NCBI RefSeq assembly: GCF_030160075.1
Contig: NZ_BSNQ01000003.1
Span: 1,120,556-1,184,555, forward strand
Length of the DNA stretch: 64,000 nucleotides
Source of the DNA: Dyella lipolytica
GTDB lineage: Bacteria; Pseudomonadota; Gammaproteobacteria; Xanthomonadales; Rhodanobacteraceae
Direction of reading: 5' to 3'
Shown: piece by piece, positions 1-64,000 of the stretch
Layout: each line of letters opens with the position of its first letter
How positions within the stretch are numbered: position 1 is the first letter of the stretch
Program-made: the position numbers and the translations under genes
The notes under the pieces: model-generated
Databases searched by the model: none
Told to the model about the DNA's origin: nothing
The model's input: the letters and a program-made list of their open reading frames with translations, nothing else

Positions 1-35
1 CCGCCGAGCAAGACACCGAGGAGTACCGCGCATGA
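1..35 (+). CDS. 3' end of an upstream gene, possibly scpB
   Basis: The frame starting at position 3 reads AEQDTEEYRA and stops at TGA 33-35, so the last codons of a gene overlap the rluB ATG in an ATGA junction. In many proteobacteria the gene before rluB is scpB (segregation and condensation protein B), which is the only reason for that name. Ten residues cannot identify a family. Confidence 0.4.
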   Translation, partial: AEQDTEEYRA

Positions 36-1432
36 ATGCGCCGCAAAAATCCGTATTGAGCCTCAAGCGCGCTACAGCGCCTGAAAACGCCCCCCAAATC
101 GAAGAGCGCTTGCATAAAGTGCTCGCCAACGCCGGCCTCGGCTCGCGGCGTATGCTGGAACAACGCATCCAGGCCGGTGAAGTCGAAGTCAATGGCACCG
201 CCGCTAATCTCGGTGCCAGCGTTCGCGCCGGTGATCGTGTAGTGATCGATGGCAAACAGTTCGTCGTTGCCACCGACAGCCGCGACGATGCCGAAGTGCT
301 GGTCTATCACAAGCCCGAAGGCGTGGTGACCACGCGCGAAGATCCCGAAGGCCGCCCCACCGTGTTCGAACAGCTGCCGCGACTGAAAGGCGCGCGCTGG
401 GTCGCCGTGGGTCGTCTGGATATCAACACCACCGGTTTGCTGCTTCTCACCACCGACGGTGAGCTCGCCAACGCACTGATGCATCCACGCAGCGGCCTGG
501 AGCGCGAATACCTCTGCCGTGTGCACGGTGAAGTGCCCGACGAAATGATTGAAAAGCTCAAGGCTGGCGTAGAGCTGGAAGACGGCCCTGCCCGCTTCGA
601 CGAAATCGCCATCATCAGCCGCGGCGGTAGCCACAGCTGGTTCCGCGTAGTGATTCGTGAAGGCCGCAATCGCGAAGTCCGCCGTTTGTGGGATTCGCAA
701 GGTTTTCTGGTCAGCCGACTCAAGCGCATTCGCTACGGCAACATCGAGTTGCCGCGCACTCTGCGCCGCAGCGACTGCGAATCTTTGGGTGAAGAATTGG
801 TCAAGGAACTGCGCAAGGTCGCCGGCCTTGGCGCCCCGCAACCCGTGCTGACACTTAGCCCGGTACTGCACCAGCGCCGCGCGCCCCGCAATGTCACCGA
901 GTACCGCCCCGAGAAAGGCGCGGGCACCGCGTGGAGCGGCGGCTACCATGACGAAGCACGCGAATTGCGCGCATTCGATCGTATTCGCGAAGAACCGGCG
1001 CGCGGTAAACAGCAGCGTCATCGCGCAAATCCGAATCGCGAAGTGAACGGCAACGTTGCCAAACCCGAGCGCTCACCGGGTGGCAGTCATTACAAGAAGA
1101 AACGCGGCATCGCTCCCGGCCAGGAACTGCCGCCGGCACGCACCTGGTTCGCCGGCGAAAGCCGCGATGGTGGGCGCGCCTCAGGTGGCGGCAATCCTGC
1201 CGGTAACCGTCGTCATGGCAATGCCAATCCGGGCAATCCCTATGGCGCCGCCGGCGGTGGCAATGCCAACCGCAGCAACCGCGGTGGTAGCCGCCCGGGT
1301 GGTCAAGGCCAAGGCCAGGGTGGTCGTCCGCAAGGTCGCGGCGGTAACCGTCCACAGGGACATGGCGGCGGCCGACCCCACGGCGGTCGCGGTGGTGGCG
1401 GTGGCGGTGGCAACCGTTCCGGCAACCGTTGA
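32..1432 (+). CDS. rluB: 23S rRNA pseudouridine synthase, RluB type, with Gly-rich tail
   Basis: Isomerises a specific uridine of 23S rRNA (U2605 in E. coli) to pseudouridine. Residues about 25-80 form an S4 RNA-binding domain (LHKVLANAGLGSRR), followed by the RsuA/RluB catalytic domain. The signature GRLDINTTGLLLL carries the catalytic Asp near residue 130. From about residue 380 to 466 the protein is a low-complexity tail rich in Gly, Arg, Asn and Gln. The E. coli protein is about 290 residues, so this tail is a large extension of the kind seen in xanthomonads. The ATG overlaps the preceding stop (ATGA), suggesting translational coupling. Confident on family; E. coli site specificity is assumed. 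Confidence 0.93.
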   Translation: MNAPQKSVLSLKRATAPENAPQIEERLHKVLANAGLGSRRMLEQRIQAGEVEVNGTAANLGASVRAGDRVVIDGKQFVVATDSRDDAEVLVYHKPEGVVTTREDPEGRPTVFEQLPRLKGARWVAVGRLDINTTGLLLLTTDGELANALMHPRSGLEREYLCRVHGEVPDEMIEKLKAGVELEDGPARFDEIAIISRGGSHSWFRVVIREGRNREVRRLWDSQGFLVSRLKRIRYGNIELPRTLRRSDCESLGEELVKELRKVAGLGAPQPVLTLSPVLHQRRAPRNVTEYRPEKGAGTAWSGGYHDEARELRAFDRIREEPARGKQQRHRANPNREVNGNVAKPERSPGGSHYKKKRGIAPGQELPPARTWFAGESRDGGRASGGGNPAGNRRHGNANPGNPYGAAGGGNANRSNRGGSRPGGQGQGQGGRPQGRGGNRPQGHGGGRPHGGRGGGGGGGNRSGNR

Positions 1433-1464
1433 GTCAGCGAACGATCACCCCGCTAGCTCAACCG

Positions 1465-1809
1465 ATGATTCGCATCTATCACAACAACCGCTGCTCGAAG
1501 TCGCGCAGTGCCTTGGCTCTGCTCGAACAACATGGCAAAGCTTTCGAGGTGATCAACTACCTCGAAACGCCGCCCGATGCTGCCGAGCTAAAAGTCTTGC
1601 TGTCGCAGCTCGGCATCACAGCGCGCCAACTGCTGCGCAGCGGCGAAGATATCTACAAGGAACTCGGTTTGGACGACGTCTCGCTCGATGACGAGGCGCT
1701 GATCATCGCGATGACGAATCATCCACGCCTGATCGAACGTCCTATCGTGGTTGCCAACGGCAAGGCGGTCATTGGCCGTCCGCCGGAAGCCGTGCTCGAG
1801 ATTCTCTAG
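1465..1809 (+). CDS. arsC: ArsC/Spx-family arsenate reductase-like protein
   Basis: 114-residue thioredoxin-fold protein of the glutaredoxin-dependent ArsC family. It opens MIRIYHNNRCSKSRSAL with the active-site Cys at residue 10, and ends with the family pattern ERPIVVANGKAVIGRPPE. The frame extends to a TTG at 1429, but ATG 1465 gives the standard family length (about 115) and starts at the first beta strand. It follows rluB by 32 bp. No arsenic genes are adjacent, so this may be a housekeeping YffB/ArsC homologue rather than a true resistance enzyme. Its stop overlaps the stop of the convergent DUF2239 gene. Confidence 0.88.
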   Translation: MIRIYHNNRCSKSRSALALLEQHGKAFEVINYLETPPDAAELKVLLSQLGITARQLLRSGEDIYKELGLDDVSLDDEALIIAMTNHPRLIERPIVVANGKAVIGRPPEAVLEIL

Positions 1810-2438
1810 CGTTTCATCCCGTCTTCAGACGGACTCGACATCTCATCGCCATAAGCAAGCCACTCGGCATGCTTGCGTATGTCGCTTGGCCATTCGGCAA
1901 TCAACACGCCGAACTTCGGTCTGTCATTTGCGAATAGCGCGCGGATTGCTTCTTCAAAACCTGGCATGTCGCCGGCCATTGCCGACATGAAGTGATAGGC
2001 GCGCTCTTGTCCGACACGTGATTGGTCGCGTTCGCCGTATGCATGTCGCGCTTCTTCCACCAGCTTGCGCAATGCCACAGACGGACCGCCTGGCTGCGTT
2101 GCAAGCCACTCCCAATGTCTTGGCAGCAACGTTACTTCGCGGGCGACAACGCCTAGCTTGGGACGGCCACGACCTCGGGGAATATCGGTAGACGTCGGAG
2201 GGATGCTTTCATCATCAGCAACGACTGGCGGATACCGGGCAAGAATGTCCTCGTCCGTGCCGCGCGTATCGATATCGATGGAACGACCGGTGTTGTTGTC
2301 GAAAATCAGGATCGACTCCGTGGTACCACGATCGACGGCCCGTCTAACCGCCAGGGCGACGGTATGGAGCGGCCCGGAGGCAAGGCGCCGCCGGCCTTGA
2401 AAGCTTGTGTAGAAAAGTGATGCCGTGGTGTTGGCCAC
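1806..2438 (-). CDS. DUF2239 family protein
   Basis: About 210 residues, recognised as DUF2239 from the N-terminal pattern SLFYTSFQGRRRLASGPL and the segments ILIFDNNTGRSIDIDTRGT and GRGRPKLGVVAREVTLLPRHWEWL. Function is unknown. The GRGRPKLG stretch resembles an AT-hook-like basic patch, and the C-terminus is predicted helical. A GTG start at 2436-2438 is chosen because AGGAG lies 7-8 nt upstream; the longer frame to 2498 has no such site. It converges on the arsC-like gene with overlapping stops and is monocistronic. Confidence 0.78.
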   Translation of the reverse strand: MANTTASLFYTSFQGRRRLASGPLHTVALAVRRAVDRGTTESILIFDNNTGRSIDIDTRGTDEDILARYPPVVADDESIPPTSTDIPRGRGRPKLGVVAREVTLLPRHWEWLATQPGGPSVALRKLVEEARHAYGERDQSRVGQERAYHFMSAMAGDMPGFEEAIRALFANDRPKFGVLIAEWPSDIRKHAEWLAYGDEMSSPSEDGMKR

Positions 2439-2538
2439 AGTGGGCTCCTGTCGATAGGCGCTTAAATATACCGGGTAAAAATACCTTTTCAATATCACCC
2501 GGATAAAATTAAGCCGACATCTCTATGCTGTCGCCAAC

Positions 2539-2566
2539 GAAAAAGGCCGCCCTTCCGGGCGGCCTT
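2539..2566 (-). terminator. Rho-independent terminator of rlmE-ftsH
   Basis: Perfect 10-bp stem (2543-2552 with 2557-2566, loop TTCC). On the minus strand it runs into a short T-run, about 20 bp after the ftsH stop. Confidence 0.85.
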
Positions 2567-2587
2567 CTGTTCGCACTCGCTAGAGAA

Positions 2588-4525
2588 TCAGATCCGACTC
2601 TGCGTGGCCGGATCCCCAACCTTCGCGCCAGCATCGCCGCGCGGTGGCGGTGGCGGTACCGACGAGCCCGGCGAGGAGGTCTTGGACCAATCCGCCGGTG
2701 GCCCTGGAACGCGGCCATTCATGATGTCGTCGATCTGGCGCGCGTCGATGGTTTCGTACTGCAAAAGCGCATCGGCCATCACGTGCAGCTTGTCGATGTT
2801 CTCGATAAGCAGCTGCTTGCTGCGGGCATAGGCACGGTCGAGGATTTCGCGCACTACTTCGTCGATCTTGCGCGCGGTTTCGTTGGAGACGTTCTTGTGC
2901 TGAGTCACCGAGCGACCCAGGAATACTTCGTCCTCTTCCTCGCCGTAAGTGACCGGGCCGAGTTCATCGGACAAGCCCCACTTGGTGGCCATGTTGCGAG
3001 CCATCTTGGTGGCGCGCTCGATATCGTTCGAAGCACCGGTGGTCACTTTGTCGGTACCGAAGATGATTTCCTCAGCCACGCGGCCACCGTACAGCGAGCA
3101 CAGCTGCGATTCGATCGCCAGCTTGTTCATGCTGTACTTGTCGCCCTCCGGCAGATACATGGTGACGCCCAGCGCACGACCGCGCGGGATGATCGTGACC
3201 TTGTAGACGGGATCGTGTTCGGGCACCAGACGGCCCACGATGGCGTGACCGGCTTCGTGATAAGCGGTGAGCTTTTTCTCGTCTTCGCTCATCGCCATCG
3301 AGCGACGCTCGGTACCCATCAGGATCTTGTCGCGCGCCTTGTCCATATGGCCCATGCGCACTTCGCGAGCGTTCTCGCGCGCGGCAAACAAAGCCGCTTC
3401 ATTCACGAGATTGGCGAGATCGGCACCGGAGAATCCGGGTGTGCCGCGCGCAATAACCATCGCATCGACGTCGCTGGCTGTGGGCACTTTGCGCAGGTGC
3501 ACCTTGAGGATCTGCTCACGACCTTTCACGTCCGGCAAGCCCACCACAACCTGGCGGTCGAAGCGGCCCGGGCGCAGCAACGCCGGATCGAGCACGTCAG
3601 GACGATTGGTGGCAGCGATGACGATGATGCCCTCGGTGCCTTCAAAACCATCCATCTCGACCAGCAACTGATTGAGCGTCTGCTCGCGCTCATCGTGACC
3701 ACCGCCGAGCCCGGCACCGCGATGACGACCCACGGCATCGATTTCGTCGATGAAGATAATGCACGGCGCGTGCTTCTTCGCCTGATCAAACATGTCGCGC
3801 ACGCGCGAAGCGCCGACGCCGACGAACATCTCGACAAAGTCGGAACCGGAGATCGAGAAGAACGGCACCTTGGCCTCGCCGGCGATCGCCTTGGCGAGCA
3901 GCGTCTTACCGGTACCCGGAGGGCCGACCATCAGTACGCCGCGCGGGATCTTGCCGCCCAGGCGCTGGAACTTGCCTGGATCACGCAGGAATTCGACCAG
4001 TTCGCCAACCTCTTCCTTCGCTTCATCGCAACCGGCAACGTCACTGAAATTGACCTTGACCTGATCTTCGCCCTGCAGCTTGGCACGCGAACGGCCGAAG
4101 CTCATCGCACCGCGTCCACCGCCGCCCTGCTGCATCTGGCGCATAAACCAGATGAACACACCGACGATCAGGATCACCGGCAGCCAGTTCACCAGTAGAC
4201 CGATCAGCGAAAAGCCGGTGCCGGAATCCTGGTTGACCGTGACGTTCTTGTCCTGCATCTGCTTGACCACCGAATTGGTGGAGAAGCCGAGCACTGGAGC
4301 GACCGTGCGGTAGTTGCTGCCGTCTTTCAGCTTGCCGCTGATGGTGGCGGGATTTTCGGCACTGATCGTGGCGGTAGCAACGTTGCCGCTATCGACGCTC
4401 TGCACAAAGCTGCTGTATGGCAGGTCCGAAGAGGCGCCACCACGCGGGTTGAAGCTCTGGAAGACGGTGATAAGAACCACCGCAATAACCAGCCAGAGCA
4501 ACAGGGTTTTCCATGTCTCGTTCAT
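2588..4525 (-). CDS. ftsH: ATP-dependent zinc metalloprotease FtsH
   Basis: Inner-membrane AAA+ protease that degrades unassembled membrane proteins and regulators such as sigma-32 and LpxC. The 645 residues show membrane segments near 7-24 and 107-128 flanking a periplasmic domain, Walker A GPPGTGKT (201-208), Walker B FIDEID (about 258-263), the second region of homology around 308-322, and zinc motif HEAGH (423-427). The C-terminus is Pro/Ser-rich. The start overlaps the rlmE stop by 4 bp, the conserved rlmE-ftsH operon order. A long open frame on the opposite strand (2525-4198) is a composition artefact. Confidence 0.98.
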
Positions 4526-5205
4526 GCGCGGTTCTCGCCAGTCTGCCGGCCGCCCGGTTTGAACCCGGTAGCCAGCGCATATACCTCACGCGAACGCGCG
4601 CGTGAGGCCTTAGGTTTACGCATGCTTACCCGCGTGAACTCCGCGCGCAAGCTTCTTAAGTAATCGTCGAAGCCCGTTCCCTGGAATAGCTTGATTAGAA
4701 ACGCTCCACCCGGTTTGAGCCAGTGCCTGCTGAAATCAAGCGCCAGTTCGGCCAGATCCATCGATCGGATCTGATCGGCCAGGGCTACACCACTCATATT
4801 GGGGGCCATGTCCGACAGCACAAGATCGAGCTTTTGGCCGTCCAGCCGCGACTCCAATTCGCGCAAGACACTTTCTTCACGAAAATCGCCCTGCAGGAAA
4901 TCCACGCCGCCAATACCCTGCATTGGCAGGATATCCAGCGCCACCACGGTACCACTATCGCCCAGGCGCTGACGAACCAGTTGCGACCAGCCACCGGGCG
5001 CCGCTCCCAAATCGACCACCCGCATGCCGGGCTTGAGCAAGTTGTCGCGCTCGATCAGCTCTTCCAGCTTGAAAACGGCGCGTGAACGCAGCCCTTCGGC
5101 CTGGGCCTTCTTGACGTAGACATCATCGAAATGCTCCCGTAGCCAGCGGGAACTGCTTTTGCTGCGGGGCATGGTCGGCAACGGCCGGGAACGGGGGGAG
5201 TCCAT
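4522..5205 (-). CDS. rlmE: 23S rRNA (uridine-2'-O)-methyltransferase RlmE
   Basis: SAM-dependent FtsJ-family enzyme that methylates U2552 in the A-loop of 23S rRNA. SAM motif [13 protein letters not shown] is clear, and the K-D-K-E catalytic set is visible in [26 protein letters not shown] and SREVYAL. The N-terminus [10 protein letters not shown] matches the E. coli protein. An internal ATG at 5172 ([10 protein letters not shown]) aligns better with family N-termini, while ATG 5205 has a weak AAAGGG upstream; either is possible. It lies upstream of and overlaps ftsH by 4 bp, and is divergent from yhbY. Confidence 0.96.
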
Positions 5206-5249
5206 GATACCCTTTACGGTCCCCTCGTCGCGAATCCGAGACTGAACGC

Positions 5250-5546
5250 ATGGCCATTTCCCCTTCGCAGCGACGCTATCTGCGCAGCCTCGCTCACGAT
5301 CTCCACCCGGTGATTCTGCTGGGCGCCAAAGGCGCGACCGACGCCGTCGTGAAAGAACTCGACCTGGCGCTATCGCACCATGAGCTGGTGAAGGTGAAGC
5401 TTTCCGGCGGCGACAAAGACGAGCGCGAAGCGCAGATCGGCACCCTGATCGAAGGGACTAGCGCCGAGAACGTGCAACAGATCGGTCATATCGTGGTGCT
5501 GTTCCGGCGCAACGAAGAGGACCCTCGGCTGGCCTTGCCGCGGTAA
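5250..5546 (+). CDS. yhbY: Ribosome assembly RNA-binding protein YhbY
   Basis: 98-residue CRS1/YhbY (CRM) domain protein that binds pre-50S particles. The opening [26 protein letters not shown] contains the family loop, and the C-terminus reads [13 protein letters not shown]. Full family length. Its start lies 44 bp from the divergent rlmE start, the usual gammaproteobacterial arrangement, so both promoters must lie in that short gap. Confidence 0.94.
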
Positions 5547-5555
5547 GGGCTCCTC

Positions 5556-5933
5556 ATGGATCTGTCGCTGGATAGGCCAGAGGGCTACCTGTTTGTCCGC
5601 CGGGTTGCCGCCAACGCCATTACTGTCGTCGACCGCGAACTGACCGCCAGTTTTCTGCTCGCGCCGGATCGTGCCGTGGAGCAGTGGCCGGTCACCACGG
5701 CCCTTGCCCTGGACGACAACCATGTTGCCGGCATTCTTGAACTGAAACCGGAACTGGTGCTGCTCGGCACCGGCACACGCCAGCAGTTCCCGCCGGCGGC
5801 CTTTCTGGCTGGCTTTCTGCGCCGAGGTGTCGGTATCGAAGTAATGGACAACGCCGCCGCCGCACGCACCTACGATCTGCTGGCCGGCGAAGGGCGACGG
5901 GTTGTCGCCGCTTTTATCCTTCCAGGTAGCTAG
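5556..5933 (+). CDS. Mth938-like (DUF498) domain protein
   Basis: 125 residues matching the Mth938/NDUFAF3-like family: ALALDDNHVAGILELKPELVLLGTGTRQQFPP followed by RGVGIEVMDNAAAARTYDLLAGEGRRVVAAFI. The eukaryotic relative NDUFAF3 assists respiratory complex I assembly; the bacterial role is unknown. It starts 9 bp after yhbY and is probably co-transcribed. It converges on nlpD, with its stop 6 bp from the nlpD stop. Confidence 0.83.
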   Translation: MDLSLDRPEGYLFVRRVAANAITVVDRELTASFLLAPDRAVEQWPVTTALALDDNHVAGILELKPELVLLGTGTRQQFPPAAFLAGFLRRGVGIEVMDNAAAARTYDLLAGEGRRVVAAFILPGS

Positions 5934-5939
5934 AACGAC

Positions 5940-6881
5940 TCAGCGCGTGGGCAAGTAATCGAGCGGGTCGACGGGACTGCCGTCTTTGCGGATCTGGAAC
6001 TCCAGCTCGTCGCGCGAACTGCTGCTTGAGCCCATTTCGCCAATCTGCTGTCCTGCCTTTATCTGTTGCCCTTCGGTCACCAGCCGTTTGCGGTTGTGGC
6101 CATAAGCGGACAGGAAGCTGTCGTTATGCTTGATGATGACCAGCTCACCATAACCAACCAGGCCATTGCCGCTATAGACCACGACGCCATCGGCGGCAGC
6201 GACCACGGGGTCGCCCTCTTTTCCGGCAATGTCGATACCCGGTATCGCAGCATTGCCCTGAAATCGCCCAACCACTGAACCCGACGCCGGCCAGCGCCAT
6301 TTTACGCCGCCGGCTGTTCGTGTTCCGCCACTGGCAACCATCGGAGCGGCAGTGGCCGTCGGCACGGCATTGGCAACAGGCGGCGATGCGATAGGAGCTG
6401 CACCAGCCACGGAAACAGTCGAACTCGTGTGCGCGGGAGACGGAGCGGGCGGCGTTGCGGCGGCTGCCGGTACGACTGGCTGGAATACAGGAGCACTCGG
6501 CGCCGGCGGTTGTGCGTGTGGTGGTGCTTTAACGATAACCGGCGGCGATACATGCACGGGACCAGGCCCATGCACCGGCAGCTTCAACACTTGCCCGGGC
6601 CAGATCGTGTAAGGCACGGCAATGTCATTCAATTTGGCCACTTCGCGGAAATCGGCACCGTTGCGGAATGCGATGGAATAAAGCGTGTCACCCTTTACGA
6701 CCGTATAAGTACCGACCGCATTACCTGCCTGCACCGGCCGAGCGCCCACAGACGCACTCGGCGGCTGTTGAACCACGACCGTGCTGCAGCCGGTCATGAG
6801 TAGTGCCATAGAGGTGGCCGCAGACCATCGCATCAATCCTTTCATGCGCATCAGCATAACGGGGTCGCGCGGAGTTTTCAT
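5940..6881 (-). CDS. nlpD: LysM/M23-type lipoprotein, NlpD-like amidase activator
   Basis: Probable outer-membrane lipoprotein. The lipobox LMTGC sits about 32 residues from the chosen ATG. A LysM domain follows (YTVVKGDTLYSIA to WPGQVLKL), then a Pro/Ala-rich linker and a C-terminal LytM/M23 domain (GIDIAGKEGDPV, SFLSAYGHNRKRL, LEFQIRKDGSPVDP). The first zinc-ligand His of active LytM enzymes is Ile here, and the LHFE position reads LEFQ. The domain is therefore degenerate, as in NlpD/EnvC, which activate cell-division amidases rather than cut peptidoglycan. ATG 6881 follows yqaA; the open frame to 7037 overlaps yqaA and is rejected. Starts at 6857 or 6845 are possible. rpoS, the usual downstream gene, is absent. 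Confidence 0.88.
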   Translation of the reverse strand: MKTPRDPVMLMRMKGLMRWSAATSMALLMTGCSTVVVQQPPSASVGARPVQAGNAVGTYTVVKGDTLYSIAFRNGADFREVAKLNDIAVPYTIWPGQVLKLPVHGPGPVHVSPPVIVKAPPHAQPPAPSAPVFQPVVPAAAATPPAPSPAHTSSTVSVAGAAPIASPPVANAVPTATAAPMVASGGTRTAGGVKWRWPASGSVVGRFQGNAAIPGIDIAGKEGDPVVAAADGVVVYSGNGLVGYGELVIIKHNDSFLSAYGHNRKRLVTEGQQIKAGQQIGEMGSSSSSRDELEFQIRKDGSPVDPLDYLPTR

Positions 6882-6901
6882 ACGGGCCGACTGAGCGAGG
6901 T

Positions 6902-7510
6902 CTAATGCCTCAATGCCCACCATCCGGCCAATGCAGCCAATGCGATCAAGGCGCCCCACCCGATCCATTCGATATGTCGGTGCAGGATCCGTTCGGCGCG
7001 TTCGCCGAACAGGCGGATCAACAGTGCGAGCAGCCACACTCGCTTGCCGCGTCCAAGCAGAATGCAGACCAGGAACGGGATCACCGGCACGCCAACAATA
7101 CCCGACGCCCAGGTGACGAATTTCATCGGCACGACCGGCTGCAAAGCGGCAAGCATCAGCACCAGCAGCAGTTCAAGCCAATGCTGGTTCATCTGCATAC
7201 GCAGGTTTTCCACGCCGCGCTCGATCGGATCGTAGAGATGCAACGATTGCAACAACGGGGTCAGTGCATGGAAAGCCCAGTGACCCAGCGCATAACCGAC
7301 CAGCGATCCCAATAGCGAAAACAACAGACTGGTATTGGCGTAGAAGAACGCCCTGTGTCGCTTGCCGAGCATCATCGGCGCCAGCATCACTTCCGGCATG
7401 ATCGGAAAGATAAAGGCTTCGACGAAGCTAAGTCCGCACAAGTAGTAAAGCGCTTTGGGATCGCGCGCCCAGACCAGCATGCGCGCGTAAAGCTTTCCGA
7501 ACAGGCGCAT
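6902..7510 (-). CDS. yqaA: YqaA-family (VTT/DedA-like) membrane protein
   Basis: 202 residues with several hydrophobic segments (about 23-50, 60-80, 115-160, 182-200). The family pattern is LSFVEAFIFPIMPEVMLAPMMLGKRHRAFFYA, followed by GSLVGYALGHWAF. YqaA proteins belong to the DedA/VTT superfamily, whose members are implicated in lipid scrambling and envelope homeostasis; the exact role is unknown. It lies between pcm and nlpD in one minus-strand run, the order typical of Xanthomonadaceae, and its start abuts the pcm stop. Confidence 0.85.
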   Translation of the reverse strand: MRLFGKLYARMLVWARDPKALYYLCGLSFVEAFIFPIMPEVMLAPMMLGKRHRAFFYANTSLLFSLLGSLVGYALGHWAFHALTPLLQSLHLYDPIERGVENLRMQMNQHWLELLLVLMLAALQPVVPMKFVTWASGIVGVPVIPFLVCILLGRGKRVWLLALLIRLFGERAERILHRHIEWIGWGALIALAALAGWWALRH

Positions 7511-8160
7511 TAGCCGATGCCGCCGAGCAGAGGTACAAAGCTGACTGCGGCCAATTCTTCCTGCATGAAATCGCCTTTCCCATCCCCGCGCATGCGGATC
7601 AACGTTTGACTACTGGGGGAACCTACCGGCGCCACCAGCACACCATCGGGACTCAACTGATCGAGTATCCGGCTGGGAATCGCATCGCCGGCCGCCGTGA
7701 GGATGATGGCATCGAACGGCGCTTCCGCGGCCCAGCCCAGCTTGCCATCATCATGGCGCGAGCGGATGTTCTCAACGCCGAGCTGTCGAAAACGGCGACG
7801 CGCCTGACGCAACAATTCCTCGATGCGTTCGACCGTGAAAACCTGTGGCACCAGATTGGCCAGCACTACCGCCTGATAGCCGGAACCCGTACCGATCTCC
7901 AACACTTTCTGCGGACGTCCGTCTTTCTTGTCGAACGGCTCGAGCAAGGCCTCCGTCATACGCGCCACGACCCACGGCTGCGAAATGGTCTGACCGTGTC
8001 CGATCGGCAGCGCCGTATTTTCATAGGCGCGCGAATGCAAAGCCTGATCGATGAAGTGATGGCGCGGCAGGTTGCGGATGACGTCGAGCACGCGCTGATC
8101 GCGGATGCCCTCTTCCTTCAACTTGGCGACAAGCCGATCGCGCGCGCGTTGCGAGGTCAT
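7510..8160 (-). CDS. pcm: Protein-L-isoaspartate O-methyltransferase
   Basis: Uses SAM to methylate isoaspartyl residues so that damaged proteins can be repaired. SAM motif [16 protein letters not shown] is clear, as is the upstream substrate motif [24 protein letters not shown] 8160 ([10 protein letters not shown]) gives 216 residues, close to the 208 of E. coli, and has GAAGGG 7 nt upstream. The frame stays open to a GTG at 8250, inside surE, with weaker initiation signals; ATG 8238 is an alternative. surE precedes it by 46 bp. Confidence 0.95.
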
Positions 8161-8206
8161 CCCTTCGCCCTTCAGGGCGGATGGCGGCAATGGATGCACG
8201 TTCACT

Positions 8207-9016
8207 TCACGCTGCCTTGCCATCGGCTGCCTCGCCATGGGTTTTTCCACTCATACCGTCGGTCAACGCATGGACCCAGCTGCTCACCTTTTCCAGCGCC
8301 TGGAAACGGGTGAGATCCACATGGATCGGCGTTACCGAGATATAACCTCGCTGCACAGCGTGGAAGTCGGTACCGGGACCGGCGTCGTCCACATCGCCGG
8401 CCGGGCCGATCCACCAGATGGTCTTGCCACGCGGATCGGTCTGCTTGATGCACGGTGCGGAACGGTGCCGCTTGCCCAGACGGGTGACTTCGAAACCCCG
8501 GATATCGTCCCAGGGCCGATCGGGCACATTGACATTGAGGATGGTGTCGGCCGGCAGCGGATCGACCAGCAGGCGCTCCATCAGCAGCAGCACCGCCGTC
8601 GCGGCTGAGTCGTAATGCTCGCCTTTGTGGTCTTTGCTGACCAGCGACACGGCAATCGCCGGCAAGCCGAGGAAGCGCCCTTCCATCGCCGCCGAAACCG
8701 TACCGGAATAGATCACGTCGTCGCCGAGGTTGGCGGAATTGTTGATGCCGGAAACGACGATATCCGGCTCATAGTCCAGCATCCCGGCCAGCGCCAGATG
8801 CACGCAGTCCGTCGGTGTGCCGGCGACTCGGTAATAACCGTTGTCCATGCGCAGGGCGCGGATCGGCGCATCGAGCGTCAACGAATTGCTGGCGCCGGAA
8901 CGATCTCGATCCGGTGCCACTACCGTAACCTGACCGACCGCGCCAAGGCGCTCGGCTAGTACGCGGATGCCCGGTGCATCCACGCCATCGTCGTTGCTTA
9001 CCAGAACTCGCATCAT
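8207..9016 (-). CDS. surE: 5'/3'-nucleotidase SurE
   Basis: Stationary-phase survival phosphatase that hydrolyses nucleoside monophosphates. The N-terminus [15 protein letters not shown] carries the metal-binding Asp pair. The Ser/Asn-rich loop ([13 protein letters not shown]) and [21 protein letters not shown] are family signatures. At 269 residues it is slightly longer than E. coli SurE (253), with the extra residues C-terminal. It belongs to the surE-pcm-yqaA-nlpD run. Confidence 0.97.
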
Positions 9017-9186
9017 GATCCGTTAAAGCCCAAGCCACTTTCGGCATGTTCCGGCGTACGGCCCGCAGGCTCTTCGCACGCTCCCTGAACCTTGGAGTCT
9101 AACTGACCGGACCTGCGGTTTCACCGCTGCGCTCACGGTCAATGAACCCTCGCCGGAGCAATCTGTCATTCGGTAGGATGATTTTT

Positions 9187-9732
9187 ATGAAGCGCCGCAC
9201 ACCCACCACCGTCGACGACGAAGACAGCCGCCTGTTTCGCGATGCCATCGGCGAGGTGCGCCGGCTGGATTCTGTCGCACCACCGCCTGCGATGCCCAAG
9301 CCCGAACCGCGCGCTCACATGTTTGAGGCCGACGAAGCGGCCGTGCCGGGCGAATTGCTGGAGATGGCCTTCGACCCAGCGCTGATGGAAGTCGGCGAGG
9401 AGCTGAGTTATCTGCGTGACGGCTATCCACCCAAGTTGCTGCGTCAGCTCAAGCGCGGCCAATACAGCGTGCAGGACGATATCGACCTGCACCAGATGAA
9501 CGCCGCTGCGGCGCAAGCGACCATCGCCGCCTTTCTAGCCGAGGCATCCGAACGCGGTCTGCATTGCGTACGCATCGTGCACGGCAAGGGATTGCGTTCC
9601 AAAGCCGCCGGTCCTGTGTTGAAAACACTGACAGATCGCTTGTTGCGCCGACGGGACGACGTGATTGCGTTCGCTTCGGCGCGGCCGATGCAGGGTGGAA
9701 CAGGGGCCGTCGTGGTACTGCTCAAAGGCTGA
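9187..9732 (+). CDS. Smr-domain protein
   Basis: 181 residues. The C-terminal half is an Smr domain (DIDLHQMNAAAAQATIAAFL, VRIVHGKGLRS, RPMQGGTGAVVVLLK) with the DLHG-like and HGKG motifs of this nuclease family. The N-terminal region resembles SmrA/SmrB proteins. Smr domains cut DNA or RNA; in E. coli SmrB cleaves mRNA in collided ribosomes, and which role applies here is not visible. ATG 9187 is preceded by GGTAGGA with 8 nt spacing; the longer frame to 9142 lacks a site. It is on the opposite strand between truD and surE. Confidence 0.88.
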   Translation: MKRRTPTTVDDEDSRLFRDAIGEVRRLDSVAPPPAMPKPEPRAHMFEADEAAVPGELLEMAFDPALMEVGEELSYLRDGYPPKLLRQLKRGQYSVQDDIDLHQMNAAAAQATIAAFLAEASERGLHCVRIVHGKGLRSKAAGPVLKTLTDRLLRRRDDVIAFASARPMQGGTGAVVVLLKG

Positions 9733-9733
9733 A

Positions 9734-10750
9734 TTAGCCGATTAGCTCCCGCGCCACGACCGTGGCGTACGCGCCTGCGGGCAACTCGAAACTGAGTTCA
9801 AGCGTTTCGTCATCCAGCCAACGCCAGCGCAAATCCTTGGGCAGCAATCGCAAGGGGCGGCGTTCCTGCTCCATGCGTGCAGCGGCCAAACCTTCAGTCA
9901 GGTCCAGATAGGCAGCAGCCACATCGCGTTCCATCTCACCCGCGACAAACGTGGTTGGCGGCTCGCCCTGACCCCACAAGGGTCCCGACGGGTGGATATC
10001 GCCCTGCGCCAGGCGCGTGGCTAGCGTTTCATCGAAGGGTTCCGGTCCGAACCATGAGCGCGAACCAGCCAGCGACCAGATCTCGCCTTCCAGCGGTTTG
10101 TCCCAGGCATCGCGCTCGACACGAGCGGCCAATACGCTGTTGAAGATGTGCGAGCGCGCCGCGGATAGCAGGATCGAGCGCTTGTCGCGGTCGACTCGCC
10201 GCCCCGCAAACATCGCGCGAGCCTGCGCCACGTTACCGCCTTCACGGCCGAAACGTTGTTCGCCGAAATAATTGGGTACGCCGCGCGCGGCGATGGCGTG
10301 CAACACTTCTTCTGCACGTGCGCGGTCTCCGCGCACATCGCGCAGTACCAGTACAAACCGATTGCCGCGCAAGGCGCCACGCTTGAGTTTGCGCTTGTGC
10401 CGTGTACTGGCCAGTACCTTGACCTCGGCATGCGGAAATGCGTTCCAATCCGGGTCGGGCTTGCCGGCCAGTTGCACCGTGAAAGCTTGTCGCGTGACGG
10501 CGTGACGGTCCTTCAAGCCGGCATAGCCGACATTGAGCGGCGGCACACCTGCAAAGCGGGCCAGTTCTCGCGCCACCCAATCTGTATTGGCTCCGCTTTT
10601 TTCCACCCATAGAAGGGCGTGCTCACCTTCACCATCGGCGTCGTAGCCGAGAATTTCGTCGACACGGAAATCCTCCGGCGTGCGACGCAATTCAGCGGTC
10701 AGCGGCGGGGTGCCGTAGGCACGGGGAAGTTCGGATTCGCTTGAGGTCAT
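9734..10750 (-). CDS. truD: tRNA pseudouridine(13) synthase TruD
   Basis: Converts U13 of tRNA-Glu to pseudouridine. The TruD signature NVGYAGLKDRHAVTRQ carries the catalytic Asp, and GNRFVLVLR and GVPNYFGEQRFG are further family motifs. 338 residues, close to E. coli (349). The start is immediately next to the ftsB stop. In most relatives ispD and ispF lie between ftsB and truD; here they are missing. Confidence 0.96.
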   Translation of the reverse strand: MTSSESELPRAYGTPPLTAELRRTPEDFRVDEILGYDADGEGEHALLWVEKSGANTDWVARELARFAGVPPLNVGYAGLKDRHAVTRQAFTVQLAGKPDPDWNAFPHAEVKVLASTRHKRKLKRGALRGNRFVLVLRDVRGDRARAEEVLHAIAARGVPNYFGEQRFGREGGNVAQARAMFAGRRVDRDKRSILLSAARSHIFNSVLAARVERDAWDKPLEGEIWSLAGSRSWFGPEPFDETLATRLAQGDIHPSGPLWGQGEPPTTFVAGEMERDVAAAYLDLTEGLAAARMEQERRPLRLLPKDLRWRWLDDETLELSFELPAGAYATVVARELIG

Positions 10751-11083
10751 TCAGTGGGCACCACTGGTGCCGGGAGTCGCTGGCGCAGCGACGCTGGCAG
10801 CGTTGGAGGGTTTTTCCACCGCCTGATAGAAGGTTTCGCCTGGTTTGATCAGGCCGAGCTCGGCGCGCGCGCGCGCCTCGACTGCCTGTTCACCGTGCTT
10901 GAGATCGTTCACGTCAGCGGTCAGCGCCTGGTTGCGCTGGACCAGCTTATCGTTCTCATCGCTCTGCTTTTTAACGGCAAGGCGCAGGCTGGTCACTTCG
11001 GACATGCCACCGTGACTGGACCACAGTTCAATCTGCAGTCCAATCAGCAAGAGCAGCAGGACCAAAGCGATCCAACGTAACAT
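10751..11083 (-). CDS. ftsB: Cell division protein FtsB
   Basis: 110 residues with one N-terminal transmembrane helix (WIALVLLLLLIGLQIELW), then a periplasmic coiled coil (about 28-70) and GLIKPGETFYQ, the FtsB/DivIC signature. It works with FtsL and FtsQ in the divisome. The C-terminus is a short Ala/Pro tail. It follows eno by 18 bp, the conserved order, and is directly upstream of truD. Confidence 0.95.
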   Translation of the reverse strand: MLRWIALVLLLLLIGLQIELWSSHGGMSEVTSLRLAVKKQSDENDKLVQRNQALTADVNDLKHGEQAVEARARAELGLIKPGETFYQAVEKPSNAASVAAPATPGTSGAH

Positions 11084-11101
11084 CGTCGGGGTTTACCTCG
11101 C

Positions 11102-12412
<1,311 letters not shown>

Positions 12413-12460
12413 TCAAAGGATAAAAGAAGGTTTTCAGTGCGCGGCAACCGCGCGCGGCCG

Positions 12461-15045
<2,585 letters not shown>

Positions 15046-15175
15046 TCAGACGAAGGCGCTGTGGCCCCTTCCCAAAGGCCACTCGAGCTGCGCTTGCAAA
15101 GTCGCCCGGCCATCTAGGAACGGCGGTGGCTATGGGCTTGCGAGGGCCTAGGGATTCCAGCACACGCCAATCCGA

Positions 15176-16201
15176 TCAAACAACGGCCACCACTGTCTCC
15201 GGGGCGCCGTAGCGGGTAACGGCCTCCGTTGCCTCGTTCGGGACGCGGCAGATGATTCGATCCCTGTTGTAACGCGGGCAAACGAAATGCCAATAACTGA
15301 AGCCCTCCGCCATGTGGCGCATGAGAACGCCCCACCCTTTCAATTCAGGCGGCAGCGAATCAATCAACGCCGAAAGCTTCGTCAGGCTCGCCTGGTACAT
15401 GTCGATCACCACGCCATATGCCGACTCGAAGCCGCACTCGCGGTCTTTTTGAATCAGCGTTACGAGATTCACGCGATCCTCGTCTTTTTCGACGCTGACC
15501 AGTTCATTCACGATGGCGACGATAGCCGACGCCCTCACGACGACGCGACACGCCGCGGGAAGCTTGTCGACGTTGCCGATATGCAGGTCGAGCAACTGAG
15601 CTGTGGGGATAACCCCTATGGTGATCAGACGCTTGCGTAAATGAGACCAAGGGCTCACTCCGTGCGAAACATGGATGGAGCTGTTCTCACTTGCAGCGGT
15701 TTTTATCCACGTCGCCATTTTCCTACCGAGCCGCTCCACGTAGTCGTTTGAAACGCCGAGGCTTTTGTATCCATCGACGATCGACTTCCAGGCTCTTATA
15801 TCTCTTATATAAGGATCCGCATCACGAAAATGACTGGCATCCCATTGAAAGGCTTCGGCCATTCCATCGAGAACGAGGCTTACATCCGAAGTTCTTTCAA
15901 CCACCACGTCATCCCATAGCAGCCAGAGAGTGATGTACTTCGAGTAAAGCGTCAGTTCTTGCATGCTGCCGAATGGATGCGAAAAACCGGCATATCCCCA
16001 CACCGCCATTCGTTCAACTTTCTTGAGAGAACGCGCATCGGGCAAAAGGCCGCACGTCTCCATCCACGCTATGGTTTCCCGCTCCACCTGATGCGCATAC
16101 GGTGAGAGCCTGACATGCATCAGGTCTATCTCATGTTGCTTTGGCGTGCATGGGGCGACCGACGCCTTCGCATGTAACGTGTCCGTCAAATTCCGTTTCA
16201 T
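15176..16201 (-). CDS. Class I terpene synthase family protein
   Basis: 341 residues with the hallmarks of bacterial terpene cyclases. The first metal-binding motif is WDDVVVE (D97, D98, E102). The second is NELVSVEKDE (N232, S236, D240), a variant of the NSE/DTE motif. The C-terminal Arg-Tyr pair (R310, Y311) in FVCPRYN senses diphosphate in this family. These enzymes ionise a prenyl diphosphate and cyclise it; substrate and product cannot be read here. ATG 16201 is preceded by GAGGTGG; the frame is open to 16318. No prenyltransferase, P450 or methyltransferase is adjacent. Base composition looks lower in GC than the neighbours, with runs such as TATATCTCTTATATAAGG, suggesting transfer. Confidence 0.85.
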   Translation of the reverse strand: MKRNLTDTLHAKASVAPCTPKQHEIDLMHVRLSPYAHQVERETIAWMETCGLLPDARSLKKVERMAVWGYAGFSHPFGSMQELTLYSKYITLWLLWDDVVVERTSDVSLVLDGMAEAFQWDASHFRDADPYIRDIRAWKSIVDGYKSLGVSNDYVERLGRKMATWIKTAASENSSIHVSHGVSPWSHLRKRLITIGVIPTAQLLDLHIGNVDKLPAACRVVVRASAIVAIVNELVSVEKDEDRVNLVTLIQKDRECGFESAYGVVIDMYQASLTKLSALIDSLPPELKGWGVLMRHMAEGFSYWHFVCPRYNRDRIICRVPNEATEAVTRYGAPETVVAVV

Positions 16202-16451
16202 CTTCCACCTCAGCGCCTTCGGCAAGTGGAACATTGAGCAATGGAGCCAGCTTTGCGCGATATCGGCGCGCCGAAAGGCCGGCAGGCAGGCCTGCGCGAA
16301 AATTTGCCTATCAAACAAGTGCGTTCTTTCGATTGGCCCTGTTTCTACAGCACGGCGGCTCGACGCGTGAGCGCGCTGCAGGTGTTGAATGCTATGCCTG
16401 CGTCGATCAAGGGGCGATCAAATCTTTGTTAGAAAGCTTTGAATATGAAAA
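16202..16451. other. Intergenic region upstream of the terpene synthase
   Basis: No gene is supported between the terpene synthase start and the cyo terminator. Its promoter must lie here, but no convincing -35/-10 pair is visible. The short open frames on the plus strand have no ribosome-binding site and no family pattern. Confidence 0.5.
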
Positions 16452-16479
16452 CGGCCTCTCCCAGTTCTGGGAGAGGCCG
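16452..16479 (-). terminator. Rho-independent terminator of cyoABCD
   Basis: Perfect 12-bp stem (16452-16463 with 16468-16479, loop GTTC). On the minus strand it is followed by a T-rich stretch. It ends the cyo transcript 59 bp after cyoD. Confidence 0.85.
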
Positions 16480-16537
16480 CTGAATTTAAACGCGAGTACG
16501 TTTGATTCGATGAAGTAATAAGACTGAAAGCTGCGCT

Positions 16538-16906
16538 TCAGCCCATGCTAGTCATCGGCAGCGGATGCATCATGTTCACGTTCATGTTGTGCAGCACCCA
16601 CAGCGAGCCGACCACGACAATGGCGATGATCAGCACCGTGAACACACCGATCGTCAGGTTGCTACGCTGCCCTGGTGCTGTACTTAGATGCAGGAAGAAT
16701 ACGAGCTGCACCAGCACCTGGGCCACACAGAACACGACGATGCCAGGCACGATCAGGTCGTGCGGTACCGCGCCCGACATCACGCAGCCGAATGACAACA
16801 GCGTCAGCACGATGGAAAGAATGAATCCGACAATGTAGGACTTCAGGCTGCCGTGACCGGCATGCTGGTGGTCCGCGCCGGAGGCATGACCGTGTTGGCT
16901 AGCCAT
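16538..16906 (-). CDS. cyoD: Cytochrome o ubiquinol oxidase subunit IV
   Basis: 122-residue membrane protein with three hydrophobic helices (YIVGFILSIVLTLLSFG, LIVPGIVVFCVAQVLVQLVFFLHL, TIGVFTVLIIAIVVVGSLWVLHNMN). The C-terminus NMNVNMMH is typical of CyoD. It helps copper and heme assembly in the bo-type oxidase. The N-terminus is His-rich. Last gene of cyoABCD: its start overlaps the cyoC stop by one base and a terminator follows. No cyoE (heme o synthase) follows it in the window. Confidence 0.94.
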   Translation of the reverse strand: MASQHGHASGADHQHAGHGSLKSYIVGFILSIVLTLLSFGCVMSGAVPHDLIVPGIVVFCVAQVLVQLVFFLHLSTAPGQRSNLTIGVFTVLIIAIVVVGSLWVLHNMNVNMMHPLPMTSMG

Positions 16907-17526
16907 CAGAGCACTCCCCGCAGATAGACAATGGTGAACACACAGATCCAGACAACATCCAGGAAGTGCCAGAACAGGCTCAGGCAGGACAAGCGGCGAC
17001 GCACGGCGTCGTTCAGCCCATAGCGGCGCAGCATGTCCATCATGACGACGATCCAGATCAGACCGCAGGTGACGTGCAGACCGTGCGTTCCGACGAGGGT
17101 GAAATAGGACGACAGGAACGCGCTGCGATCCGGGCCGGCACCCTCATGGATAAGATGGGCGAACTCGTGGATTTCCATCGCCACGAAGGCCGCGCCGAAC
17201 AGGAGCGTGATGAAGAGCCAACCGATCACTTTGTTGCGGCGCTCGGCGTGCATGTTCAGCATCGCCACGCCGAAGGTGAAGCTGCTGACCAGCAGCAGCA
17301 TGGTTTCACCGAGCACGTACGGCAGGTCGAACAGCTCCTTGCCGCTCGGACCACCTGCAGTGGCGTTAGCCAACACGCCGAAGGTGGCGAACAGTGCCGA
17401 GAAAATCAGGCAGTCGCTCATCAAGTAAATCCAGAACCCGAGCAGGGTCTTGGATCCGTCGTCGTGATGCTCGTCCGCGCCGTGCGCGATGACGTCGTGA
17501 TTGGCGGTAATAGCGGAACTGCTCAT
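16906..17526 (-). CDS. cyoC: Cytochrome o ubiquinol oxidase subunit III
   Basis: 206 residues with five predicted membrane helices and heme-copper oxidase subunit III patterns: [41 protein letters not shown], and C-terminal [19 protein letters not shown]. Part of the proton-pumping bo-type ubiquinol oxidase in the inner membrane. It lies between cyoB (3-bp gap) and cyoD, consistent with a single transcript. Confidence 0.96.
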
Positions 17527-17529
17527 GTC

Positions 17530-19545
17530 TTACGCAACCTTCTGACCGGCCGATGCCGGATCCACGTGATCGACCAGCTTCTGAGACGGCACCAAGCGTG
17601 CGCGCTCGATCTTTTCCACTTCGGCGCCCGACACGTAGTAGTCCACATCGGTGTCGTAGGCACGCGCGATGAAAGACCCGACCATGCCGAGCAGGCCCGC
17701 CGCGGCCAACCACCAGATGTGCCATACCAGCGCGAAGCCCATGGCGGTGCCGAAAGCGCCCATGAACACGCCCACGCCGGTGTTGCGCGGCATGTGGATG
17801 TCGGCGTAGCGAGCTTGACGCTTGTAAGCGCGCTTATGTTCCTTGTCCGCCCAGAACTGATCGAGCTCTTCGACGTGCGGCAGCACGGCAAAGTTGTAGA
17901 ACGGCGGTGGCGAACTGGTCGACCATTCCAGCGTGCGACCGCCCCACGGATCACCGGTCAGGTCGCGGTTCTCGGCACGATTGCGCACGCTCACCACGAT
18001 CTGCAGCAGGGTGAAACCGATGCCCGCCATGATGATCACGGCACCGATCAGCGCCACGACCAGATAAGGCTGCCACTCCGGATTGACGTAGTGGTTCATG
18101 CGGCGCGTCATGCCCTTGAGGCCAAGGATATACAGCGGTACGAAGGCCACGTAGAAACCGACCAGCCAGCACCAGAACGAGTACTTGCCGAAGCGCTCTT
18201 CCAACTTGAAGCCGAACGCCTTCGGGAACCAGTAGTTCATCGCCGCAAGACAGCCGAACACCACGCCACCGATGATCACGTTATGGAAGTGCGCGATCAG
18301 GAATACGCTGTTATGCAATACGAAGTCAGCACCCGGAACCGCCAGCAGTACGCCGGTCATGCCGCCGACCGTAAAGGTGACCATGAAGCCGATCGTCCAC
18401 AGCACCGGCACCGTGAGACGCACGCGACCGCGGTACATGGTGAACAGCCAGTTGAACAGCTTCACACCGGTGGGTACGGAAATGATCATCGTCATGATGC
18501 CGAAGAAGGCATTGACGTCAGCACCGGAACCCATGGTGAAGAAATGGTGCAGCCACACCAGGAACGAGAGAATGCCGATGCCCGCGGTGGCGTACACCAT
18601 CGACTTGTAGCCAAACAGCGGCTTGCCCGAGAACGTCGCGATGATTTCCGAAAACGCGCCGAAGCACGGCAACACCAGGATGTAGACCTCCGGATGGCCC
18701 CAGATCCAGATCAGATTCACGTACATCATGGCGTTGCCGCCAAGCTCGTTCGTGAAGAAGTGCATGTCCAGATAACGGTCGGCTGCCAGCAGTGCCAACG
18801 TGACGGTCAACACCGGGAAGGCAGCGACAATCAGGATGTTGGTGACCAGCGCCGTCCAGGTGAACACCGGCATCTTCATCAACGTCATACCCGGCGTGCG
18901 CATCCGCAGAATCGTCACGATGAAGTTGATGCCACTAAGCGTCGTGCCCAAACCCGACAGCTGCAGTGACCAGATGTAGTAGTCCACGCCGACCGTCGGG
19001 CTGAACTTCAGCTCGGACAGCGGCGGATAAGCGAGCCAGCCGGTCGCGGCGAAGTCGCCCACGAACATCGACACCATGATCAGCACCACGCCCGAGGCGG
19101 TGAGCCAATAACTGAGCGAGTTGAGGAACGGATACGCGACGTCGCGCGCACCGATCTGCAGCGGCACGACCAGATTCATCAAACCGGTGATGAACGGCAT
19201 CGCCATGAAGAAGATCATGATGTCGCCGTGCGCGGTGAAGATCTGATCGTAGTGATGCGGCGGCAGGTAGCCTGCGGCGTCGGCCGAGGCCATCGCCTGC
19301 TGGCCACGCATCATGATCGCGTCGGCAAAACCGCGCAGCAGCATGAGCAGCGCCATGATGATGTACATCACGCCGATGCGCTTATGGTCGACCGTGGTGA
19401 ACCACTCGCTCCACAAGTAGCCCCATTTGCGTTGGTAAGTCACCCAGCCAAGCAGCGCTGCACCGGCGAGGGACACCATAAGCAGGGTGCCCATAATGAT
19501 CGGCTCATGGAACGGAATGGCCGATAGAGAAAGTTTTCCGAACAT
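17530..19545 (-). CDS. cyoB: Cytochrome o ubiquinol oxidase subunit I
   Basis: Catalytic subunit that reduces oxygen at a heme-copper centre and pumps protons. The 671 residues include [27 protein letters not shown] for the low-spin heme region, [13 protein letters not shown] with the CuB His and cross-linked Tyr, [10 protein letters not shown] with the CuB His pair, and [11 protein letters not shown]. The C-terminal extension of about 100 residues is typical of CyoB. It starts 3 bp after cyoA. Confidence 0.98.
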
Positions 19546-19548
19546 GGC

Positions 19549-20478
19549 CTACTCCGAAGCCTTGGCGTGATCGTTGGGCGAGGGAATGGCACTCGCTTGC
19601 GCAGGTGGTGGCGTGCCGATGCGGTTCATCGACATGTCGCTCATGTACTGTTGGATGACGTTGTTGAACAAGCCCGGTGTCACCGCGGCGTAATACGACA
19701 CTCCCTGCTTCTCGCTTGGCTGCGCCAGCGCGTGATACGCCTGCACATTAAGCTGGGTCGAGCTGGCCTTGGCCTTGTTGACCCAGTCTTTGAAGCCCTG
19801 CTGCGAGGTAGCAATCGCAGCGAAATGCATATCCGAGAAGCCTTCGCCGCTGTAATTGGTCGACAGGCCCGCGTAATTACCCGGCTCGTTGGCGATCAGG
19901 TTGACCTGCGTTTCCATGCCGGCCATGGCGTAGATCTGGCTGCCTAGCTGCGGAATGAAGAACGCATTCATCACCGAGTCGGACGTAATTTCGAAATGCA
20001 CCGGTACATCGGTCGGGAACGCTATTTCGTTGACGCTGGCGACGCCGTAATCCGGATAGATGAAGAGCCACTTCCAGTCCAGCGACACCACCTGGATGGT
20101 GATCGGCTTGACCTTGGAATCCAGCGGCTTGTACGGATCGAGCGTGTGCGAGGTGCGCCACGTGATCGTTGCAAGAATCGCGATGATGATGCAGGGAATG
20201 GTCCACACCACGGCTTCGATCGCCGTCGAATGCGACCACTTCGGCGCATACGTGGCCTTGGTGTTCGAGGCGCGGTAACGCCACGCAAAGATCAGGGTCA
20301 TCGCAATGACCGGGATCACGACCAACAGCATCAAGCCCAGGGCAATCAGGATCAGAGACTTTTCCTGCATGCCCACATCGCCCTTCGGCGAGAGGACTTC
20401 CATATTGCAGCCGCTAAGGAACACGGCGGCGCCTGCGCACGACCAGCGCAAGGTGGAGACGAGGGAACGCTTGTTCAC
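19549..20478 (-). CDS. cyoA: Cytochrome o ubiquinol oxidase subunit II
   Basis: Lipoprotein subunit II: lipobox LSGC, two transmembrane helices (LILIALGLMLLVVIPVIAMTLIFAWRY region and VVWTIPCIIIAILATITW), then a periplasmic cupredoxin-like domain (VVSLDWKWLFIYPDYGVASVNEIAFP) lacking CuA ligands, as expected of a quinol oxidase. The GTG start at 20478 gives a compact lipoprotein signal (NKRSLVSTLRWSCAGAAVFLSGC). The open frame extends to ATG 20532, which has no ribosome-binding site. First gene of the operon; the promoter must lie in 20479-20725, shared with the divergent aminopeptidase gene. Confidence 0.95.
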   Translation of the reverse strand: MNKRSLVSTLRWSCAGAAVFLSGCNMEVLSPKGDVGMQEKSLILIALGLMLLVVIPVIAMTLIFAWRYRASNTKATYAPKWSHSTAIEAVVWTIPCIIIAILATITWRTSHTLDPYKPLDSKVKPITIQVVSLDWKWLFIYPDYGVASVNEIAFPTDVPVHFEITSDSVMNAFFIPQLGSQIYAMAGMETQVNLIANEPGNYAGLSTNYSGEGFSDMHFAAIATSQQGFKDWVNKAKASSTQLNVQAYHALAQPSEKQGVSYYAAVTPGLFNNVIQQYMSDMSMNRIGTPPPAQASAIPSPNDHAKASE

Positions 20479-20725
20479 GAACGACTCTTTCAGACGAGCT
20501 AACGGGGGATGTGTCGTGGGGACGACCTGCATAGAATATCGCGCTGCAGCAACGAATGACTAGCCCGAGACATAATGCCGCGCTCGAAATCGAGCGCTTA
20601 GCATCTCTCGTTTCGTCATAGCAAGCCCCAGCATGCACGATGCGAAATGTATCGGCATGTTCGCGCGAAACCGCCGATTTCGACGCGCACAAAGCGCTGC
20701 CATAACAGCCTGCTACCATGCGCTG

Positions 20726-22525
20726 ATGAGCACCTCGATCCCCGCCCGCATTGCTGCCTTGCGCGAGGCCATGACCCGGCACGGCGTCGCCGCCTGCCTC
20801 GTTCCCTCGGCCGATCCGCATCTTTCCGAATACCTGCCCGCGCACTGGCAGGCGCGTGAGTGGCTGTCTGGTTTCGATGGTTCGGCGGGCATCTTGCTGG
20901 TTACTGCTGCCGAAGCGGGGCTCTGGACCGACTCGCGTTATTTCTCGCAGGCCGAGCAACAACTTGCCAGCAGCGGCATCGCGCTGATGAAGCAGCGAAT
21001 CTCGCACGCACCGGAGCATCTGACCTGGTTGCAGCAGCACCTGCACCAGGGTGACGTCCTTGCCGTAGCCGGCGACAGCGTGTCGGTTGCCACACAGAGG
21101 CAGATCGAACGTCTGCTCGGCAGCGTCGGAATCAAGCTGCGCGTGGACCTGGATCTTCCGGGCATGGTCTGGTCCGACCGCCCTGCTCTGCCCAAAGCGC
21201 CTGTGGTTGAACACCCCCTCACCTACGCCGGTACCACGCGCGCCGAAAAGTTCGACCGGCTGCGCAACGCTTTGCGCAAGCAGCACGCAACGCATCACCT
21301 TGTTTCAAGCCTCGACGATATCGCCTGGCTCACCAACCTGCGCGGCAGCGACGTCGAGTGCAATCCTGTGTTCCTCGCGCATTTGTTGGTCGAGACAGCG
21401 GGCCGGGCGACGCTGTTTGTCGATCGCACCAAGCTCAACGACAGCCTGGTCGCGGCGCTCTCTGGCGACAACATCCGCATCGCCAGCTACGCCACGCTGG
21501 GCGACGCCCTCGGTGAACTCGCCGCTAGCGATACGCTGCTGCTCGATCCGGGTCGTGTGGTCAGTGCCGTGCTGCAGATGGTTGGTGCGAAAGCGACGCG
21601 CGTCGAAGGCCCCAATCCTTCCACTCAATTCAAGGCCTGCAAGAGCGAAACCGAGCTGACCCACATCCGCGAGGTGATGCGTCGGGACGGTGTCGCCCTG
21701 GTGCGCGCCTTCCGCCGACTGGAGGAACGCCTCGCCGCTGGCATGACGCAGACCGAACTGGATGTCGACGTGCTGCTGCGCGAAGAACGGTCGGCGCAAC
21801 CGGATTTCATCGGCGAAAGTTTCGCCACCATTGCCGGATATATGGAGAACGGCGCCCTGCCGCATTACCGCGCCACCGCGGACGCCCACAACACGCTGCA
21901 ACGCCACGGCCTGCTGCTGGTCGATTCCGGCGGCCAATATCTCGGCGGCACCACCGATATCACTCGTGTATTGGCGCTGGGTCCGACCACCGCCGAACAA
22001 CGGCGCGACGCCACCTTGGTGATGAAAGGCATGATCGCGTTGTCGCGTGCGCGCTTTCCAAAAGGTGCGAGCGGTCCACAACTCGACGCGCTTGCCCGCG
22101 CTCCGCTGTGGGCCTCCGGCATGGATTACGGCCACGGCACCGGTCACGGCGTGGGCTATTTCCTCAATGTGCACGAGGGCCCGCAAAGCATTCGGCCACC
22201 GATCGCCGGTGGCGCGCTGGTTCCGCTGGAGCCAGGCATGATCAGCTCGATCGAGCCCGGCTTATATAAGCCGGCACGTCACGGCATCCGTCATGAAAAC
22301 CTCGCGGTGGTGATCGAGGCCGATCAAACCGAATTCGGCGAGTTCTATGCCTTCGAAACGCTGACCCTTTGCCCGTTCGATCGGCGCGCCCTGGAACCCG
22401 GACTGCTCAACCCTGAAGAAAGGGCGTGGCTGGACGACTACCATGCATCAGTACGTGCAGCGCTTGGGCCATTGATGGAGGATGCCGATCTGGCGTGGCT
22501 GGAAAAGCACTGCGCTCCGCTTTGA
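20726..22525 (+). CDS. Xaa-Pro aminopeptidase (M24B family)
   Basis: 599-residue aminopeptidase P of the long, eukaryote-like type (creatinase N-terminal domains plus a pita-bread C-terminal domain). Metal ligands are visible: LLVDSGGQYLGGTTDITR (two Asp), HGTGHGVGYFLNVHEGP (His), SSIEPGLYK (Glu) and RHENLAVV (Glu). It removes N-terminal residues preceding proline. ATG 20726 (MSTSIPARI) begins the creatinase domain; the upstream frame to 20633 is not conserved-looking. Cytosolic, no signal peptide. Monocistronic, divergent from cyoA. Confidence 0.93.
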   Translation: MSTSIPARIAALREAMTRHGVAACLVPSADPHLSEYLPAHWQAREWLSGFDGSAGILLVTAAEAGLWTDSRYFSQAEQQLASSGIALMKQRISHAPEHLTWLQQHLHQGDVLAVAGDSVSVATQRQIERLLGSVGIKLRVDLDLPGMVWSDRPALPKAPVVEHPLTYAGTTRAEKFDRLRNALRKQHATHHLVSSLDDIAWLTNLRGSDVECNPVFLAHLLVETAGRATLFVDRTKLNDSLVAALSGDNIRIASYATLGDALGELAASDTLLLDPGRVVSAVLQMVGAKATRVEGPNPSTQFKACKSETELTHIREVMRRDGVALVRAFRRLEERLAAGMTQTELDVDVLLREERSAQPDFIGESFATIAGYMENGALPHYRATADAHNTLQRHGLLLVDSGGQYLGGTTDITRVLALGPTTAEQRRDATLVMKGMIALSRARFPKGASGPQLDALARAPLWASGMDYGHGTGHGVGYFLNVHEGPQSIRPPIAGGALVPLEPGMISSIEPGLYKPARHGIRHENLAVVIEADQTEFGEFYAFETLTLCPFDRRALEPGLLNPEERAWLDDYHASVRAALGPLMEDADLAWLEKHCAPL

Positions 22526-22615
22526 AACAATCGGGATGAGAAGCGGGCTCTTGACCTCCCTCAAGCCGCAACCCATCCTCCCGCGCCTACCTTCCATCGA
22601 AACCGCCACCATCGC

Positions 22616-24505
22616 ATGAGCAGTCGCTACAACGCCGCCGATATCGAAGTCCTCTCCGGTCTTGACCCGGTCAAGCGCCGCCCGGGCATGTATACCGACA
22701 CCACGCGCCCGAACCATATGGCGCAGGAAGTGATCGATAACTCGGTCGACGAAGCGCTGGCCGGCCACGCGAAGTCGATCGACGTGATTCTGCATACCGA
22801 CGGATCGGTGGAAGTCACCGACGACGGCCGCGGCATGCCGGTGGATATTCATCCGGAAGAAGGCATTCCCGGCGTGGAGCTCATTCTTACCCGTCTGCAT
22901 GCGGGTGGTAAGTTCTCGGGGAAGAACTACAACTTTTCCGGTGGCTTGCACGGTGTCGGCGTGTCGGTGGTGAACGCGCTTTCGACCAGGGTGGAAGTCA
23001 CCATCCGCCGCGATGGCAACGAATACCGCATGGCCTTCGCCAACGGCGACCGCGCCAGCCCGCTGGAAACCATCGGCACGGTACCTAAGAAAAAAACCGG
23101 CACCACGGTACGTTTCTGGGCCGACCCGAAATATTTCGATTCGCCGAAAATCTCGCTGTCCAAGCTCAAGCACTTGCTGCGCGCGAAAGCCGTGTTGTGC
23201 GCCGGCCTCAACGTAAAGCTCACCGACGAAGCCAGCGGCGAAGTCAGCGAGTGGTACTACGAAGACGGTTTGCGCGATTACCTGCGTGGCGAGCTGGATG
23301 GCGCGGAGTGTTTGCCTGCCGATCTGTTCGTGCATCACGTTGCACGCGATACGGAAGGCCTCGACGTTGCGCTGACCTGGTTGCCGGAAGGCGAACTGGT
23401 ACAGGAAAGCTACGTCAACCTCATTCCCACTGTACAAGGTGGCACGCACGTCAACGGCCTGCGCACGGGTCTCACCAACGCCGTGCGTGAATTCTGCGAC
23501 ATTCGCAACCTGTTGCCGCGCGGCGTAAAGCTAGCGCCGGAAGATGTATGGGAACGGCTAGCATTCGTGCTGTCCGCGAAGTTGCAGGATCCGCAGTTCG
23601 CCGGCCAGACCAAGGAGCGTCTCTCTTCCCGCAATGCCGCCGCGCTGGTGGAAAGCGTAGTGCACGATGCTTTCAGTCTGTGGCTCAACCAGCATGTCGA
23701 TCTGGGTGAGCGCATTGCACAGCTAGCCATCGAACGCGCCAGCGCGCGATTGAAAGCGGCCAAGCAAGTCGTCCGCAAGAAGATCACCCAAGGCCCCGCC
23801 CTGCCCGGCAAGCTGGCCGACTGCACCGCTACCGATCTCACCCGTACCGAACTGTTCCTGGTTGAAGGTGATTCGGCCGGCGGCAGCGCCAAGCAGGCGC
23901 GAGACAAAGATTTCCAGGCGATTCTTCCGCTGCGTGGCAAGATCCTTAACACCTGGGAAGTGGAATCCACCTCAGTGCTCGCTTCGGAAGAAGTGCACAA
24001 CCTGGCAGTGGCAATCGGGTGCGATCCGGGCAAGGATGATCTCAGCGGTCTGCGTTACGGCAAAGTGGTTATCTTGGCCGATGCCGATTCCGATGGCCTG
24101 CACATCGCCACATTGCTCAGCGCTTTGTTTCTGCGCCACTTCCCATCGCTAGTGCGCGAAGGCCATGTGTTCGTGGCCATGCCACCGCTATTTCGCGTCG
24201 ACGTGGGCAAGCAGGTGTTTTATTGCCTGGACGAAAACGAAAAAGCCGCGATGCTTCAACGCATCGAGCGCGAGAAGATCAAGGGACAAGTCACCGTCAC
24301 GCGCTTCAAGGGCCTGGGTGAGATGAATCCCTCGCAGTTGCGCGAATCGACCATCTATCCCGACACGCGCCGCCTGGTGCAGCTGACCGTCGAAGACGGC
24401 GACGGCACCGCAAAGCTGATGGATATGCTGCTGGCCAAGAAACGCGCCAGCGATCGCAAGAACTGGCTGGAAGAGAAAGGCGATCTGGCCACACTCGAGG
24501 TTTGA
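22616..24505 (+). CDS. parE: DNA topoisomerase IV subunit B
   Basis: ATPase subunit of topoisomerase IV, which decatenates daughter chromosomes. GHKL motifs: [28 protein letters not shown] and [20 protein letters not shown] motifs: [16 protein letters not shown] and [15 protein letters not shown]. 629 residues, matching E. coli ParE (630) rather than GyrB (about 800); it lacks the GyrB insertion. The parC partner is not in the window. Confidence 0.96.
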
Positions 24506-24536
24506 CAAGCTAAAGCGAACTTCAACGGATCACCCT

Positions 24537-25058
24537 ATGTCCCTGACGCCTCCTTTCGACTTGCAACGCTGGATCGCCGAGCACCGCCATTTGCTCAAGC
24601 CGCCGGTAGGCAACAAATGCATTGTCGACGGCGATTTCATCATCATGATCGTCGGCGGCCCGAACGCACGCACCGATTATCACCACGACGAAGGCCCGGA
24701 ATTCTTTTACCAGATCGAAGGCGAGATGGTGCTGAAGGTTCAGGATGAGGGTGTGGCGCGCGACATTCCGATTCGCGCCGGTGAAATCTTCTATCTCCCT
24801 CCGCGCGTACCGCATTCACCGCAACGCATGCCCGATTCGATCGGCATGGTGATCGAGCGCCGACGGCTCGGGCACGAAAAAGACGGCCTGCTGTGGTTCT
24901 GCGAACGCTGTAACCACAAACTCTATGAAGAGTATTTCATCCTGCACGACATAGAGACCGATTTCCCGCCGGTATTCGATCGCTTCTACGCATCGCGCGA
25001 CGCGCGTACGTGCAGCGCCTGTGGCCACGTAAACCCCGCGCCAGCGCGCTACGGCTAA
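24537..25058 (+). CDS. nbaC: 3-hydroxyanthranilate 3,4-dioxygenase
   Basis: Cupin dioxygenase of the kynurenine pathway that opens 3-hydroxyanthranilate on the way to quinolinate. Fe ligands lie in [19 protein letters not shown] and [10 protein letters not shown]. The bacterial rubredoxin-like second metal site is intact (CERCNHKL and CSACGHVNP). 173 residues, the bacterial form. It is 31 bp after parE, possibly read from the same promoter. No other kynurenine-pathway gene is present. It converges on the NUDIX gene with a 4-bp overlap. Confidence 0.94.
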
Positions 25059-25597
25059 TCGGTACTTGTTTCCCGCTCCAGCCACTTGCGCGCCATGCGC
25101 CGCAGCGATTCGTCAGTAGCGTCGTCATCCGCTAGCGCGCGGATCGATACCCAAGCCAAGTCCAGCGATTCATCGCTGACAACGAAAGCGTCGCGGGCAT
25201 GTGCTCGCACCACATAGCGCACATCGTAATGCCAGTGACCTGGTTCTTCGTTGCGCGCGGGAATCCAATGCCGGTCGACGTCATAAATAGCCGGGTCGAC
25301 GCTTAATCCGGTCATACCCGACTCCTCGTGCGCTTCGCGCAATGCAACAGCAGCGAGATCGCTGTCGCCATCCGCGTGACCACCCAATTGCAGCCACCGA
25401 TTCAACTTGCGGTGATGGGTCAACAACACATGCTGACCTTCTGGATCGACCAGCCAAGCCGAACCGGTGAAATGCCCCGTCGCATGATCCCGATCGAAGG
25501 GGCGTTCGGCCTCCATCAGAAAGGCCATGCACGCAACCACGTGCGAATCGTTCGGATAGTGCGCGGCGTAACCGCGCAACGACTCGTACAAACTCAT
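25055..25597 (-). CDS. NUDIX hydrolase
   Basis: 180 residues with a NUDIX box in [24 protein letters not shown]. The REAHEESG core is intact, but the Glu that normally precedes it is Ser, so the motif is slightly variant. The surrounding [29 protein letters not shown] matches the family of NUDIX proteins that keep hydrolase activity on unknown nucleotide substrates. ATG 25597 ([10 protein letters not shown]) is chosen; the frame runs on to 25687 without conservation. Cytosolic. Confidence 0.87.
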
Positions 25598-25807
25598 GAT
25601 GCCGCTCTCGGATGAATTCGAAAATCCACGATGCGAATGATTGCATCCGATACATGGTGCGATAGCCATGCGCACGAACGCGCGCATAGCAATTTAAGAT
25701 TTGTACCATAGATCGCGTTCATGGCGCTCCCTATCTTGAAGCCACGCCGTCTCCGATGCCTCAGGAAGACGACTACGCCTTTCAATTTGACTATCAGGGT
25801 GCCCGCC

Positions 25808-26857
25808 ATGACACGCTCCAGCCGAACACTCGGCAAGCTCACCTTTTTGCTTGTGCCCGCATTCTGTTGCGGCACGGCCGCCGCTGCGGATTCTTCCGAT
25901 GCAACAACCTCAGCGGTCAATTTCACCGGCCCGCTGTTAACGCCCAACCCGCAAAACCTCCCTGCCGGCACCTGGCTGGTGGAACCCTACCTGATTCATA
26001 ACAGCAGCAACGATGCCTACAACGATCAATGGGATCGTTACGCGAAAGATGAGGGAACCGGCCAGTGGTTGACCATTGTTCCGATTTTTTACGGCGTCAC
26101 GGACCGTCTGCAACTGCAGCTGACGGTAGGCGCAGCACGTAGCGAATCGGCGGGATCGCACACTGACGGTTTTGGTATCACCGATACAACATTCACAGCG
26201 CAATACATGCTGGTTACACCCGACAAGATCCAGGGTATACCCGCAGTGTCAGTTCGATATTCGCACCAGTTCCCTACCGGCTCGTACGATCGCCTCGGTT
26301 CGAATCCGCTGAACGGTACGGGCAATGGCGCGTCGACTGACACCTTCTCCATGCTCGCCCAGCAATACTTCTGGTTCCCCAACGGCAGGCCGTTGCGTGT
26401 GCGCGCAGCTGTCTCCTACACCCTGCCTCCGAGCCAGGTCGCTCTAAACGGCGTAAGCGTCTACGGCACGCCGCAAAGTTTTCAAGGGCAAGCCCGATTG
26501 GGCAACACATTCGGCGTGTCGGTGGGTGCCGAATACAGCATCGACCCTCAATGGGTACTTGCGTTCGATGTCGCCTACAACCGGGTTTATGCCTCGCAAG
26601 TGCAAGGCGTGCAAAACGGACCACTCTTTGGCATGCCATGCATGTCAATGCCGGGTGTGCAATGCACACAACCAGCTCCACCACTCACTTCGTTCAAGCT
26701 TCGCAATCCCACCAGCAAGGTTGTCAGCCTGGCGCCAGCGATCGAATACAACTTCAATGACAGGATCGGTGTGATCGGCGGCGTGCAGTTCAGTGAGGCG
26801 GGGCGCAACACCGACGCCTTCATCACACCGCAAGTCGCCGTCAACATGGTCTTTTAA
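25808..26857 (+). CDS. Predicted outer-membrane beta-barrel protein
   Basis: 349 residues with a clear signal peptide (LTFLLVPAFCCGTAAAAD) and alternating amphipathic strands ending in VAVNMVF, a C-terminal aromatic residue typical of outer-membrane barrels. Segments such as LTIVPIFYGVTDRLQLQLTV, VSVRYSHQFPTGSYD and LAPAIEYNFNDRIGVIGG resemble the MetA-pathway/transporter-like barrel family. Substrate unknown. ATG 25808 has CAGGG upstream; the frame extends to 25721 without a site. One Cys pair lies in a loop (CMSMPGVQC). Confidence 0.72.
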   Translation: MTRSSRTLGKLTFLLVPAFCCGTAAAADSSDATTSAVNFTGPLLTPNPQNLPAGTWLVEPYLIHNSSNDAYNDQWDRYAKDEGTGQWLTIVPIFYGVTDRLQLQLTVGAARSESAGSHTDGFGITDTTFTAQYMLVTPDKIQGIPAVSVRYSHQFPTGSYDRLGSNPLNGTGNGASTDTFSMLAQQYFWFPNGRPLRVRAAVSYTLPPSQVALNGVSVYGTPQSFQGQARLGNTFGVSVGAEYSIDPQWVLAFDVAYNRVYASQVQGVQNGPLFGMPCMSMPGVQCTQPAPPLTSFKLRNPTSKVVSLAPAIEYNFNDRIGVIGGVQFSEAGRNTDAFITPQVAVNMVF

Positions 26858-27074
26858 TCCAATCAACCTCATCGCGTCGCCCATTGCCACCTCCCTTGCC
26901 GGAGGCTGGCACGGGCGACCCCAACCACACATCCCGCCTCGAATCTAGCCGCAATGCAACTTGTACGCTCAGCCTCCGCTAGGCTATGGTTGGGTGTCAC
27001 CTCGGATCGATGCGCCATCGCTTGCCGCGACACTTGATGGGCGTGATGTTCGTTCACTCCAGGAGCCCATCTAC

Positions 27075-28559
27075 ATGCTTTTCAAGCGCGTCAAGCCACT
27101 CGATCAGATCATTGCAACGGCCGAGAAGAAGAGTCTCGTCCGACAACTTGGACCATTCCAGCTCACGATGCTGGGCATTGGCGCCATCATCGGCACCGGC
27201 ATCTTCGTACTTACGGCGGAAGCCGGACAGAAAGCCGGTCCCGGCATGATGATCGCGTTCGTGATCGCCGCGGTGGTCTGCGCGTTCGCCGCGTTGGCCT
27301 ATGCGGAACTGGCCTCGATGGTGCCGGTAGCCGGCTCGGCATATACGTATACCTACGGCGTGCTCGGCGAGGGCACTGCGTGGATAGTGGGCTGGGCGCT
27401 GGTGCTGGAATACACCATCGCCGCGAGCACGGTTTGCGTGGGCTGGTCCGGTTACGTCAACGGCCTCCTCTCGCACGCAGGATTCGGCTTGCCGCATTTC
27501 CTGCAGGCGGGCCCGATGGACGGCGGTAGTTTCAACCTGCTTGCCTGCCTGATCGGCCTGGCTGTCACTGGCCTGCTGGTGATCGGCACCTCGAAGTCGG
27601 CTAAGGTCAACACCGCATTGGTGCTGATCAAGATCGCCGCCCTCACCGCCTTCATCTTCATCGCGCTGCCGGCGGTGAAGGACCAGAACTTCACGCCTTT
27701 CGTACCGAACGGCTGGGGCAGCCCGATGGGCGGCATCGGCGTACTGGGTGCGGCGGCTTCCATCGTGTTCGCCTACATCGGCTTCGACGCCATCTCCACG
27801 GCGGCCGAGGAAACGAAGAACCCGAACCGCAACATCCCGATCGCCCTGATCGCCTCGCTGAGCGTATGCACCATCTACTACCTGCTGGTGAGCTACGCCG
27901 CCGTGGGTTCGGTAGGTGCGCAGCCCATGCTGGACGCGAACGGCCTGGCGCTCGAGCCGGGCACGCCGGCGTTCGCCGCAGCCTGTAATGGTTCACAAGC
28001 ACTGGTATGCAGCAAGGAGGCGCTCTCCCATGTAGTGCGTCTGCTCAACCACAATACCGTTGCCGCCGGCATCGCCTTTGCCGCCGGCATCGCATTGCCA
28101 TCGGTGATCCTGACGATGACTTACGGTCAGACCCGCATCTTCTTCACCATGTCGCGCGACGGCTTGCTGCCGACCTCGCTGGCCAAGATCCATCCGCGCT
28201 TCCACACGCCGCACGTGATCACGCTGATCACTGGCACCTTCGTGTCGCTGTTCGGCGCGCTGTTCCCGGTAGGCATCCTCGCCGACATCACCAACTCGGG
28301 CACGCTGTTCGCATTCATCATGGTCGCCATAGGCGTCCTGATCCTCCGCCGCACACAGCCCGACCGTCCGCGTCCGTTCCGCACCCCGATGCCGTGGGTG
28401 ATCTGTCCGCTGGCGGTGATCGGCTGCCTGCTGCTGTTCCTCAACCTGTCGAAGGAAGCGAAAGTCACATTCTTCGTGTGGGCCGTGATCGGCCTGGTTG
28501 TCTATTACCTCTACGGTTATCGCAAGAGCCATCTCGCCAATGGCACCGAACCCGCCTGA
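27075..28559 (+). CDS. APC-family amino acid permease
   Basis: 494 residues, about 12 transmembrane helices, with APC hallmarks: QLTMLGIGAIIGTGIFVLTAEAG near the N-terminus, AYTYTYGVLGEGTAWIVGWAL, and FAYIGFDAISTAAEETKNPNRNIP. Closest by pattern to cationic amino acid transporters (CAT/YfnA type). The exact amino acid cannot be read. ATG 27075 has CAGGAG about 10 nt upstream; the longer frame to 26961 lacks support. A strong terminator separates it from a paralogous permease 76 bp downstream. Confidence 0.9.
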   Translation: MLFKRVKPLDQIIATAEKKSLVRQLGPFQLTMLGIGAIIGTGIFVLTAEAGQKAGPGMMIAFVIAAVVCAFAALAYAELASMVPVAGSAYTYTYGVLGEGTAWIVGWALVLEYTIAASTVCVGWSGYVNGLLSHAGFGLPHFLQAGPMDGGSFNLLACLIGLAVTGLLVIGTSKSAKVNTALVLIKIAALTAFIFIALPAVKDQNFTPFVPNGWGSPMGGIGVLGAAASIVFAYIGFDAISTAAEETKNPNRNIPIALIASLSVCTIYYLLVSYAAVGSVGAQPMLDANGLALEPGTPAFAAACNGSQALVCSKEALSHVVRLLNHNTVAAGIAFAAGIALPSVILTMTYGQTRIFFTMSRDGLLPTSLAKIHPRFHTPHVITLITGTFVSLFGALFPVGILADITNSGTLFAFIMVAIGVLILRRTQPDRPRPFRTPMPWVICPLAVIGCLLLFLNLSKEAKVTFFVWAVIGLVVYYLYGYRKSHLANGTEPA

Positions 28560-28590
28560 GGCCATGCGCCGCATCGTTGAGTAATTCTAT

Positions 28591-28624
28591 CCGGCACGGT
28601 GTTTTCACCGTGCCGGCTTTCTTT
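28591..28624 (+). terminator. Rho-independent terminator after the first APC permease
   Basis: Perfect 11-bp stem (28591-28601 with 28606-28616, loop TTTT) followed by CTTTCTTT. It sits just upstream of the next permease, whose start is at 28636, so that gene may be expressed by read-through or from its own promoter. Confidence 0.85.
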
Positions 28625-28635
28625 CCGAGAACCTT

Positions 28636-30093
28636 ATGCTCAAGCAGTTGTTCGCCCGTAAGACCGATTTTTCCGACGATGCCGATAGCTCTCATGGCCC
28701 GAGCCTGCGGCGCACATTGGGCCCCTGGGGCATCACGGCGCTGGGTATCGGCGCGGTTATCGGTAGCGGCATTTTCGTAGTAACAGGTCAGGCCGCGGCG
28801 GATCACGCAGGGCCGGCCGTATTGATCTCTTTCATCCTGGCGGCCATTTGCAGCGGATTCACTGCGCTGTGCTATTCGGAATTCGCCACGCTGATTCCCA
28901 TTTCCGGCAGCTCGTATTCGTATGCCTACGCCACTCTCGGTGAAGTGACTGCCTGGTTCATCGGCTGGAACATGGTGCTGGAATACGGCATCTCGGCTTC
29001 CGCCGTCGCCACAAGCTGGACCGGTTATTTCACCAGCCTGCTCGACAACGTCGGCATACACCTTCCGCAGACACTGACCGATGCACCCTTCGCATACACC
29101 AACGGCGCACTAGTAACGACTGGGCACCTGATCAACCTGCCTGCTGTTGCAATCGTGCTAGCGCTGACCTGGCTGTGTTATATCGGCATCCGCGAATCGG
29201 CCGGCATCAATCTGCTGATGGTGCTGCTGAAGGTGGGTCTGATCGTGCTGGTGGTGATCGCCGGTTACCGCTATGTGAATCCGGCCAACTGGCATCCGTT
29301 CATTCCGGCTGCGCAAGGGCATCACAAATACGGCTGGGATGGCATCTTCCGCGGCGCTGGGATGGTGTTCTTCGCCTACATTGGCTTCGAGGCGACATCG
29401 ACTGCTGCGCAGGAGTGCAAGAACCCACAGCGCGACCTGCCGTTCGGTACGCTGGTGTCGCTGGTGATCTGTACCGTGCTTTATCTGGCCATGGCCGCTG
29501 TGCTGACCGGCCTGATCCCCTACAACTTGCTGGGGACCGACGAGCCAGTTGTCACGGCCATTCGTGTCCACCCCGAACTCAACTGGCTACGTCCGTTGGT
29601 TGAAGTGGGCGCACTGATTGGGCTCTCGTCGGTGATTCTGGTGATGATCATCGCGCAGCCGCGCATTTTCATGATCATGTCGCGCGATGGTCTGCTGCCG
29701 CAGGTGTTCAACCGCATTCACCCGCGTCATCGCACACCGCATATCAACACCGTCATCACCGGCCTCGGTATCGCTGTGCTGGCCGCGGTGTTTCCGCTGG
29801 ATCTGCTGACAAACCTGACCTCGATGGGCACGTTGATCGCCTTCGTCGCCGTGTGCGCTGGCGTGTTGATCCTGCGCTACACCTCGCCGGAATTGCCCCG
29901 TACGTTTCGCGTGCCTTGGGCCGGATTCACCTGCACGGCTGGCGTACTCAGCTGCCTGGCCCTGTTATGCACCATGGATTGGTTCAACTGGGCCCTGATG
30001 ATCGTCTGGACGTTGATCGGCTTTGCGATTTATTTCGCCTATGGAGTTCGGCATAGTCGCCTGCGTCTTGCCAATAACTCAGCCAGGGGCTGA
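28636..30093 (+). CDS. APC-family amino acid permease (paralogue)
   Basis: 485 residues and about 12 helices, sharing the pattern of the preceding permease: WGITALGIGAVIGSGIFVVTGQAA, SYSYAYATLGEVTAWFIGWNMVLEYGIS and FAYIGFEATSTAAQECKNPQRDLP. The two are evidently tandem paralogues of the cationic amino acid transporter group, diverged in loops and N-terminus. Substrate not determinable. A 9-bp hairpin without T-run (30095-30115) follows the stop. Confidence 0.9.
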   Translation: MLKQLFARKTDFSDDADSSHGPSLRRTLGPWGITALGIGAVIGSGIFVVTGQAAADHAGPAVLISFILAAICSGFTALCYSEFATLIPISGSSYSYAYATLGEVTAWFIGWNMVLEYGISASAVATSWTGYFTSLLDNVGIHLPQTLTDAPFAYTNGALVTTGHLINLPAVAIVLALTWLCYIGIRESAGINLLMVLLKVGLIVLVVIAGYRYVNPANWHPFIPAAQGHHKYGWDGIFRGAGMVFFAYIGFEATSTAAQECKNPQRDLPFGTLVSLVICTVLYLAMAAVLTGLIPYNLLGTDEPVVTAIRVHPELNWLRPLVEVGALIGLSSVILVMIIAQPRIFMIMSRDGLLPQVFNRIHPRHRTPHINTVITGLGIAVLAAVFPLDLLTNLTSMGTLIAFVAVCAGVLILRYTSPELPRTFRVPWAGFTCTAGVLSCLALLCTMDWFNWALMIVWTLIGFAIYFAYGVRHSRLRLANNSARG

Positions 30094-30094
30094 T

Positions 30095-30115
30095 TTTCGG
30101 CGATCTTCGCCGAAA
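30095..30115 (+). terminator. Hairpin after the second permease, weak terminator
   Basis: 9-bp perfect stem (30095-30103 with 30107-30115, loop TCT) directly after the stop codon. There is no T-tract, so termination is uncertain; it may instead protect the mRNA 3' end. Confidence 0.35.
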
Positions 30116-30192
30116 TCGAGGCAATGGCGTCGATTTGCTGGCAACCTGTTGCGAACGGTCTTTTAATTACCTGAAAGTGTCACTTTTGAAAT

Positions 30193-30221
30193 TTGACGTA
30201 ACCTATTGATTTAAATATTAA
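30193..30221 (+). promoter_or_regulatory. Candidate promoter of the small RNA
   Basis: TTGACG (30193-30198), 17-bp spacer, TATTAA (30216-30221), in an AT-rich stretch unlike the surrounding DNA. TAAAAT at 30219-30224 is an alternative -10 with longer spacing. Predicted transcription start about 30228. Confidence 0.5.
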
Positions 30222-30227
30222 AATAAT

Positions 30228-30439
30228 TGAACGACCATAAATTTCCCGTCGCGGTTCGCCCCACTCCAGCCAACCGGAGTATCATCATCAGCCCGTGGGT
30301 TGATCACTTGGCAGTGGGCCCCGGATCGCGACCCGGCGCGTCAGGCGAGTCAGCTCCTCAGCCTGACGCGTCCGGGTAGCACCTCTCAGCAACACCCCTT
30401 CGTTTTCATCAAACGCCTGTCTTATGCAGGCGTTTTTTT
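30228..30439 (+). ncRNA. Candidate small RNA with anti-Shine-Dalgarno loop
   Basis: The gap between the permease and the HiPIP gene holds no credible ORF but has the parts of a small RNA gene: an AT-rich promoter, a strong internal hairpin and a terminator. The hairpin pairs 30331-30346 with 30361-30377 (16 bp, one bulged T at 30371). Its 14-nt loop (30347-30360) contains CUCCU, complementary to AGGAG ribosome-binding sites. A Rho-independent terminator closes the transcript. C-rich or CUCC loops are used by several regulatory RNAs (for example Xanthomonas sX13) to block translation. The family is not one I recognise, and the 5' end is inferred. Confidence 0.55.
30411..30439 (+). terminator. 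Rho-independent terminator of the small RNA
   Basis: 9-bp stem (30411-30419 with 30427-30435, loop TCTTATG) merging into a run of seven T. No protein gene ends just upstream on this strand, so it most likely ends the small RNA. Confidence 0.85.
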
Positions 30440-30537
30440 ATGCTCATTTCTCCACACGGAAAGGACACAAGGGCGTGCCTCGATTTGAGGAGCGAGGAAT
30501 ACCAGGTCGATTCATAGACTCTTCCCGCGTGAGCTAC

Positions 30538-30563
30538 AAAAAAGGCCGGCACAAGGCCGGCCT
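30538..30563 (-). terminator. Terminator of the HiPIP gene
   Basis: 8-bp stem (30543-30550 with 30556-30563, loop ACAAG). On the minus strand it is followed by a T-run, 26 bp after the HiPIP stop. Confidence 0.85.
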
Positions 30564-30588
30564 ACGTTGAGATGTGCGGACTAGCGCG

Positions 30589-30921
30589 TCAGGCTTTCTT
30601 GGTCGTGTGTGACACGCACCAACCTTTCGCGCTTACGGCTTTACCGGGGAACAACTGACACGGTCCGTAACCGGTCGGGCCGCCTGAATAGAACTGGCAA
30701 TTGGCACACGAGTTACCTGCCGTGTGCTTGGGATCTTTGGTCGTGCTGGCGTCTTCGACGTAGCCCAGCGCCTTGGCCGTAGGATCGGATTCGGAAACAT
30801 GCGGCAGATCGTCCGCTCGCGCGACGCGCGGCAATCCGCTAACCAGCGCCACTGCGACAGCGCCACCGGCGGCTAGCTTGAGGAAACGACGACGTGACTC
30901 GATATCTTCTTGCCCAGACAT
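30589..30921 (-). CDS. High-potential iron-sulfur protein (HiPIP)
   Basis: 110-residue periplasmic electron carrier. A Tat signal is visible (SRRRFLKLAAGG, then a hydrophobic stretch and an ARA cleavage site), followed by the four cluster cysteines C72, C75, C88 and C102 in CANCQFY, YGPCQLFPGK and KGWCVSH, the HiPIP spacing for one [4Fe-4S] cluster. ATG 30921 has AGGA 7 nt upstream; the frame continues to 31665 only because it crosses the GC-rich mtnB region. Its electron partner is unknown. Divergent from mtnB. Confidence 0.93.
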   Translation of the reverse strand: MSGQEDIESRRRFLKLAAGGAVAVALVSGLPRVARADDLPHVSESDPTAKALGYVEDASTTKDPKHTAGNSCANCQFYSGGPTGYGPCQLFPGKAVSAKGWCVSHTTKKA

Positions 30922-31077
30922 AACAATCCTCATCACGGTTTGTCCGCCGCAGGATCGCGGCGACTCCGTGGAACATCCTAACTCCGCAAAGCCCCTCGGG
31001 GGCCTTTCGCGAATAGCTCGCATTACGGTTTCTCGCCCCCATGCTATAGTCGCACATCGTTTGGACGTCCATTTGCC

Positions 31078-31725
31078 ATGAGCCAAGTCTTGCCAGCCTC
31101 CATTTCCGCCGCGCTTTTCCACGAACGCGCCGACGCGATCGCCGCCGCCGCGCGTGAGCTTGCGCAACACGGCTGGACGCCGGCCACCAGCAGCAATTTC
31201 TCCATGCGCGTGGATGCCGATCACGCTGCCATCACCATTTCCGGGCGCGATAAGGGCAAGCTCGGCCGCGACGACATCATGCTGGTGGACATGGACGGCA
31301 AGGCTGTCGGTACGGATTCGCGCCCAAGCGCGGAGACGGAACTGCATACCCAGGTGTATCGACGCTGGCCCGAGATCAACACGGTCCTGCACACGCATTC
31401 GCGCACCCAGAGTGTCGCGTCGCGCCTGTTCGCGAAAGACGGTGTGGTGAAGTTGCAAGGATGGGAGCTGCAAAAAGCCATTCACGGTCACACCACGCAC
31501 GAAAGCGTGTTGGATATTCCGGTGTTTCCCAACACTCAACACATGCCCGAACTGGTAGCACAGGTCGATGCCTGGATCGATGCCGGCAAACCTCTGCACG
31601 CTTATCTGATCAACGGTCACGGTATCTACACCTGGGGCCGCGACATGGCCGAAGCTCGGCGCCATCTGGAAGCGCTGGAGTTCCTGCTTGTCTGCGAACT
31701 CGATCTGAGGAGATTGAACGCATGA
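31078..31725 (+). CDS. mtnB: Methylthioribulose-1-phosphate dehydratase
   Basis: Class II aldolase-fold zinc enzyme of the methionine salvage pathway, dehydrating 5-methylthioribulose-1-phosphate. Motifs: [21 protein letters not shown] with zinc ligands, and [27 protein letters not shown]. 215 residues, normal. The next gene, mtnD, starts at 31722 and overlaps the mtnB stop in an ATGA junction, so the two are coupled. First gene of mtnB-mtnD-mtnC. Confidence 0.95.
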
Positions 31726-32282
31726 GTCGCCTGCGCATTTTCGATGCGGAACAACCGCAAAATCCCTCTTCGGTGCACACTGACCACGCCGCCATCGCGC
31801 GCGAGCTGGCCAAAGTGGGCGTACGCTTCGAACAATGGGAAGCGAGCCAGCCGATCGCTCCCGGCGCCAGCCAGGATCAGGTCATCGCCGCCTACCGCAG
31901 CGACATCGACCGTTTGATGCGCGAAGAAGGCTATCAGGCGGTCGACGTGATCAGCCTGACGCCCGACCACCCGGACCGCGCGACCCTGCGCAAGAAGTTT
32001 CTCAGCGAACATACGCACAGCGAGGACGAAGTCCGCTTCTTCGTCGCCGGCGCGGGGCAATTCACCCTGCACATTCAGGACAAGGTTTACGACGTATTGT
32101 GCGAACAGGGCGACCTGATCGGCGTGCCCGATGGCACCCGCCACTGGTTTGATATGAGCGAGGCACCCTACTTCGTGGCCATCCGGCTGTTCACCAACAA
32201 GGAAGGCTGGGTGGCCAACTTCACCAGTTCGGACATCGCCGAGCGGTTTCCGCGTATGCACCCCCTGGCGACCACCGCCTAG
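31722..32282 (+). CDS. mtnD: Acireductone dioxygenase
   Basis: Cupin dioxygenase that oxidises acireductone to the 2-keto acid precursor of methionine. Metal ligands lie in [16 protein letters not shown] and [11 protein letters not shown]. 186 residues, matching the bacterial family. The ATG (31722) overlaps the mtnB stop and has GAGGAG upstream. Its TAG stop (32280-32282) is formed by the first base of an inserted palindromic element; before insertion the codon would have been TAA. An alternative longer frame from 31461 is a shadow. Confidence 0.95.
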
Positions 32283-32552
32283 GGATGCTCTGATCAATTC
32301 TACGTAGGCGGCATGATGACCAGAAGGCCCGCAGGGTGTGTTGCGCGGCGCGGGGAAGACTGGCCGTCTTGCCAAGGCGCGCGGCGCAGCCTGCGGGCCT
32401 TCTGGTCATCACCCTTCGGGCCGGTACTGTCTGTCCGCATACCTTCGGCGCGTCGACTCGACAGACGGCCAGTCTGCCTTCGCCGTCGCCCCTGTGGTCT
32501 GCGAACAGACAGTACCGGTGACGCCTACGTAGAATTGATCAGAGCATCCCTA
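32280..32552. mobile_element. MITE-like element of nested palindromes, TA target site
   Basis: Perfect 31-nt terminal inverted repeats (32280-32310 and 32522-32552). The outer TA dinucleotides fit a target-site duplication, leaving a 269-bp element with 29-bp inverted repeats. Inside are a 21-bp palindrome (32314-32334 with 32391-32411), a 14-bp palindrome (32421-32434 with 32505-32518) and a 13-bp inverted pair (32357-32369 with 32463-32475). The RNA would fold into a long outer stem with two inner arms. There is no transposase; it must be mobilised in trans, if at all. TA duplication is typical of IS630/Tc1-mariner-type elements, so that origin is inferred. Confidence 0.82.
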
Positions 32553-32671
32553 ACCTGCCGAATCGAGAAGCACGTCAAGGCTTGGCGCCATGGAACCCTT
32601 TCAGGGACTTGATCGCTTGCGTGCGCCCTAGGGCAGGTTAAGCTTGGGGGCCTGCTCTCCCGATCGCCCCC

Positions 32672-33358
32672 ATGACCGCCATCCGCGCCATCGTCACCGA
32701 TATCGAAGGTACTACCAGCTCGATCAGCTTCGTCAAGGACGTGCTGTTTCCCTATGCGCGCAAGCGCCTGCCGGCCTACATCGAGACGCACGCCGATCAC
32801 GCCGAGGTGCAGCACTGGCTGCATGAAGCGGCCAAGGAAGCCGGTATTGTCGAGGCGACCCGACAGGAAATCATCGAACTGTTGCTGCGCTGGATCGATG
32901 AAGACCGCAAATCCACAGCGTTGAAGGCGCTGCAGGGCATGATCTGGAAGGATGGCTACGAAGCTGGCGAATACCGCGCCCATATGTACCCCGAAGTAGC
33001 CGCACGCCTGCATGCCTGGCGCGGCGAAGGGCTGCATCTGTACGTGTACTCATCCGGTTCCGTGCCGGCACAGAAGCTGTTTTTCCGTTACAGCGAGGCT
33101 GGCGATCTGGCGCCCCTGTTCGCCGGCTACTTCGATACCGAGACCGGTCCCAAGCGGGAGTCGGACTCCTATCGGCGTATTGCCGACGCGATCGGCGAAC
33201 GTCCAGAGCACATGCTGTTTCTCTCCGACATCGTGGAGGAGCTGGACGCCGCGGCTGCCGCCGGTTTACGGACAGGTTGGCTGCTACGGCCGCCGCAGGC
33301 TATTCCTGCCAAGCCCAAGCACCCGGCCTACGCCGATTTCAACGCCATCCAGCCTTGA
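32672..33358 (+). CDS. mtnC: Acireductone synthase (enolase-phosphatase E1)
   Basis: HAD-family enzyme that enolises and dephosphorylates 2,3-diketo-5-methylthiopentyl-1-phosphate. HAD motif I is [22 protein letters not shown], with motif [15 protein letters not shown] and motif III in [15 protein letters not shown] and [13 protein letters not shown]. 228 residues, normal. It follows mtnD but is now separated by the palindromic element plus 119 bp. The C13-type peptidase gene begins 8 bp after its stop. Confidence 0.95.
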
Positions 33359-33366
33359 ACTTCCCT

Positions 33367-34395
33367 ATGCGCACTGCATTGACCACCCTGCTCGCCTTCG
33401 CCGCCGGCGTACTGCTGATGATGTTGGTCACCGGACACAATCATCAGGCGGCCAGCGTCGCAACCAATGCAGCCGTGACCGATAGCACCGCACCCGCGCC
33501 CGCACCGGCCGCCAGCTCCGGCAGCGACGCGGACGATAGCGACAGCAACGACAATTGGCCGAGCCGTGGTCCGTCGCCGGAACAAGTCGTCTACGCACAG
33601 CCGACGCTGATGCACGAAGCCTTGTCGCGTCTGGGGCCGCGCATATCCGGCAAAACTAATCTCTACCTACTTGCCTTCGCCGGCGACGGCGGCGAAGACG
33701 TCTTCCGTAACGAGGCCGAATACGCCGCGCAACTTTTCACCCAACGCTTCGGCCCCACCGCGCACGCCTTAGTGTTGGAAAACAACCCAACCACTTTGCA
33801 GACGCACCCACTGGCGGACTGGAGCAATCTCGAGAATGCGCTGGATGGTCTGGCTGGCGTCATGAAGCCGGATCAGGACATCCTCGTGCTCTACGTCACC
33901 TCCCACGGCGACGAAGACCACAACCTGCTGGTCGACATGGACCCGCTGCCCCTCGATCAGATCGGTGCGCCCGACCTTGCCAGCATTCTCAAGAAGCACC
34001 CGTTCAAGTGGAAGGTGGTGGTGGTCAATGCCTGCTACTCCGGCGGCTTCATACCTGACCTGCACGGCCAGGGCACGCTGGTCATCACAGCGGCCCGCTC
34101 CGACCGCAGTTCCTTCGGCTGCGGCAGCGACTCCGATATCACCTACTTCGGCAAGGCCTGGCTGGTCGATGCCATGAACAAGACGGACGATTTCGTCGAC
34201 GCCTTCCAGTATGCGAAGACCGACATCGACGGTTGGGAAAAGCACGACAAGCTCACGCCTTCCGAGCCGCAGATCAATATCGGCGAGGGGATCGTTCAGC
34301 AGCTTGCGCTGTGGCGTAAAGACATCAAGCCAGGAGCGGCTGTACCTTTTGCGCCGCCTGCAGCAGCGAGTAGCGCGCCGGCAACCGCACAATGA
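33367..34395 (+). CDS. C13-family (caspase/legumain-fold) peptidase, exported
   Basis: 342 residues. An N-terminal hydrophobic segment (LTTLLAFAAGVLLMMLVTG) acts as signal or membrane anchor, then an Ala/Pro/Asp/Ser-rich linker (30-65). The catalytic domain has the His/Cys dyad of clan CD: H180 in LYVTSHGDED and C223 in VVVNACYSGGF, matching the peptidase C13 pattern. The TLVITAARSDRSSFGCG segment follows as in other bacterial members. It probably acts in the periplasm; substrate unknown. ATG 33367 follows mtnC by 8 bp, so it may ride on the methionine-salvage transcript. Confidence 0.82.
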   Translation: MRTALTTLLAFAAGVLLMMLVTGHNHQAASVATNAAVTDSTAPAPAPAASSGSDADDSDSNDNWPSRGPSPEQVVYAQPTLMHEALSRLGPRISGKTNLYLLAFAGDGGEDVFRNEAEYAAQLFTQRFGPTAHALVLENNPTTLQTHPLADWSNLENALDGLAGVMKPDQDILVLYVTSHGDEDHNLLVDMDPLPLDQIGAPDLASILKKHPFKWKVVVVNACYSGGFIPDLHGQGTLVITAARSDRSSFGCGSDSDITYFGKAWLVDAMNKTDDFVDAFQYAKTDIDGWEKHDKLTPSEPQINIGEGIVQQLALWRKDIKPGAAVPFAPPAAASSAPATAQ

Positions 34396-34396
34396 T

Positions 34397-34425
34397 GCTC
34401 CCCCTCCCCTCCGGGGAGAAGGAGC
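34397..34425. terminator. Hairpin between convergent genes
   Basis: GCTCC and GGAGC (34397-34401, 34421-34425) enclose CTCCCC-TCC-GGGGAG with a short internal mismatch. It lies between the convergent stops of the C13 peptidase and hisIE. There is no T-run, so it is a possible bidirectional terminator or REP-like hairpin. Confidence 0.4.
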
Positions 34426-34439
34426 AAACGCAAAGAACG

Positions 34440-35057
34440 TCACCCGTGCCGCTCGACCAGCACGCGCGCAACATCCGCCAATCCGAAACCGCGCGCCCGC
34501 AGCAGCACGGTGAGATGAAAAATCAGATCCGCTGCTTCGCCCAATAGCTCATCGTCACCCTGCGCCACCGCGGCGAGCGCCGTCTCCACGCCCTCTTCGC
34601 CAACTTTCTGCGCAATCCGCCGTGTGCCGCCGCTAAACAATTGGGTGGTGTAACTGCCTTCGGGCAGCTCGGCCTTTCTGCTCGCCACCAAAGCATCCAG
34701 CTCGGCCAGAAAGCCGAGCGGCGGTCGTACTGCATCGCCAAAGCAGCTGCTGGTTCCGAGATGACAGGTCGGACCATGAGGATCAGCCTGCACCAATAGG
34801 GTATCGGCATCGCAATCCACGCGAATCGACTTTAGCTGCAACACGTGACCTGAGCTTTCGCCCTTCGTCCATAGACGCTGCTTGCTGCGGCTATAGAAGG
34901 TCACCTTGCCGCTCGTCTGCGTCTGCGCAAGCGCTTCGGCATTCATGTAGCCGAGCATCAGCACTTGGCCGCTCAGCCAATGCTGCACGATCGCAGGCAA
35001 CAGTCCGTCCGATTTACCCCAATCGAGCCGGCTGAAATCGTTCGTTGTGTCATTCAT
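34440..35057 (-). CDS. hisI: Bifunctional phosphoribosyl-AMP cyclohydrolase / phosphoribosyl-ATP pyrophosphatase
   Basis: HisIE fusion catalysing steps 2 and 3 of histidine synthesis. The N-terminal cyclohydrolase domain has [33 protein letters not shown] and CHLGTSSCF. The C-terminal pyrophosphohydrolase domain has [13 protein letters not shown] and [15 protein letters not shown]. 205 residues. ATG 35057 is preceded by AGGAGG 9 nt upstream and overlaps the hisF stop by 8 bp. Last gene of the his operon. Confidence 0.95.
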
Positions 35058-35841
35058 GGCCGGAAGCCTCCTGCAGACGAACCACCACATCTTGTTGCTG
35101 CAGATAATGTTTGAGGTCGGGTATGGCGATGGCGCCGCTGTGAAAAACGCTAGCCGCCAGCGCGCCATCGACGCGAGCCTGCACGAACGCATCGCGGAAA
35201 TGCTCCATCGTGCCAGCGCCACCGGAAGCGATCAAAGGCACGCTGCAGACTGAACGTGCTACCGAAAGCTGGGCTAGATCGTAGCCCTTGCGTACACCGT
35301 CGCTGTCCATGCAGTTGAGCACGATCTCGCCCGCACCGCGCCGCTGTACCTCGATCATCCAGTCGAACGTGCGGCGCGACAGCGAACGCGTTTTGGATGG
35401 ATCGCCGGTGTACTGGCGCACCCGCCATTCGTCGTCGTCGTCGCGCATCGAATCGATGCCTACCACCACGCATTGCACGCCGAAGGCGGCGGCCAGTTCG
35501 TCGATCAGCTCGGGGCGTTCCAGCGCGGGCGAGTTCACCGAAATCTTGTCGGCACCGGCATGCAAGACGGCGCGCGCCTCGTCCACCGAGCGAATGCCGC
35601 CCGCCACGCAGAACGGAATATCGATAACGCGCGCAACCCGCTCGACCCAGCTGCGATCCACGCTGCGACCTTCCGGGCTCGCGGTGATGTCGTAGAACAC
35701 CAGTTCATCGGCGCCTTCGTCGCGGTAGCGCAGGGCCAGATCGACAATCTCGCCCATCACGATGTGATCGCGAAAGCGCACGCCCTTGACCACTTTGCCT
35801 TCGCGCACGTCCAGGCAGGGGATGATGCGGCGGCTCAGCAT
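35050..35841 (-). CDS. hisF: Imidazole glycerol phosphate synthase cyclase subunit
   Basis: TIM-barrel subunit that, with HisH, makes imidazole glycerol phosphate and [59 protein letters not shown] and [12 protein letters not shown] are the canonical barrel strands, including both catalytic Asp regions. 263 residues. The ATG at 35841 overlaps the end of hisA by 7 bp. The frame extends upstream to 36129 only within hisA. Confidence 0.96.
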
Positions 35842-36563
35842 CGCAACGCGTCCTGCAATGTAAAGCGCCCTTCCAGCAAGGCACGACCAAGGATTACCCC
35901 CTGCGCACCTGCTTCGCGCGCCGCACGGATATCGTCGAGCGAACGCACGCCGCCGGACGCCTGTACTGCAAGCTGTGGCACGGTTTGCGCCAAATGCCGA
36001 TACAAGTCGAGGTTGAAGCCCGCCAGCATGCCGTCGCGCTCGATATCCGTGCACAGCAAATGACGCGCCCCTTGCTCGGCGTACCACGGCGCGAGTTCGT
36101 CCAATGTGCGTGCTTCGTCTTCGGTCCAACCCGCACTGGGCAGGCTCCAGCGACCGTCACGACGACGTGTGTCCAGAGCGATGGTGAATCGCTCAGCGCC
36201 GTGCTCCTTCAGCCAACCGGCCACGCGCTCGGGATTGCGGATGGCGGCGCTACCCACCACCACGCGCGTCACACCCACGTCGAACAGCCGCCGAACATCA
36301 TCTTCGGTACGCACGCCTCCGCCTGCCTGAACATGCATATCGACTTTCGCGAGCGCTTCGATAACGGAGAGGTTGGCCATATCGCCGGCGCGCGCGCCGT
36401 CCAAGTCCACCACGTGTAGCCAACGCGCACCGGTATCAGCGTAACGTTTGGCGAGCACGCGGGGATCGGTCTCGTAACGGGTTTCTTGCGCGTAATCGCC
36501 TTGCTTCAGGCGAACCACCTGGCCGCCGCGCAGATCGATCGCGGGTATCACTTCCATAGTCAT
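35835..36563 (-). CDS. hisA: ProFAR isomerase (HisA)
   Basis: Barrel isomerase converting ProFAR to [52 protein letters not shown] and [12 protein letters not shown] match the family, with catalytic Asp residues in AIDLRGG and the ERDGMLAG loop. 242 residues, ATG overlapping the hisH stop by 4 bp. Paralogous to hisF. Confidence 0.96.
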
Positions 36564-37150
36564 AGCTCGAGAAAGTTCTTCAGTAGCTTGGCACCGACGC
36601 TGGCCGAACGCTCCGGATGAAACTGCATGCCATGAAAGTTAGCGCTGGCAATGACCGCCGAGAATCCGCCGCCGTAATCGGTGCTAGCGAGCGTGTAGGC
36701 ACCCACGGGTACGGCGTAACTGTGGACAAAGTACGCCCAGTCGCCCTGCTCCAGATGCTTGAGCAACGGATGCGTCGTCACCGGCGACAGACGATTCCAC
36801 CCCATATGCGGGACGCACAGCCCAGGCGCTTCCTCGAAACGGTTGACGCTCGCGGGAATGAGCCCGAGGCAATCGGTGTCGCCTTCAGCCGAATGTGCGC
36901 AAAGCAATTGCATCCCCAGACAAACACCGAGTACGGGTTGCGTTAGCGAGCGGATGACATCGACCAATCCCAATTCACGTAGCCTCGCCATGCCGGGGCC
37001 GGCGGCGCCGACGCCTGGCAAGATGACCTTGTCCGCCGCGCGGATCTGCGCCGCATCTGACGTGAGGGCTGCGTCGACACCGAGCCGCTGCAGCGCGTAG
37101 CGCACCGATCCGATATTGGTGCCGCCGGCATCGACAAGCACCACGCTCAT
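36560..37150 (-). CDS. hisH: Imidazole glycerol phosphate synthase glutaminase subunit
   Basis: Class I glutamine amidotransferase supplying ammonia to HisF. VLVDAGGTNIGSVRYAL at the N-terminus, nucleophile Cys in VLGVCLGMQLLC, and catalytic His and Glu in GMQFHPERS. 196 residues. The ATG abuts the hisB stop; the 3' end overlaps hisA. Confidence 0.96.
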   Translation of the reverse strand: MSVVLVDAGGTNIGSVRYALQRLGVDAALTSDAAQIRAADKVILPGVGAAGPGMARLRELGLVDVIRSLTQPVLGVCLGMQLLCAHSAEGDTDCLGLIPASVNRFEEAPGLCVPHMGWNRLSPVTTHPLLKHLEQGDWAYFVHSYAVPVGAYTLASTDYGGGFSAVIASANFHGMQFHPERSASVGAKLLKNFLEL

Positions 37151-38214
37151 TACAGCGCCCCTTTTGTGCTCGGCAATTCATCGCCTTCGCGACGAATCGC
37201 CTGACGCAGCACGCGAGCCGTCACTTTGAAGCAAGCCTCGACCATGTGATGCGCATTTTCGCCCTTCACCGACAGATGCAGGTTGGCGCCTAGCGTGTCG
37301 CACAGCGAGCGGAAAAAGTGCGGCACCAGTTCGGTGGGTATATCGCCCACGCGTTCACGTGGAAACTGTCCTTCGAAAACAAAGTACGGTCGACCGGACA
37401 GATCCAACGCTGCACTGGCCTGCGATTCGTCCATCGGCAAGGTGAAGCCGTAGCGGCTGATGCCGCGCTTGTCGCCCAGCGCCTGGCGCAATGCTTGGCC
37501 CAATGCGAGCGCGCAGTCTTCGATGGTGTGGTGTTCGTCGACCTTGGTGTCGCCCTCGCATTCGATCTGCAAGGCGAAGCCGCCATGTTTACCGATCTGC
37601 TCCAGCATGTGATCGAAAAATCCAAGCCCCGTATGCGCCACGGGATCGGCGACACGATCGAGATCCACACGAACCTTGATGCGTGTTTCCTTGGTATTGC
37701 GTACTGCTTCGGCAATGCGCGGCCGATCGAGCAACTGATGCACGACCTCTTCCCAGCCAACACCCTTTGGTCCGACGCAAAACCCGCGCACACCCATATT
37801 TGCCGCAAATTGAAGGTCTGTTTCGCGGTCGCCGACCATCGCTGATTCGGCGCGCGTCCATCCGTCGTCGGCAAGATAGTGGCGCATCATGCCGATGCCT
37901 GGCTTACGCGTCTCCAATCCTTCGTGCTGAAAGCTGCGATCGATCAACACTTCGCTAAAACGCACGCCCTGCGAGGCGAAAATGCGCATCAGCAAATGGT
38001 GTGGCCCGTCGAAGTGCGCTTGCGGAAAACTCTCCGTGCCCAGGCCATCCTGATTGGTAACCATCACCAACTCGTAACCAGCGGCCACGATACGCTGTAA
38101 CGAGGCGATAACACCTGGCAGCAGCGACAGCTTTTCGTAGCTATCGATCTGCTGGTCAGCAGGTTCATCGATCAGGCAACCGTCGCGGTCGACGAAAAGA
38201 ATTTTTCGGCTCAT
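37150..38214 (-). CDS. hisB: Bifunctional histidinol-phosphatase / imidazoleglycerol-phosphate dehydratase
   Basis: The N-terminal HAD phosphatase domain ([23 protein letters not shown]) is followed from about residue 165 by the IGPD domain with its His/Glu metal motifs ([29 protein letters not shown] and [12 protein letters not shown]). 354 residues, the fused gammaproteobacterial form. It catalyses two non-consecutive steps. Its ATG overlaps the hisC stop by 4 bp. Confidence 0.97.
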
Positions 38215-39272
38215 GTACTTTCCTTATTCAGCACGGTGAGCACCCGCGCATTTTCTTCCGGTGTCCCAATGGTGATGCGCAAGGCATCCTGCAATGTCGG
38301 ATAACGACGGATGTCGCGCACCACAATACCGGCTTGCAGCAGGCGCAGGTAAACAGTGCCGGCGTCGTCGAAACGCACGGCAAGGAAGTTAGCATCCGAT
38401 GGCAGCACTTCACGCACGCACGGTAGTCTGGCGAGCGCTTTGCGCATGATGGTGCGCTGTTCGCGCACGATGGCCATGTTTTCACGTGCCATGGCCTGAC
38501 CGGATGGTGATAGCTCCGCCAATGCCGCTGCCACGCAAGGCATTGGCAGCGGATACGGCGGCATGATCCGACGGATGAGTGCGATCACTTCCGGACCAGC
38601 CAGCAAGCTGCCTATGCGCGCGCCGGCAAGCGCCCAGGCCTTGGACAAGGTGCGCAACACCGCCAGGTTTTCGTAGCGCTCGATAAGGTCGACCACGCTG
38701 CGCTGATCGGAGAATTCCACATACGCTTCATCCACCACCACCAGTGCTTTACCGGCAAGCGCCTTCGCCAAGAGCTCAATATCGGCGCGTGGGATCGACT
38801 TGCCGCTCGGATTGTTCGGCGTACAGAGAAATACCAGCTTTACCGCCGGCGTTACCGCGGCGAGCAAAGCGTGCACATCGAGGCAGAAATCCGCCGCCAA
38901 CGCGACCTCGATCACCGCTGCATTCTGGATGCGCGCGCTCACCGCATACATGCCGAAAGTTGGCGGCTGAATCAGGACGGCGTCCTCACCCGCGCGGCAG
39001 AACGCACGCACCAGCAAGTCGATCGCTTCGTCGCTACCGCGCCCCACAAACAATTGCTCTCGGCGCACGCCATAAAGTGCTGCCAGCGACTGCAGCAAAG
39101 CGTCGGGCTGCGGATCGGGATAGCGATTGCAGCCCAGACCCGCATCGCCCGTCGGCTCCCATGCCGACTCGTTGGCGTTGAGCATGATCTGGCCGCCGCC
39201 GGCCTCCATGCGTGCGGACGAATAAGGCTGCAGCGTGCGGATTTCCGGTCGAGCGAGATCGAGCACGCTCAT
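38211..39272 (-). CDS. hisC: Histidinol-phosphate aminotransferase
   Basis: PLP-dependent class I aminotransferase. [10 protein letters not shown] near the N-terminus, [27 protein letters not shown] and the PLP-lysine region [20 protein letters not shown]. 353 residues from ATG 39272, which overlaps the hisD stop by 4 bp; the longer frame to 39359 lies within hisD. Confidence 0.96.
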
Positions 39273-40576
39273 AGACGTACTCCCAGTGCCGCCAGACGTA
39301 GCGTGACCGCGCGGCGGTGCGCCTCCAGCTGCTCCGCCGCTGCTAGCGTGGCCGTGCATGGGCCGATCGCGCGCAGTCCGTTAGGATCCAGTTCCTGTAC
39401 CGTAATCTGTTTCTGATAGCTGGCGACCGAGATGCCGCTGTAACTGCGCGCATAGCCATAGGTCGGCAAGACGTGATTGCTGCCGCTGCAGTAGTCACCC
39501 ACGGATTCGGGTGTCCACGCACCGACAAATACCGAACCTGCGCTTTCGACGCCATCGACGAGATCGCGCGCCGCACTGACTTGCAGGATCAGGTGCTCAG
39601 GTGCGTAAAGATTGCTGACTTCCAGCGCCTGGGCCAACGAGTCGACCTCGATCAAACGGCTCTGCGCGAGCGCCTGTTCCGCGATGGCGCCGCGCGGCAA
39701 GGCCGCGCATTGACACGCTACCTCGGCAGCGGCCTTGTCCAGCAGGCTCGCCGATGGACTCACCAATATCACCTGCGAATCCGGGCCATGCTCAGCTTGC
39801 GACAGCAAATCGGCAGCTACAAAGACAGGATTGGCCGCAGCATCGGCAATGACCAGCACCTCGGAGGGGCCGGCCGGCATATCGATGGCGGCACCCTGGG
39901 GATCGGCCGACACCTGCAGCTTGGCTTCGGTAACCCAGGCATTGCCGGGCCCGAACAGCTTGTCGCAACGAGGCACGCTTTCAGTCCCATACGCCATCGC
40001 GGCGATCGCTTGCGCGCCACCGACTTTGTAGACGCGATGCACGCCCACTTCGCGCGCGGCAAACAGTACGGCTTCGTCGCAGGTACCGTCCGCACGAGCC
40101 GGCGAACACAAGACGACTTCGCGGCAACCGGCAATTCGCGCAGGCACACCCAGCATCAAGGCCGTTGACGGCAACGGGGCGCTGCCGGCGGGTACATAAA
40201 GACCTACGCGATTGATGGGGCGCAATATGCGCTCCACGTTCACGCCGGTTGCCGTATTCACGGACACGGGTTGCGGCGCCGCTGCGCGATGAAACGTTTC
40301 GATGCGTGCGGCAGCCTCGCGAATGGCCGCCTTGAGTTCCGGAGCCAGCTTCGCGTCAGCGGCCGTAAACTCCGCATCACTGACTTCGATGGCCTGCAGC
40401 GTGCAACGATCGTATCGCTTGGACAATTCGCGCAGTGCCGCGTCTCCGTTGTTACGCACAGCGGCAATGATTTGTTCGACGCCTCGGCGCAGTTCGTCTG
40501 CGCGCGATTGGGCTGGCCGTGCCAGAGCCGTGCGGCGCGCGGCTTCGTCCAACGTGTTCCAAATAATCCGTTTCAT
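39269..40576 (-). CDS. hisD: Histidinol dehydrogenase
   Basis: Zinc enzyme performing the last two oxidations to histidine. Segments [63 protein letters not shown] and [15 protein letters not shown] include the conserved zinc-binding and catalytic residues; [12 protein letters not shown] is also present. ATG 40576 (MKRIIW) gives 435 residues, like E. coli (434). An in-frame TTG at 40597 is less likely. It lies 13 bp after hisG. Confidence 0.97.
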
Positions 40577-40589
40577 ACCCGCCAACTCA

Positions 40590-41489
40590 TCATGCAAGCA
40601 TTTTTTCGACCGGCAGCACGAACATCTCGCGTGCGCCGGCTTTCTTGATTTCTTCCAGCTGCCGCCAGCTCACTTCGCCGGCGCACAGCGCTTGCAACAT
40701 CAGCTGGTCGGGCTGACCCGCCACCGGCAGCAAGGTAGGCTGCGGACCGCCGGGCAGCAGTCGCGTGACCGCATCGAGCGAGGTACGCGAGGTTTGCAGC
40801 AATAACAGACGCGATTCGCGCACCTGGATCACACCGTCCAAGCGCTTGAGCAGCAGCTCGATCATGTCGCCGCGTTCATCGGAAGGCAGCGCCTCGGGGC
40901 CCGCCAAAACCGCTTCGCTCTGCAGCAGCACATCGGTTTCGCGTAGCTGGTTGGCGACCAGCGTGCCGCCACTTTGCACCAGATCGCAGATGGCATCGGC
41001 CGTGCCCAGTTTCGGCGCAATTTCCACCGAGCCGGCCAGTGTAATCACCGTGGCATCCACGCCTTGCGTACGCAGCCATTCGCCGAGCAGCCCCGGATAC
41101 GAGGTGGCGATGCGCCGACCGTGCAAATCCTGTGGCGCGTTGTAATCCATCTCCTGAGGTACGGCGATAGACAGGCGACAACGGCCGAAGCCCAGCTTGC
41201 GCCATTCCGTCAATGCAGCGTTGCCGTTGCTTTCACCCGCCGTGCCGCGGAATTCGCTCAACACGTTCCGGCCGACGATGCCCAGATCGCACACGCCCTG
41301 CGCGATAAGCCCAGGAATATCGTCATCGCGCACTAGCAGAAGATCGACCGGCTCACCCTCTCCGAAGCAGAACAGTTTGTCGCGGCTCTGGCGAAACGTC
41401 AGGCCACAGCGGTTAAGCAGGTCCAGTGCCGGCTCGGTAAGCCGCCCGGACTTCTGCATCGCGATACGCAAACGATCTCTCGGCTTCAT
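40590..41489 (-). CDS. hisG: ATP phosphoribosyltransferase, long form
   Basis: First and committed step of histidine synthesis. [42 protein letters not shown] and the PRPP loop [17 protein letters not shown] are family patterns. 299 residues, the long HisG with its own C-terminal regulatory domain (His feedback), so no HisZ is needed. The ATG overlaps the stop of the upstream TrpR-like gene by 4 bp. Confidence 0.96.
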
Positions 41490-41821
41490 GCCCGTGCCCT
41501 TTTTGCAGCCGGACGGCTGCGCGAGGCACGTGCGGCAGCGGCCATATAGCCGCCATTGCCCTGGTTCAGATAGCGCGCCACGCGACCAATGGTGGTGATG
41601 CTGACCGCGGTGCGCTCGTGGATTTCGCGATAGGACACGCCGTCGAGCAGATACGGCACCACGCGCCAGCGGTCTACCAGCACCTCCAGCTCGGCCGGAG
41701 TGCAGAGATCGTTGAGGAACGCGTCCATCTCCTCTGCGTTTTTCAGGGAGAGCAAGGCGCGGCACAAGCTCAGCTTGGCGGACTCATCGGGAGTTTCTGG
41801 GTCGAGCGATCGGCGTTTCAT
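41486..41821 (-). CDS. YerC/YecD-family TrpR-like repressor, leader gene of his operon
   Basis: 111 residues of the TrpR superfamily (YerC/YecD). The helical core is SLCRALLSLKNAEEMDAFLNDLCTPAELEVLVDRW and the HTH is GVSYREIHERTAVSITTIGRVARYL. The C-terminus is a basic Ala/Arg-rich tail ([14 protein letters not shown]). It is translationally coupled to hisG (4-bp overlap), which suggests that it controls the operon, perhaps in response to histidine. No histidine-rich leader peptide or attenuator is visible upstream. An imperfect palindrome sits directly before its ATG. Confidence 0.87.
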   Translation of the reverse strand: MKRRSLDPETPDESAKLSLCRALLSLKNAEEMDAFLNDLCTPAELEVLVDRWRVVPYLLDGVSYREIHERTAVSITTIGRVARYLNQGNGGYMAAAARASRSRPAAKRARA

Positions 41822-41824
41822 AAT

Positions 41825-41842
41825 GTACTAATGCGTTAATAC
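41825..41842. promoter_or_regulatory. Candidate operator of the his operon
   Basis: 18-bp imperfect palindrome GTACTAATGCGTTAATAC (14 of 18 positions symmetric), three bases upstream of the TrpR-like ATG. GTACTAAT resembles the GTACTAGT core of E. coli TrpR operators. Placement over the start region fits autorepression; inferred, not proven. Confidence 0.5.
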
Positions 41843-41983
41843 AGTGGAACGGATCATACGCGACGGAGCGGGCCTCGGCAAGCCTGATGTCGCCTCGTAC
41901 AATGTCTAGAACCCACAAGACCTTAGAGGCCAGCCAGTACGGCTGGCCTAGCCGGCCCTCTCAAGCCCTCCACTGCCTCCCCA

Positions 41984-42607
41984 ATGATCGCCACGCATAA
42001 ATCTTCAGCAGTCGATGCGGTCGCGTATCTAATGATCGTTACCGTTATCGCTTTTGCCGGCGTCTGCGACGCCGCACAGTTCTGGCGCACGGATCTAAAT
42101 TGGATAGCGATACCGTTGAGCGCGTACCTCACAGGCCCCGGCGGCATATACGTGCGAGGCGTCTATTACTTGATGTCGGTTGCCCTACTCGGCTTCGCGT
42201 GGGCCGGTTACGCCGCCACGGCGTCCGCGCAGCGAAGTGGACTTGCGTCCGCACTGTTCGTCGCAGCTGGCCTAGCCCTGCCGGTGGTAGCTGTCACCGA
42301 ACTGTTCAGAGGCACGGCCTATCAAGACCTCGCTCACTTCATCCACCAGCTGACTGCCCCAGCGACCTTCCTATGGCTGAGCTTCGGCATGTTGGTGCTT
42401 TCGAGCCGCTGGCGACGCGATATGCGCATGAAAAAAGGCAGCCAGCCCGGCGTCGTGCTTGCCTGGCTGGCCACCCTTATTTTGTGGTTTCAGGTACTCG
42501 TGCCAGGCCTTCCCAACGGATTCTGGGAGAAGCTGGCTGTTGTGCTGATCCTGCTTTGGCTGGGCTGGGCGGCGCGCCATCTGCTGCGCACTGCCCAGCC
42601 GCCATAA
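41984..42607 (+). CDS. DUF998 family membrane protein
   Basis: 207 residues with about six hydrophobic helices (e.g. VAYLMIVTVIAFAGVCD, YYLMSVALLGFAWAGYAA, ALFVAAGLALPVVAVTELF, LAWLATLILWFQVLVPGLP). The pattern NWIAIPLSAYLTGPGGIYVRGVYYLMS fits DUF998. Function unknown; integral inner-membrane protein. Divergent from the his operon, and its stop is 8 bp from that of the convergent lyase gene. Confidence 0.72.
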   Translation: MIATHKSSAVDAVAYLMIVTVIAFAGVCDAAQFWRTDLNWIAIPLSAYLTGPGGIYVRGVYYLMSVALLGFAWAGYAATASAQRSGLASALFVAAGLALPVVAVTELFRGTAYQDLAHFIHQLTAPATFLWLSFGMLVLSSRWRRDMRMKKGSQPGVVLAWLATLILWFQVLVPGLPNGFWEKLAVVLILLWLGWAARHLLRTAQPP

Positions 42608-42615
42608 ACCGAGTC

Positions 42616-44511
42616 TCAGGTGCCGGCGAACACGCGCTGCTGAACGAGCTCGCACACGGTACTCACATCGCCATCCATCGCGCGGTCGCGATGCATGAAA
42701 CGAATCTTGCTGCGTAACGTATCGTGTGCCTTGCGAACTGCCGCGCCGGCATGGAAATCACCGACCTCAGCAAGCGCCGCCATGAGCTGCTTCACTTCGT
42801 CGACAAACTGCGCGTAATGCGGGCTGTCTTCACGCGGGGCATTGGCAACCTTGGAAGCCAGCGCCTGCCAGTCGCCGCGTGCGGCGAGTCGGCGTGCAGC
42901 GTTGAGCATTTCCTGACGGTAATCCAGTGCCTGGGCAGCGGTGTAAAGCTCCAGCGCCAGTACGTGGCTGAGATCCTCAGTCATCTCCAACACGTGGCGC
43001 GCTTCATTGGCGCCCATGGACACGTGATCCTCGGCATTGGCGCTAGTCGGCACCGAGTACACGCTGGCCGGATGCGCACGCGTAGCCAAGTCGTTGACCA
43101 ACGCTGCGGCGGTGTACTGCACGATCATGAAACCGGAATCGGTGCCGTCCTCGCTGCCGGTAAGGAAAGCGGGCAAGCCGTCACTGGTCGCAGGGTCGAC
43201 CAGTTTGTTGAGCCGGCGCTCGGAGATCGATGCCAGCACCGGAATCGCCGCTTTCACATAGCTCATCGCCAACGCCAACGGCATGCCGTGGAAGTGGCCG
43301 GCCGAGATCACCTGCTCCTCGATGTAAGCCGCATCGGTGTTATCGGGGAAGATCAGCGGATTGTCGGTCACCGCATTCAGTTCGATATCGATAACGCGAC
43401 AGGCCTGCGCCCACGCGTCACGCACCGCGCCGTGCACTTGCGGCATGCAACGCAAGCAATAGGCATCCTGCGGCTGATGTTTTTTGCCGCCCTTGAACGG
43501 CAGGAAGCGGTTGTAAAACGCTTCGCGACCGTGGCGCTGGTTGGCCGGCACCCAATCCCAGCTGATATCGAAACTGAGCGCCTGATTTTCAGGTGTGGAC
43601 CACGCCTCGGCGCTCCATTGCCGGAAGCGCGGCACCAGGTGGTAAGGAATGTCGACCAGGGTGGAGCCGGTGAGCAATTCGCGCACGTGTTCCGCTGCCT
43701 GTACTTGACCGGGATGCGGGCGCAGCGCATGCACTTCCGGGCGCATGGCGCCGCTGCGGCCGGCGAAAGCATCCAGCGTCATGGATGCGGCCAGGTCGGC
43801 GGTATCGAGCAGATATTCCAGCGTATCGAGCGCCAGCACGGCAGTGGCCAGCATCTGCGCCGTGCCGTTGTTGAGCGCCAGGCCCTCCTTGAAGGACAGG
43901 CGGATCGACTCGAGGCCGGCACGCTTCAGCGCTTCGGCACCAGGCAAGCGCTCGCCTTTGTAGAACGCTTCACCGCCGCCAAGCAGCACGATCGCCAAGT
44001 GCGACAACGGTGCCAGGTCACCGCTCGCGCCGACCGAACCTTTTTCCGGCACTACCGGAATCACATCGTGGTTGAGCATCGCGGTCAAAGCTTCCAGCGT
44101 AGCAACGCGAATGCCGGAGTGACCGCGCATCAGCGTATTGATGCGGATCACCAGCATCGCACGCACGACTTCGGCGGAGAACGGCTTACCCACGCACACT
44201 GCATGCGTGGTGATCAGGTTGTGCTGCAACTCTTCCAGCAAGGTACCTTCGGGCTTGTGCGGATTGCCGCCCGGCAGTTCGTCACGCAGACGGTAAGCAC
44301 CCAGCAACTTGTCGGCGTTACTGCCGAAGCCGGTGGTAACGCCGTAGGTGGGTTCGCCGCAGCTCACCTTCTCGGCCAGAAAATCCGCGGCACGCTGCAC
44401 GCGTGTCAGCTGTGCGGCATCGAGACGCACGCCGTAGCCATGGCGCGCCACGGAAATAAGTTGTTGACGGCTGAGGCTGGTGCCATTCAGCAGAATCGAG
44501 TTGGCGGTCAT
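42616..44511 (-). CDS. Aromatic amino acid ammonia-lyase, long histidine-ammonia-lyase type
   Basis: 631 residues with the MIO-forming Ala-Ser-Gly (162-164) in KGSVGASGDLAPLSHLA, TYGVTTGFGSNAD with the catalytic Tyr (56), and AYCLRCMPQVHGAV. The residue pair that sets substrate choice is T102-H103; histidine lyases have Ser-His, tyrosine lyases His-Leu and phenylalanine lyases Phe-Leu, so it is nearest HAL. It is about 120 residues longer than HutH (about 510), with extra sequence before QDAYCLRC (about 45-50 residues) and at the C-terminus. No hutU, hutI or hutG is adjacent. Histidine deamination is likely but unproven; a biosynthetic aromatic lyase is possible. Confidence 0.82.
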   Translation of the reverse strand: MTANSILLNGTSLSRQQLISVARHGYGVRLDAAQLTRVQRAADFLAEKVSCGEPTYGVTTGFGSNADKLLGAYRLRDELPGGNPHKPEGTLLEELQHNLITTHAVCVGKPFSAEVVRAMLVIRINTLMRGHSGIRVATLEALTAMLNHDVIPVVPEKGSVGASGDLAPLSHLAIVLLGGGEAFYKGERLPGAEALKRAGLESIRLSFKEGLALNNGTAQMLATAVLALDTLEYLLDTADLAASMTLDAFAGRSGAMRPEVHALRPHPGQVQAAEHVRELLTGSTLVDIPYHLVPRFRQWSAEAWSTPENQALSFDISWDWVPANQRHGREAFYNRFLPFKGGKKHQPQDAYCLRCMPQVHGAVRDAWAQACRVIDIELNAVTDNPLIFPDNTDAAYIEEQVISAGHFHGMPLALAMSYVKAAIPVLASISERRLNKLVDPATSDGLPAFLTGSEDGTDSGFMIVQYTAAALVNDLATRAHPASVYSVPTSANAEDHVSMGANEARHVLEMTEDLSHVLALELYTAAQALDYRQEMLNAARRLAARGDWQALASKVANAPREDSPHYAQFVDEVKQLMAALAEVGDFHAGAAVRKAHDTLRSKIRFMHRDRAMDGDVSTVCELVQQRVFAGT

Positions 44512-44611
44512 GCGTACTCCGCGCCCTTACGGGCCAGTCTTGTTATCGATCGCGCTGCCGGTGGGGAGCCGTCAACGCGTACCACGAATCGTTATGGGTG
44601 CAACCGTTGCT

Positions 44612-45985
44612 TCAGCCGATGATCTCGGCCTGGGCAAGCTCGACGCGCAAGGTCTTGATCAGCTCGCTGCGCGCAACTTCAAACTGATCCTCGCGACGCA
44701 GATCCTTCACCGTCACCACGCCTTTGGCCAACTCGTCTTCGCCCAGCACAATCACGAAGCGAATCCCGGCGCGGTCGGCATACTTGAATTGCTTGCCTAG
44801 CTTGCCGCCTTCCAGCACCACTTCGGTGGCAATGCCCGCGCTGCGCAGTTCACCGGCCAGCGCGAGATAAGCCGGCAGCTGCGTCGTATCCATCTGCGTA
44901 ATAAGCACGTCCACCGTGCTATGTGCCGTTTTGATCAAACCGGCATCGCGCAACTGCCAGTAAAGGCGCGTCAGACCGATGGAAATGCCCACGCCCGGCA
45001 GATGCGACTTGGTGTATTGGCCGGCGAGATTCTCGTAACGGCCGCCCGAGCAGATCGAGCCGATCTGCGGATGGTCGTTGAGCGTGGTCTCGTAAACCGT
45101 GCCGGTGTAGTAATCCAACCCGCGCGCGATGGAAAGATTTAGGACGTAGTGAGTTTCCGGCACGCCGAACGCATGGATGAGGCGCAGCACTTCTTTCAGC
45201 TCGACACGCCCCTGCTCCATCGCCTCCGGCCCGGGGCCGAGTGCGTCGAGTTTGTCCAGCGCGTCCTGCAGCGAGGTAGAGCGTACCTGCACGAAATCGA
45301 GAATCTTCTGCGCAGCCTGCGCGCTGAGGCCGAAGCCTTCGCCGATCAGCGTCTCGCGCACGTAATCGGCGCCGCGCTTGTCCAGCTTGTCCACCTCGCG
45401 CAGTACCAGCGTCTGCTGCTCCGGATCGGTCACGCCCAGGCTCTCGAAGTAACCACGCATCAACTTGCGGTTGTTGAGCTGAATGGTGAACGCGCCGATA
45501 TCCAGCTCGCGGAACACACTGTAGATCACCGCCGGCAATTCGGCATCGTAACGGATCGACAGGCTGTCCTTGCCGATCACGTCGATGTCGCATTGATAGA
45601 ACTCGCGGAAACGCCCACGCTGCGCGCGCTCGCCACGGTAGACGCGCTGCATCTGGTAGCGGCGGAAGGGGAAGCTGAGATCGTGTTCGTGCTCGGCCAC
45701 GTAGCGGGCCAGCGGCACGGTAAGGTCGAAACGCAGGGCCAGCTCGGGCTTCTCGCCCTGCTCCAGCGCGCCGGTCGACTGCACGAAATACACCTGGCGC
45801 TCGGTCTCGCCACCGGTCTTCGTCAGCAGCACGTCCGAATATTCCATCACCGGCGTTTCAACCGGCAGGAAACCGAAGCGTTCGTAATTGCGACGGATCA
45901 CGTCGAGCATGCGCTGGAAAGCAATCTGGTCGAGCGGCAGCAGCTCGAGCACGCCGGGCATGGTACGGGCCGGGGTAAGCGCCAT
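44612..45985 (-). CDS. hisS: Histidyl-tRNA synthetase
   Basis: Class II aminoacyl-tRNA synthetase, 457 residues. Motif 2 lies in [32 protein letters not shown], with histidine-binding loops [19 protein letters not shown] and [16 protein letters not shown]-terminal anticodon-binding domain follows ([17 protein letters not shown] onward). The ATG at 45985 has GAGGA upstream; the frame to 46003 is less supported. Monocistronic on the minus strand. Confidence 0.97.
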
Positions 45986-46146
45986 GGAATCCTCTGCTAA
46001 CATTAGAAAAAGTCGTGCGACGGCAGCCGCATAGCGTAACAGATGGACCCGCTTGCCCTACTCCTAACCAGGCCCCGATTTCCCCGCTTAGCAGCCCCGG
46101 GCCTGTTGCCAAGGCCATTCAGGCCCGATAAGATACGCGGCTCCCG

Positions 46147-46223
46147 CGGGGTGTAGCTCAGCCTGGTAGAGCGCTACGTTCGGGACGTAGAAGTCGCATG
46201 TTCGAATCATGTCACCCCGACCA
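46147..46223 (+). tRNA. tRNA-Pro (CGG)
   Basis: 77 nt. Acceptor CGGGGTG pairs with CACCCCG; D-arm AGCTCAGCCTGGTAGAGCG; anticodon loop with CGG at 46181-46183; T-loop TTCGAAT; encoded ACCA end. It matches bacterial tRNA-Pro(CGG) (E. coli proK) closely in the loops. A Rho-independent terminator follows 10 nt later. Confidence 0.97.
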
Positions 46224-46233
46224 ATGTTTTCCG

Positions 46234-46260
46234 AAAAAGCCGGCCCTGCGCCGGCTTTTT
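46234..46260 (+). terminator. Terminator after tRNA-Pro
   Basis: 10-bp stem (46234-46243 with 46251-46260, loop CCCTGCG) with A-run and T-run, able to end transcription in both directions. It closes the tRNA transcript. Confidence 0.88.
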
Positions 46261-46328
46261 GTTTTGGAAGTGGTTGACGGGCACGGCCGTCGGGGGCGTT
46301 GAGCCACGTAGCTTTCGAGATAGCCCGA

Positions 46329-46928
46329 TCAAGGCGTCACAGTGTCGATGCTTTCGACATATACCAACTCGCACGCACCGTCTCCGGTGTCCTCGCGCGT
46401 CATCGACGTATGCCAATGCCAACCATTCGGTCGGCTGGCATCGACCAGAAAACCCGTCAGGTGCACCAGTTGTCCCGTACGTACCCGCTCCAGCGATCGA
46501 CGGACCGTGTCGTCGGACGGAATCATGTGCATGTTGGCGCTGGAAACTTCGATTTCGCGCCGCGGAATCGGGAATTCGTCGACATGCCAATAGTAGAAGC
46601 GATTGGATTGGCTGATGCTGATCTTTGCCAACACGGCGCTGTCGGACATGCGACCCCAGCCCAGTGCGAGATCTTCCGGAGCAAGCGAAGCTCCTGCATC
46701 GTAGCGATAGTCTTCATGTGACAGAACGCGGGCAGTCAACTCGAAACGGGCGCGAGTAGTCAGTGTGATGTCGCCTCGTTGGAGCTGCGCGCCATTATCG
46801 AGATCCACCTGCAACGGTGCATCGGGCGCGAGTATCCCTGGTGCCTGCACGATGGGTCGTTGCCGCCACCAATGCAGTGCGCCCCAGCCAGACAGCAGGA
46901 AGAGCAATACAAGAATCCACCGCTGCAT
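46329..46928 (-). CDS. Conserved-looking hypothetical protein, N-terminal anchor
   Basis: 199 residues. The N-terminal hydrophobic segment (WILVLLFLLSGWGALHWW) acts as signal or anchor, then a soluble domain with GDITLTTRARFELTARVLSHEDYRYDAGASLAPEDLALGWGRMSD and FYYWHVDEFPIPRREIEVSSANMHMIPSDD. I recognise the pattern as recurring in Xanthomonadales hypothetical proteins but cannot assign a family or function. Trp/His-rich segments in the second half could bind a ligand. Monocistronic. Confidence 0.72.
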   Translation of the reverse strand: MQRWILVLLFLLSGWGALHWWRQRPIVQAPGILAPDAPLQVDLDNGAQLQRGDITLTTRARFELTARVLSHEDYRYDAGASLAPEDLALGWGRMSDSAVLAKISISQSNRFYYWHVDEFPIPRREIEVSSANMHMIPSDDTVRRSLERVRTGQLVHLTGFLVDASRPNGWHWHTSMTREDTGDGACELVYVESIDTVTP

Positions 46929-47089
46929 GAGTTTTCAGTGCCTCGTTAGCTTCAACGATTAAAACGAGCTGGATTGCATTGCTGCGCGATCCATCCGGAG
47001 TGTCCGCGCGCCTTCCATAGTTTAGCTGCGCGAAAGCCGGCCCGATCTCTTCGCCGAATTTCAGCCCCAATAGTCATGTGTGAGTTGAA

Positions 47090-47114
47090 AAAGCGCCGTA
47101 ATGGCGCTTTTTCT
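47090..47114 (-). terminator. Bidirectional terminator downstream of the YCII gene
   Basis: Perfect 10-bp stem (47090-47099 with 47105-47114, loop GTAAT) with A-run on one side and T-run on the other. Probably ends the minus-strand YCII/GNAT cluster. Confidence 0.8.
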
Positions 47115-47130
47115 TTCCGCGTGTCGGGAT

Positions 47131-47160
47131 GGCCGCTAAGGGTCGGAAGCGGACGTTCAG
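47131..47160. repeat. GTCCGCT hairpin repeat, copy R1
   Basis: Member of a three-copy family in this window with core GGTCNNAAGCGGAC. In this copy GGCCGCT and AGCGGAC can pair across a 10-nt loop. It lies about 40 bp after the YCII stop. Confidence 0.75.
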
Positions 47161-47201
47161 CGTTTGACGTGAGAGGCCTGGTCCGGTTTAGGCTGCAACG
47201 G

Positions 47202-47615
47202 CTATGCGAGTCTTTCTCTATCGCTGAAATTGTCAGGCATTTCACTGCTCAACTTAAATGCGCTGGCCCGCTCCGTTTCAATCGGTCGAACCTCGTATAG
47301 CAAACCGCAGGCTAGGCAAGGATTCTGCGCCGCAAGTGCCGCAGCTTCGGCCAGGCTGCCAGCTAAGAAGAACCAGTAGCCGCCCACAACCTCTTTGCCT
47401 TCGGCAAAGGGGCCATCAATCACGCCGAGTCTCGAGACAACTTTTGCCTCTCTTGCGAGCCGCTGTCCCGTTTTCATCACCCCTTCGCTGACGAGTCGAT
47501 CATGCCAGATGTAGAAGTCGTCGATCGCCCTCTGTATTTCCTCGGGCGATCTGTCTTTGTCCCACTGTCCGCGAGAGATGACTAGGTACTCCGATAGCGA
47601 GGTCGTGTCGGTCAT
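47202..47615 (-). CDS. YCII-related (DGPF) domain protein
   Basis: 137 residues of the YCII/DGPF family: EYLVISRGQWDKDRSPEEIQR and the hallmark VIDGPFAEGKEVVGGYWFF. YCII domains have a ferredoxin-like fold and often accompany ECF sigma factors; none is here. The C-terminal part is less conserved. Followed by hairpin repeat R1 and a terminator; the gene upstream on the strand ends in repeat R2. Confidence 0.85.
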   Translation of the reverse strand: MTDTTSLSEYLVISRGQWDKDRSPEEIQRAIDDFYIWHDRLVSEGVMKTGQRLAREAKVVSRLGVIDGPFAEGKEVVGGYWFFLAGSLAEAAALAAQNPCLACGLLYEVRPIETERASAFKLSSEMPDNFSDRERLA

Positions 47616-47803
47616 GGATTCTCCCGATGGTGCCAGTCTTCCTCTTCAAGGTTCCGGGGGCCAATCGGCCCCGCATTGGAACGACGAATGGGGTTGTCGG
47701 GAATCGACATTGTCCCGCGAATTTTTCCGACGGTTGGGGCGCAAGGCGCCGGCGCTGATTTCGTAAGGCCGTTTTCGCCTGAACGGGGCGCACCCGACAA
47801 ATG

Positions 47804-47832
47804 TCGGCTCTGGGTCGAAAGCGGACGCTAAG
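47804..47832. repeat. GTCCGCT hairpin repeat, copy R2
   Basis: CTGGGTCGAAAGCGGACGC with flanks. It includes the TAG stop of the unknown gene (47828-47830) and partly overlaps a 6-bp palindrome CCGACAAATGTCGG (47794-47807). Confidence 0.75.
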
Positions 47833-48277
47833 TCTGGTTGTCCGATAAGTGAACCGGACCACGCTCCTCCGACCATGCGCGCCGAACCTCGTCATAAGAG
47901 CCAGTCTCAAAATAGATCTTGGTGAGCTTTAGCACCACATCGATCTCGGCGATTATGTTTCTGCGCTTGCAGAAATAGCCCTGGTCACTTTGCCAGAGGC
48001 GAACGCCCTCATCGCTTCCATTTGGGTCATCGAGCCGCCATCCATTCATCTCGGACAGCGCAAAACCAGAAGCGGTACCACCGACAATATTGAACGACGC
48101 CTCGTCTTCGAAGCAGGTATCCACGTCCTCCCAGCTCAACTGAACAACGGGATATTCGTTATCGTCCATCCGCTGGATCGCAGCGGAAACATCTTCCCAG
48201 CCAGGCGATCGAATCTCCACGCAACGATAAGGTTCCTGGGGCGGATAGTGAACGATGGTCAGATGGCGTGCTGTCAT
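47828..48277 (-). CDS. Hypothetical protein between repeats
   Basis: 149 residues from ATG 48277. Acidic, no signal peptide or membrane helix. The start MTARHLTIVHYPPQEPYRCVEI and the segment FNIVGGTASGFALSEMNGW followed by GVRLWQSDQGYFCKRRNI give a small soluble alpha/beta protein. The style resembles immunity or DUF proteins found in polymorphic-toxin clusters, but no family can be assigned and no toxin is adjacent. Its stop lies inside repeat R2 and its upstream neighbour ends in R3. Confidence 0.7.
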   Translation of the reverse strand: MTARHLTIVHYPPQEPYRCVEIRSPGWEDVSAAIQRMDDNEYPVVQLSWEDVDTCFEDEASFNIVGGTASGFALSEMNGWRLDDPNGSDEGVRLWQSDQGYFCKRRNIIAEIDVVLKLTKIYFETGSYDEVRRAWSEERGPVHLSDNQT

Positions 48278-48342
48278 GTTGTCACGTCCCAATCGAGGCT
48301 TGATACCTTGCAATGATTCTCCAAATGCAAGCGTCTTGAAAA

Positions 48343-48373
48343 GGTCCGCTACGGGTCAAAAGCGGACACTAAC
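48343..48373. repeat. GTCCGCT hairpin repeat, copy R3
   Basis: Perfect 7-bp stem GTCCGCT (48344-48350) with AGCGGAC (48361-48367), 10-nt loop. It includes the TAG stop of the GNAT gene (48369-48371), at the same place in the repeat as in R2. Confidence 0.8.
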
Positions 48374-48869
48374 CGCAAGTAGATAGGGTCATTTCGATCT
48401 CAAAGATATCGGGCGTATGTGGATACGGCGCTGTCTTGCCCGTCCGAACAAATCCATTGCGCTCGTAAAAAGAAATGCCGGAGGCATTGAGGCTCGTCAC
48501 GAGCAGGCGGAGCGTCTGTATGCCTCGCTCTTGGGCCCAATGGCGAATGGCCTTCAATAGGTCCGACCCGACCCCACGCCGACGGGCGATCGGTGCCACC
48601 CACATTGAAATCACGTCGCCCACGGTGGGGTCTTTATTGTCGCGAAAGCATACAACGAGGCCAAAGGCTTCTTCGTCTTCAAGTGCGAAGAAGCCAACGC
48701 GATCTTCTCCGTCGAGGGAACTCGCGCGAGTTAACCACTCCTTATCGGAAAACGATACTTCGCGCTCATAAGTACTTCCAAATGAGAGGGGATCCTGCTT
48801 TAAAGCGGCTAGCCGAATGGCTTTATATGTTTGAGCCGACTGCGCTTCGATACGAACCAACTTAATCAA
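48369..48869 (-). CDS. GNAT-family N-acetyltransferase
   Basis: 166 residues with the acetyl-CoA motif VAPIARRRGVGSDLLKAIRHWAQERG and the C-terminal NASGISFYERNGFVRTGKT typical of GNAT acetyltransferases. Substrate unknown. A TTG start at 48869 is chosen because GGAGGT lies 7-8 nt upstream (minus strand) and the reading begins IKLVRIEAQSAQ; the longer frame to 48980 has no site. Its stop sits in repeat R3. First of three minus-strand small genes. Confidence 0.88.
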   Translation of the reverse strand: MIKLVRIEAQSAQTYKAIRLAALKQDPLSFGSTYEREVSFSDKEWLTRASSLDGEDRVGFFALEDEEAFGLVVCFRDNKDPTVGDVISMWVAPIARRRGVGSDLLKAIRHWAQERGIQTLRLLVTSLNASGISFYERNGFVRTGKTAPYPHTPDIFEIEMTLSTCG

Positions 48870-49081
48870 GTTTGTTACCTCCGAACGAGAGGCCGCGCCC
48901 CTTCCAGCTTCCATACAAGCCATTGTGGAGTCTAGACATCCCTCCATCATCCGGCGAGTCGTGCCACTCATTGCTGTCACATATTGTCAGCAATGGCGAC
49001 AGCGAGATGGTCCGCATAGTAGGTTTCATCGGGGTCTGCAGGCATCATGGTGTCGACTATCCTCTCGCCACGGCTGCGCTC

Positions 49082-49966
49082 ATGTCATCACGTACCACCG
49101 TCGCTTCGACCGCGCTTGCGATCGGTGCACTGTTGATCAGCATGGTCTCGTATCAATGTGGCGCGTCGCTGGCCAAGCATCTGTTTCCGCAGGTCGGTGC
49201 ACAGGGCGCCACTGCCTATCGACTAGGACTCAGCGCGCTGATCCTGCTGCTGTGGCGGCGGCCATGGCGTCGGTCCGCCAGTCAGCGCGACTGGCGCGCG
49301 CTATGGGGCTATGGCCTCTCGATGGGCGCGATGAACCTGGTGTTCTATATGTCGTTGCGCACGATCCCGTTGGGCATCGCAGTAGCGTTGGAATTTACCG
49401 GGCCTCTAGCGCTGGCGCTATTTGGCTCGCGCCGGTTGCTCGACTTCGTCTGGATCGCGCTGGTAGTGGCCGGGCTGGCTCTGTTGCTGCCGCTACGTGC
49501 GCAGATGCAAGCGCTCGATCCGGTTGGCGTGATGTACGCGCTGGCCGCCGGCGTTGGCTGGGCTTTGTACATCGTGCTGGGGAAGAAAGCGGGAGCGACC
49601 CATGGCGCGGACGCCGTGATGCTGGGCACGTCGATCGGTGCCTTAGTGGCCATCCCGTTCGGTGTCGCGCATGCCGGCAGCGCATTGCTGTCGCCGACGC
49701 TATTGCCGTATGCGCTGGGCGTGGCAGTGCTCAGCTCGGCGTTGCCGTATTCTCTGGAAATGGTCGCGCTGACGCTGTTGCCGGCGCGTACGTTCAGCAC
49801 CTTGTTGAGCCTGGAGCCTGCCATCGCGGCGGTGGCTGGCGTGGCGTTGCTGGGCGAACGGCTCAGCCTGCTCCAGTGGCTGGCCATCGTGGCGATCATC
49901 GTGGCAGCGGCCGGTACTGCGTTGAGCGTGCAGCGACCCACGCTGACGGAGCCGCTGGTGAACTAG
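49082..49966 (+). CDS. EamA-family exporter, RhtA-like
   Basis: 294 residues forming about ten transmembrane helices in two EamA repeats. YGLSMGAMNLVFYMSLRTIPLGIAVALEFTGPLALALFGSRR is close to RhtA, the threonine/homoserine exporter, and the second repeat has LPYSLEMVALTLLPARTFSTLLSLEPAIAA. The DMT-superfamily fold is certain; the exported substrate is inferred. ATG 49082 is used; the frame extends upstream toward the GNAT start without support. Confidence 0.88.
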   Translation: MSSRTTVASTALAIGALLISMVSYQCGASLAKHLFPQVGAQGATAYRLGLSALILLLWRRPWRRSASQRDWRALWGYGLSMGAMNLVFYMSLRTIPLGIAVALEFTGPLALALFGSRRLLDFVWIALVVAGLALLLPLRAQMQALDPVGVMYALAAGVGWALYIVLGKKAGATHGADAVMLGTSIGALVAIPFGVAHAGSALLSPTLLPYALGVAVLSSALPYSLEMVALTLLPARTFSTLLSLEPAIAAVAGVALLGERLSLLQWLAIVAIIVAAAGTALSVQRPTLTEPLVN

Positions 49967-50086
49967 GAGACGTTCACAACGCGATGCAGCAATGACGTGC
50001 AGTCCGTGCTGTGTATCTTCGAGAATATCTGCGTGCACGCCGACTCCCGCGTTCCACCTGCACTCGCTGCCGCTTACTGCGTTTTG

Positions 50087-50728
50087 TCAGTAATCACGAA
50101 TATCCAGCGCAATAAAGCAACGCGCGCTGTATCCCTTCTCCGCTGACGGCCAAGTCAACTGGCCCAGCAGGCGATCACCACCCGGCCATGGCTGGTTATC
50201 CAGCAGCGCTTCGGCAATTACCGAGCCGTCATCGGCGCGGCGATAGAACAGGCGGATCCAGTGCAATTCGCCACTCAATGATTCGTTGCGCAGGGCATCG
50301 TGCAAGCCCGACAACAATCCTTCGGGCGCAACCACATCATCACGACTGAACGCTAGCGGGCCGACGAATACATCCCAGCTTCGCACGCCCAGATCCCAGC
50401 TTTGCAATTGAATGCGTCGATCATCGGTGACATACCAACATGCGGCCAACAGCACGTACAAGACATTGCGTTCGAACGCGCTCAGCGCATCGCGCGCTCC
50501 GGCGTCACCGCGCCCATTGCCGGCGAAGCTTTCCTCGATGTGACGCTCTTCGCTGATCACCACATCCACATCCAGCCGGCCCGGCGCACCTTCTTCGCCC
50601 TCATGCCAACTGGCGCGCACGGCAGGAAAATCGCCATCCGTTACCAGCCACTCTTCATCCAATTCCAGCTCCACGTCGTGGCGCTCGAACAGGCGAATTA
50701 GGTCAGTTTGCAGGGCGTTGTCGTTCAT
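50087..50728 (-). CDS. DUF6348-like protein
   Basis: 213 residues, cytosolic. Pattern VELELDEEWLVTDGDFPAVRASWHEGEEGAPGRLDVDVVISEERHIEESFAG followed by QLQSWDLGVRSWDVFVGPLAFSR and LLGQLTWPSAEKGYSARCFIALDIR. I associate this with the uncharacterised DUF6348 family, with moderate certainty. No catalytic motif is obvious. ATG 50728 (MNDNALQTDL) is used rather than the long frame to 50959. Confidence 0.7.
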   Translation of the reverse strand: MNDNALQTDLIRLFERHDVELELDEEWLVTDGDFPAVRASWHEGEEGAPGRLDVDVVISEERHIEESFAGNGRGDAGARDALSAFERNVLYVLLAACWYVTDDRRIQLQSWDLGVRSWDVFVGPLAFSRDDVVAPEGLLSGLHDALRNESLSGELHWIRLFYRRADDGSVIAEALLDNQPWPGGDRLLGQLTWPSAEKGYSARCFIALDIRDY

Positions 50729-50834
50729 CGGAAAACTCCAGGGCGGTAAGCCGCGATAACCTCTCATAAATGCGTGGCCTTTCACAGCCTGCCTGCTGGA
50801 ATTGAGTCGGCCACTTTTGAAGGTTCTTACCCGC

Positions 50835-51884
50835 TCACGCCTCCGGCGATTTCGGTGAATACATCGTGGTGAGAATGCCCGCCCCTGCGTGCGTTCCAGA
50901 TATCTGCTGCTTCCGCAGCTCCTCCTTCGCAACCTTGGCCGTGTGGTGGTTGCCGTCATGGCTCCAGCCCGGCGGCATAAGCAGGTACAGCAGCTTGTTG
51001 CGTGTCCCTGGCGCGCGCCACACGTCTCGCCCTAGCAACCAAAATTCACCCAGGTAGGCATCAAGAACGCTGTAAGGTTTTACCGGCCGGGTGATGCCGT
51101 ATTCAACGTGGATGTCCTTATGCACTTCCATATAAGTGCCGAAGATGCGATCCCAGATCGGTAGCAGGTTGCAGAAATTGGTGTCCATATAGAGCACGTT
51201 GCGTGCATGATGAACACGATGATGCGAGGGCGTCAGCACTACACGATAAAACACACCAAGCTTCCCCTTCGATAGCACATTCTCCCCGAGATGGATGAAA
51301 GACCCCCAGAAACCGTCGATGATCATTATTAGGACCAGGAGTGGCGGACTCACTCCCAGCAGCATGCAGATGCTCGTGCGCACAAAGTCGGCATAAGCGC
51401 CCTCGAGAAAGAAGTGTGCATAGCCCACCGATAGATTCATCGCAACGGGCGCGTGGTGAGTCGCATGCAAACACCACAACAGACGCACTTTGTGTGCCAG
51501 ATAGTGATACACAAAATGTGCGAGCTCCCATACCACGTAGCCATAAAGCAGTCCGTACCAAGTGAGCCCAACCTGGAATGGGGCAAAGCGGTTGAACAGG
51601 CCGATGCAGAAGCCGACCATGGCAATGGTAAGAAAGGCGCCGATGAAACGGTTCAGCACCATCAATAGAAGTGGAACTTGGTAATCCTCGCGCTTGATCC
51701 GACGAAGCACGACGCCGCGCGCAAGTTCGAAAACCAACAGCAGCGGGATCACGGGCGCGATCAGGTTGGCGAAGCCATCTACCGTAAGTAGCCTTTGGTA
51801 GTTGCCGGAGGCGAACATCTCCAGCAACGGCCCTAAGCCAAAGAAGCCAGTCAGCTGATCGCGGATCCAACCCAAGATATCCAT
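50835..51884 (-). CDS. Sterol desaturase / fatty acid hydroxylase family protein
   Basis: 349-residue integral membrane di-iron enzyme. Three histidine clusters are present: HFVYHYLAHK, CLHATHHAPVAMN and SHHRVHHARN, preceded by several hydrophobic helices (IPLLLVFELARG, FIGAFLTIAMVGFCIGLF). Members hydroxylate or desaturate sterols, fatty acids, carotenoids or sphingolipid bases; which one applies is not visible. ATG 51884 (MDILGWIRDQ). Monocistronic, divergent from the TonB-dependent receptor. Confidence 0.9.
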   Translation of the reverse strand: MDILGWIRDQLTGFFGLGPLLEMFASGNYQRLLTVDGFANLIAPVIPLLLVFELARGVVLRRIKREDYQVPLLLMVLNRFIGAFLTIAMVGFCIGLFNRFAPFQVGLTWYGLLYGYVVWELAHFVYHYLAHKVRLLWCLHATHHAPVAMNLSVGYAHFFLEGAYADFVRTSICMLLGVSPPLLVLIMIIDGFWGSFIHLGENVLSKGKLGVFYRVVLTPSHHRVHHARNVLYMDTNFCNLLPIWDRIFGTYMEVHKDIHVEYGITRPVKPYSVLDAYLGEFWLLGRDVWRAPGTRNKLLYLLMPPGWSHDGNHHTAKVAKEELRKQQISGTHAGAGILTTMYSPKSPEA

Positions 51885-52206
51885 TGCGGCCCTTCCCGGC
51901 GGTATTTCTGAAATTGATTTGGCGACGTAGGGGGTTACCGGTCCTCGCGCCAATTTGTCACGATCTAAATGACGGCACAAGTACGCCTGGGCGCGGCGTC
52001 ACAAGGCGAAGAGAACGGCTTCGAAACGGTGCTGCGAGATCGGAGCACTGCCTAGCGGTCGCAAAAATTCGAATGGATGCGACATGGTTTTTGTATTGAT
52101 TCACACATAGCGCTGGGGCCACCAAGTATCACCAGGCGCCAACCATTTGCGCTTTTTTTGAACGCCTTCTTTTGCAGGTGCAGCACACGATAATCCAAGG
52201 AAAAAC
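51885..52206. other. Intergenic, no feature recognised
   Basis: 322 bp between the desaturase-family start and the receptor regulatory region. No ORF, terminator or repeat is supported. The desaturase promoter should be here. Confidence 0.6.
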
Positions 52207-52313
52207 TTGGATCGATCCAATACTCTTGCTGTCATGCAATATCCATTTTCGACGAATTACTTGTACATCAACGGGATACATTTAGAAAATTTAAATTTAA
52301 ATCGATACAAATT
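52207..52313. promoter_or_regulatory. Pair of ATCGAT-centred palindromes upstream of the receptor
   Basis: Site 1 is the perfect palindrome TTGGATCGATCCAA (52207-52220). Site 2 is TTTAAATCGATACAAATT (52296-52313), 4 bp before the -35 box. Their centres are 90 bp apart, as in the copy before the GH18-like gene. A third, weaker ATCGAT (52388-52405) lies in the leader. CG-centred palindromes of this kind are typical of LacI-family operators; the regulator is not in the window. Confidence 0.62.
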
Positions 52314-52317
52314 CCTG

Positions 52318-52346
52318 TTGACATCGTCTTTTTACTGTCCTATTGA
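52318..52346 (+). promoter_or_regulatory. Sigma-70-type promoter of the TonB-dependent receptor
   Basis: Consensus TTGACA (52318-52323), 17-bp spacer, TATTGA (52341-52346). The same layout occurs in the homologous region before the GH18-like gene (TTGACA-N17-TATTCA). Predicted start near 52353. Confidence 0.75.
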
Positions 52347-52352
52347 TTAGCC

Positions 52353-52607
52353 CGCTCGCGGCATTCGGTACAACGTTGTCACGAGAATTTGGATCGATTG
52401 AAAAATAAACATCCAGAAGGACTCTGGGGCCGAGTGGCGAGGCGGTTATCCCGCCTGCAGCACACGTTAGTGTTTGGGACGGTTGCGCATCTTTGAAGAG
52501 CAGTGACGGAGGGTCATGGAAATAACCATGGCTCAGGGTGGGTTTGTGCCCTCAAAAAGCATCGCGGACGTGGGCACAGCAAACAAACCGAAAAGGTAGG
52601 GGAGCAA
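52353..52607 (+). ncRNA. Structured 5' leader RNA of the receptor gene, copy 1
   Basis: About 255-nt untranslated leader, homologous to the leader at 57725-57987. Shared hairpins: AGGCGG-TTATC-CCGCCT (52440-52456), CATGG-AAATAA-CCATG (52515-52530), and AGGG/CCCT (52535-52538 with 52549-52552) around GTTTGTG. In the CATGG hairpin the stem is kept while the loop changes between copies, as expected for RNA structure. It fits none of the riboswitch classes I know. Could be a riboswitch, an RNA-binding-protein target or an mRNA-stability element. Confidence 0.55.
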
Positions 52608-55600
52608 ATGAGCAAGTACCAGTTTCGTTTGGGCAGCAGCTTGCGAGCCAGCATACGCATTGGCCTATGGGCTGCTGCGATGACCAGCAGCGCAGCGTTT
52701 GCGCAGAGCATCACCGGTGGTGTTTACGGCAATTTGCCTGGAGGCAAAGACGTTGCCGCCGAAGTCACCAACCCGTCGACGGGCTACGACAGTACCGTGC
52801 ATGCCGATGCCAATGGCCACTACGAGGTCACTGGATTGATGCCCGGCACTTACGTCGTAAAGATGCTGCGCGATGGCAACGTGGTCGATCAGCGCAGTGT
52901 GGTGGTGGTTGCGGGCTCCAACAGTCCGGCGATATTCGAAGCGTCGGCCGCAGTGAATGCGAAGGAATTGAATTCGGTCACCGTCACTGCCAGTCAACCG
53001 ACGGTCAACGCGATCGACGTCACGACGAGCCAGCAGATCCAGACCTGGGATTCGACGGAAATCAATCGGCTGCCGTTGATCAATCCGGATCTTCTCGCTG
53101 TCGCCTCGATGCAGTCGAACGTGGCCAGCATCACCAGTTCGCACGGCAATGCGCCGCAGTTCAACGGCGCGTCGGGCACCGAGAACCGGTACTTCCTCAA
53201 CGAATTCAACGTCACCGATATGCAGCAGGGTGCGGTGCCGGACAAGATCCCGAACGAAGCCCTTGCCACCGTCTCCACCATCGACGGTGGTATGGATGCC
53301 AAGTACGGCAGCGCCATGGGCGGCGTCGTTGCCGGCACGATCAAGCAAGGCTCCAATGACTTCAAGGCCGGTGTGGATTTAGCGTTCACGCCCGCCACGG
53401 GCACGCTCAATGAAAATCCCAGGAACACGTACAACTACAACGGCCAGCTGACCAACGCCTACCAGTTGAACCACTGGTCGCCGAGCCTGTTGCAGGACTA
53501 TTGGGCATCGGGCTCGATCATCAAGGACAAGCTGTTCTACTACGTGCTCGCCGAAATCCAGCCGAACAACTATGGCCAGGGTGTGCAGGGCGTCAACCCG
53601 ACCACGACCTACAACTCCAGCAACAAGACCCTCAACGAAAACCGCAACAAGCAGTTCCTCGGTAACTTCACGTGGAATATCGCCAACGGTCATACGTTGA
53701 ACATCTTCATCGACCGTCAGAGCAACCTCCAGACGCAATCGCAGTATGCGCTATCGACGCCGTATGAACCCTCCAGCGCGGCCTCCGCACTGGACAACTG
53801 GAGTGGCAACGCTTGGCACGATACCTTGGCAGTGGCCAACTACCACGGCCAGATCACCGATACGCTGTCCGTCTCGGCGATGGCGGGTACCTCGCAGCAG
53901 TACTTCAACTCGTATTACCAGTACGGCATCGACGTTCCGTACATCCAGAACTACAACCCGGACACGAAGCAGTACTCGCAGGCGCCCGGCAACGGTACCA
54001 GCAGCCTGTATTACCTGAAGTACCGCATGATGGGTGCGCGCCTCGACTTCACCTGGAACGTGACCGACGACCACGAAGTGACCTTCGGTGGAGAGCGTTA
54101 CAGCCCGACCATGTCGCAGGCCAATATCCCGAACCCGAACTCATGGACCTACAGCTACTGCAGCACGGCACTGGGGCCGACTGAACCCTGCACCATCAAC
54201 GGCCAATCCGTCGCACCGGGATCGAAGTACGTCCAGTTGTCCTATGCGCCGCGTATCTACTACAACAGCTCGCCCACCTATGGCTTCTATCTGGGCGATA
54301 GCTGGCATTTTGCGCAGAACTGGACCCTCTATGCCGGCGGGCGTTACGACAATTACGCCATGACCGACAACATCAACGAAAAGATGTACAGCAAGGGCAA
54401 CTTCCTGCCTCGCGTTGGCGTGGCATGGGACGTCCATGGCGATTCGACGCTGAAGATCGGTGCCACCGCGGGCGAGTACTCCGAAGGCATTCCGCTTTAC
54501 TTCAATGCTTACGGCGGCACACCGGGTCAGGGCTACATCCACACCACCACCACCTACACCTATACCGGCGTGGGAGCCAACGGCGTTCCGACCGGTCTAA
54601 CGCAAGTGGGTCCCGTGCAAGGCAGCGCCGGTAGCGGCCTGCATTACCTGACCGCCGGGCAGTTCATTTCGAGCACGGCACAAAACGCCAAGCTGAAGCA
54701 ATTCTCGATTTACGCGCAGCAAAAGATCGGTGACAGCTGGACTGCGGGCGCCACGTTCTTTACGAGCAAGCTAACGGGCTTGCCGAACATCTACAACAAC
54801 ATCGATCAGCTGAAGGCGTACCTCACCAACAAGGGCTACCCGAACGCGGTGTTCCTCGGCCAGTACCTGATCACGCCAGGCAAGGACATCAACATTCCGG
54901 TGCAGTTGAACGGCGCCAACAGCCCGCTCACGATGGTCGATTTCCCGAACAGCTACATCGGTTTCCCATCGCTGCGACGCAAGATCTATCAGCTCAGCCT
55001 GACGATGGATCACGCCTACTCCGAGGAAGAGCCGTACTACCTGAGCGCGTCCTACACATGGCGCCATGAGTTCGGCAACACCGACGGCACCACCAGCTAT
55101 GCCGGTGGCACCGGCAACACCGGCGCGACCGGCTATGACAGCGGGTTGAATGCTCCGGGCTTCCTGCAGGGTGCCGCAGGTAATCTGGGCGACGATATCC
55201 CGTCCACGGTGAAGGTGTTCGGTTATTACAAGTTCGCTCATCAGGACAATTTGTTGAAGGGTCTGCGGGTGGGTGGTGCACTCACGTACTACGCGGGTGG
55301 TCCGATCGATTGCAATTCCCAATATCCGAACAACGGAACCCTGGCGATCGGCAGCAACCAGCTCGGCAACAACAACGCGTATTACTGCAACACGTTGTCG
55401 AATGTGCTGGCCGGCCAATCTCCGATATCGAACACCATCAACTACACCCGCGGCAGCTACGGTCGCCTTCCGTCGTACAAGCAGGTGGACCTGGATGTTG
55501 GCTACGACTGGGCCTACGGCCCGAATGCCTTCTCGCTGGATTTGAAGGTGCTCAACCTGTTCAACAGCAACACCGTTACCTCGTTCGTCACCAACATCAG

Positions 55601-55697
55601 CAACGGCAACGGGCAGTTCAACCCCAATTTCATGCAGCCCAATACGTACCAGCAACCGCGTACTGGCGAACTGGTATTCCGCTGGCAGTTCCAATGA
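52608..55697 (+). CDS. TonB-dependent receptor, Oar-like, with carboxypeptidase-regulatory-like N-domain
   Basis: 1029 residues. A signal peptide (ending SSAAFAQ) is followed by a carboxypeptidase-regulatory-like beta domain (about 35-105: ITGGVYGNLPGGKDVAAEV to AGSNSPAIFEA). Then comes the plug (NRLPLINPDLLAVASMQSNV, NRYFLNEFNVTDMQQGAVP, IDGGMDAKYGSAMGGVVAGTIKQGSNDF) and a large 22-strand-type barrel ending GELVFRWQFQ. It imports a large substrate, probably glycan or peptide, across the outer membrane using TonB energy; specificity unknown. ATG 52608 has GGGGAG 5 nt upstream; the upstream frame to 52503 is leader. Followed by a terminator. Confidence 0.93.
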   Translation: MSKYQFRLGSSLRASIRIGLWAAAMTSSAAFAQSITGGVYGNLPGGKDVAAEVTNPSTGYDSTVHADANGHYEVTGLMPGTYVVKMLRDGNVVDQRSVVVVAGSNSPAIFEASAAVNAKELNSVTVTASQPTVNAIDVTTSQQIQTWDSTEINRLPLINPDLLAVASMQSNVASITSSHGNAPQFNGASGTENRYFLNEFNVTDMQQGAVPDKIPNEALATVSTIDGGMDAKYGSAMGGVVAGTIKQGSNDFKAGVDLAFTPATGTLNENPRNTYNYNGQLTNAYQLNHWSPSLLQDYWASGSIIKDKLFYYVLAEIQPNNYGQGVQGVNPTTTYNSSNKTLNENRNKQFLGNFTWNIANGHTLNIFIDRQSNLQTQSQYALSTPYEPSSAASALDNWSGNAWHDTLAVANYHGQITDTLSVSAMAGTSQQYFNSYYQYGIDVPYIQNYNPDTKQYSQAPGNGTSSLYYLKYRMMGARLDFTWNVTDDHEVTFGGERYSPTMSQANIPNPNSWTYSYCSTALGPTEPCTINGQSVAPGSKYVQLSYAPRIYYNSSPTYGFYLGDSWHFAQNWTLYAGGRYDNYAMTDNINEKMYSKGNFLPRVGVAWDVHGDSTLKIGATAGEYSEGIPLYFNAYGGTPGQGYIHTTTTYTYTGVGANGVPTGLTQVGPVQGSAGSGLHYLTAGQFISSTAQNAKLKQFSIYAQQKIGDSWTAGATFFTSKLTGLPNIYNNIDQLKAYLTNKGYPNAVFLGQYLITPGKDINIPVQLNGANSPLTMVDFPNSYIGFPSLRRKIYQLSLTMDHAYSEEEPYYLSASYTWRHEFGNTDGTTSYAGGTGNTGATGYDSGLNAPGFLQGAAGNLGDDIPSTVKVFGYYKFAHQDNLLKGLRVGGALTYYAGGPIDCNSQYPNNGTLAIGSNQLGNNNAYYCNTLSNVLAGQSPISNTINYTRGSYGRLPSYKQVDLDVGYDWAYGPNAFSLDLKVLNLFNSNTVTSFVTNISNGNGQFNPNFMQPNTYQQPRTGELVFRWQFQ

Positions 55698-55726
55698 TGG
55701 TTTGACGCTGTACTCGCGTTAACATC

Positions 55727-55764
55727 GATGCCTCCATGTCCCGGACATGGGGGCATCTTTGTTT
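55727..55764 (+). terminator. Terminator of the receptor gene
   Basis: 13-bp stem (55727-55739 with 55745-55757, one G-U pair, loop CCCGG) followed by TTTGTTTA. It separates the receptor from the sulfotransferase gene. Confidence 0.85.
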
Positions 55765-55808
55765 AGATGGGCAGATTGTATGCAAGCGCAACGCGTTCGG
55801 AGGCGAAT

Positions 55809-57377
55809 TTGAATCCGTTATTGCAAGGCCTGGAGCCCGTTGCGGCGAATCGCGTCATGGCAGCGGCACAGGCATTGGAGATGCATCGCCCCGATCAGGC
55901 GGCTGGCCAATTGGCGCCCGTGTTGAGTAGCTATCCGGATCATCCCGAAGTTTTGCGTTTGCATGCGAGCTTGCTGAGCATGCGCGGGGAACACCGCGCG
56001 GCTTTGCGCGACATGCATCGTGCGCTGGAGCAACGCCCGCAGGAGGCGATGTACCACAACGCGTTTGCGATCTTCCTGGCGGAGGCGGGCGAACTCGATC
56101 AGGCGATCGAGTGTTTGCGTCGAGCCTGCGAACTTCAGCCGGGCTTTGTCATGGCCTGGTACAACCTCGGCCTATTCTTGACGCGTAGCGCGCGCTTTGA
56201 CGAAGCGAGAAACGCGCTACGCCGTGCCGTCACCTTGGCACCGGACTATGCGGCCGCGCGCGCGCAACTCGCCGACTTGCTGCGCATGGACAATTTCCGC
56301 GACGAAGCCATCGCCGAATATCGAAAGCTGCTCGCGGAGCAACCGTGGGCCGGCATGGCGTGGTGGGGTCTGGCGGAAATCAAAACGCTGCGCCTGGACA
56401 CGAGCGATAGCGACGCCATCCAACGCGCACTCGCGCATCCACGCGCCAACGACGGCGACCGCATTGCGATGGGTTTCGCCTTGGCCAAGGCGCTGGACGA
56501 TCAAGGCCGTTACGCCGAATCCCTGCAGGCGTTGGCTGCTGCGAACGAAATCGCCCGGAGGCACAGGACCTGGAATGCTGCGGCAGTGGCCACAACGATC
56601 GACGCGATCCGATCCGCGACCTGCACCGCCGACGCCGGGCAAGACCTCGGCTCGGAAGTGATTTTCATCGTGGGCATGCCGCGTTCGGGATCGACGTTGA
56701 TCGAACAAATTCTTGCATCGCATTCCAGCGTCGAGGGTGCCGCCGAGTTGACCGACCTGCCCTTGCTCATTGCCGAAGAGTCGAACAGGCGCAAAAAATC
56801 GTATCCAGCATGGCTTGCGGACATGAGCGCGATGGATTGGCGGCAACTGGGGCAGCGTTATCTGGAACGAACCGCGCGCTGGCGCAAGAGCCGTCCGATG
56901 TTTACCGACAAGTTGCCCAATAATTGGATGCACATCGGCATGATTCGAGCGATGCTGCCGGGAGCGCGCATCGTCATCAGTCGTCGCGATGCACTCGAAA
57001 CCTGTTTCTCGTGTTACCGGCAGTACTTTCCCGGCAACGACTACACGCGCACGTTTTCCGATCTGGCCTCGTACTGGCGGAGCTTCGATGCTGCGGCGAG
57101 TTATTGGGCACAGAAAGACCATGTGCGCGTTTATCAGCACGTGTACGAGGATTTGCTCAAAGATCCCGAAACGAAAATTCGCGAATTGCTTGCGTTCTGC
57201 GGCTTGCCATTCGAGGAAACATGTTTGCGATTCAACGAAACGCAGCGCGCCATCGGCACACCGAGTGCCATGCAAGTGCGGGAACCGCTGCGCGCCGACA
57301 CGGCACGCGGGCCACGCTACGGCAATTTGTTGAATCCGTTGCGTCAGGCACTTGGTCTTCCTGCGATGGATCATTGA
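55809..57377 (+). CDS. TPR-repeat sulfotransferase
   Basis: 522 residues. The N-terminal half (about 15-250) is a row of tetratricopeptide repeats (for example AMYHNAFAIFLAEAGELDQAI, MAWYNLGLFLTRSARFDEARN). The C-terminal half is a sulfotransferase with the 5'-phosphosulfate loop IFIVGMPRSGSTLIEQ (PRSGST at 291-296) and the 3'-phosphate motif in ARIVISRRDALETCFSCY. No signal peptide, so cytosolic. TTG 55809 is preferred because GGAGG precedes it by 5-6 nt; ATG 55767 is in frame but has no site and overlaps the terminator region. In Xanthomonadales and Caulobacterales such proteins often follow TonB receptors. Acceptor unknown. Confidence 0.87.
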   Translation: MNPLLQGLEPVAANRVMAAAQALEMHRPDQAAGQLAPVLSSYPDHPEVLRLHASLLSMRGEHRAALRDMHRALEQRPQEAMYHNAFAIFLAEAGELDQAIECLRRACELQPGFVMAWYNLGLFLTRSARFDEARNALRRAVTLAPDYAAARAQLADLLRMDNFRDEAIAEYRKLLAEQPWAGMAWWGLAEIKTLRLDTSDSDAIQRALAHPRANDGDRIAMGFALAKALDDQGRYAESLQALAAANEIARRHRTWNAAAVATTIDAIRSATCTADAGQDLGSEVIFIVGMPRSGSTLIEQILASHSSVEGAAELTDLPLLIAEESNRRKKSYPAWLADMSAMDWRQLGQRYLERTARWRKSRPMFTDKLPNNWMHIGMIRAMLPGARIVISRRDALETCFSCYRQYFPGNDYTRTFSDLASYWRSFDAAASYWAQKDHVRVYQHVYEDLLKDPETKIRELLAFCGLPFEETCLRFNETQRAIGTPSAMQVREPLRADTARGPRYGNLLNPLRQALGLPAMDH

Positions 57378-57578
57378 GATCTGCATAAACCGAAATAGCT
57401 CGCGGTGACGCAGCTCTTGGGTTACTGCGCGCATGAAACGCCCCGGCGATTTCAGCACGCGTTAGTGGGCCTCCGCGGACGTCTCTATACCCTGCCCCTG
57501 GTGCGAGTGTTTGTGCTTGTAGAACTGGGTTTATTTGTCGATTTTTTGCGGGTGCAAAACCCGTAAGTCCGTGATTAA
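57378..57578. other. Intergenic, no feature recognised
   Basis: 201 bp after the sulfotransferase stop. No clear terminator with a T-run; one small hairpin (57549-57563) has no obvious role. The stretch upstream of the GH18-like regulatory region is otherwise featureless. Confidence 0.5.
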
Positions 57579-57686
57579 TTAGATCGATCCAATTGTTTTG
57601 CTGTTACGCAACAGCGTCATCACAAGAATTTCATTCACATCAATAAGATACATTTAGAAAATCTAAATTTGAATCGATACAAATTT
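57579..57686. promoter_or_regulatory. Pair of ATCGAT-centred sites upstream of the GH18-like gene
   Basis: Site 1 TTAGATCGATCCAATT (57579-57594) and site 2 TTTGAATCGATACAAATTT (57668-57686), centres 90 bp apart and in the same position relative to the promoter as the sites before the TonB receptor. Between them lies the identical run GATACATTTAGAAAAT (57647-57662, 52275-52290). Probably bound by the same LacI-type regulator. Confidence 0.6.
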
Positions 57687-57689
57687 CAT

Positions 57690-57718
57690 TTGACATAGCC
57701 TTTTTAGTGCCCTATTCA
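57690..57718 (+). promoter_or_regulatory. Sigma-70-type promoter of the GH18-like gene
   Basis: TTGACA (57690-57695), 17-bp spacer, TATTCA (57713-57718). Same architecture as the receptor promoter. Predicted start near 57725. Confidence 0.73.
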
Positions 57719-57724
57719 TTAGCC

Positions 57725-57987
57725 ACTGGCGACCTTCGGTCCAAGGTATTCATGAAAATTGGGACCGATTGAAAAATCGGTTCCCGAAGGACTCTGGGGA
57801 CGGCGTGGCGAGGCGGTTATCCGCCTGCAGCATGCGCCGGTAGTTGGGTCAGTTTGCGTATCTCTGAAAGCAGCATCGAAGGGGCATGGCAGCAGCCATG
57901 GCTCTGGGTAAGTTTGTGCCCTTAAAAAGCATCACGCATATGGCACTCCGCGCGTTTTCGTCCCATTGACTCTTGGAGAGCGTGTCC
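57725..57987 (+). ncRNA. Structured 5' leader RNA of the GH18-like gene, copy 2
   Basis: Leader of about 260 nt, homologous to 52353-52607. Hairpins: CCGATT-GAAA-AATCGG (57765-57780) inside GGGA/TCCC; AGGCGG-TTAT-CCGCCT (57811-57826); CATGG-CAGCAG-CCATG (57885-57900); GGG/CCC (57906-57908 with 57919-57921) around GTTTGTG. Runs shared with copy 1 include GAAGGACTCTGGGG and TGGCGAGGCGGTTATC. The 3' 50 nt are unrelated to copy 1, which marks the edge of the conserved leader. Confidence 0.55.
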
Positions 57988-59970
57988 ATGAAGCATACGA
58001 AGGTTCGGTGTTCACGGTTTCATCGCAAGTCGACACTACTACTTTTTGTTTCGGCGCTCGCATTCGGGTGTGGAAGCGTGAGTGCTCAAACCACGGGCTA
58101 CACCGGCATCTATGGTGGCGGCCCGTTGTACAAGCACGTAACGAGCAATATCTCTGAGATCGAGAACTCCGGTTTCACTGAAGTGATCGTGTGGAGCGTC
58201 GAGGTGAATTCCGCTGGCGACCTCAACCTCAACGGTGAATTCCCGTTGACGTCCGGCGGCACGTATGTGGGCAACAACACATGGCCGTCGTTCGCGGCCG
58301 ATCTGGTGACCATGAAGCAGGGAACGCCCAAGCGCATCACCCTCAGCATCGGTTCGTCGAACGTGGGTGATTTCCAGGACATCAAGGCTTTGGTCAATTC
58401 GCAAGGTACGGGATCGACCAGCATCCTCTACAAGGATTTCCAGGCGCTGAAGGCTGCGTTGCCATCCATCGATGCGATCGATTTCGATGACGAGAACAGC
58501 TACGACGCGGCGTCGACCGAGGCGTTTGCGGTGATGCTGGGCAACCTCGGCTATCACGTGACGATATCCCCGTACACCAACGCCTCGTATTGGACGTCGG
58601 TCGTTTCGCAGATCAATAGCACGCTTCCCGGTACGGTCGACGGCGTCCATCTGCAGACCTACTCGGGTGGCGCAGGCAACAGTCCGTGCTCGGGCTGGAG
58701 TTTCGGATCGGTGCCTGTTTATCCCGGCGTTTGGGATAGCAGCGACACGCCTCCGCAAGCGCAAAGCCAGATGAGCAGCTGGCACTCTCAGTGCAGCATC
58801 ACCGGCGGTTTCCTGTGGTTGTACGACGACATCGTCGGCAAGACGTACAACGGCGGAAACGAAACGGCAGCCTACGCCAGCGCCATCAATAACGGCGTGG
58901 GAGGAAGCACGACGACAACCGGGGTGTATGGCGTCTACACCGATGGAACGTCGTTCACCACCGGCGGCCTGGATGGCAACGGTTACGCCTACTCTGCCAA
59001 CCTGCTCGGCAGCTCGCAGACATGGAATGGCGATACCTTCAGCTTCGGTGCGGCCAACACCGCTAATGCCTTGAGCGGCGGCACCATCACGCCTACCCAA
59101 GGGCAGTACAGCGAATTGAGCCTGCTTGCGACCGGCCTCAATGGTGGCCAGGCAGCGCAGACTTTCATGGTCGACTACACCGATGGCAGCAGCACTGTCA
59201 TTAGCCAAAGCATGAGCGATTGGTTCAGTCCGCAAAGCTATCCAGGCGAATCGAACGCCGTCACGATGGCGTATCGCGACACCAGCAGCGGCGGCAAGGA
59301 TAGCCGGACGTTCAACTTGTACGGCTACGCGTTTCCGATCGACAGCACCAAGACGGTCAAGAGCATCGCGCTGCCGAACAACCGCAACGTGGTGGTGCTT
59401 TCTTATGTGTTGAGCAACCCGACCATCAATGCGTCGCCGGTAAGTCTCGCATCGGCCTTCAACCGCACCGCCATCTACAACGACGGAGCCACCTTCTCGT
59501 CCACCGGCGGCGTGGATGGCGTGGGCGATGCGTATTCGGCACAGTTGCTGGGATCGTCGCTGGAATACAACGACGTGCTGTATCACTTCGGCAGCGCCAA
59601 TGCCGCCAACGACGTCAGCGCGTCGGGACAGACGATCACCTTACCATCGGGTCAGTTCTCCGGGCTGCAATTGCTGGCAGCCGCCATGAACGGAAGCCAG
59701 ACCTCGCAAACCTTCACCGTCACCTACACCGACGGCACGCAGTCGACCTTTACCCAAAGCATCAGCGACTGGTTCAGTCCGCAGAGCTATGCCGGCGAAT
59801 TGCAGGCCGCCGTAGAGCCCTACCGCGATACCTACAGCGGTGGACGCGATAGCCGCAGCTTCTATCTCTACAACTACAAATTCAACTTGAACAACGCGAA
59901 GACGGTGAAAAGCATCAAGCTGCCGAGCAACACAAATGTGCAGATCATGGCCATGACGCTAATTCAGTAA
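57988..59970 (+). CDS. Secreted GH18-like protein with two C-terminal repeat domains
   Basis: 660 residues with a signal peptide (LLLFVSALAFGCGSVSAQ). The N-terminal domain (about 35-300) contains DAIDFDDE (D162, D165, D167, E169), fitting the GH18 DxxDxDxE catalytic motif of chitinases and endo-N-acetylglucosaminidases, within a barrel-like context. Two tandem domains follow (about 308-480 and 487-660) sharing YTDG...SQSMSDWFSPQSY, YRDTSSGGKDSRTF and KTVKSIALPNNRNV; they resemble beta-sandwich domains of secreted glycan-active proteins and probably bind carbohydrate. Glycosidase activity is inferred. ATG 57988 has GGAGAG upstream. It shares its leader with the TonB receptor gene. Confidence 0.8.
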   Translation: MKHTKVRCSRFHRKSTLLLFVSALAFGCGSVSAQTTGYTGIYGGGPLYKHVTSNISEIENSGFTEVIVWSVEVNSAGDLNLNGEFPLTSGGTYVGNNTWPSFAADLVTMKQGTPKRITLSIGSSNVGDFQDIKALVNSQGTGSTSILYKDFQALKAALPSIDAIDFDDENSYDAASTEAFAVMLGNLGYHVTISPYTNASYWTSVVSQINSTLPGTVDGVHLQTYSGGAGNSPCSGWSFGSVPVYPGVWDSSDTPPQAQSQMSSWHSQCSITGGFLWLYDDIVGKTYNGGNETAAYASAINNGVGGSTTTTGVYGVYTDGTSFTTGGLDGNGYAYSANLLGSSQTWNGDTFSFGAANTANALSGGTITPTQGQYSELSLLATGLNGGQAAQTFMVDYTDGSSTVISQSMSDWFSPQSYPGESNAVTMAYRDTSSGGKDSRTFNLYGYAFPIDSTKTVKSIALPNNRNVVVLSYVLSNPTINASPVSLASAFNRTAIYNDGATFSSTGGVDGVGDAYSAQLLGSSLEYNDVLYHFGSANAANDVSASGQTITLPSGQFSGLQLLAAAMNGSQTSQTFTVTYTDGTQSTFTQSISDWFSPQSYAGELQAAVEPYRDTYSGGRDSRSFYLYNYKFNLNNAKTVKSIKLPSNTNVQIMAMTLIQ

Positions 59971-60080
59971 TCCCACGTCCGTGCGCGGGGGTAACGTCCA
60001 CGCCGATCCAGGCAGCAACTTCCCGTGCATGGCCATTTTGATCGTAATGAAAGTTCCCGGTAATTCACCTGATTGGTGAG

Positions 60081-60113
60081 CCAGCGAAGACTCCCCTCTT
60101 CGCTGGTTTTTTT
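60081..60113 (+). terminator. Terminator of the GH18-like gene
   Basis: Perfect 9-bp stem (60081-60089 with 60098-60106, 8-nt loop) followed by seven T. It lies 110 bp after the stop. The rest of the gap to the tetR-like gene (to 60277) shows no supported gene. Confidence 0.88.
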
Positions 60114-60277
60114 GGTGCGCCGAGTAAAAAACTCTACGTTGCTCCCTCGATTAGGTGAGCACAGCAACAGCAATCACCAGGGTCGCTGCCACACCGAAGA
60201 CGAAAGCCAGCGTTCGGGCAATGGGGATATCCGTCAAGGCGCTGTGTTTCGCAATAGCCCTTGGTCGGGCAAAGAGC

Positions 60278-60898
60278 TTAGACGGCGTAGTAAGCCAAGA
60301 ACATATCTACCGCCGACTCGGCCACTTGCTTTTGTGCGGCGGTGTCCAGTGGCGGCTGGGCTAACGTGATCTGCGGCCAGAACGCAAAACTCTTGATCAA
60401 TCCCTGCAACTGATGTGAGGCAAAGACCGGGTCGCTCGTCTTCAAGCGGCCATCCGCGGCAGCGGCGCGTATCCACACGGTCAGACCTTCTTCGCGCTCG
60501 CTCATCCGCGCAACCATGTCGAGCGCTCGTTCGGGCGAGTGGATGCCGGCGGCGATCGCGACGCGAGCCAGCGATACGAACGCGTCGTCGTTGAGCAGGC
60601 GAAACTTTTGCGCGATCAGCTCCAGCAATTGATCGCGTAGCGGACGATCGGCGCGATAGGCAAGTTCTTCGCCTCCGGCAATCGCCTCCCATAAATGGTG
60701 CAGGATCTCTGCGAACAACACTTCCTTGCTGGGGAAATGATTGTAGACCGTGCGCTTGGACACCTCGGCACGCGCGGCAATGCGGTCCATGCTGGTGGTT
60801 TCGTAACCAGCAACGCGGAATTCGTCGATGGCGGCCTCGATGATCGCACTGCGTTTGCGGTCGGTAAGGCGCTGGGATGTGGTGGGAAGACTAGGCAT
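60278..60898 (-). CDS. TetR-family transcriptional regulator
   Basis: 206 residues. The N-terminal TetR HTH is RSAIIEAAIDEFRVAGYETTSMDRIAARAEVSKRTVYNHFPSKEVLFAEI. The C-terminal ligand domain (LRDQLLELIAQKFRLLNDDAFVSLARVAIAAG) resembles the AefR-like TetR subgroup. Probably represses itself and the divergent hydrolase gene at 60999 through a palindrome in the 100-bp gap. Ligand unknown. Confidence 0.92.
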   Translation of the reverse strand: MPSLPTTSQRLTDRKRSAIIEAAIDEFRVAGYETTSMDRIAARAEVSKRTVYNHFPSKEVLFAEILHHLWEAIAGGEELAYRADRPLRDQLLELIAQKFRLLNDDAFVSLARVAIAAGIHSPERALDMVARMSEREEGLTVWIRAAAADGRLKTSDPVFASHQLQGLIKSFAFWPQITLAQPPLDTAAQKQVAESAVDMFLAYYAV

Positions 60899-60942
60899 AA
60901 GCCCATTTTACACTGCCAGGTTTACTTTTCTTAGACCATAAA

Positions 60943-60960
60943 CTACACTACGCAGTGTAG
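60943..60960. promoter_or_regulatory. Candidate TetR operator
   Basis: Palindrome CTACACT-ACGC-AGTGTAG (perfect 7-bp arms, 4-bp spacer) between the divergent tetR and hydrolase genes. A half-site TACACTG occurs at 60909-60915. Typical TetR-family operator geometry. Confidence 0.65.
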
Positions 60961-60998
60961 ATATTTGGTGCCCTCCGACCTGATTCCAGGAAGCTTCC

Positions 60999-62075
60999 AT
61001 GCTTTTGCGCATCGTCAAATCGTTTCGCTCCAAGACTGACAAGTACGAGGCTTCGCCGCAGCGACGCGACAGTCGTTTCCATAACCCTGTACCGCGCCCG
61101 TCAGGAGGGATGGGTAAAACGCTGCGCATCATCTGGAACGCGCTCTTCAACAAGCCGGCCGGTACTCAACCGAAGAGTCCGCTACCGGTCCGTCCCCTTA
61201 CACGTGCGCAGCTCGAGGCGGCCCCCGATCGCAGCCTTTATCGGCTTGGCCACTCCACCATGCTGATGAAATTGCGCGGCGCCTATTGGCTCACCGATCC
61301 GGTCTTTGCCGAGCGCGCTTCGCCGTTCCAGTGGATGGGACCCAAACGCTTTCATCAGCCTCCCATGGCCTTGCACGAACTGCCGCCCATCCGCGGCGTC
61401 ATCCTGTCGCACGATCATTACGATCATCTCGACCGCAGCAGCATCGAGCAGTTGGCCGCCACCACTGACGTCTTTCTGACCCCGCTTGGCGTCGGTGACC
61501 GCCTGATCGAATGGGGCGTGGATGCGGCGAAAGTGCATCAGCTCGACTGGTGGGAAAGCGTCGAGATCGACGGCCTGCGCATGACTGCCGCGCCGGCGCA
61601 ACATTTCTCCGGGCGTACTCCGTTTGACGGCAACACCACGCTATGGGCGTCGTGGGCGATCTTCGACGACGAGCTTCGCGTGTTCTTCAGCGGAGACACC
61701 GGCTACTTCGACGGCTTCAAGACCATCGGCGAACGCCTTGGGCCTTTCGATATCACGCTGATGGAAACCGGCGCGTACGATGCACAATGGCCTTACGTGC
61801 ATATGCAGCCGGAACAGACAGTGCAGGCGCATAGCGATCTGCGCGGTCGCTGGCTGATGCCGGTGCACAACGGCACCTTTGACTTGGCGATGCATCGCTG
61901 GCAGGAGCCGTTCGAACGCGTCGCGTCGCTGGCCATCGAACGAGATATTCCGCTGGCCACGCCGCGTATGGGCGAGCGCGTGGACCTAGCGGCACCACAT
62001 ACGGGTGACCGTTGGTGGCGCAAAATCGAAGTAGCGTCAGATTCCCATTGGGAAAGCGCGTTGTCGCTGAAGTAA
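60999..62075 (+). CDS. Metallo-beta-lactamase-fold hydrolase, NAPE-PLD/UlaG-like
   Basis: 358 residues. LYRLGHSTMLMKL leads into the zinc motif LSHDHYDHLD (HDHYDHLD at 138-145), and later zinc ligands lie in APAQHFSGRT, FFSGDTGYFDGF and MPVHNGTFDLAMHRWQEP. This order is that of the NAPE-PLD-like branch of the superfamily, whose members hydrolyse phosphodiester bonds of acyl phosphatidylethanolamines; bacterial substrates are mostly unknown. The N-terminus is basic with a weak hydrophobic stretch. Divergent from the TetR regulator, which probably controls it. Confidence 0.88.
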   Translation: MLLRIVKSFRSKTDKYEASPQRRDSRFHNPVPRPSGGMGKTLRIIWNALFNKPAGTQPKSPLPVRPLTRAQLEAAPDRSLYRLGHSTMLMKLRGAYWLTDPVFAERASPFQWMGPKRFHQPPMALHELPPIRGVILSHDHYDHLDRSSIEQLAATTDVFLTPLGVGDRLIEWGVDAAKVHQLDWWESVEIDGLRMTAAPAQHFSGRTPFDGNTTLWASWAIFDDELRVFFSGDTGYFDGFKTIGERLGPFDITLMETGAYDAQWPYVHMQPEQTVQAHSDLRGRWLMPVHNGTFDLAMHRWQEPFERVASLAIERDIPLATPRMGERVDLAAPHTGDRWWRKIEVASDSHWESALSLK

Positions 62076-62094
62076 ATGCAGTAACCCGCGATCG

Positions 62095-62856
62095 CTACGC
62101 GCGTAACTTGTAACCGCTGCGGAAAATCCAGGCGACAGCCATCGCACACAACAGCAAAAATACCATCGTCATGCCCACACTTACGACAACGTTGACGTCG
62201 GACTGGCCATAGAAGCTCCAGCGAAATCCACTGATGAGGTAAACCACGGGGTTGAACAGCGCGGCCTTTTGCCAAAACGGCGGAAGCATGCCAATGGAGT
62301 AGAAAGCGCCACCGAGGAAGGTGAGCGGCGTGACGACCATGAGTGGAATCACCTGCAATTTCTGAAAGTCATCGGCCCACAGCCCGATGATGAAACCGAA
62401 CAAACTGAATGTCACCGCAGTCAGCAACAGAAAGGCGATCATCCATATCGGGTGAATAATGTGGTAAGGCACGAAAAAGCGCGCGGTAAGCAAGATCAAC
62501 GCGCCGAGCAGCACCGACTTGGTGGATGCCGCGCCGACATAACCGAGCACCGCCTCGAACGGTGAAACAGGTGCGGAAAGTAATTCGTAAATGGTGCCCG
62601 ACCATTTGGGAAGGTAGATCCCGAACGATGCGTTGGAAATACTCTCGTTGAGAAGCGACAGCATAATCAGCCCAGGAATGATGAAGGCGCCATAGCTCGT
62701 TCCTCCAATGTCACCCATACGCGAACCGATGGCGGCGCCAAATACGACGAAGTACAGCGATGTCGATAGCACAGGCGACACGATGCTCTGCGTTAGCGTA
62801 CGAAACGTACGCGCCATTTCGAAACGATAAATGGCGTGAATGGCAGGAATGTTCAT
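62095..62856 (-). CDS. ABC-2 type exporter permease
   Basis: 253 residues, six transmembrane helices, ABC-2 permease pattern: [26 protein letters not shown] and [46 protein letters not shown]. Similar to YadH-type and drug/polysaccharide exporters. Its start overlaps the ATPase stop by 4 bp, so the two form one transporter. Substrate unknown. Confidence 0.9.
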
Positions 62857-63800
62857 GGCGTACCCCGCACCAGGTTTACAAAGATGTCCTCAAGCGAGCT
62901 TTCCAGCGTGTGGAGATCCTTGAAATCCACGCCGCGGTCTCCCAGCTTGCGCAACAACACGGCTATACCGGTGTCCTCGCTCTTGACGTCAAACGTATAA
63001 AGAAGCGTTGCTCCGTCGTCGGCGAGCTCCAGTGCGTATTCGCCGAGCCCCTCAGGTAGCGTCTGCATAGGCGCTTGCAAGCTGATCGCCAGCTGCTTTT
63101 TACCCAGTTTGCGCATCAACACGTCTTTTTCTTCGACGAGGATAAGCTCGCCACGCGTGATCACTCCAACGCGATCGGCCATTTCCTCGGCTTCGTCGAT
63201 GTAATGCGTGGTGAGAATCACCGTCACGCCGGTGTCCCGCAAGGCACGCACCATGTTCCACATATCGTGCCGCAGTTCTACATCCACACCCGCAGTGGGC
63301 TCGTCCAGGAACAGGATGCTAGGCTCGTGTGCGAGCGCCTTGGCGATCAGCACGCGGCGTTTCATGCCTCCGGACAATGTCATGATCTTCGCGTCTTTTT
63401 TGTCCCAGAGCGACAAATCGCGAAGAACCTTTTCGATATGCTTATCGTTCCGCGAGCGTCCGAACAATCCCCGGCTGAACCGGACCGCCGCCCAGACCGT
63501 CTCAAAAGCATCGGTCGACAGCTCCTGGGGCACCAGACCGATCCTCATGCGCGTAGCGCGATAATCGCGCAACACATCGTGGCCATCCGCCGTTACCGTG
63601 CCATGGCTTGGTTTGACGATGCCGCAGATGATACTGATCAAAGTCGTCTTGCCCGCACCATTCGGGCCAAGTAGTGCAAAGATCTCGCCACGCCGGATAT
63701 CGAGATCGACCGACTTCAGTGCCTGGAAGCCGCCTTTGTAGGTCTTGCTGACGCCGCGCACGGAAATCGCGTGCGGCGTCGAAGTGGCCTGTTCGCTCAT
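62853..63800 (-). CDS. ABC transporter ATP-binding protein
   Basis: 315 residues. Walker [14 protein letters not shown]-loop [14 protein letters not shown], signature [15 protein letters not shown] and Walker [14 protein letters not shown], with an H-loop [11 protein letters not shown]. The C-terminal extension of about 80 residues is typical of the YadG/drug-exporter group. ATG 63800 has AGGA upstream; the frame to 63842 is open. Operon partner of the ABC-2 permease. Confidence 0.93.
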
Positions 63801-63929
63801 AGCGTTCCTGGATTTCAATTCAATGTACTTCTTTGGAGTCAACGCTCGGAATCAGTGTTGCCTTCCTACTTCACCGAGGCCAAGGATTCAATAAGCGATT
63901 GTTCTTCTACCGTGCACCCGCCCCGACGT

Positions 63930-64000
63930 TTATTTGCGCGGAGCGATGATTTCGCTCAGGTAATCGGGCGTGCCTTCAACACGCACCAGGTGCGGGTATT
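63930..64000 (-). CDS. 3' end of a truncated gene
   Basis: The minus-strand frame reads YPHLVRVEGTPDYLSEIIAPRK and stops at 63930-63932; the rest lies beyond the window. Too short to assign. Codon use (strong G/C third positions) fits a real gene. Confidence 0.5.
   Translation of the reverse strand, partial: YPHLVRVEGTPDYLSEIIAPRK

Follow-up and report, generated by a model that had tools for sequence, protein, structure and literature searches.

Within a 64,000-nucleotide stretch of the Dyella lipolytica genome (hereafter the window), the genes for a TonB-dependent receptor and a secreted GH18-like protein are preceded by two similar 5' leaders, which raises the question of whether the leaders are a regulatory RNA. 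An earlier note took them for homologous structured RNAs that may couple uptake and degradation, possibly by sensing a glycan-derived metabolite. Here, we confirm that observation and part of its interpretation, given that further copies exist and their helices are retained, but coupling by RNA and metabolite sensing are not supported. In Dyella, a genus of soil bacteria, the receptor and enzyme genes instead most likely share on/off control from predicted repressor sites in the DNA of a network of mannose-glycan genes. The folded leader RNA is real and lineage-specific and plausibly a post-transcriptional element; its reading as a riboswitch is unlikely. The genes of the locus are as follows.

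52608–55697, + strand: Oar-like TonB-dependent receptor, 1029 aa (OMP_b-brl_4 above cut-off, CarboxypepD_reg below cut-off)
55767–57377, + strand: TPR-sulfotransferase, flanked by the two genes with leaders and a conserved member of the locus
57988–59970, + strand: secreted GH18-like protein, 660 aa, with a DxxDxDxE motif at residues 162–169

The GH18-like label comes from the catalytic motif only (D162-x-x-D165-x-D167-x-E169), which is invariant in 7/7 homologues. The protein has no family match in Pfam or NCBIfam, and a Foldseek search with its low-confidence model (pLDDT 52.8) gave no match at E ≤0.001. It is possibly an N-glycan endoglycosidase.

The two leaders are related along their length (78% over 212 nt, E 1.8e-37). 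They share the identical runs GAAGGACTCTGGGG and TGGCGAGGCGGTTATC, a CATGG/CCATG hairpin with differing six-base loops and an AGGCGG/CCGCCT hairpin with a loop of 5 or 4 bases, exactly as the earlier note described. Homology is not limited to the sequence from 52353 and 57725 onwards, where its start had been placed, as the blast alignment joins 52170–52566 to 57544–57936; hence, homology sets in approximately 180 bp further upstream, crosses a sigma-70-type promoter and fades ahead of the start codons. Only two clear copies are present in the D. lipolytica genome, with three weaker matches (E 0.04–0.9), of which the one inspected lies inside a response-regulator gene. Within the window, GGCGAGGCGGTTATC (≤2 mismatches) is found only at the two leaders, a count also reached in 2 of 100 shuffles. 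The promoter regions contain the following elements, the operators being called by sequence pattern and the promoters from sequence and alignment.

52207–52220, no strand: operator O1, receptor copy, TTGGATCGATCCAA, a perfect palindrome
52297–52310, no strand: operator O2, receptor copy, TTAAATCGATACAA, one mismatch, just ahead of the -35 element and 90 bp beyond O1
52318–52346, + strand: sigma-70-type promoter, receptor copy, TTGACA-17 bp-TATTGA, predicted start at ~52353
52368–52381, no strand: near-palindrome GTACAACGTTGTCA, two mismatches against TGACAACGTTGTCA, a possible NagR-type site
52389–52402, no strand: operator O3, receptor copy, TTGGATCGATTGAA, lying in the transcribed part at a distance of 92 bp from O2
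57579–57592, no strand: operator O1, GH18-like copy, TTAGATCGATCCAA
57669–57682, no strand: operator O2, GH18-like copy, TTGAATCGATACAA, one mismatch
57690–57718, + strand: promoter, GH18-like copy, TTGACA-17-TATTCA, predicted start at ~57725
57760–57773, no strand: degenerate operator O3, GH18-like copy, TGGGACCGATTGAA, two mismatches

Purifying selection falls most clearly on these DNA blocks, that is, on the promoter and the palindromic operators (TTNRATCGATYNAA). The region 52297–52350 is more conserved than 4-fold sites in 28/28 pairs of eight receptor copies, and mean identity is 81.5% from O2 to -10 and 84.8% in O3, compared with 67.8% at 4-fold sites. TTGACA is found in all 15 aligned Dyella copies, and in the same number O2 and O3 lie 91–93 bp apart across the promoter (78–79 bp in both Rhodanobacter copies). 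O1 and O2 are separated by 88–91 bp in 11 copies, 79–80 bp in two and 67 bp in two, in steps near helical turns. These promoters carry palindromic operators with a central CG, as expected of a LacI-type regulon. A consensus promoter scanner missed the receptor promoter; its rule demands a T at the last -10 position.

The third hairpin of the earlier note, near 52389/57761, can fold as described, but at 52389 it coincides with the DNA palindrome O3. This palindrome is kept where the RNA barely folds (no hairpin in copy G080b, a weak one in G051 and G145), and in the second window copy it is degenerate, yet the RNA hairpin GGGACCGATT/AATCGGTTCCC is strong.

The operator extends beyond the locus. 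Three exact TTNRATCGATYNAA sites occur in the 4.05-Mb genome, all within the two leader promoters, a number that is unremarkable because Markov models of orders 2–4 predict 1.1–1.9. Across 16 Dyella genomes (~75 Mb) there are 73 sites, two- to four-fold above the Markov expectation, with 24 in leader promoters; the reversed-pattern control (0 in D. lipolytica, 1 in the 16 genomes) is biased low. We inspected 41 of the 49 non-leader sites, corresponding to 35 loci, and at least 19 of these have a verified GH92, GH76, GH2, TonB-receptor or GH18-like gene approximately 500 bp or less downstream, the remaining 16 being loci without such a verified gene. No leader was found at any of the 35 (E up to 1). 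Hence, shared operators explain the coupling of uptake and degradation better than the RNA, given that these loci do without it.

Among five LacI-type genes, only one has pattern sites upstream. These sites, TTGGATCGTTCTAA and TTGGATCGTTCCAA, are each one base off the pattern, lie 90 bp apart and face the neighbouring GH92 gene, one of them covered by the GH92 frame in its longest reading and upstream of its next ATG. On this sequence evidence, the LacI-family gene (G000:C3:2247489-2248538, beside the GH92 alpha-mannosidase gene) probably encodes the repressor. No GH92 protein was found among the seven window proteins scanned.

The search for further leader copies in relatives was successful, with 15 copies from 10/16 Dyella genomes and two more in a Rhodanobacter clade. 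All 17 are full-length, at most two per genome, and lie upstream of and co-oriented with the gene for the same Oar-type receptor or GH18-like protein. Outside Dyella and this clade, runs over 233 family and 398 order genomes, which scored only 7–12 candidates per genome, gave no credible copy. Another 15 loci match the leader model weakly (E 3e-4 to 1) and were excluded from the alignments (including L067, L069, L071 and L073), as were L003, L004, L005 and L012–L014, the last three being short DNA matches of 24–27 nt. By frame and composition, 11 of the 15 weak loci fall in coding-like frames of ≥200 codons, and translations identify L055, L064 and L070 as thiG-like and L063 as HlyD-like. A protein search of contigs with the receptor as query gave nine loci. 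The downstream-gene module appears to have arisen by duplication, because several of its copies (in D. psychrodurans, D. monticola and G125, compared with the Rhodanobacter genes) retain a remnant of the receptor-type start, ATGTATCGCAAGAG. Downstream of O3, we delineated the following helices, by alignment and folding unless stated otherwise.

52413–52427, + strand: hairpin P0, CCAGA/TCTGG with an AGGAC loop (from the GGA-in-loop count)
52430–52469, + strand: helices P1/P2, AGGCGG/CCGCCT, the outer P1 weak in the receptor copy (from alignment)
52511–52534, + strand: hairpin P4, GGGTCATGG/CCATGGCTC, receptor leader
52535–52552, + strand: hairpin P5, AGGG/CCCT with a GGTTTGTG-type loop, then AAAAA, receptor leader
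57802–57839, + strand: helices P1/P2, second leader
57881–57904, + strand: hairpin P4, second leader
57906–57921, + strand: hairpin P5, second leader

Selection on RNA structure, as proposed in the earlier note, is partly supported. Helix cells are paired in 87.8% of cases compared with 72–80% in neutral simulations, a level reached by 0, 0, 0, 0, 2 and 0 of 150 simulations in six settings, with the helices selected on the same alignment used to test them; slid controls pair 34–47% of cells. Hence, with further copies and helices that exceed neutral simulation, duplication of a fragment within a single genome does not suffice to explain the leader. Compared with letter shuffles there is no excess of paired cells (86.4% versus 85.8%, 104/500). 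Two-sided covariation, which the note had suggested checking, is not significant against shuffles (9 pairs, 37/500; 17 sequences, low power) or neutral simulations (8 pairs, 13–42/150 as high). The RNAalifold energy is better than in flat-rate simulations (0/60 in three settings) but does not clearly win against per-site-rate simulations (0, 7 and 6 of 60 at kappa 2, 4 and 6). The RNA core drifts like silent sites (identity 67.6% versus 67.8% at 4-fold sites; P1/P2 61.4%), with P4 and P5 above 4-fold identity in 21/28 and 22/28 pairs. Folding energy is unremarkable for whole leaders (z -0.95 and -1.15) and slightly stable for P1–P5 (z -1.53 and -1.60); P4–P5 alone stands out (z -3.05 and -2.28). 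A fifth helix between P2 and P4 had many mismatches and was excluded from the counts, and neither an anti-ribosome-binding-site pairing of the P5 3' strand nor a pseudoknot of the P5 loop with a downstream CAAAC stretch is, by eye in the alignment, retained among copies. Above gathering thresholds, Rfam gives only tRNA in the window; in E-value mode it gives nothing for the first leader and two far-below-threshold matches upstream of the second.

We lean towards a two-layer promoter module that combines LacI-type operators in DNA with a post-transcriptional, folded leader RNA. From the observed homology, operator pattern, spacing, neighbouring gene set and helix retention, we infer that each leader is the transcribed portion of an old module of this kind. 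A LacI-family repressor would bind O1, O2 and O3, looping across the sigma-70 promoter, until an inducer from mannose-rich glycans frees it, so that the Oar-type receptor and the GH18-like protein would be induced jointly with alpha-mannosidases; a GlcNAc signal may come in through a second, NagR-like site at +16 to +29. The transcript downstream of O3 would fold as P0, P1/P2, P4 and P5 and tune expression post-transcriptionally. Its most plausible role is in mRNA stability or translation, with the 5' hairpin and its GGA/GGGG motifs bound in trans by a guessed partner, CsrA/RsmA or a C-rich sRNA like sX13. That this constitutes a new lineage-specific leader-RNA class, its 5' end doubling as an operator that a LacI-type repressor would read as DNA and a post-transcriptional factor as RNA, so that uptake of glycoprotein glycans would be controlled in two steps in Dyella and a Rhodanobacter relative, is a tentative proposal, somewhat on the doubtful side.

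The RNA could instead lack a function of its own, its likeness being the drifting ancestry of an operator promoter duplicated before Dyella diversified. We consider this doubtful but deserving of weight: the core evolves like 4-fold sites, covariation is not significant, per-site-rate simulations are not clearly surpassed and related promoters do without the leader. In D. nitratireducens, a third promoter combines O2 and -35 with an unrelated leader, the D. mobilis oar gene has operator-like sites and no leader, and the GH18-like paralogues in L112 and L123 have the operator, with no leader found at any of the 35 other operator loci (E up to 1). Helix pairing above neutral simulation, the conservation of P4 and P5, and full-length retention in 17 copies of two genera argue against this reading. 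Trans control by CsrA/RsmA or an sX13-kind sRNA at GGA/GGGG motifs in the P0 loop, the pre-P1 stretch and the receptor copy's AGGGGAG ribosome-binding site is unlikely, if within reach. The genome has a CsrA gene, the P0 loop holds GGA in 10/17 copies (shuffles mean 4.9, 5/300 as high, counting related sequences as independent), and GGGG occurs in 16/17 cores, in 12 directly ahead of P1. However, both motifs are frequent in GC-rich leaders, shuffled P0 stretches hold GGA somewhere in 15.3/17 on average, and the pre-P1 stretch is the least conserved part (47.3%). The G-rich site ahead of the start codon in receptor copies is variable in the others.

A new riboswitch for a glycan-derived metabolite would suit a long structured leader without Rfam match ahead of uptake and degradation genes. 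We find it very improbable: the leader occupies one locus in a genus and a close relative rather than presenting a conserved core across distant taxa and different genes, its core drifts rapidly, covariation among the 17 sequences is not significant (low power), and the same gene set has operators without the RNA. In addition, a scan found no terminator-like site on the + strand of the leaders, and inspection by eye showed no pairing to the ribosome-binding site that is conserved. A pair of similar copies separated by 5.4 kb within a single genome could suggest a transposable repeat (MITE or REP-like) placed upstream by chance, but with at most two full copies per genome, 17/17 co-oriented upstream of oar or GH18-like genes and promoter and operators in register, we rejected this as practically negligible.

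With the two-layer module preferred, an apparent orphan RNA becomes mostly a DNA-level case, in which scattered GH92, GH76, receptor and GH18-like genes of Dyella probably belong together in a LacI regulon for mannose-rich glycans. The case also illustrates why a search for operators should precede any riboswitch claim for homologous leaders. If the RNA layer is true, it offers a tractable leader kept at one regulon locus, with natural leaderless members as controls.

In the lac (O1–O3) and gal (OE/OI) sugar operons, which are under LacI-family control, an operator lies within transcribed sequence. The Dyella promoter likewise has several central-CG palindromic operators in phased spacing, one in the transcript, but its palindrome and genes differ and its operators are predicted. 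As in Rfam orphan cis-regulatory candidates, hairpins in fixed order form a structured 5' leader, but this one has no Rfam match and is confined to one locus in two related genera. No paper on the Dyella leader or operator was among the open-literature matches listed. Bacteroides high-mannose N-glycan loci combine a secreted GH18 endoglycosidase, outer-membrane uptake and GH92 mannosidases (PMC10154615); the gene logic in Dyella is the same, with GH18 identity from the motif alone, but the genes are scattered over the genome and joined by the operator. In Xanthomonas, sX13 is reported to act through its C-rich loops on mRNAs with G-rich motifs near their starts (PMC3771888), and the Dyella leader has G-rich motifs in its 5' region, the sRNA partner being hypothetical.

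In Xanthomonas and further gammaproteobacteria, NagR (LacI) regulons place TonB receptors for sugars under LacI-type control (PMC5343134). A TGACAACGTTGTCA-like site with 2–3 mismatches is similarly present in 10/15 Dyella leaders, whereas the main Dyella operator has a different motif, one linked to GH92/GH76 genes. Across the genome, TGACAACGTTGTCA shows no enrichment (14 sites with ≤2 mismatches versus 16 in the control). The closest sites adjoin chitin/GlcNAc-type genes; the three with one mismatch have as neighbours a CBM5/12 protein (L143), a protein resembling it but with no Pfam match (L142) and MFS/glucokinase genes (L144).

The earlier note described two homologous 5' leaders, one upstream of oar, which encodes an Oar-type TonB receptor, and one upstream of a gene for a GH18-like secreted protein. 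Both read as described, and they are the only clear leader copies in this genome. When longer stretches were used, blast joined 52170-52566 with 57544-57936, with the promoter inside the homology. TTGACA is present in all 15 aligned Dyella copies, and the -10 element is TATTGAT, TAATGAT or TATTCAT in 14 of them and CCATGAT in the other (G115a). These elements place the predicted starts near 52353 and 57725.

The leader query matched in 10 of 16 Dyella genomes. A covariance-model search for further copies, as the earlier note had proposed, used a model built from 15 sequences and returned the same 15 Dyella copies plus two in a Rhodanobacter clade (72.8 and 60.7 bits, 233 family genomes). No further credible copy was present among the candidates scored in 398 genomes of the order; given that the large runs scored 7-12 candidates per genome, weak copies in distant relatives may have escaped them. 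Each of the 17 copies precedes oar (11) or the GH18-like gene (6) in the same orientation, and the receptor and GH18-like gene of all 17 belong to one conserved locus. The end of the structured core lies approximately 365 nt before oar in one genome (G125), and three species (L079-L081) have the GH18-like gene next in order, with no leader found in front of it.

Palindromic putative operators (O1, O2 and O3, the last inside the transcribed leader) surround the promoter. The exact pattern, TTNRATCGATYNAA, has three sites in the genome, all in these two leader promoters, and the O2 sites are one mismatch from it. Markov models of order 2-4 predict 1.1-1.9 exact sites per genome; the exact count by itself is not surprising, and the surprising features are the clustering and register of the operators. 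For TTNRATCGATYNAA, the genome search's control with the reversed pattern is skewed towards low counts, because the reverse of the motif contains TAGCTA. With O2 searched within 30 bp of the -35, O2-O3 spacing is 91-93 bp in 15/15 Dyella copies, and O1-O2 spacing is 88-91 in 11 Dyella copies and about one or two helical turns shorter in four. In the Rhodanobacter copies O2-O3 spacing is 78-79 bp.

Across the 16 Dyella genomes there are 73 operator sites, 24 of them in leader promoters; 41 of the remaining 49 were read, in 35 loci. A GH92, GH76, GH2, TonB-receptor or GH18-like gene lies within approximately 500 bp downstream at 19 or more of the 35, as assigned by Pfam, or by alignment for two GH18-like paralogues. 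Among the other 16 loci, L114, L118 and L135 (unscanned) look similar and 13 are without a verified gene of these types. In nine Dyella genomes one operator lies 17-72 bp upstream of the gene for a conserved 1115-1132-aa protein, which is GH92 by Pfam in 7/7 scanned; an MFS-like gene often adjoins it.

Features with putative operators in Dyella
L109-L111, L116, L118, L122, L133, L135, L136: conserved 1115-1132-aa protein, operator upstream
L141 1345-1448: paired one-mismatch sites, spaced 90 bp, flanked by a GH92 gene and a LacI-family gene
L023 7868-7210, minus strand: third operator-promoter block of D. nitratireducens, without the RNA leader

With E values up to 1 allowed, neither the 35 other operator loci nor the LacI gene of L141 gave a match to the leader model. 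The third promoter of D. nitratireducens has O2 and a -35 followed by an unrelated leader, upstream of a 151-aa small secreted protein. The oar gene of D. mobilis has two operator-like palindromes and no leader found, and its GH18-like gene has one; the two genes are divergent there (L086 2300-3560). Since operator promoters thus occur without the leader, the RNA is not needed for shared regulation; the suggestion that the RNA couples uptake and degradation is not supported.

Four hairpin elements recur among the copies. Whole leaders do not fold more stably than shuffles, whereas the P4-P5 part, formed by two of the helices, does. Paired cells amount to 86.4% in the model-fitted alignment, compared with 34-47% in slid versions and 85.8% after letter shuffling, and two-sided changes were not significant. 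Pairing is 87.8% in the 15 Dyella copies, compared with 72-80% in a neutral simulation along the tree started from an inferred ancestor. In a less biased test, RNAalifold on a MAFFT alignment, flat-rate simulations gave 0 of 60 in three settings, which favours selection. Simulations with per-site rates were not clearly beaten: at kappa 2, 4 and 6 they gave 0, 7 and 6 of 60, and close pairs suggest a kappa of approximately 3.7. The primary sequence of the RNA core drifts at about the rate of 4-fold sites; P1/P2 change a little faster, and the linker, P4 and P5 a little more slowly. Weak selection probably maintains the fold, and on present evidence the leader is not a riboswitch. Overall, the leaders are real and ordinary at the DNA level, with a plausible role at the RNA level.

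Five LacI-type genes are present in the genome. The one at L141, with coordinates G000:C3:2247489-2248538, faces a GH92 gene, with the paired one-mismatch sites upstream (one within the GH92 frame when this is read at its longest, 5' of the next ATG) and a fucP/NagP-like transporter gene next after it. Another, L140, carries at its 3' end a site with two mismatches, and no operator sites were found at the other three. Given these paired sites, and at most a two-mismatch site at the other LacI-type genes, L141 is the best candidate repressor.

In 10/15 copies the start is followed downstream by a second site, GTACAACGTTGTCA or GTCCAACGTTGTCA, 2-3 mismatches from TGACAACGTTGTCA. There is no genome-wide enrichment of TGACAACGTTGTCA; of its three closest sites, one adjoins the gene for a protein with a chitin-binding module, one that for a similar protein, and one an MFS/glucokinase pair near another LacI gene. 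A role for NagR at the second site is possible.

The sequence ATGTATCGCAAG(A/G)G, matching the beginning of the Rhodanobacter receptor genes, follows the GH18-like leaders of D. psychrodurans and D. monticola as well as the G125 leader. Because such receptor-type start remnants follow the leaders, the second leader probably arrived through duplication of a receptor gene, the duplicate of which has since been lost. G125 also has a 63-codon open frame between leader and oar (L024 4029-4220) with a receptor-like start, ATGTATCGCAAGAG, a probable remnant.

A Bacteroides study describes GH18 and GH92 enzymes acting together on high-mannose N-glycans (PMC10154615). Dyella resembles this in having GH18-like and GH92 genes, the GH18 assignment being motif-based with no family hit, and on this analogy the locus may serve in the uptake of N-glycan fragments. 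Directly 3' of oar is a strong terminator-like hairpin (55727-55757, 14 pairs, T-rich tail), and therefore the TPR-sulfotransferase gene between the two leader-bearing genes may have its own promoter.
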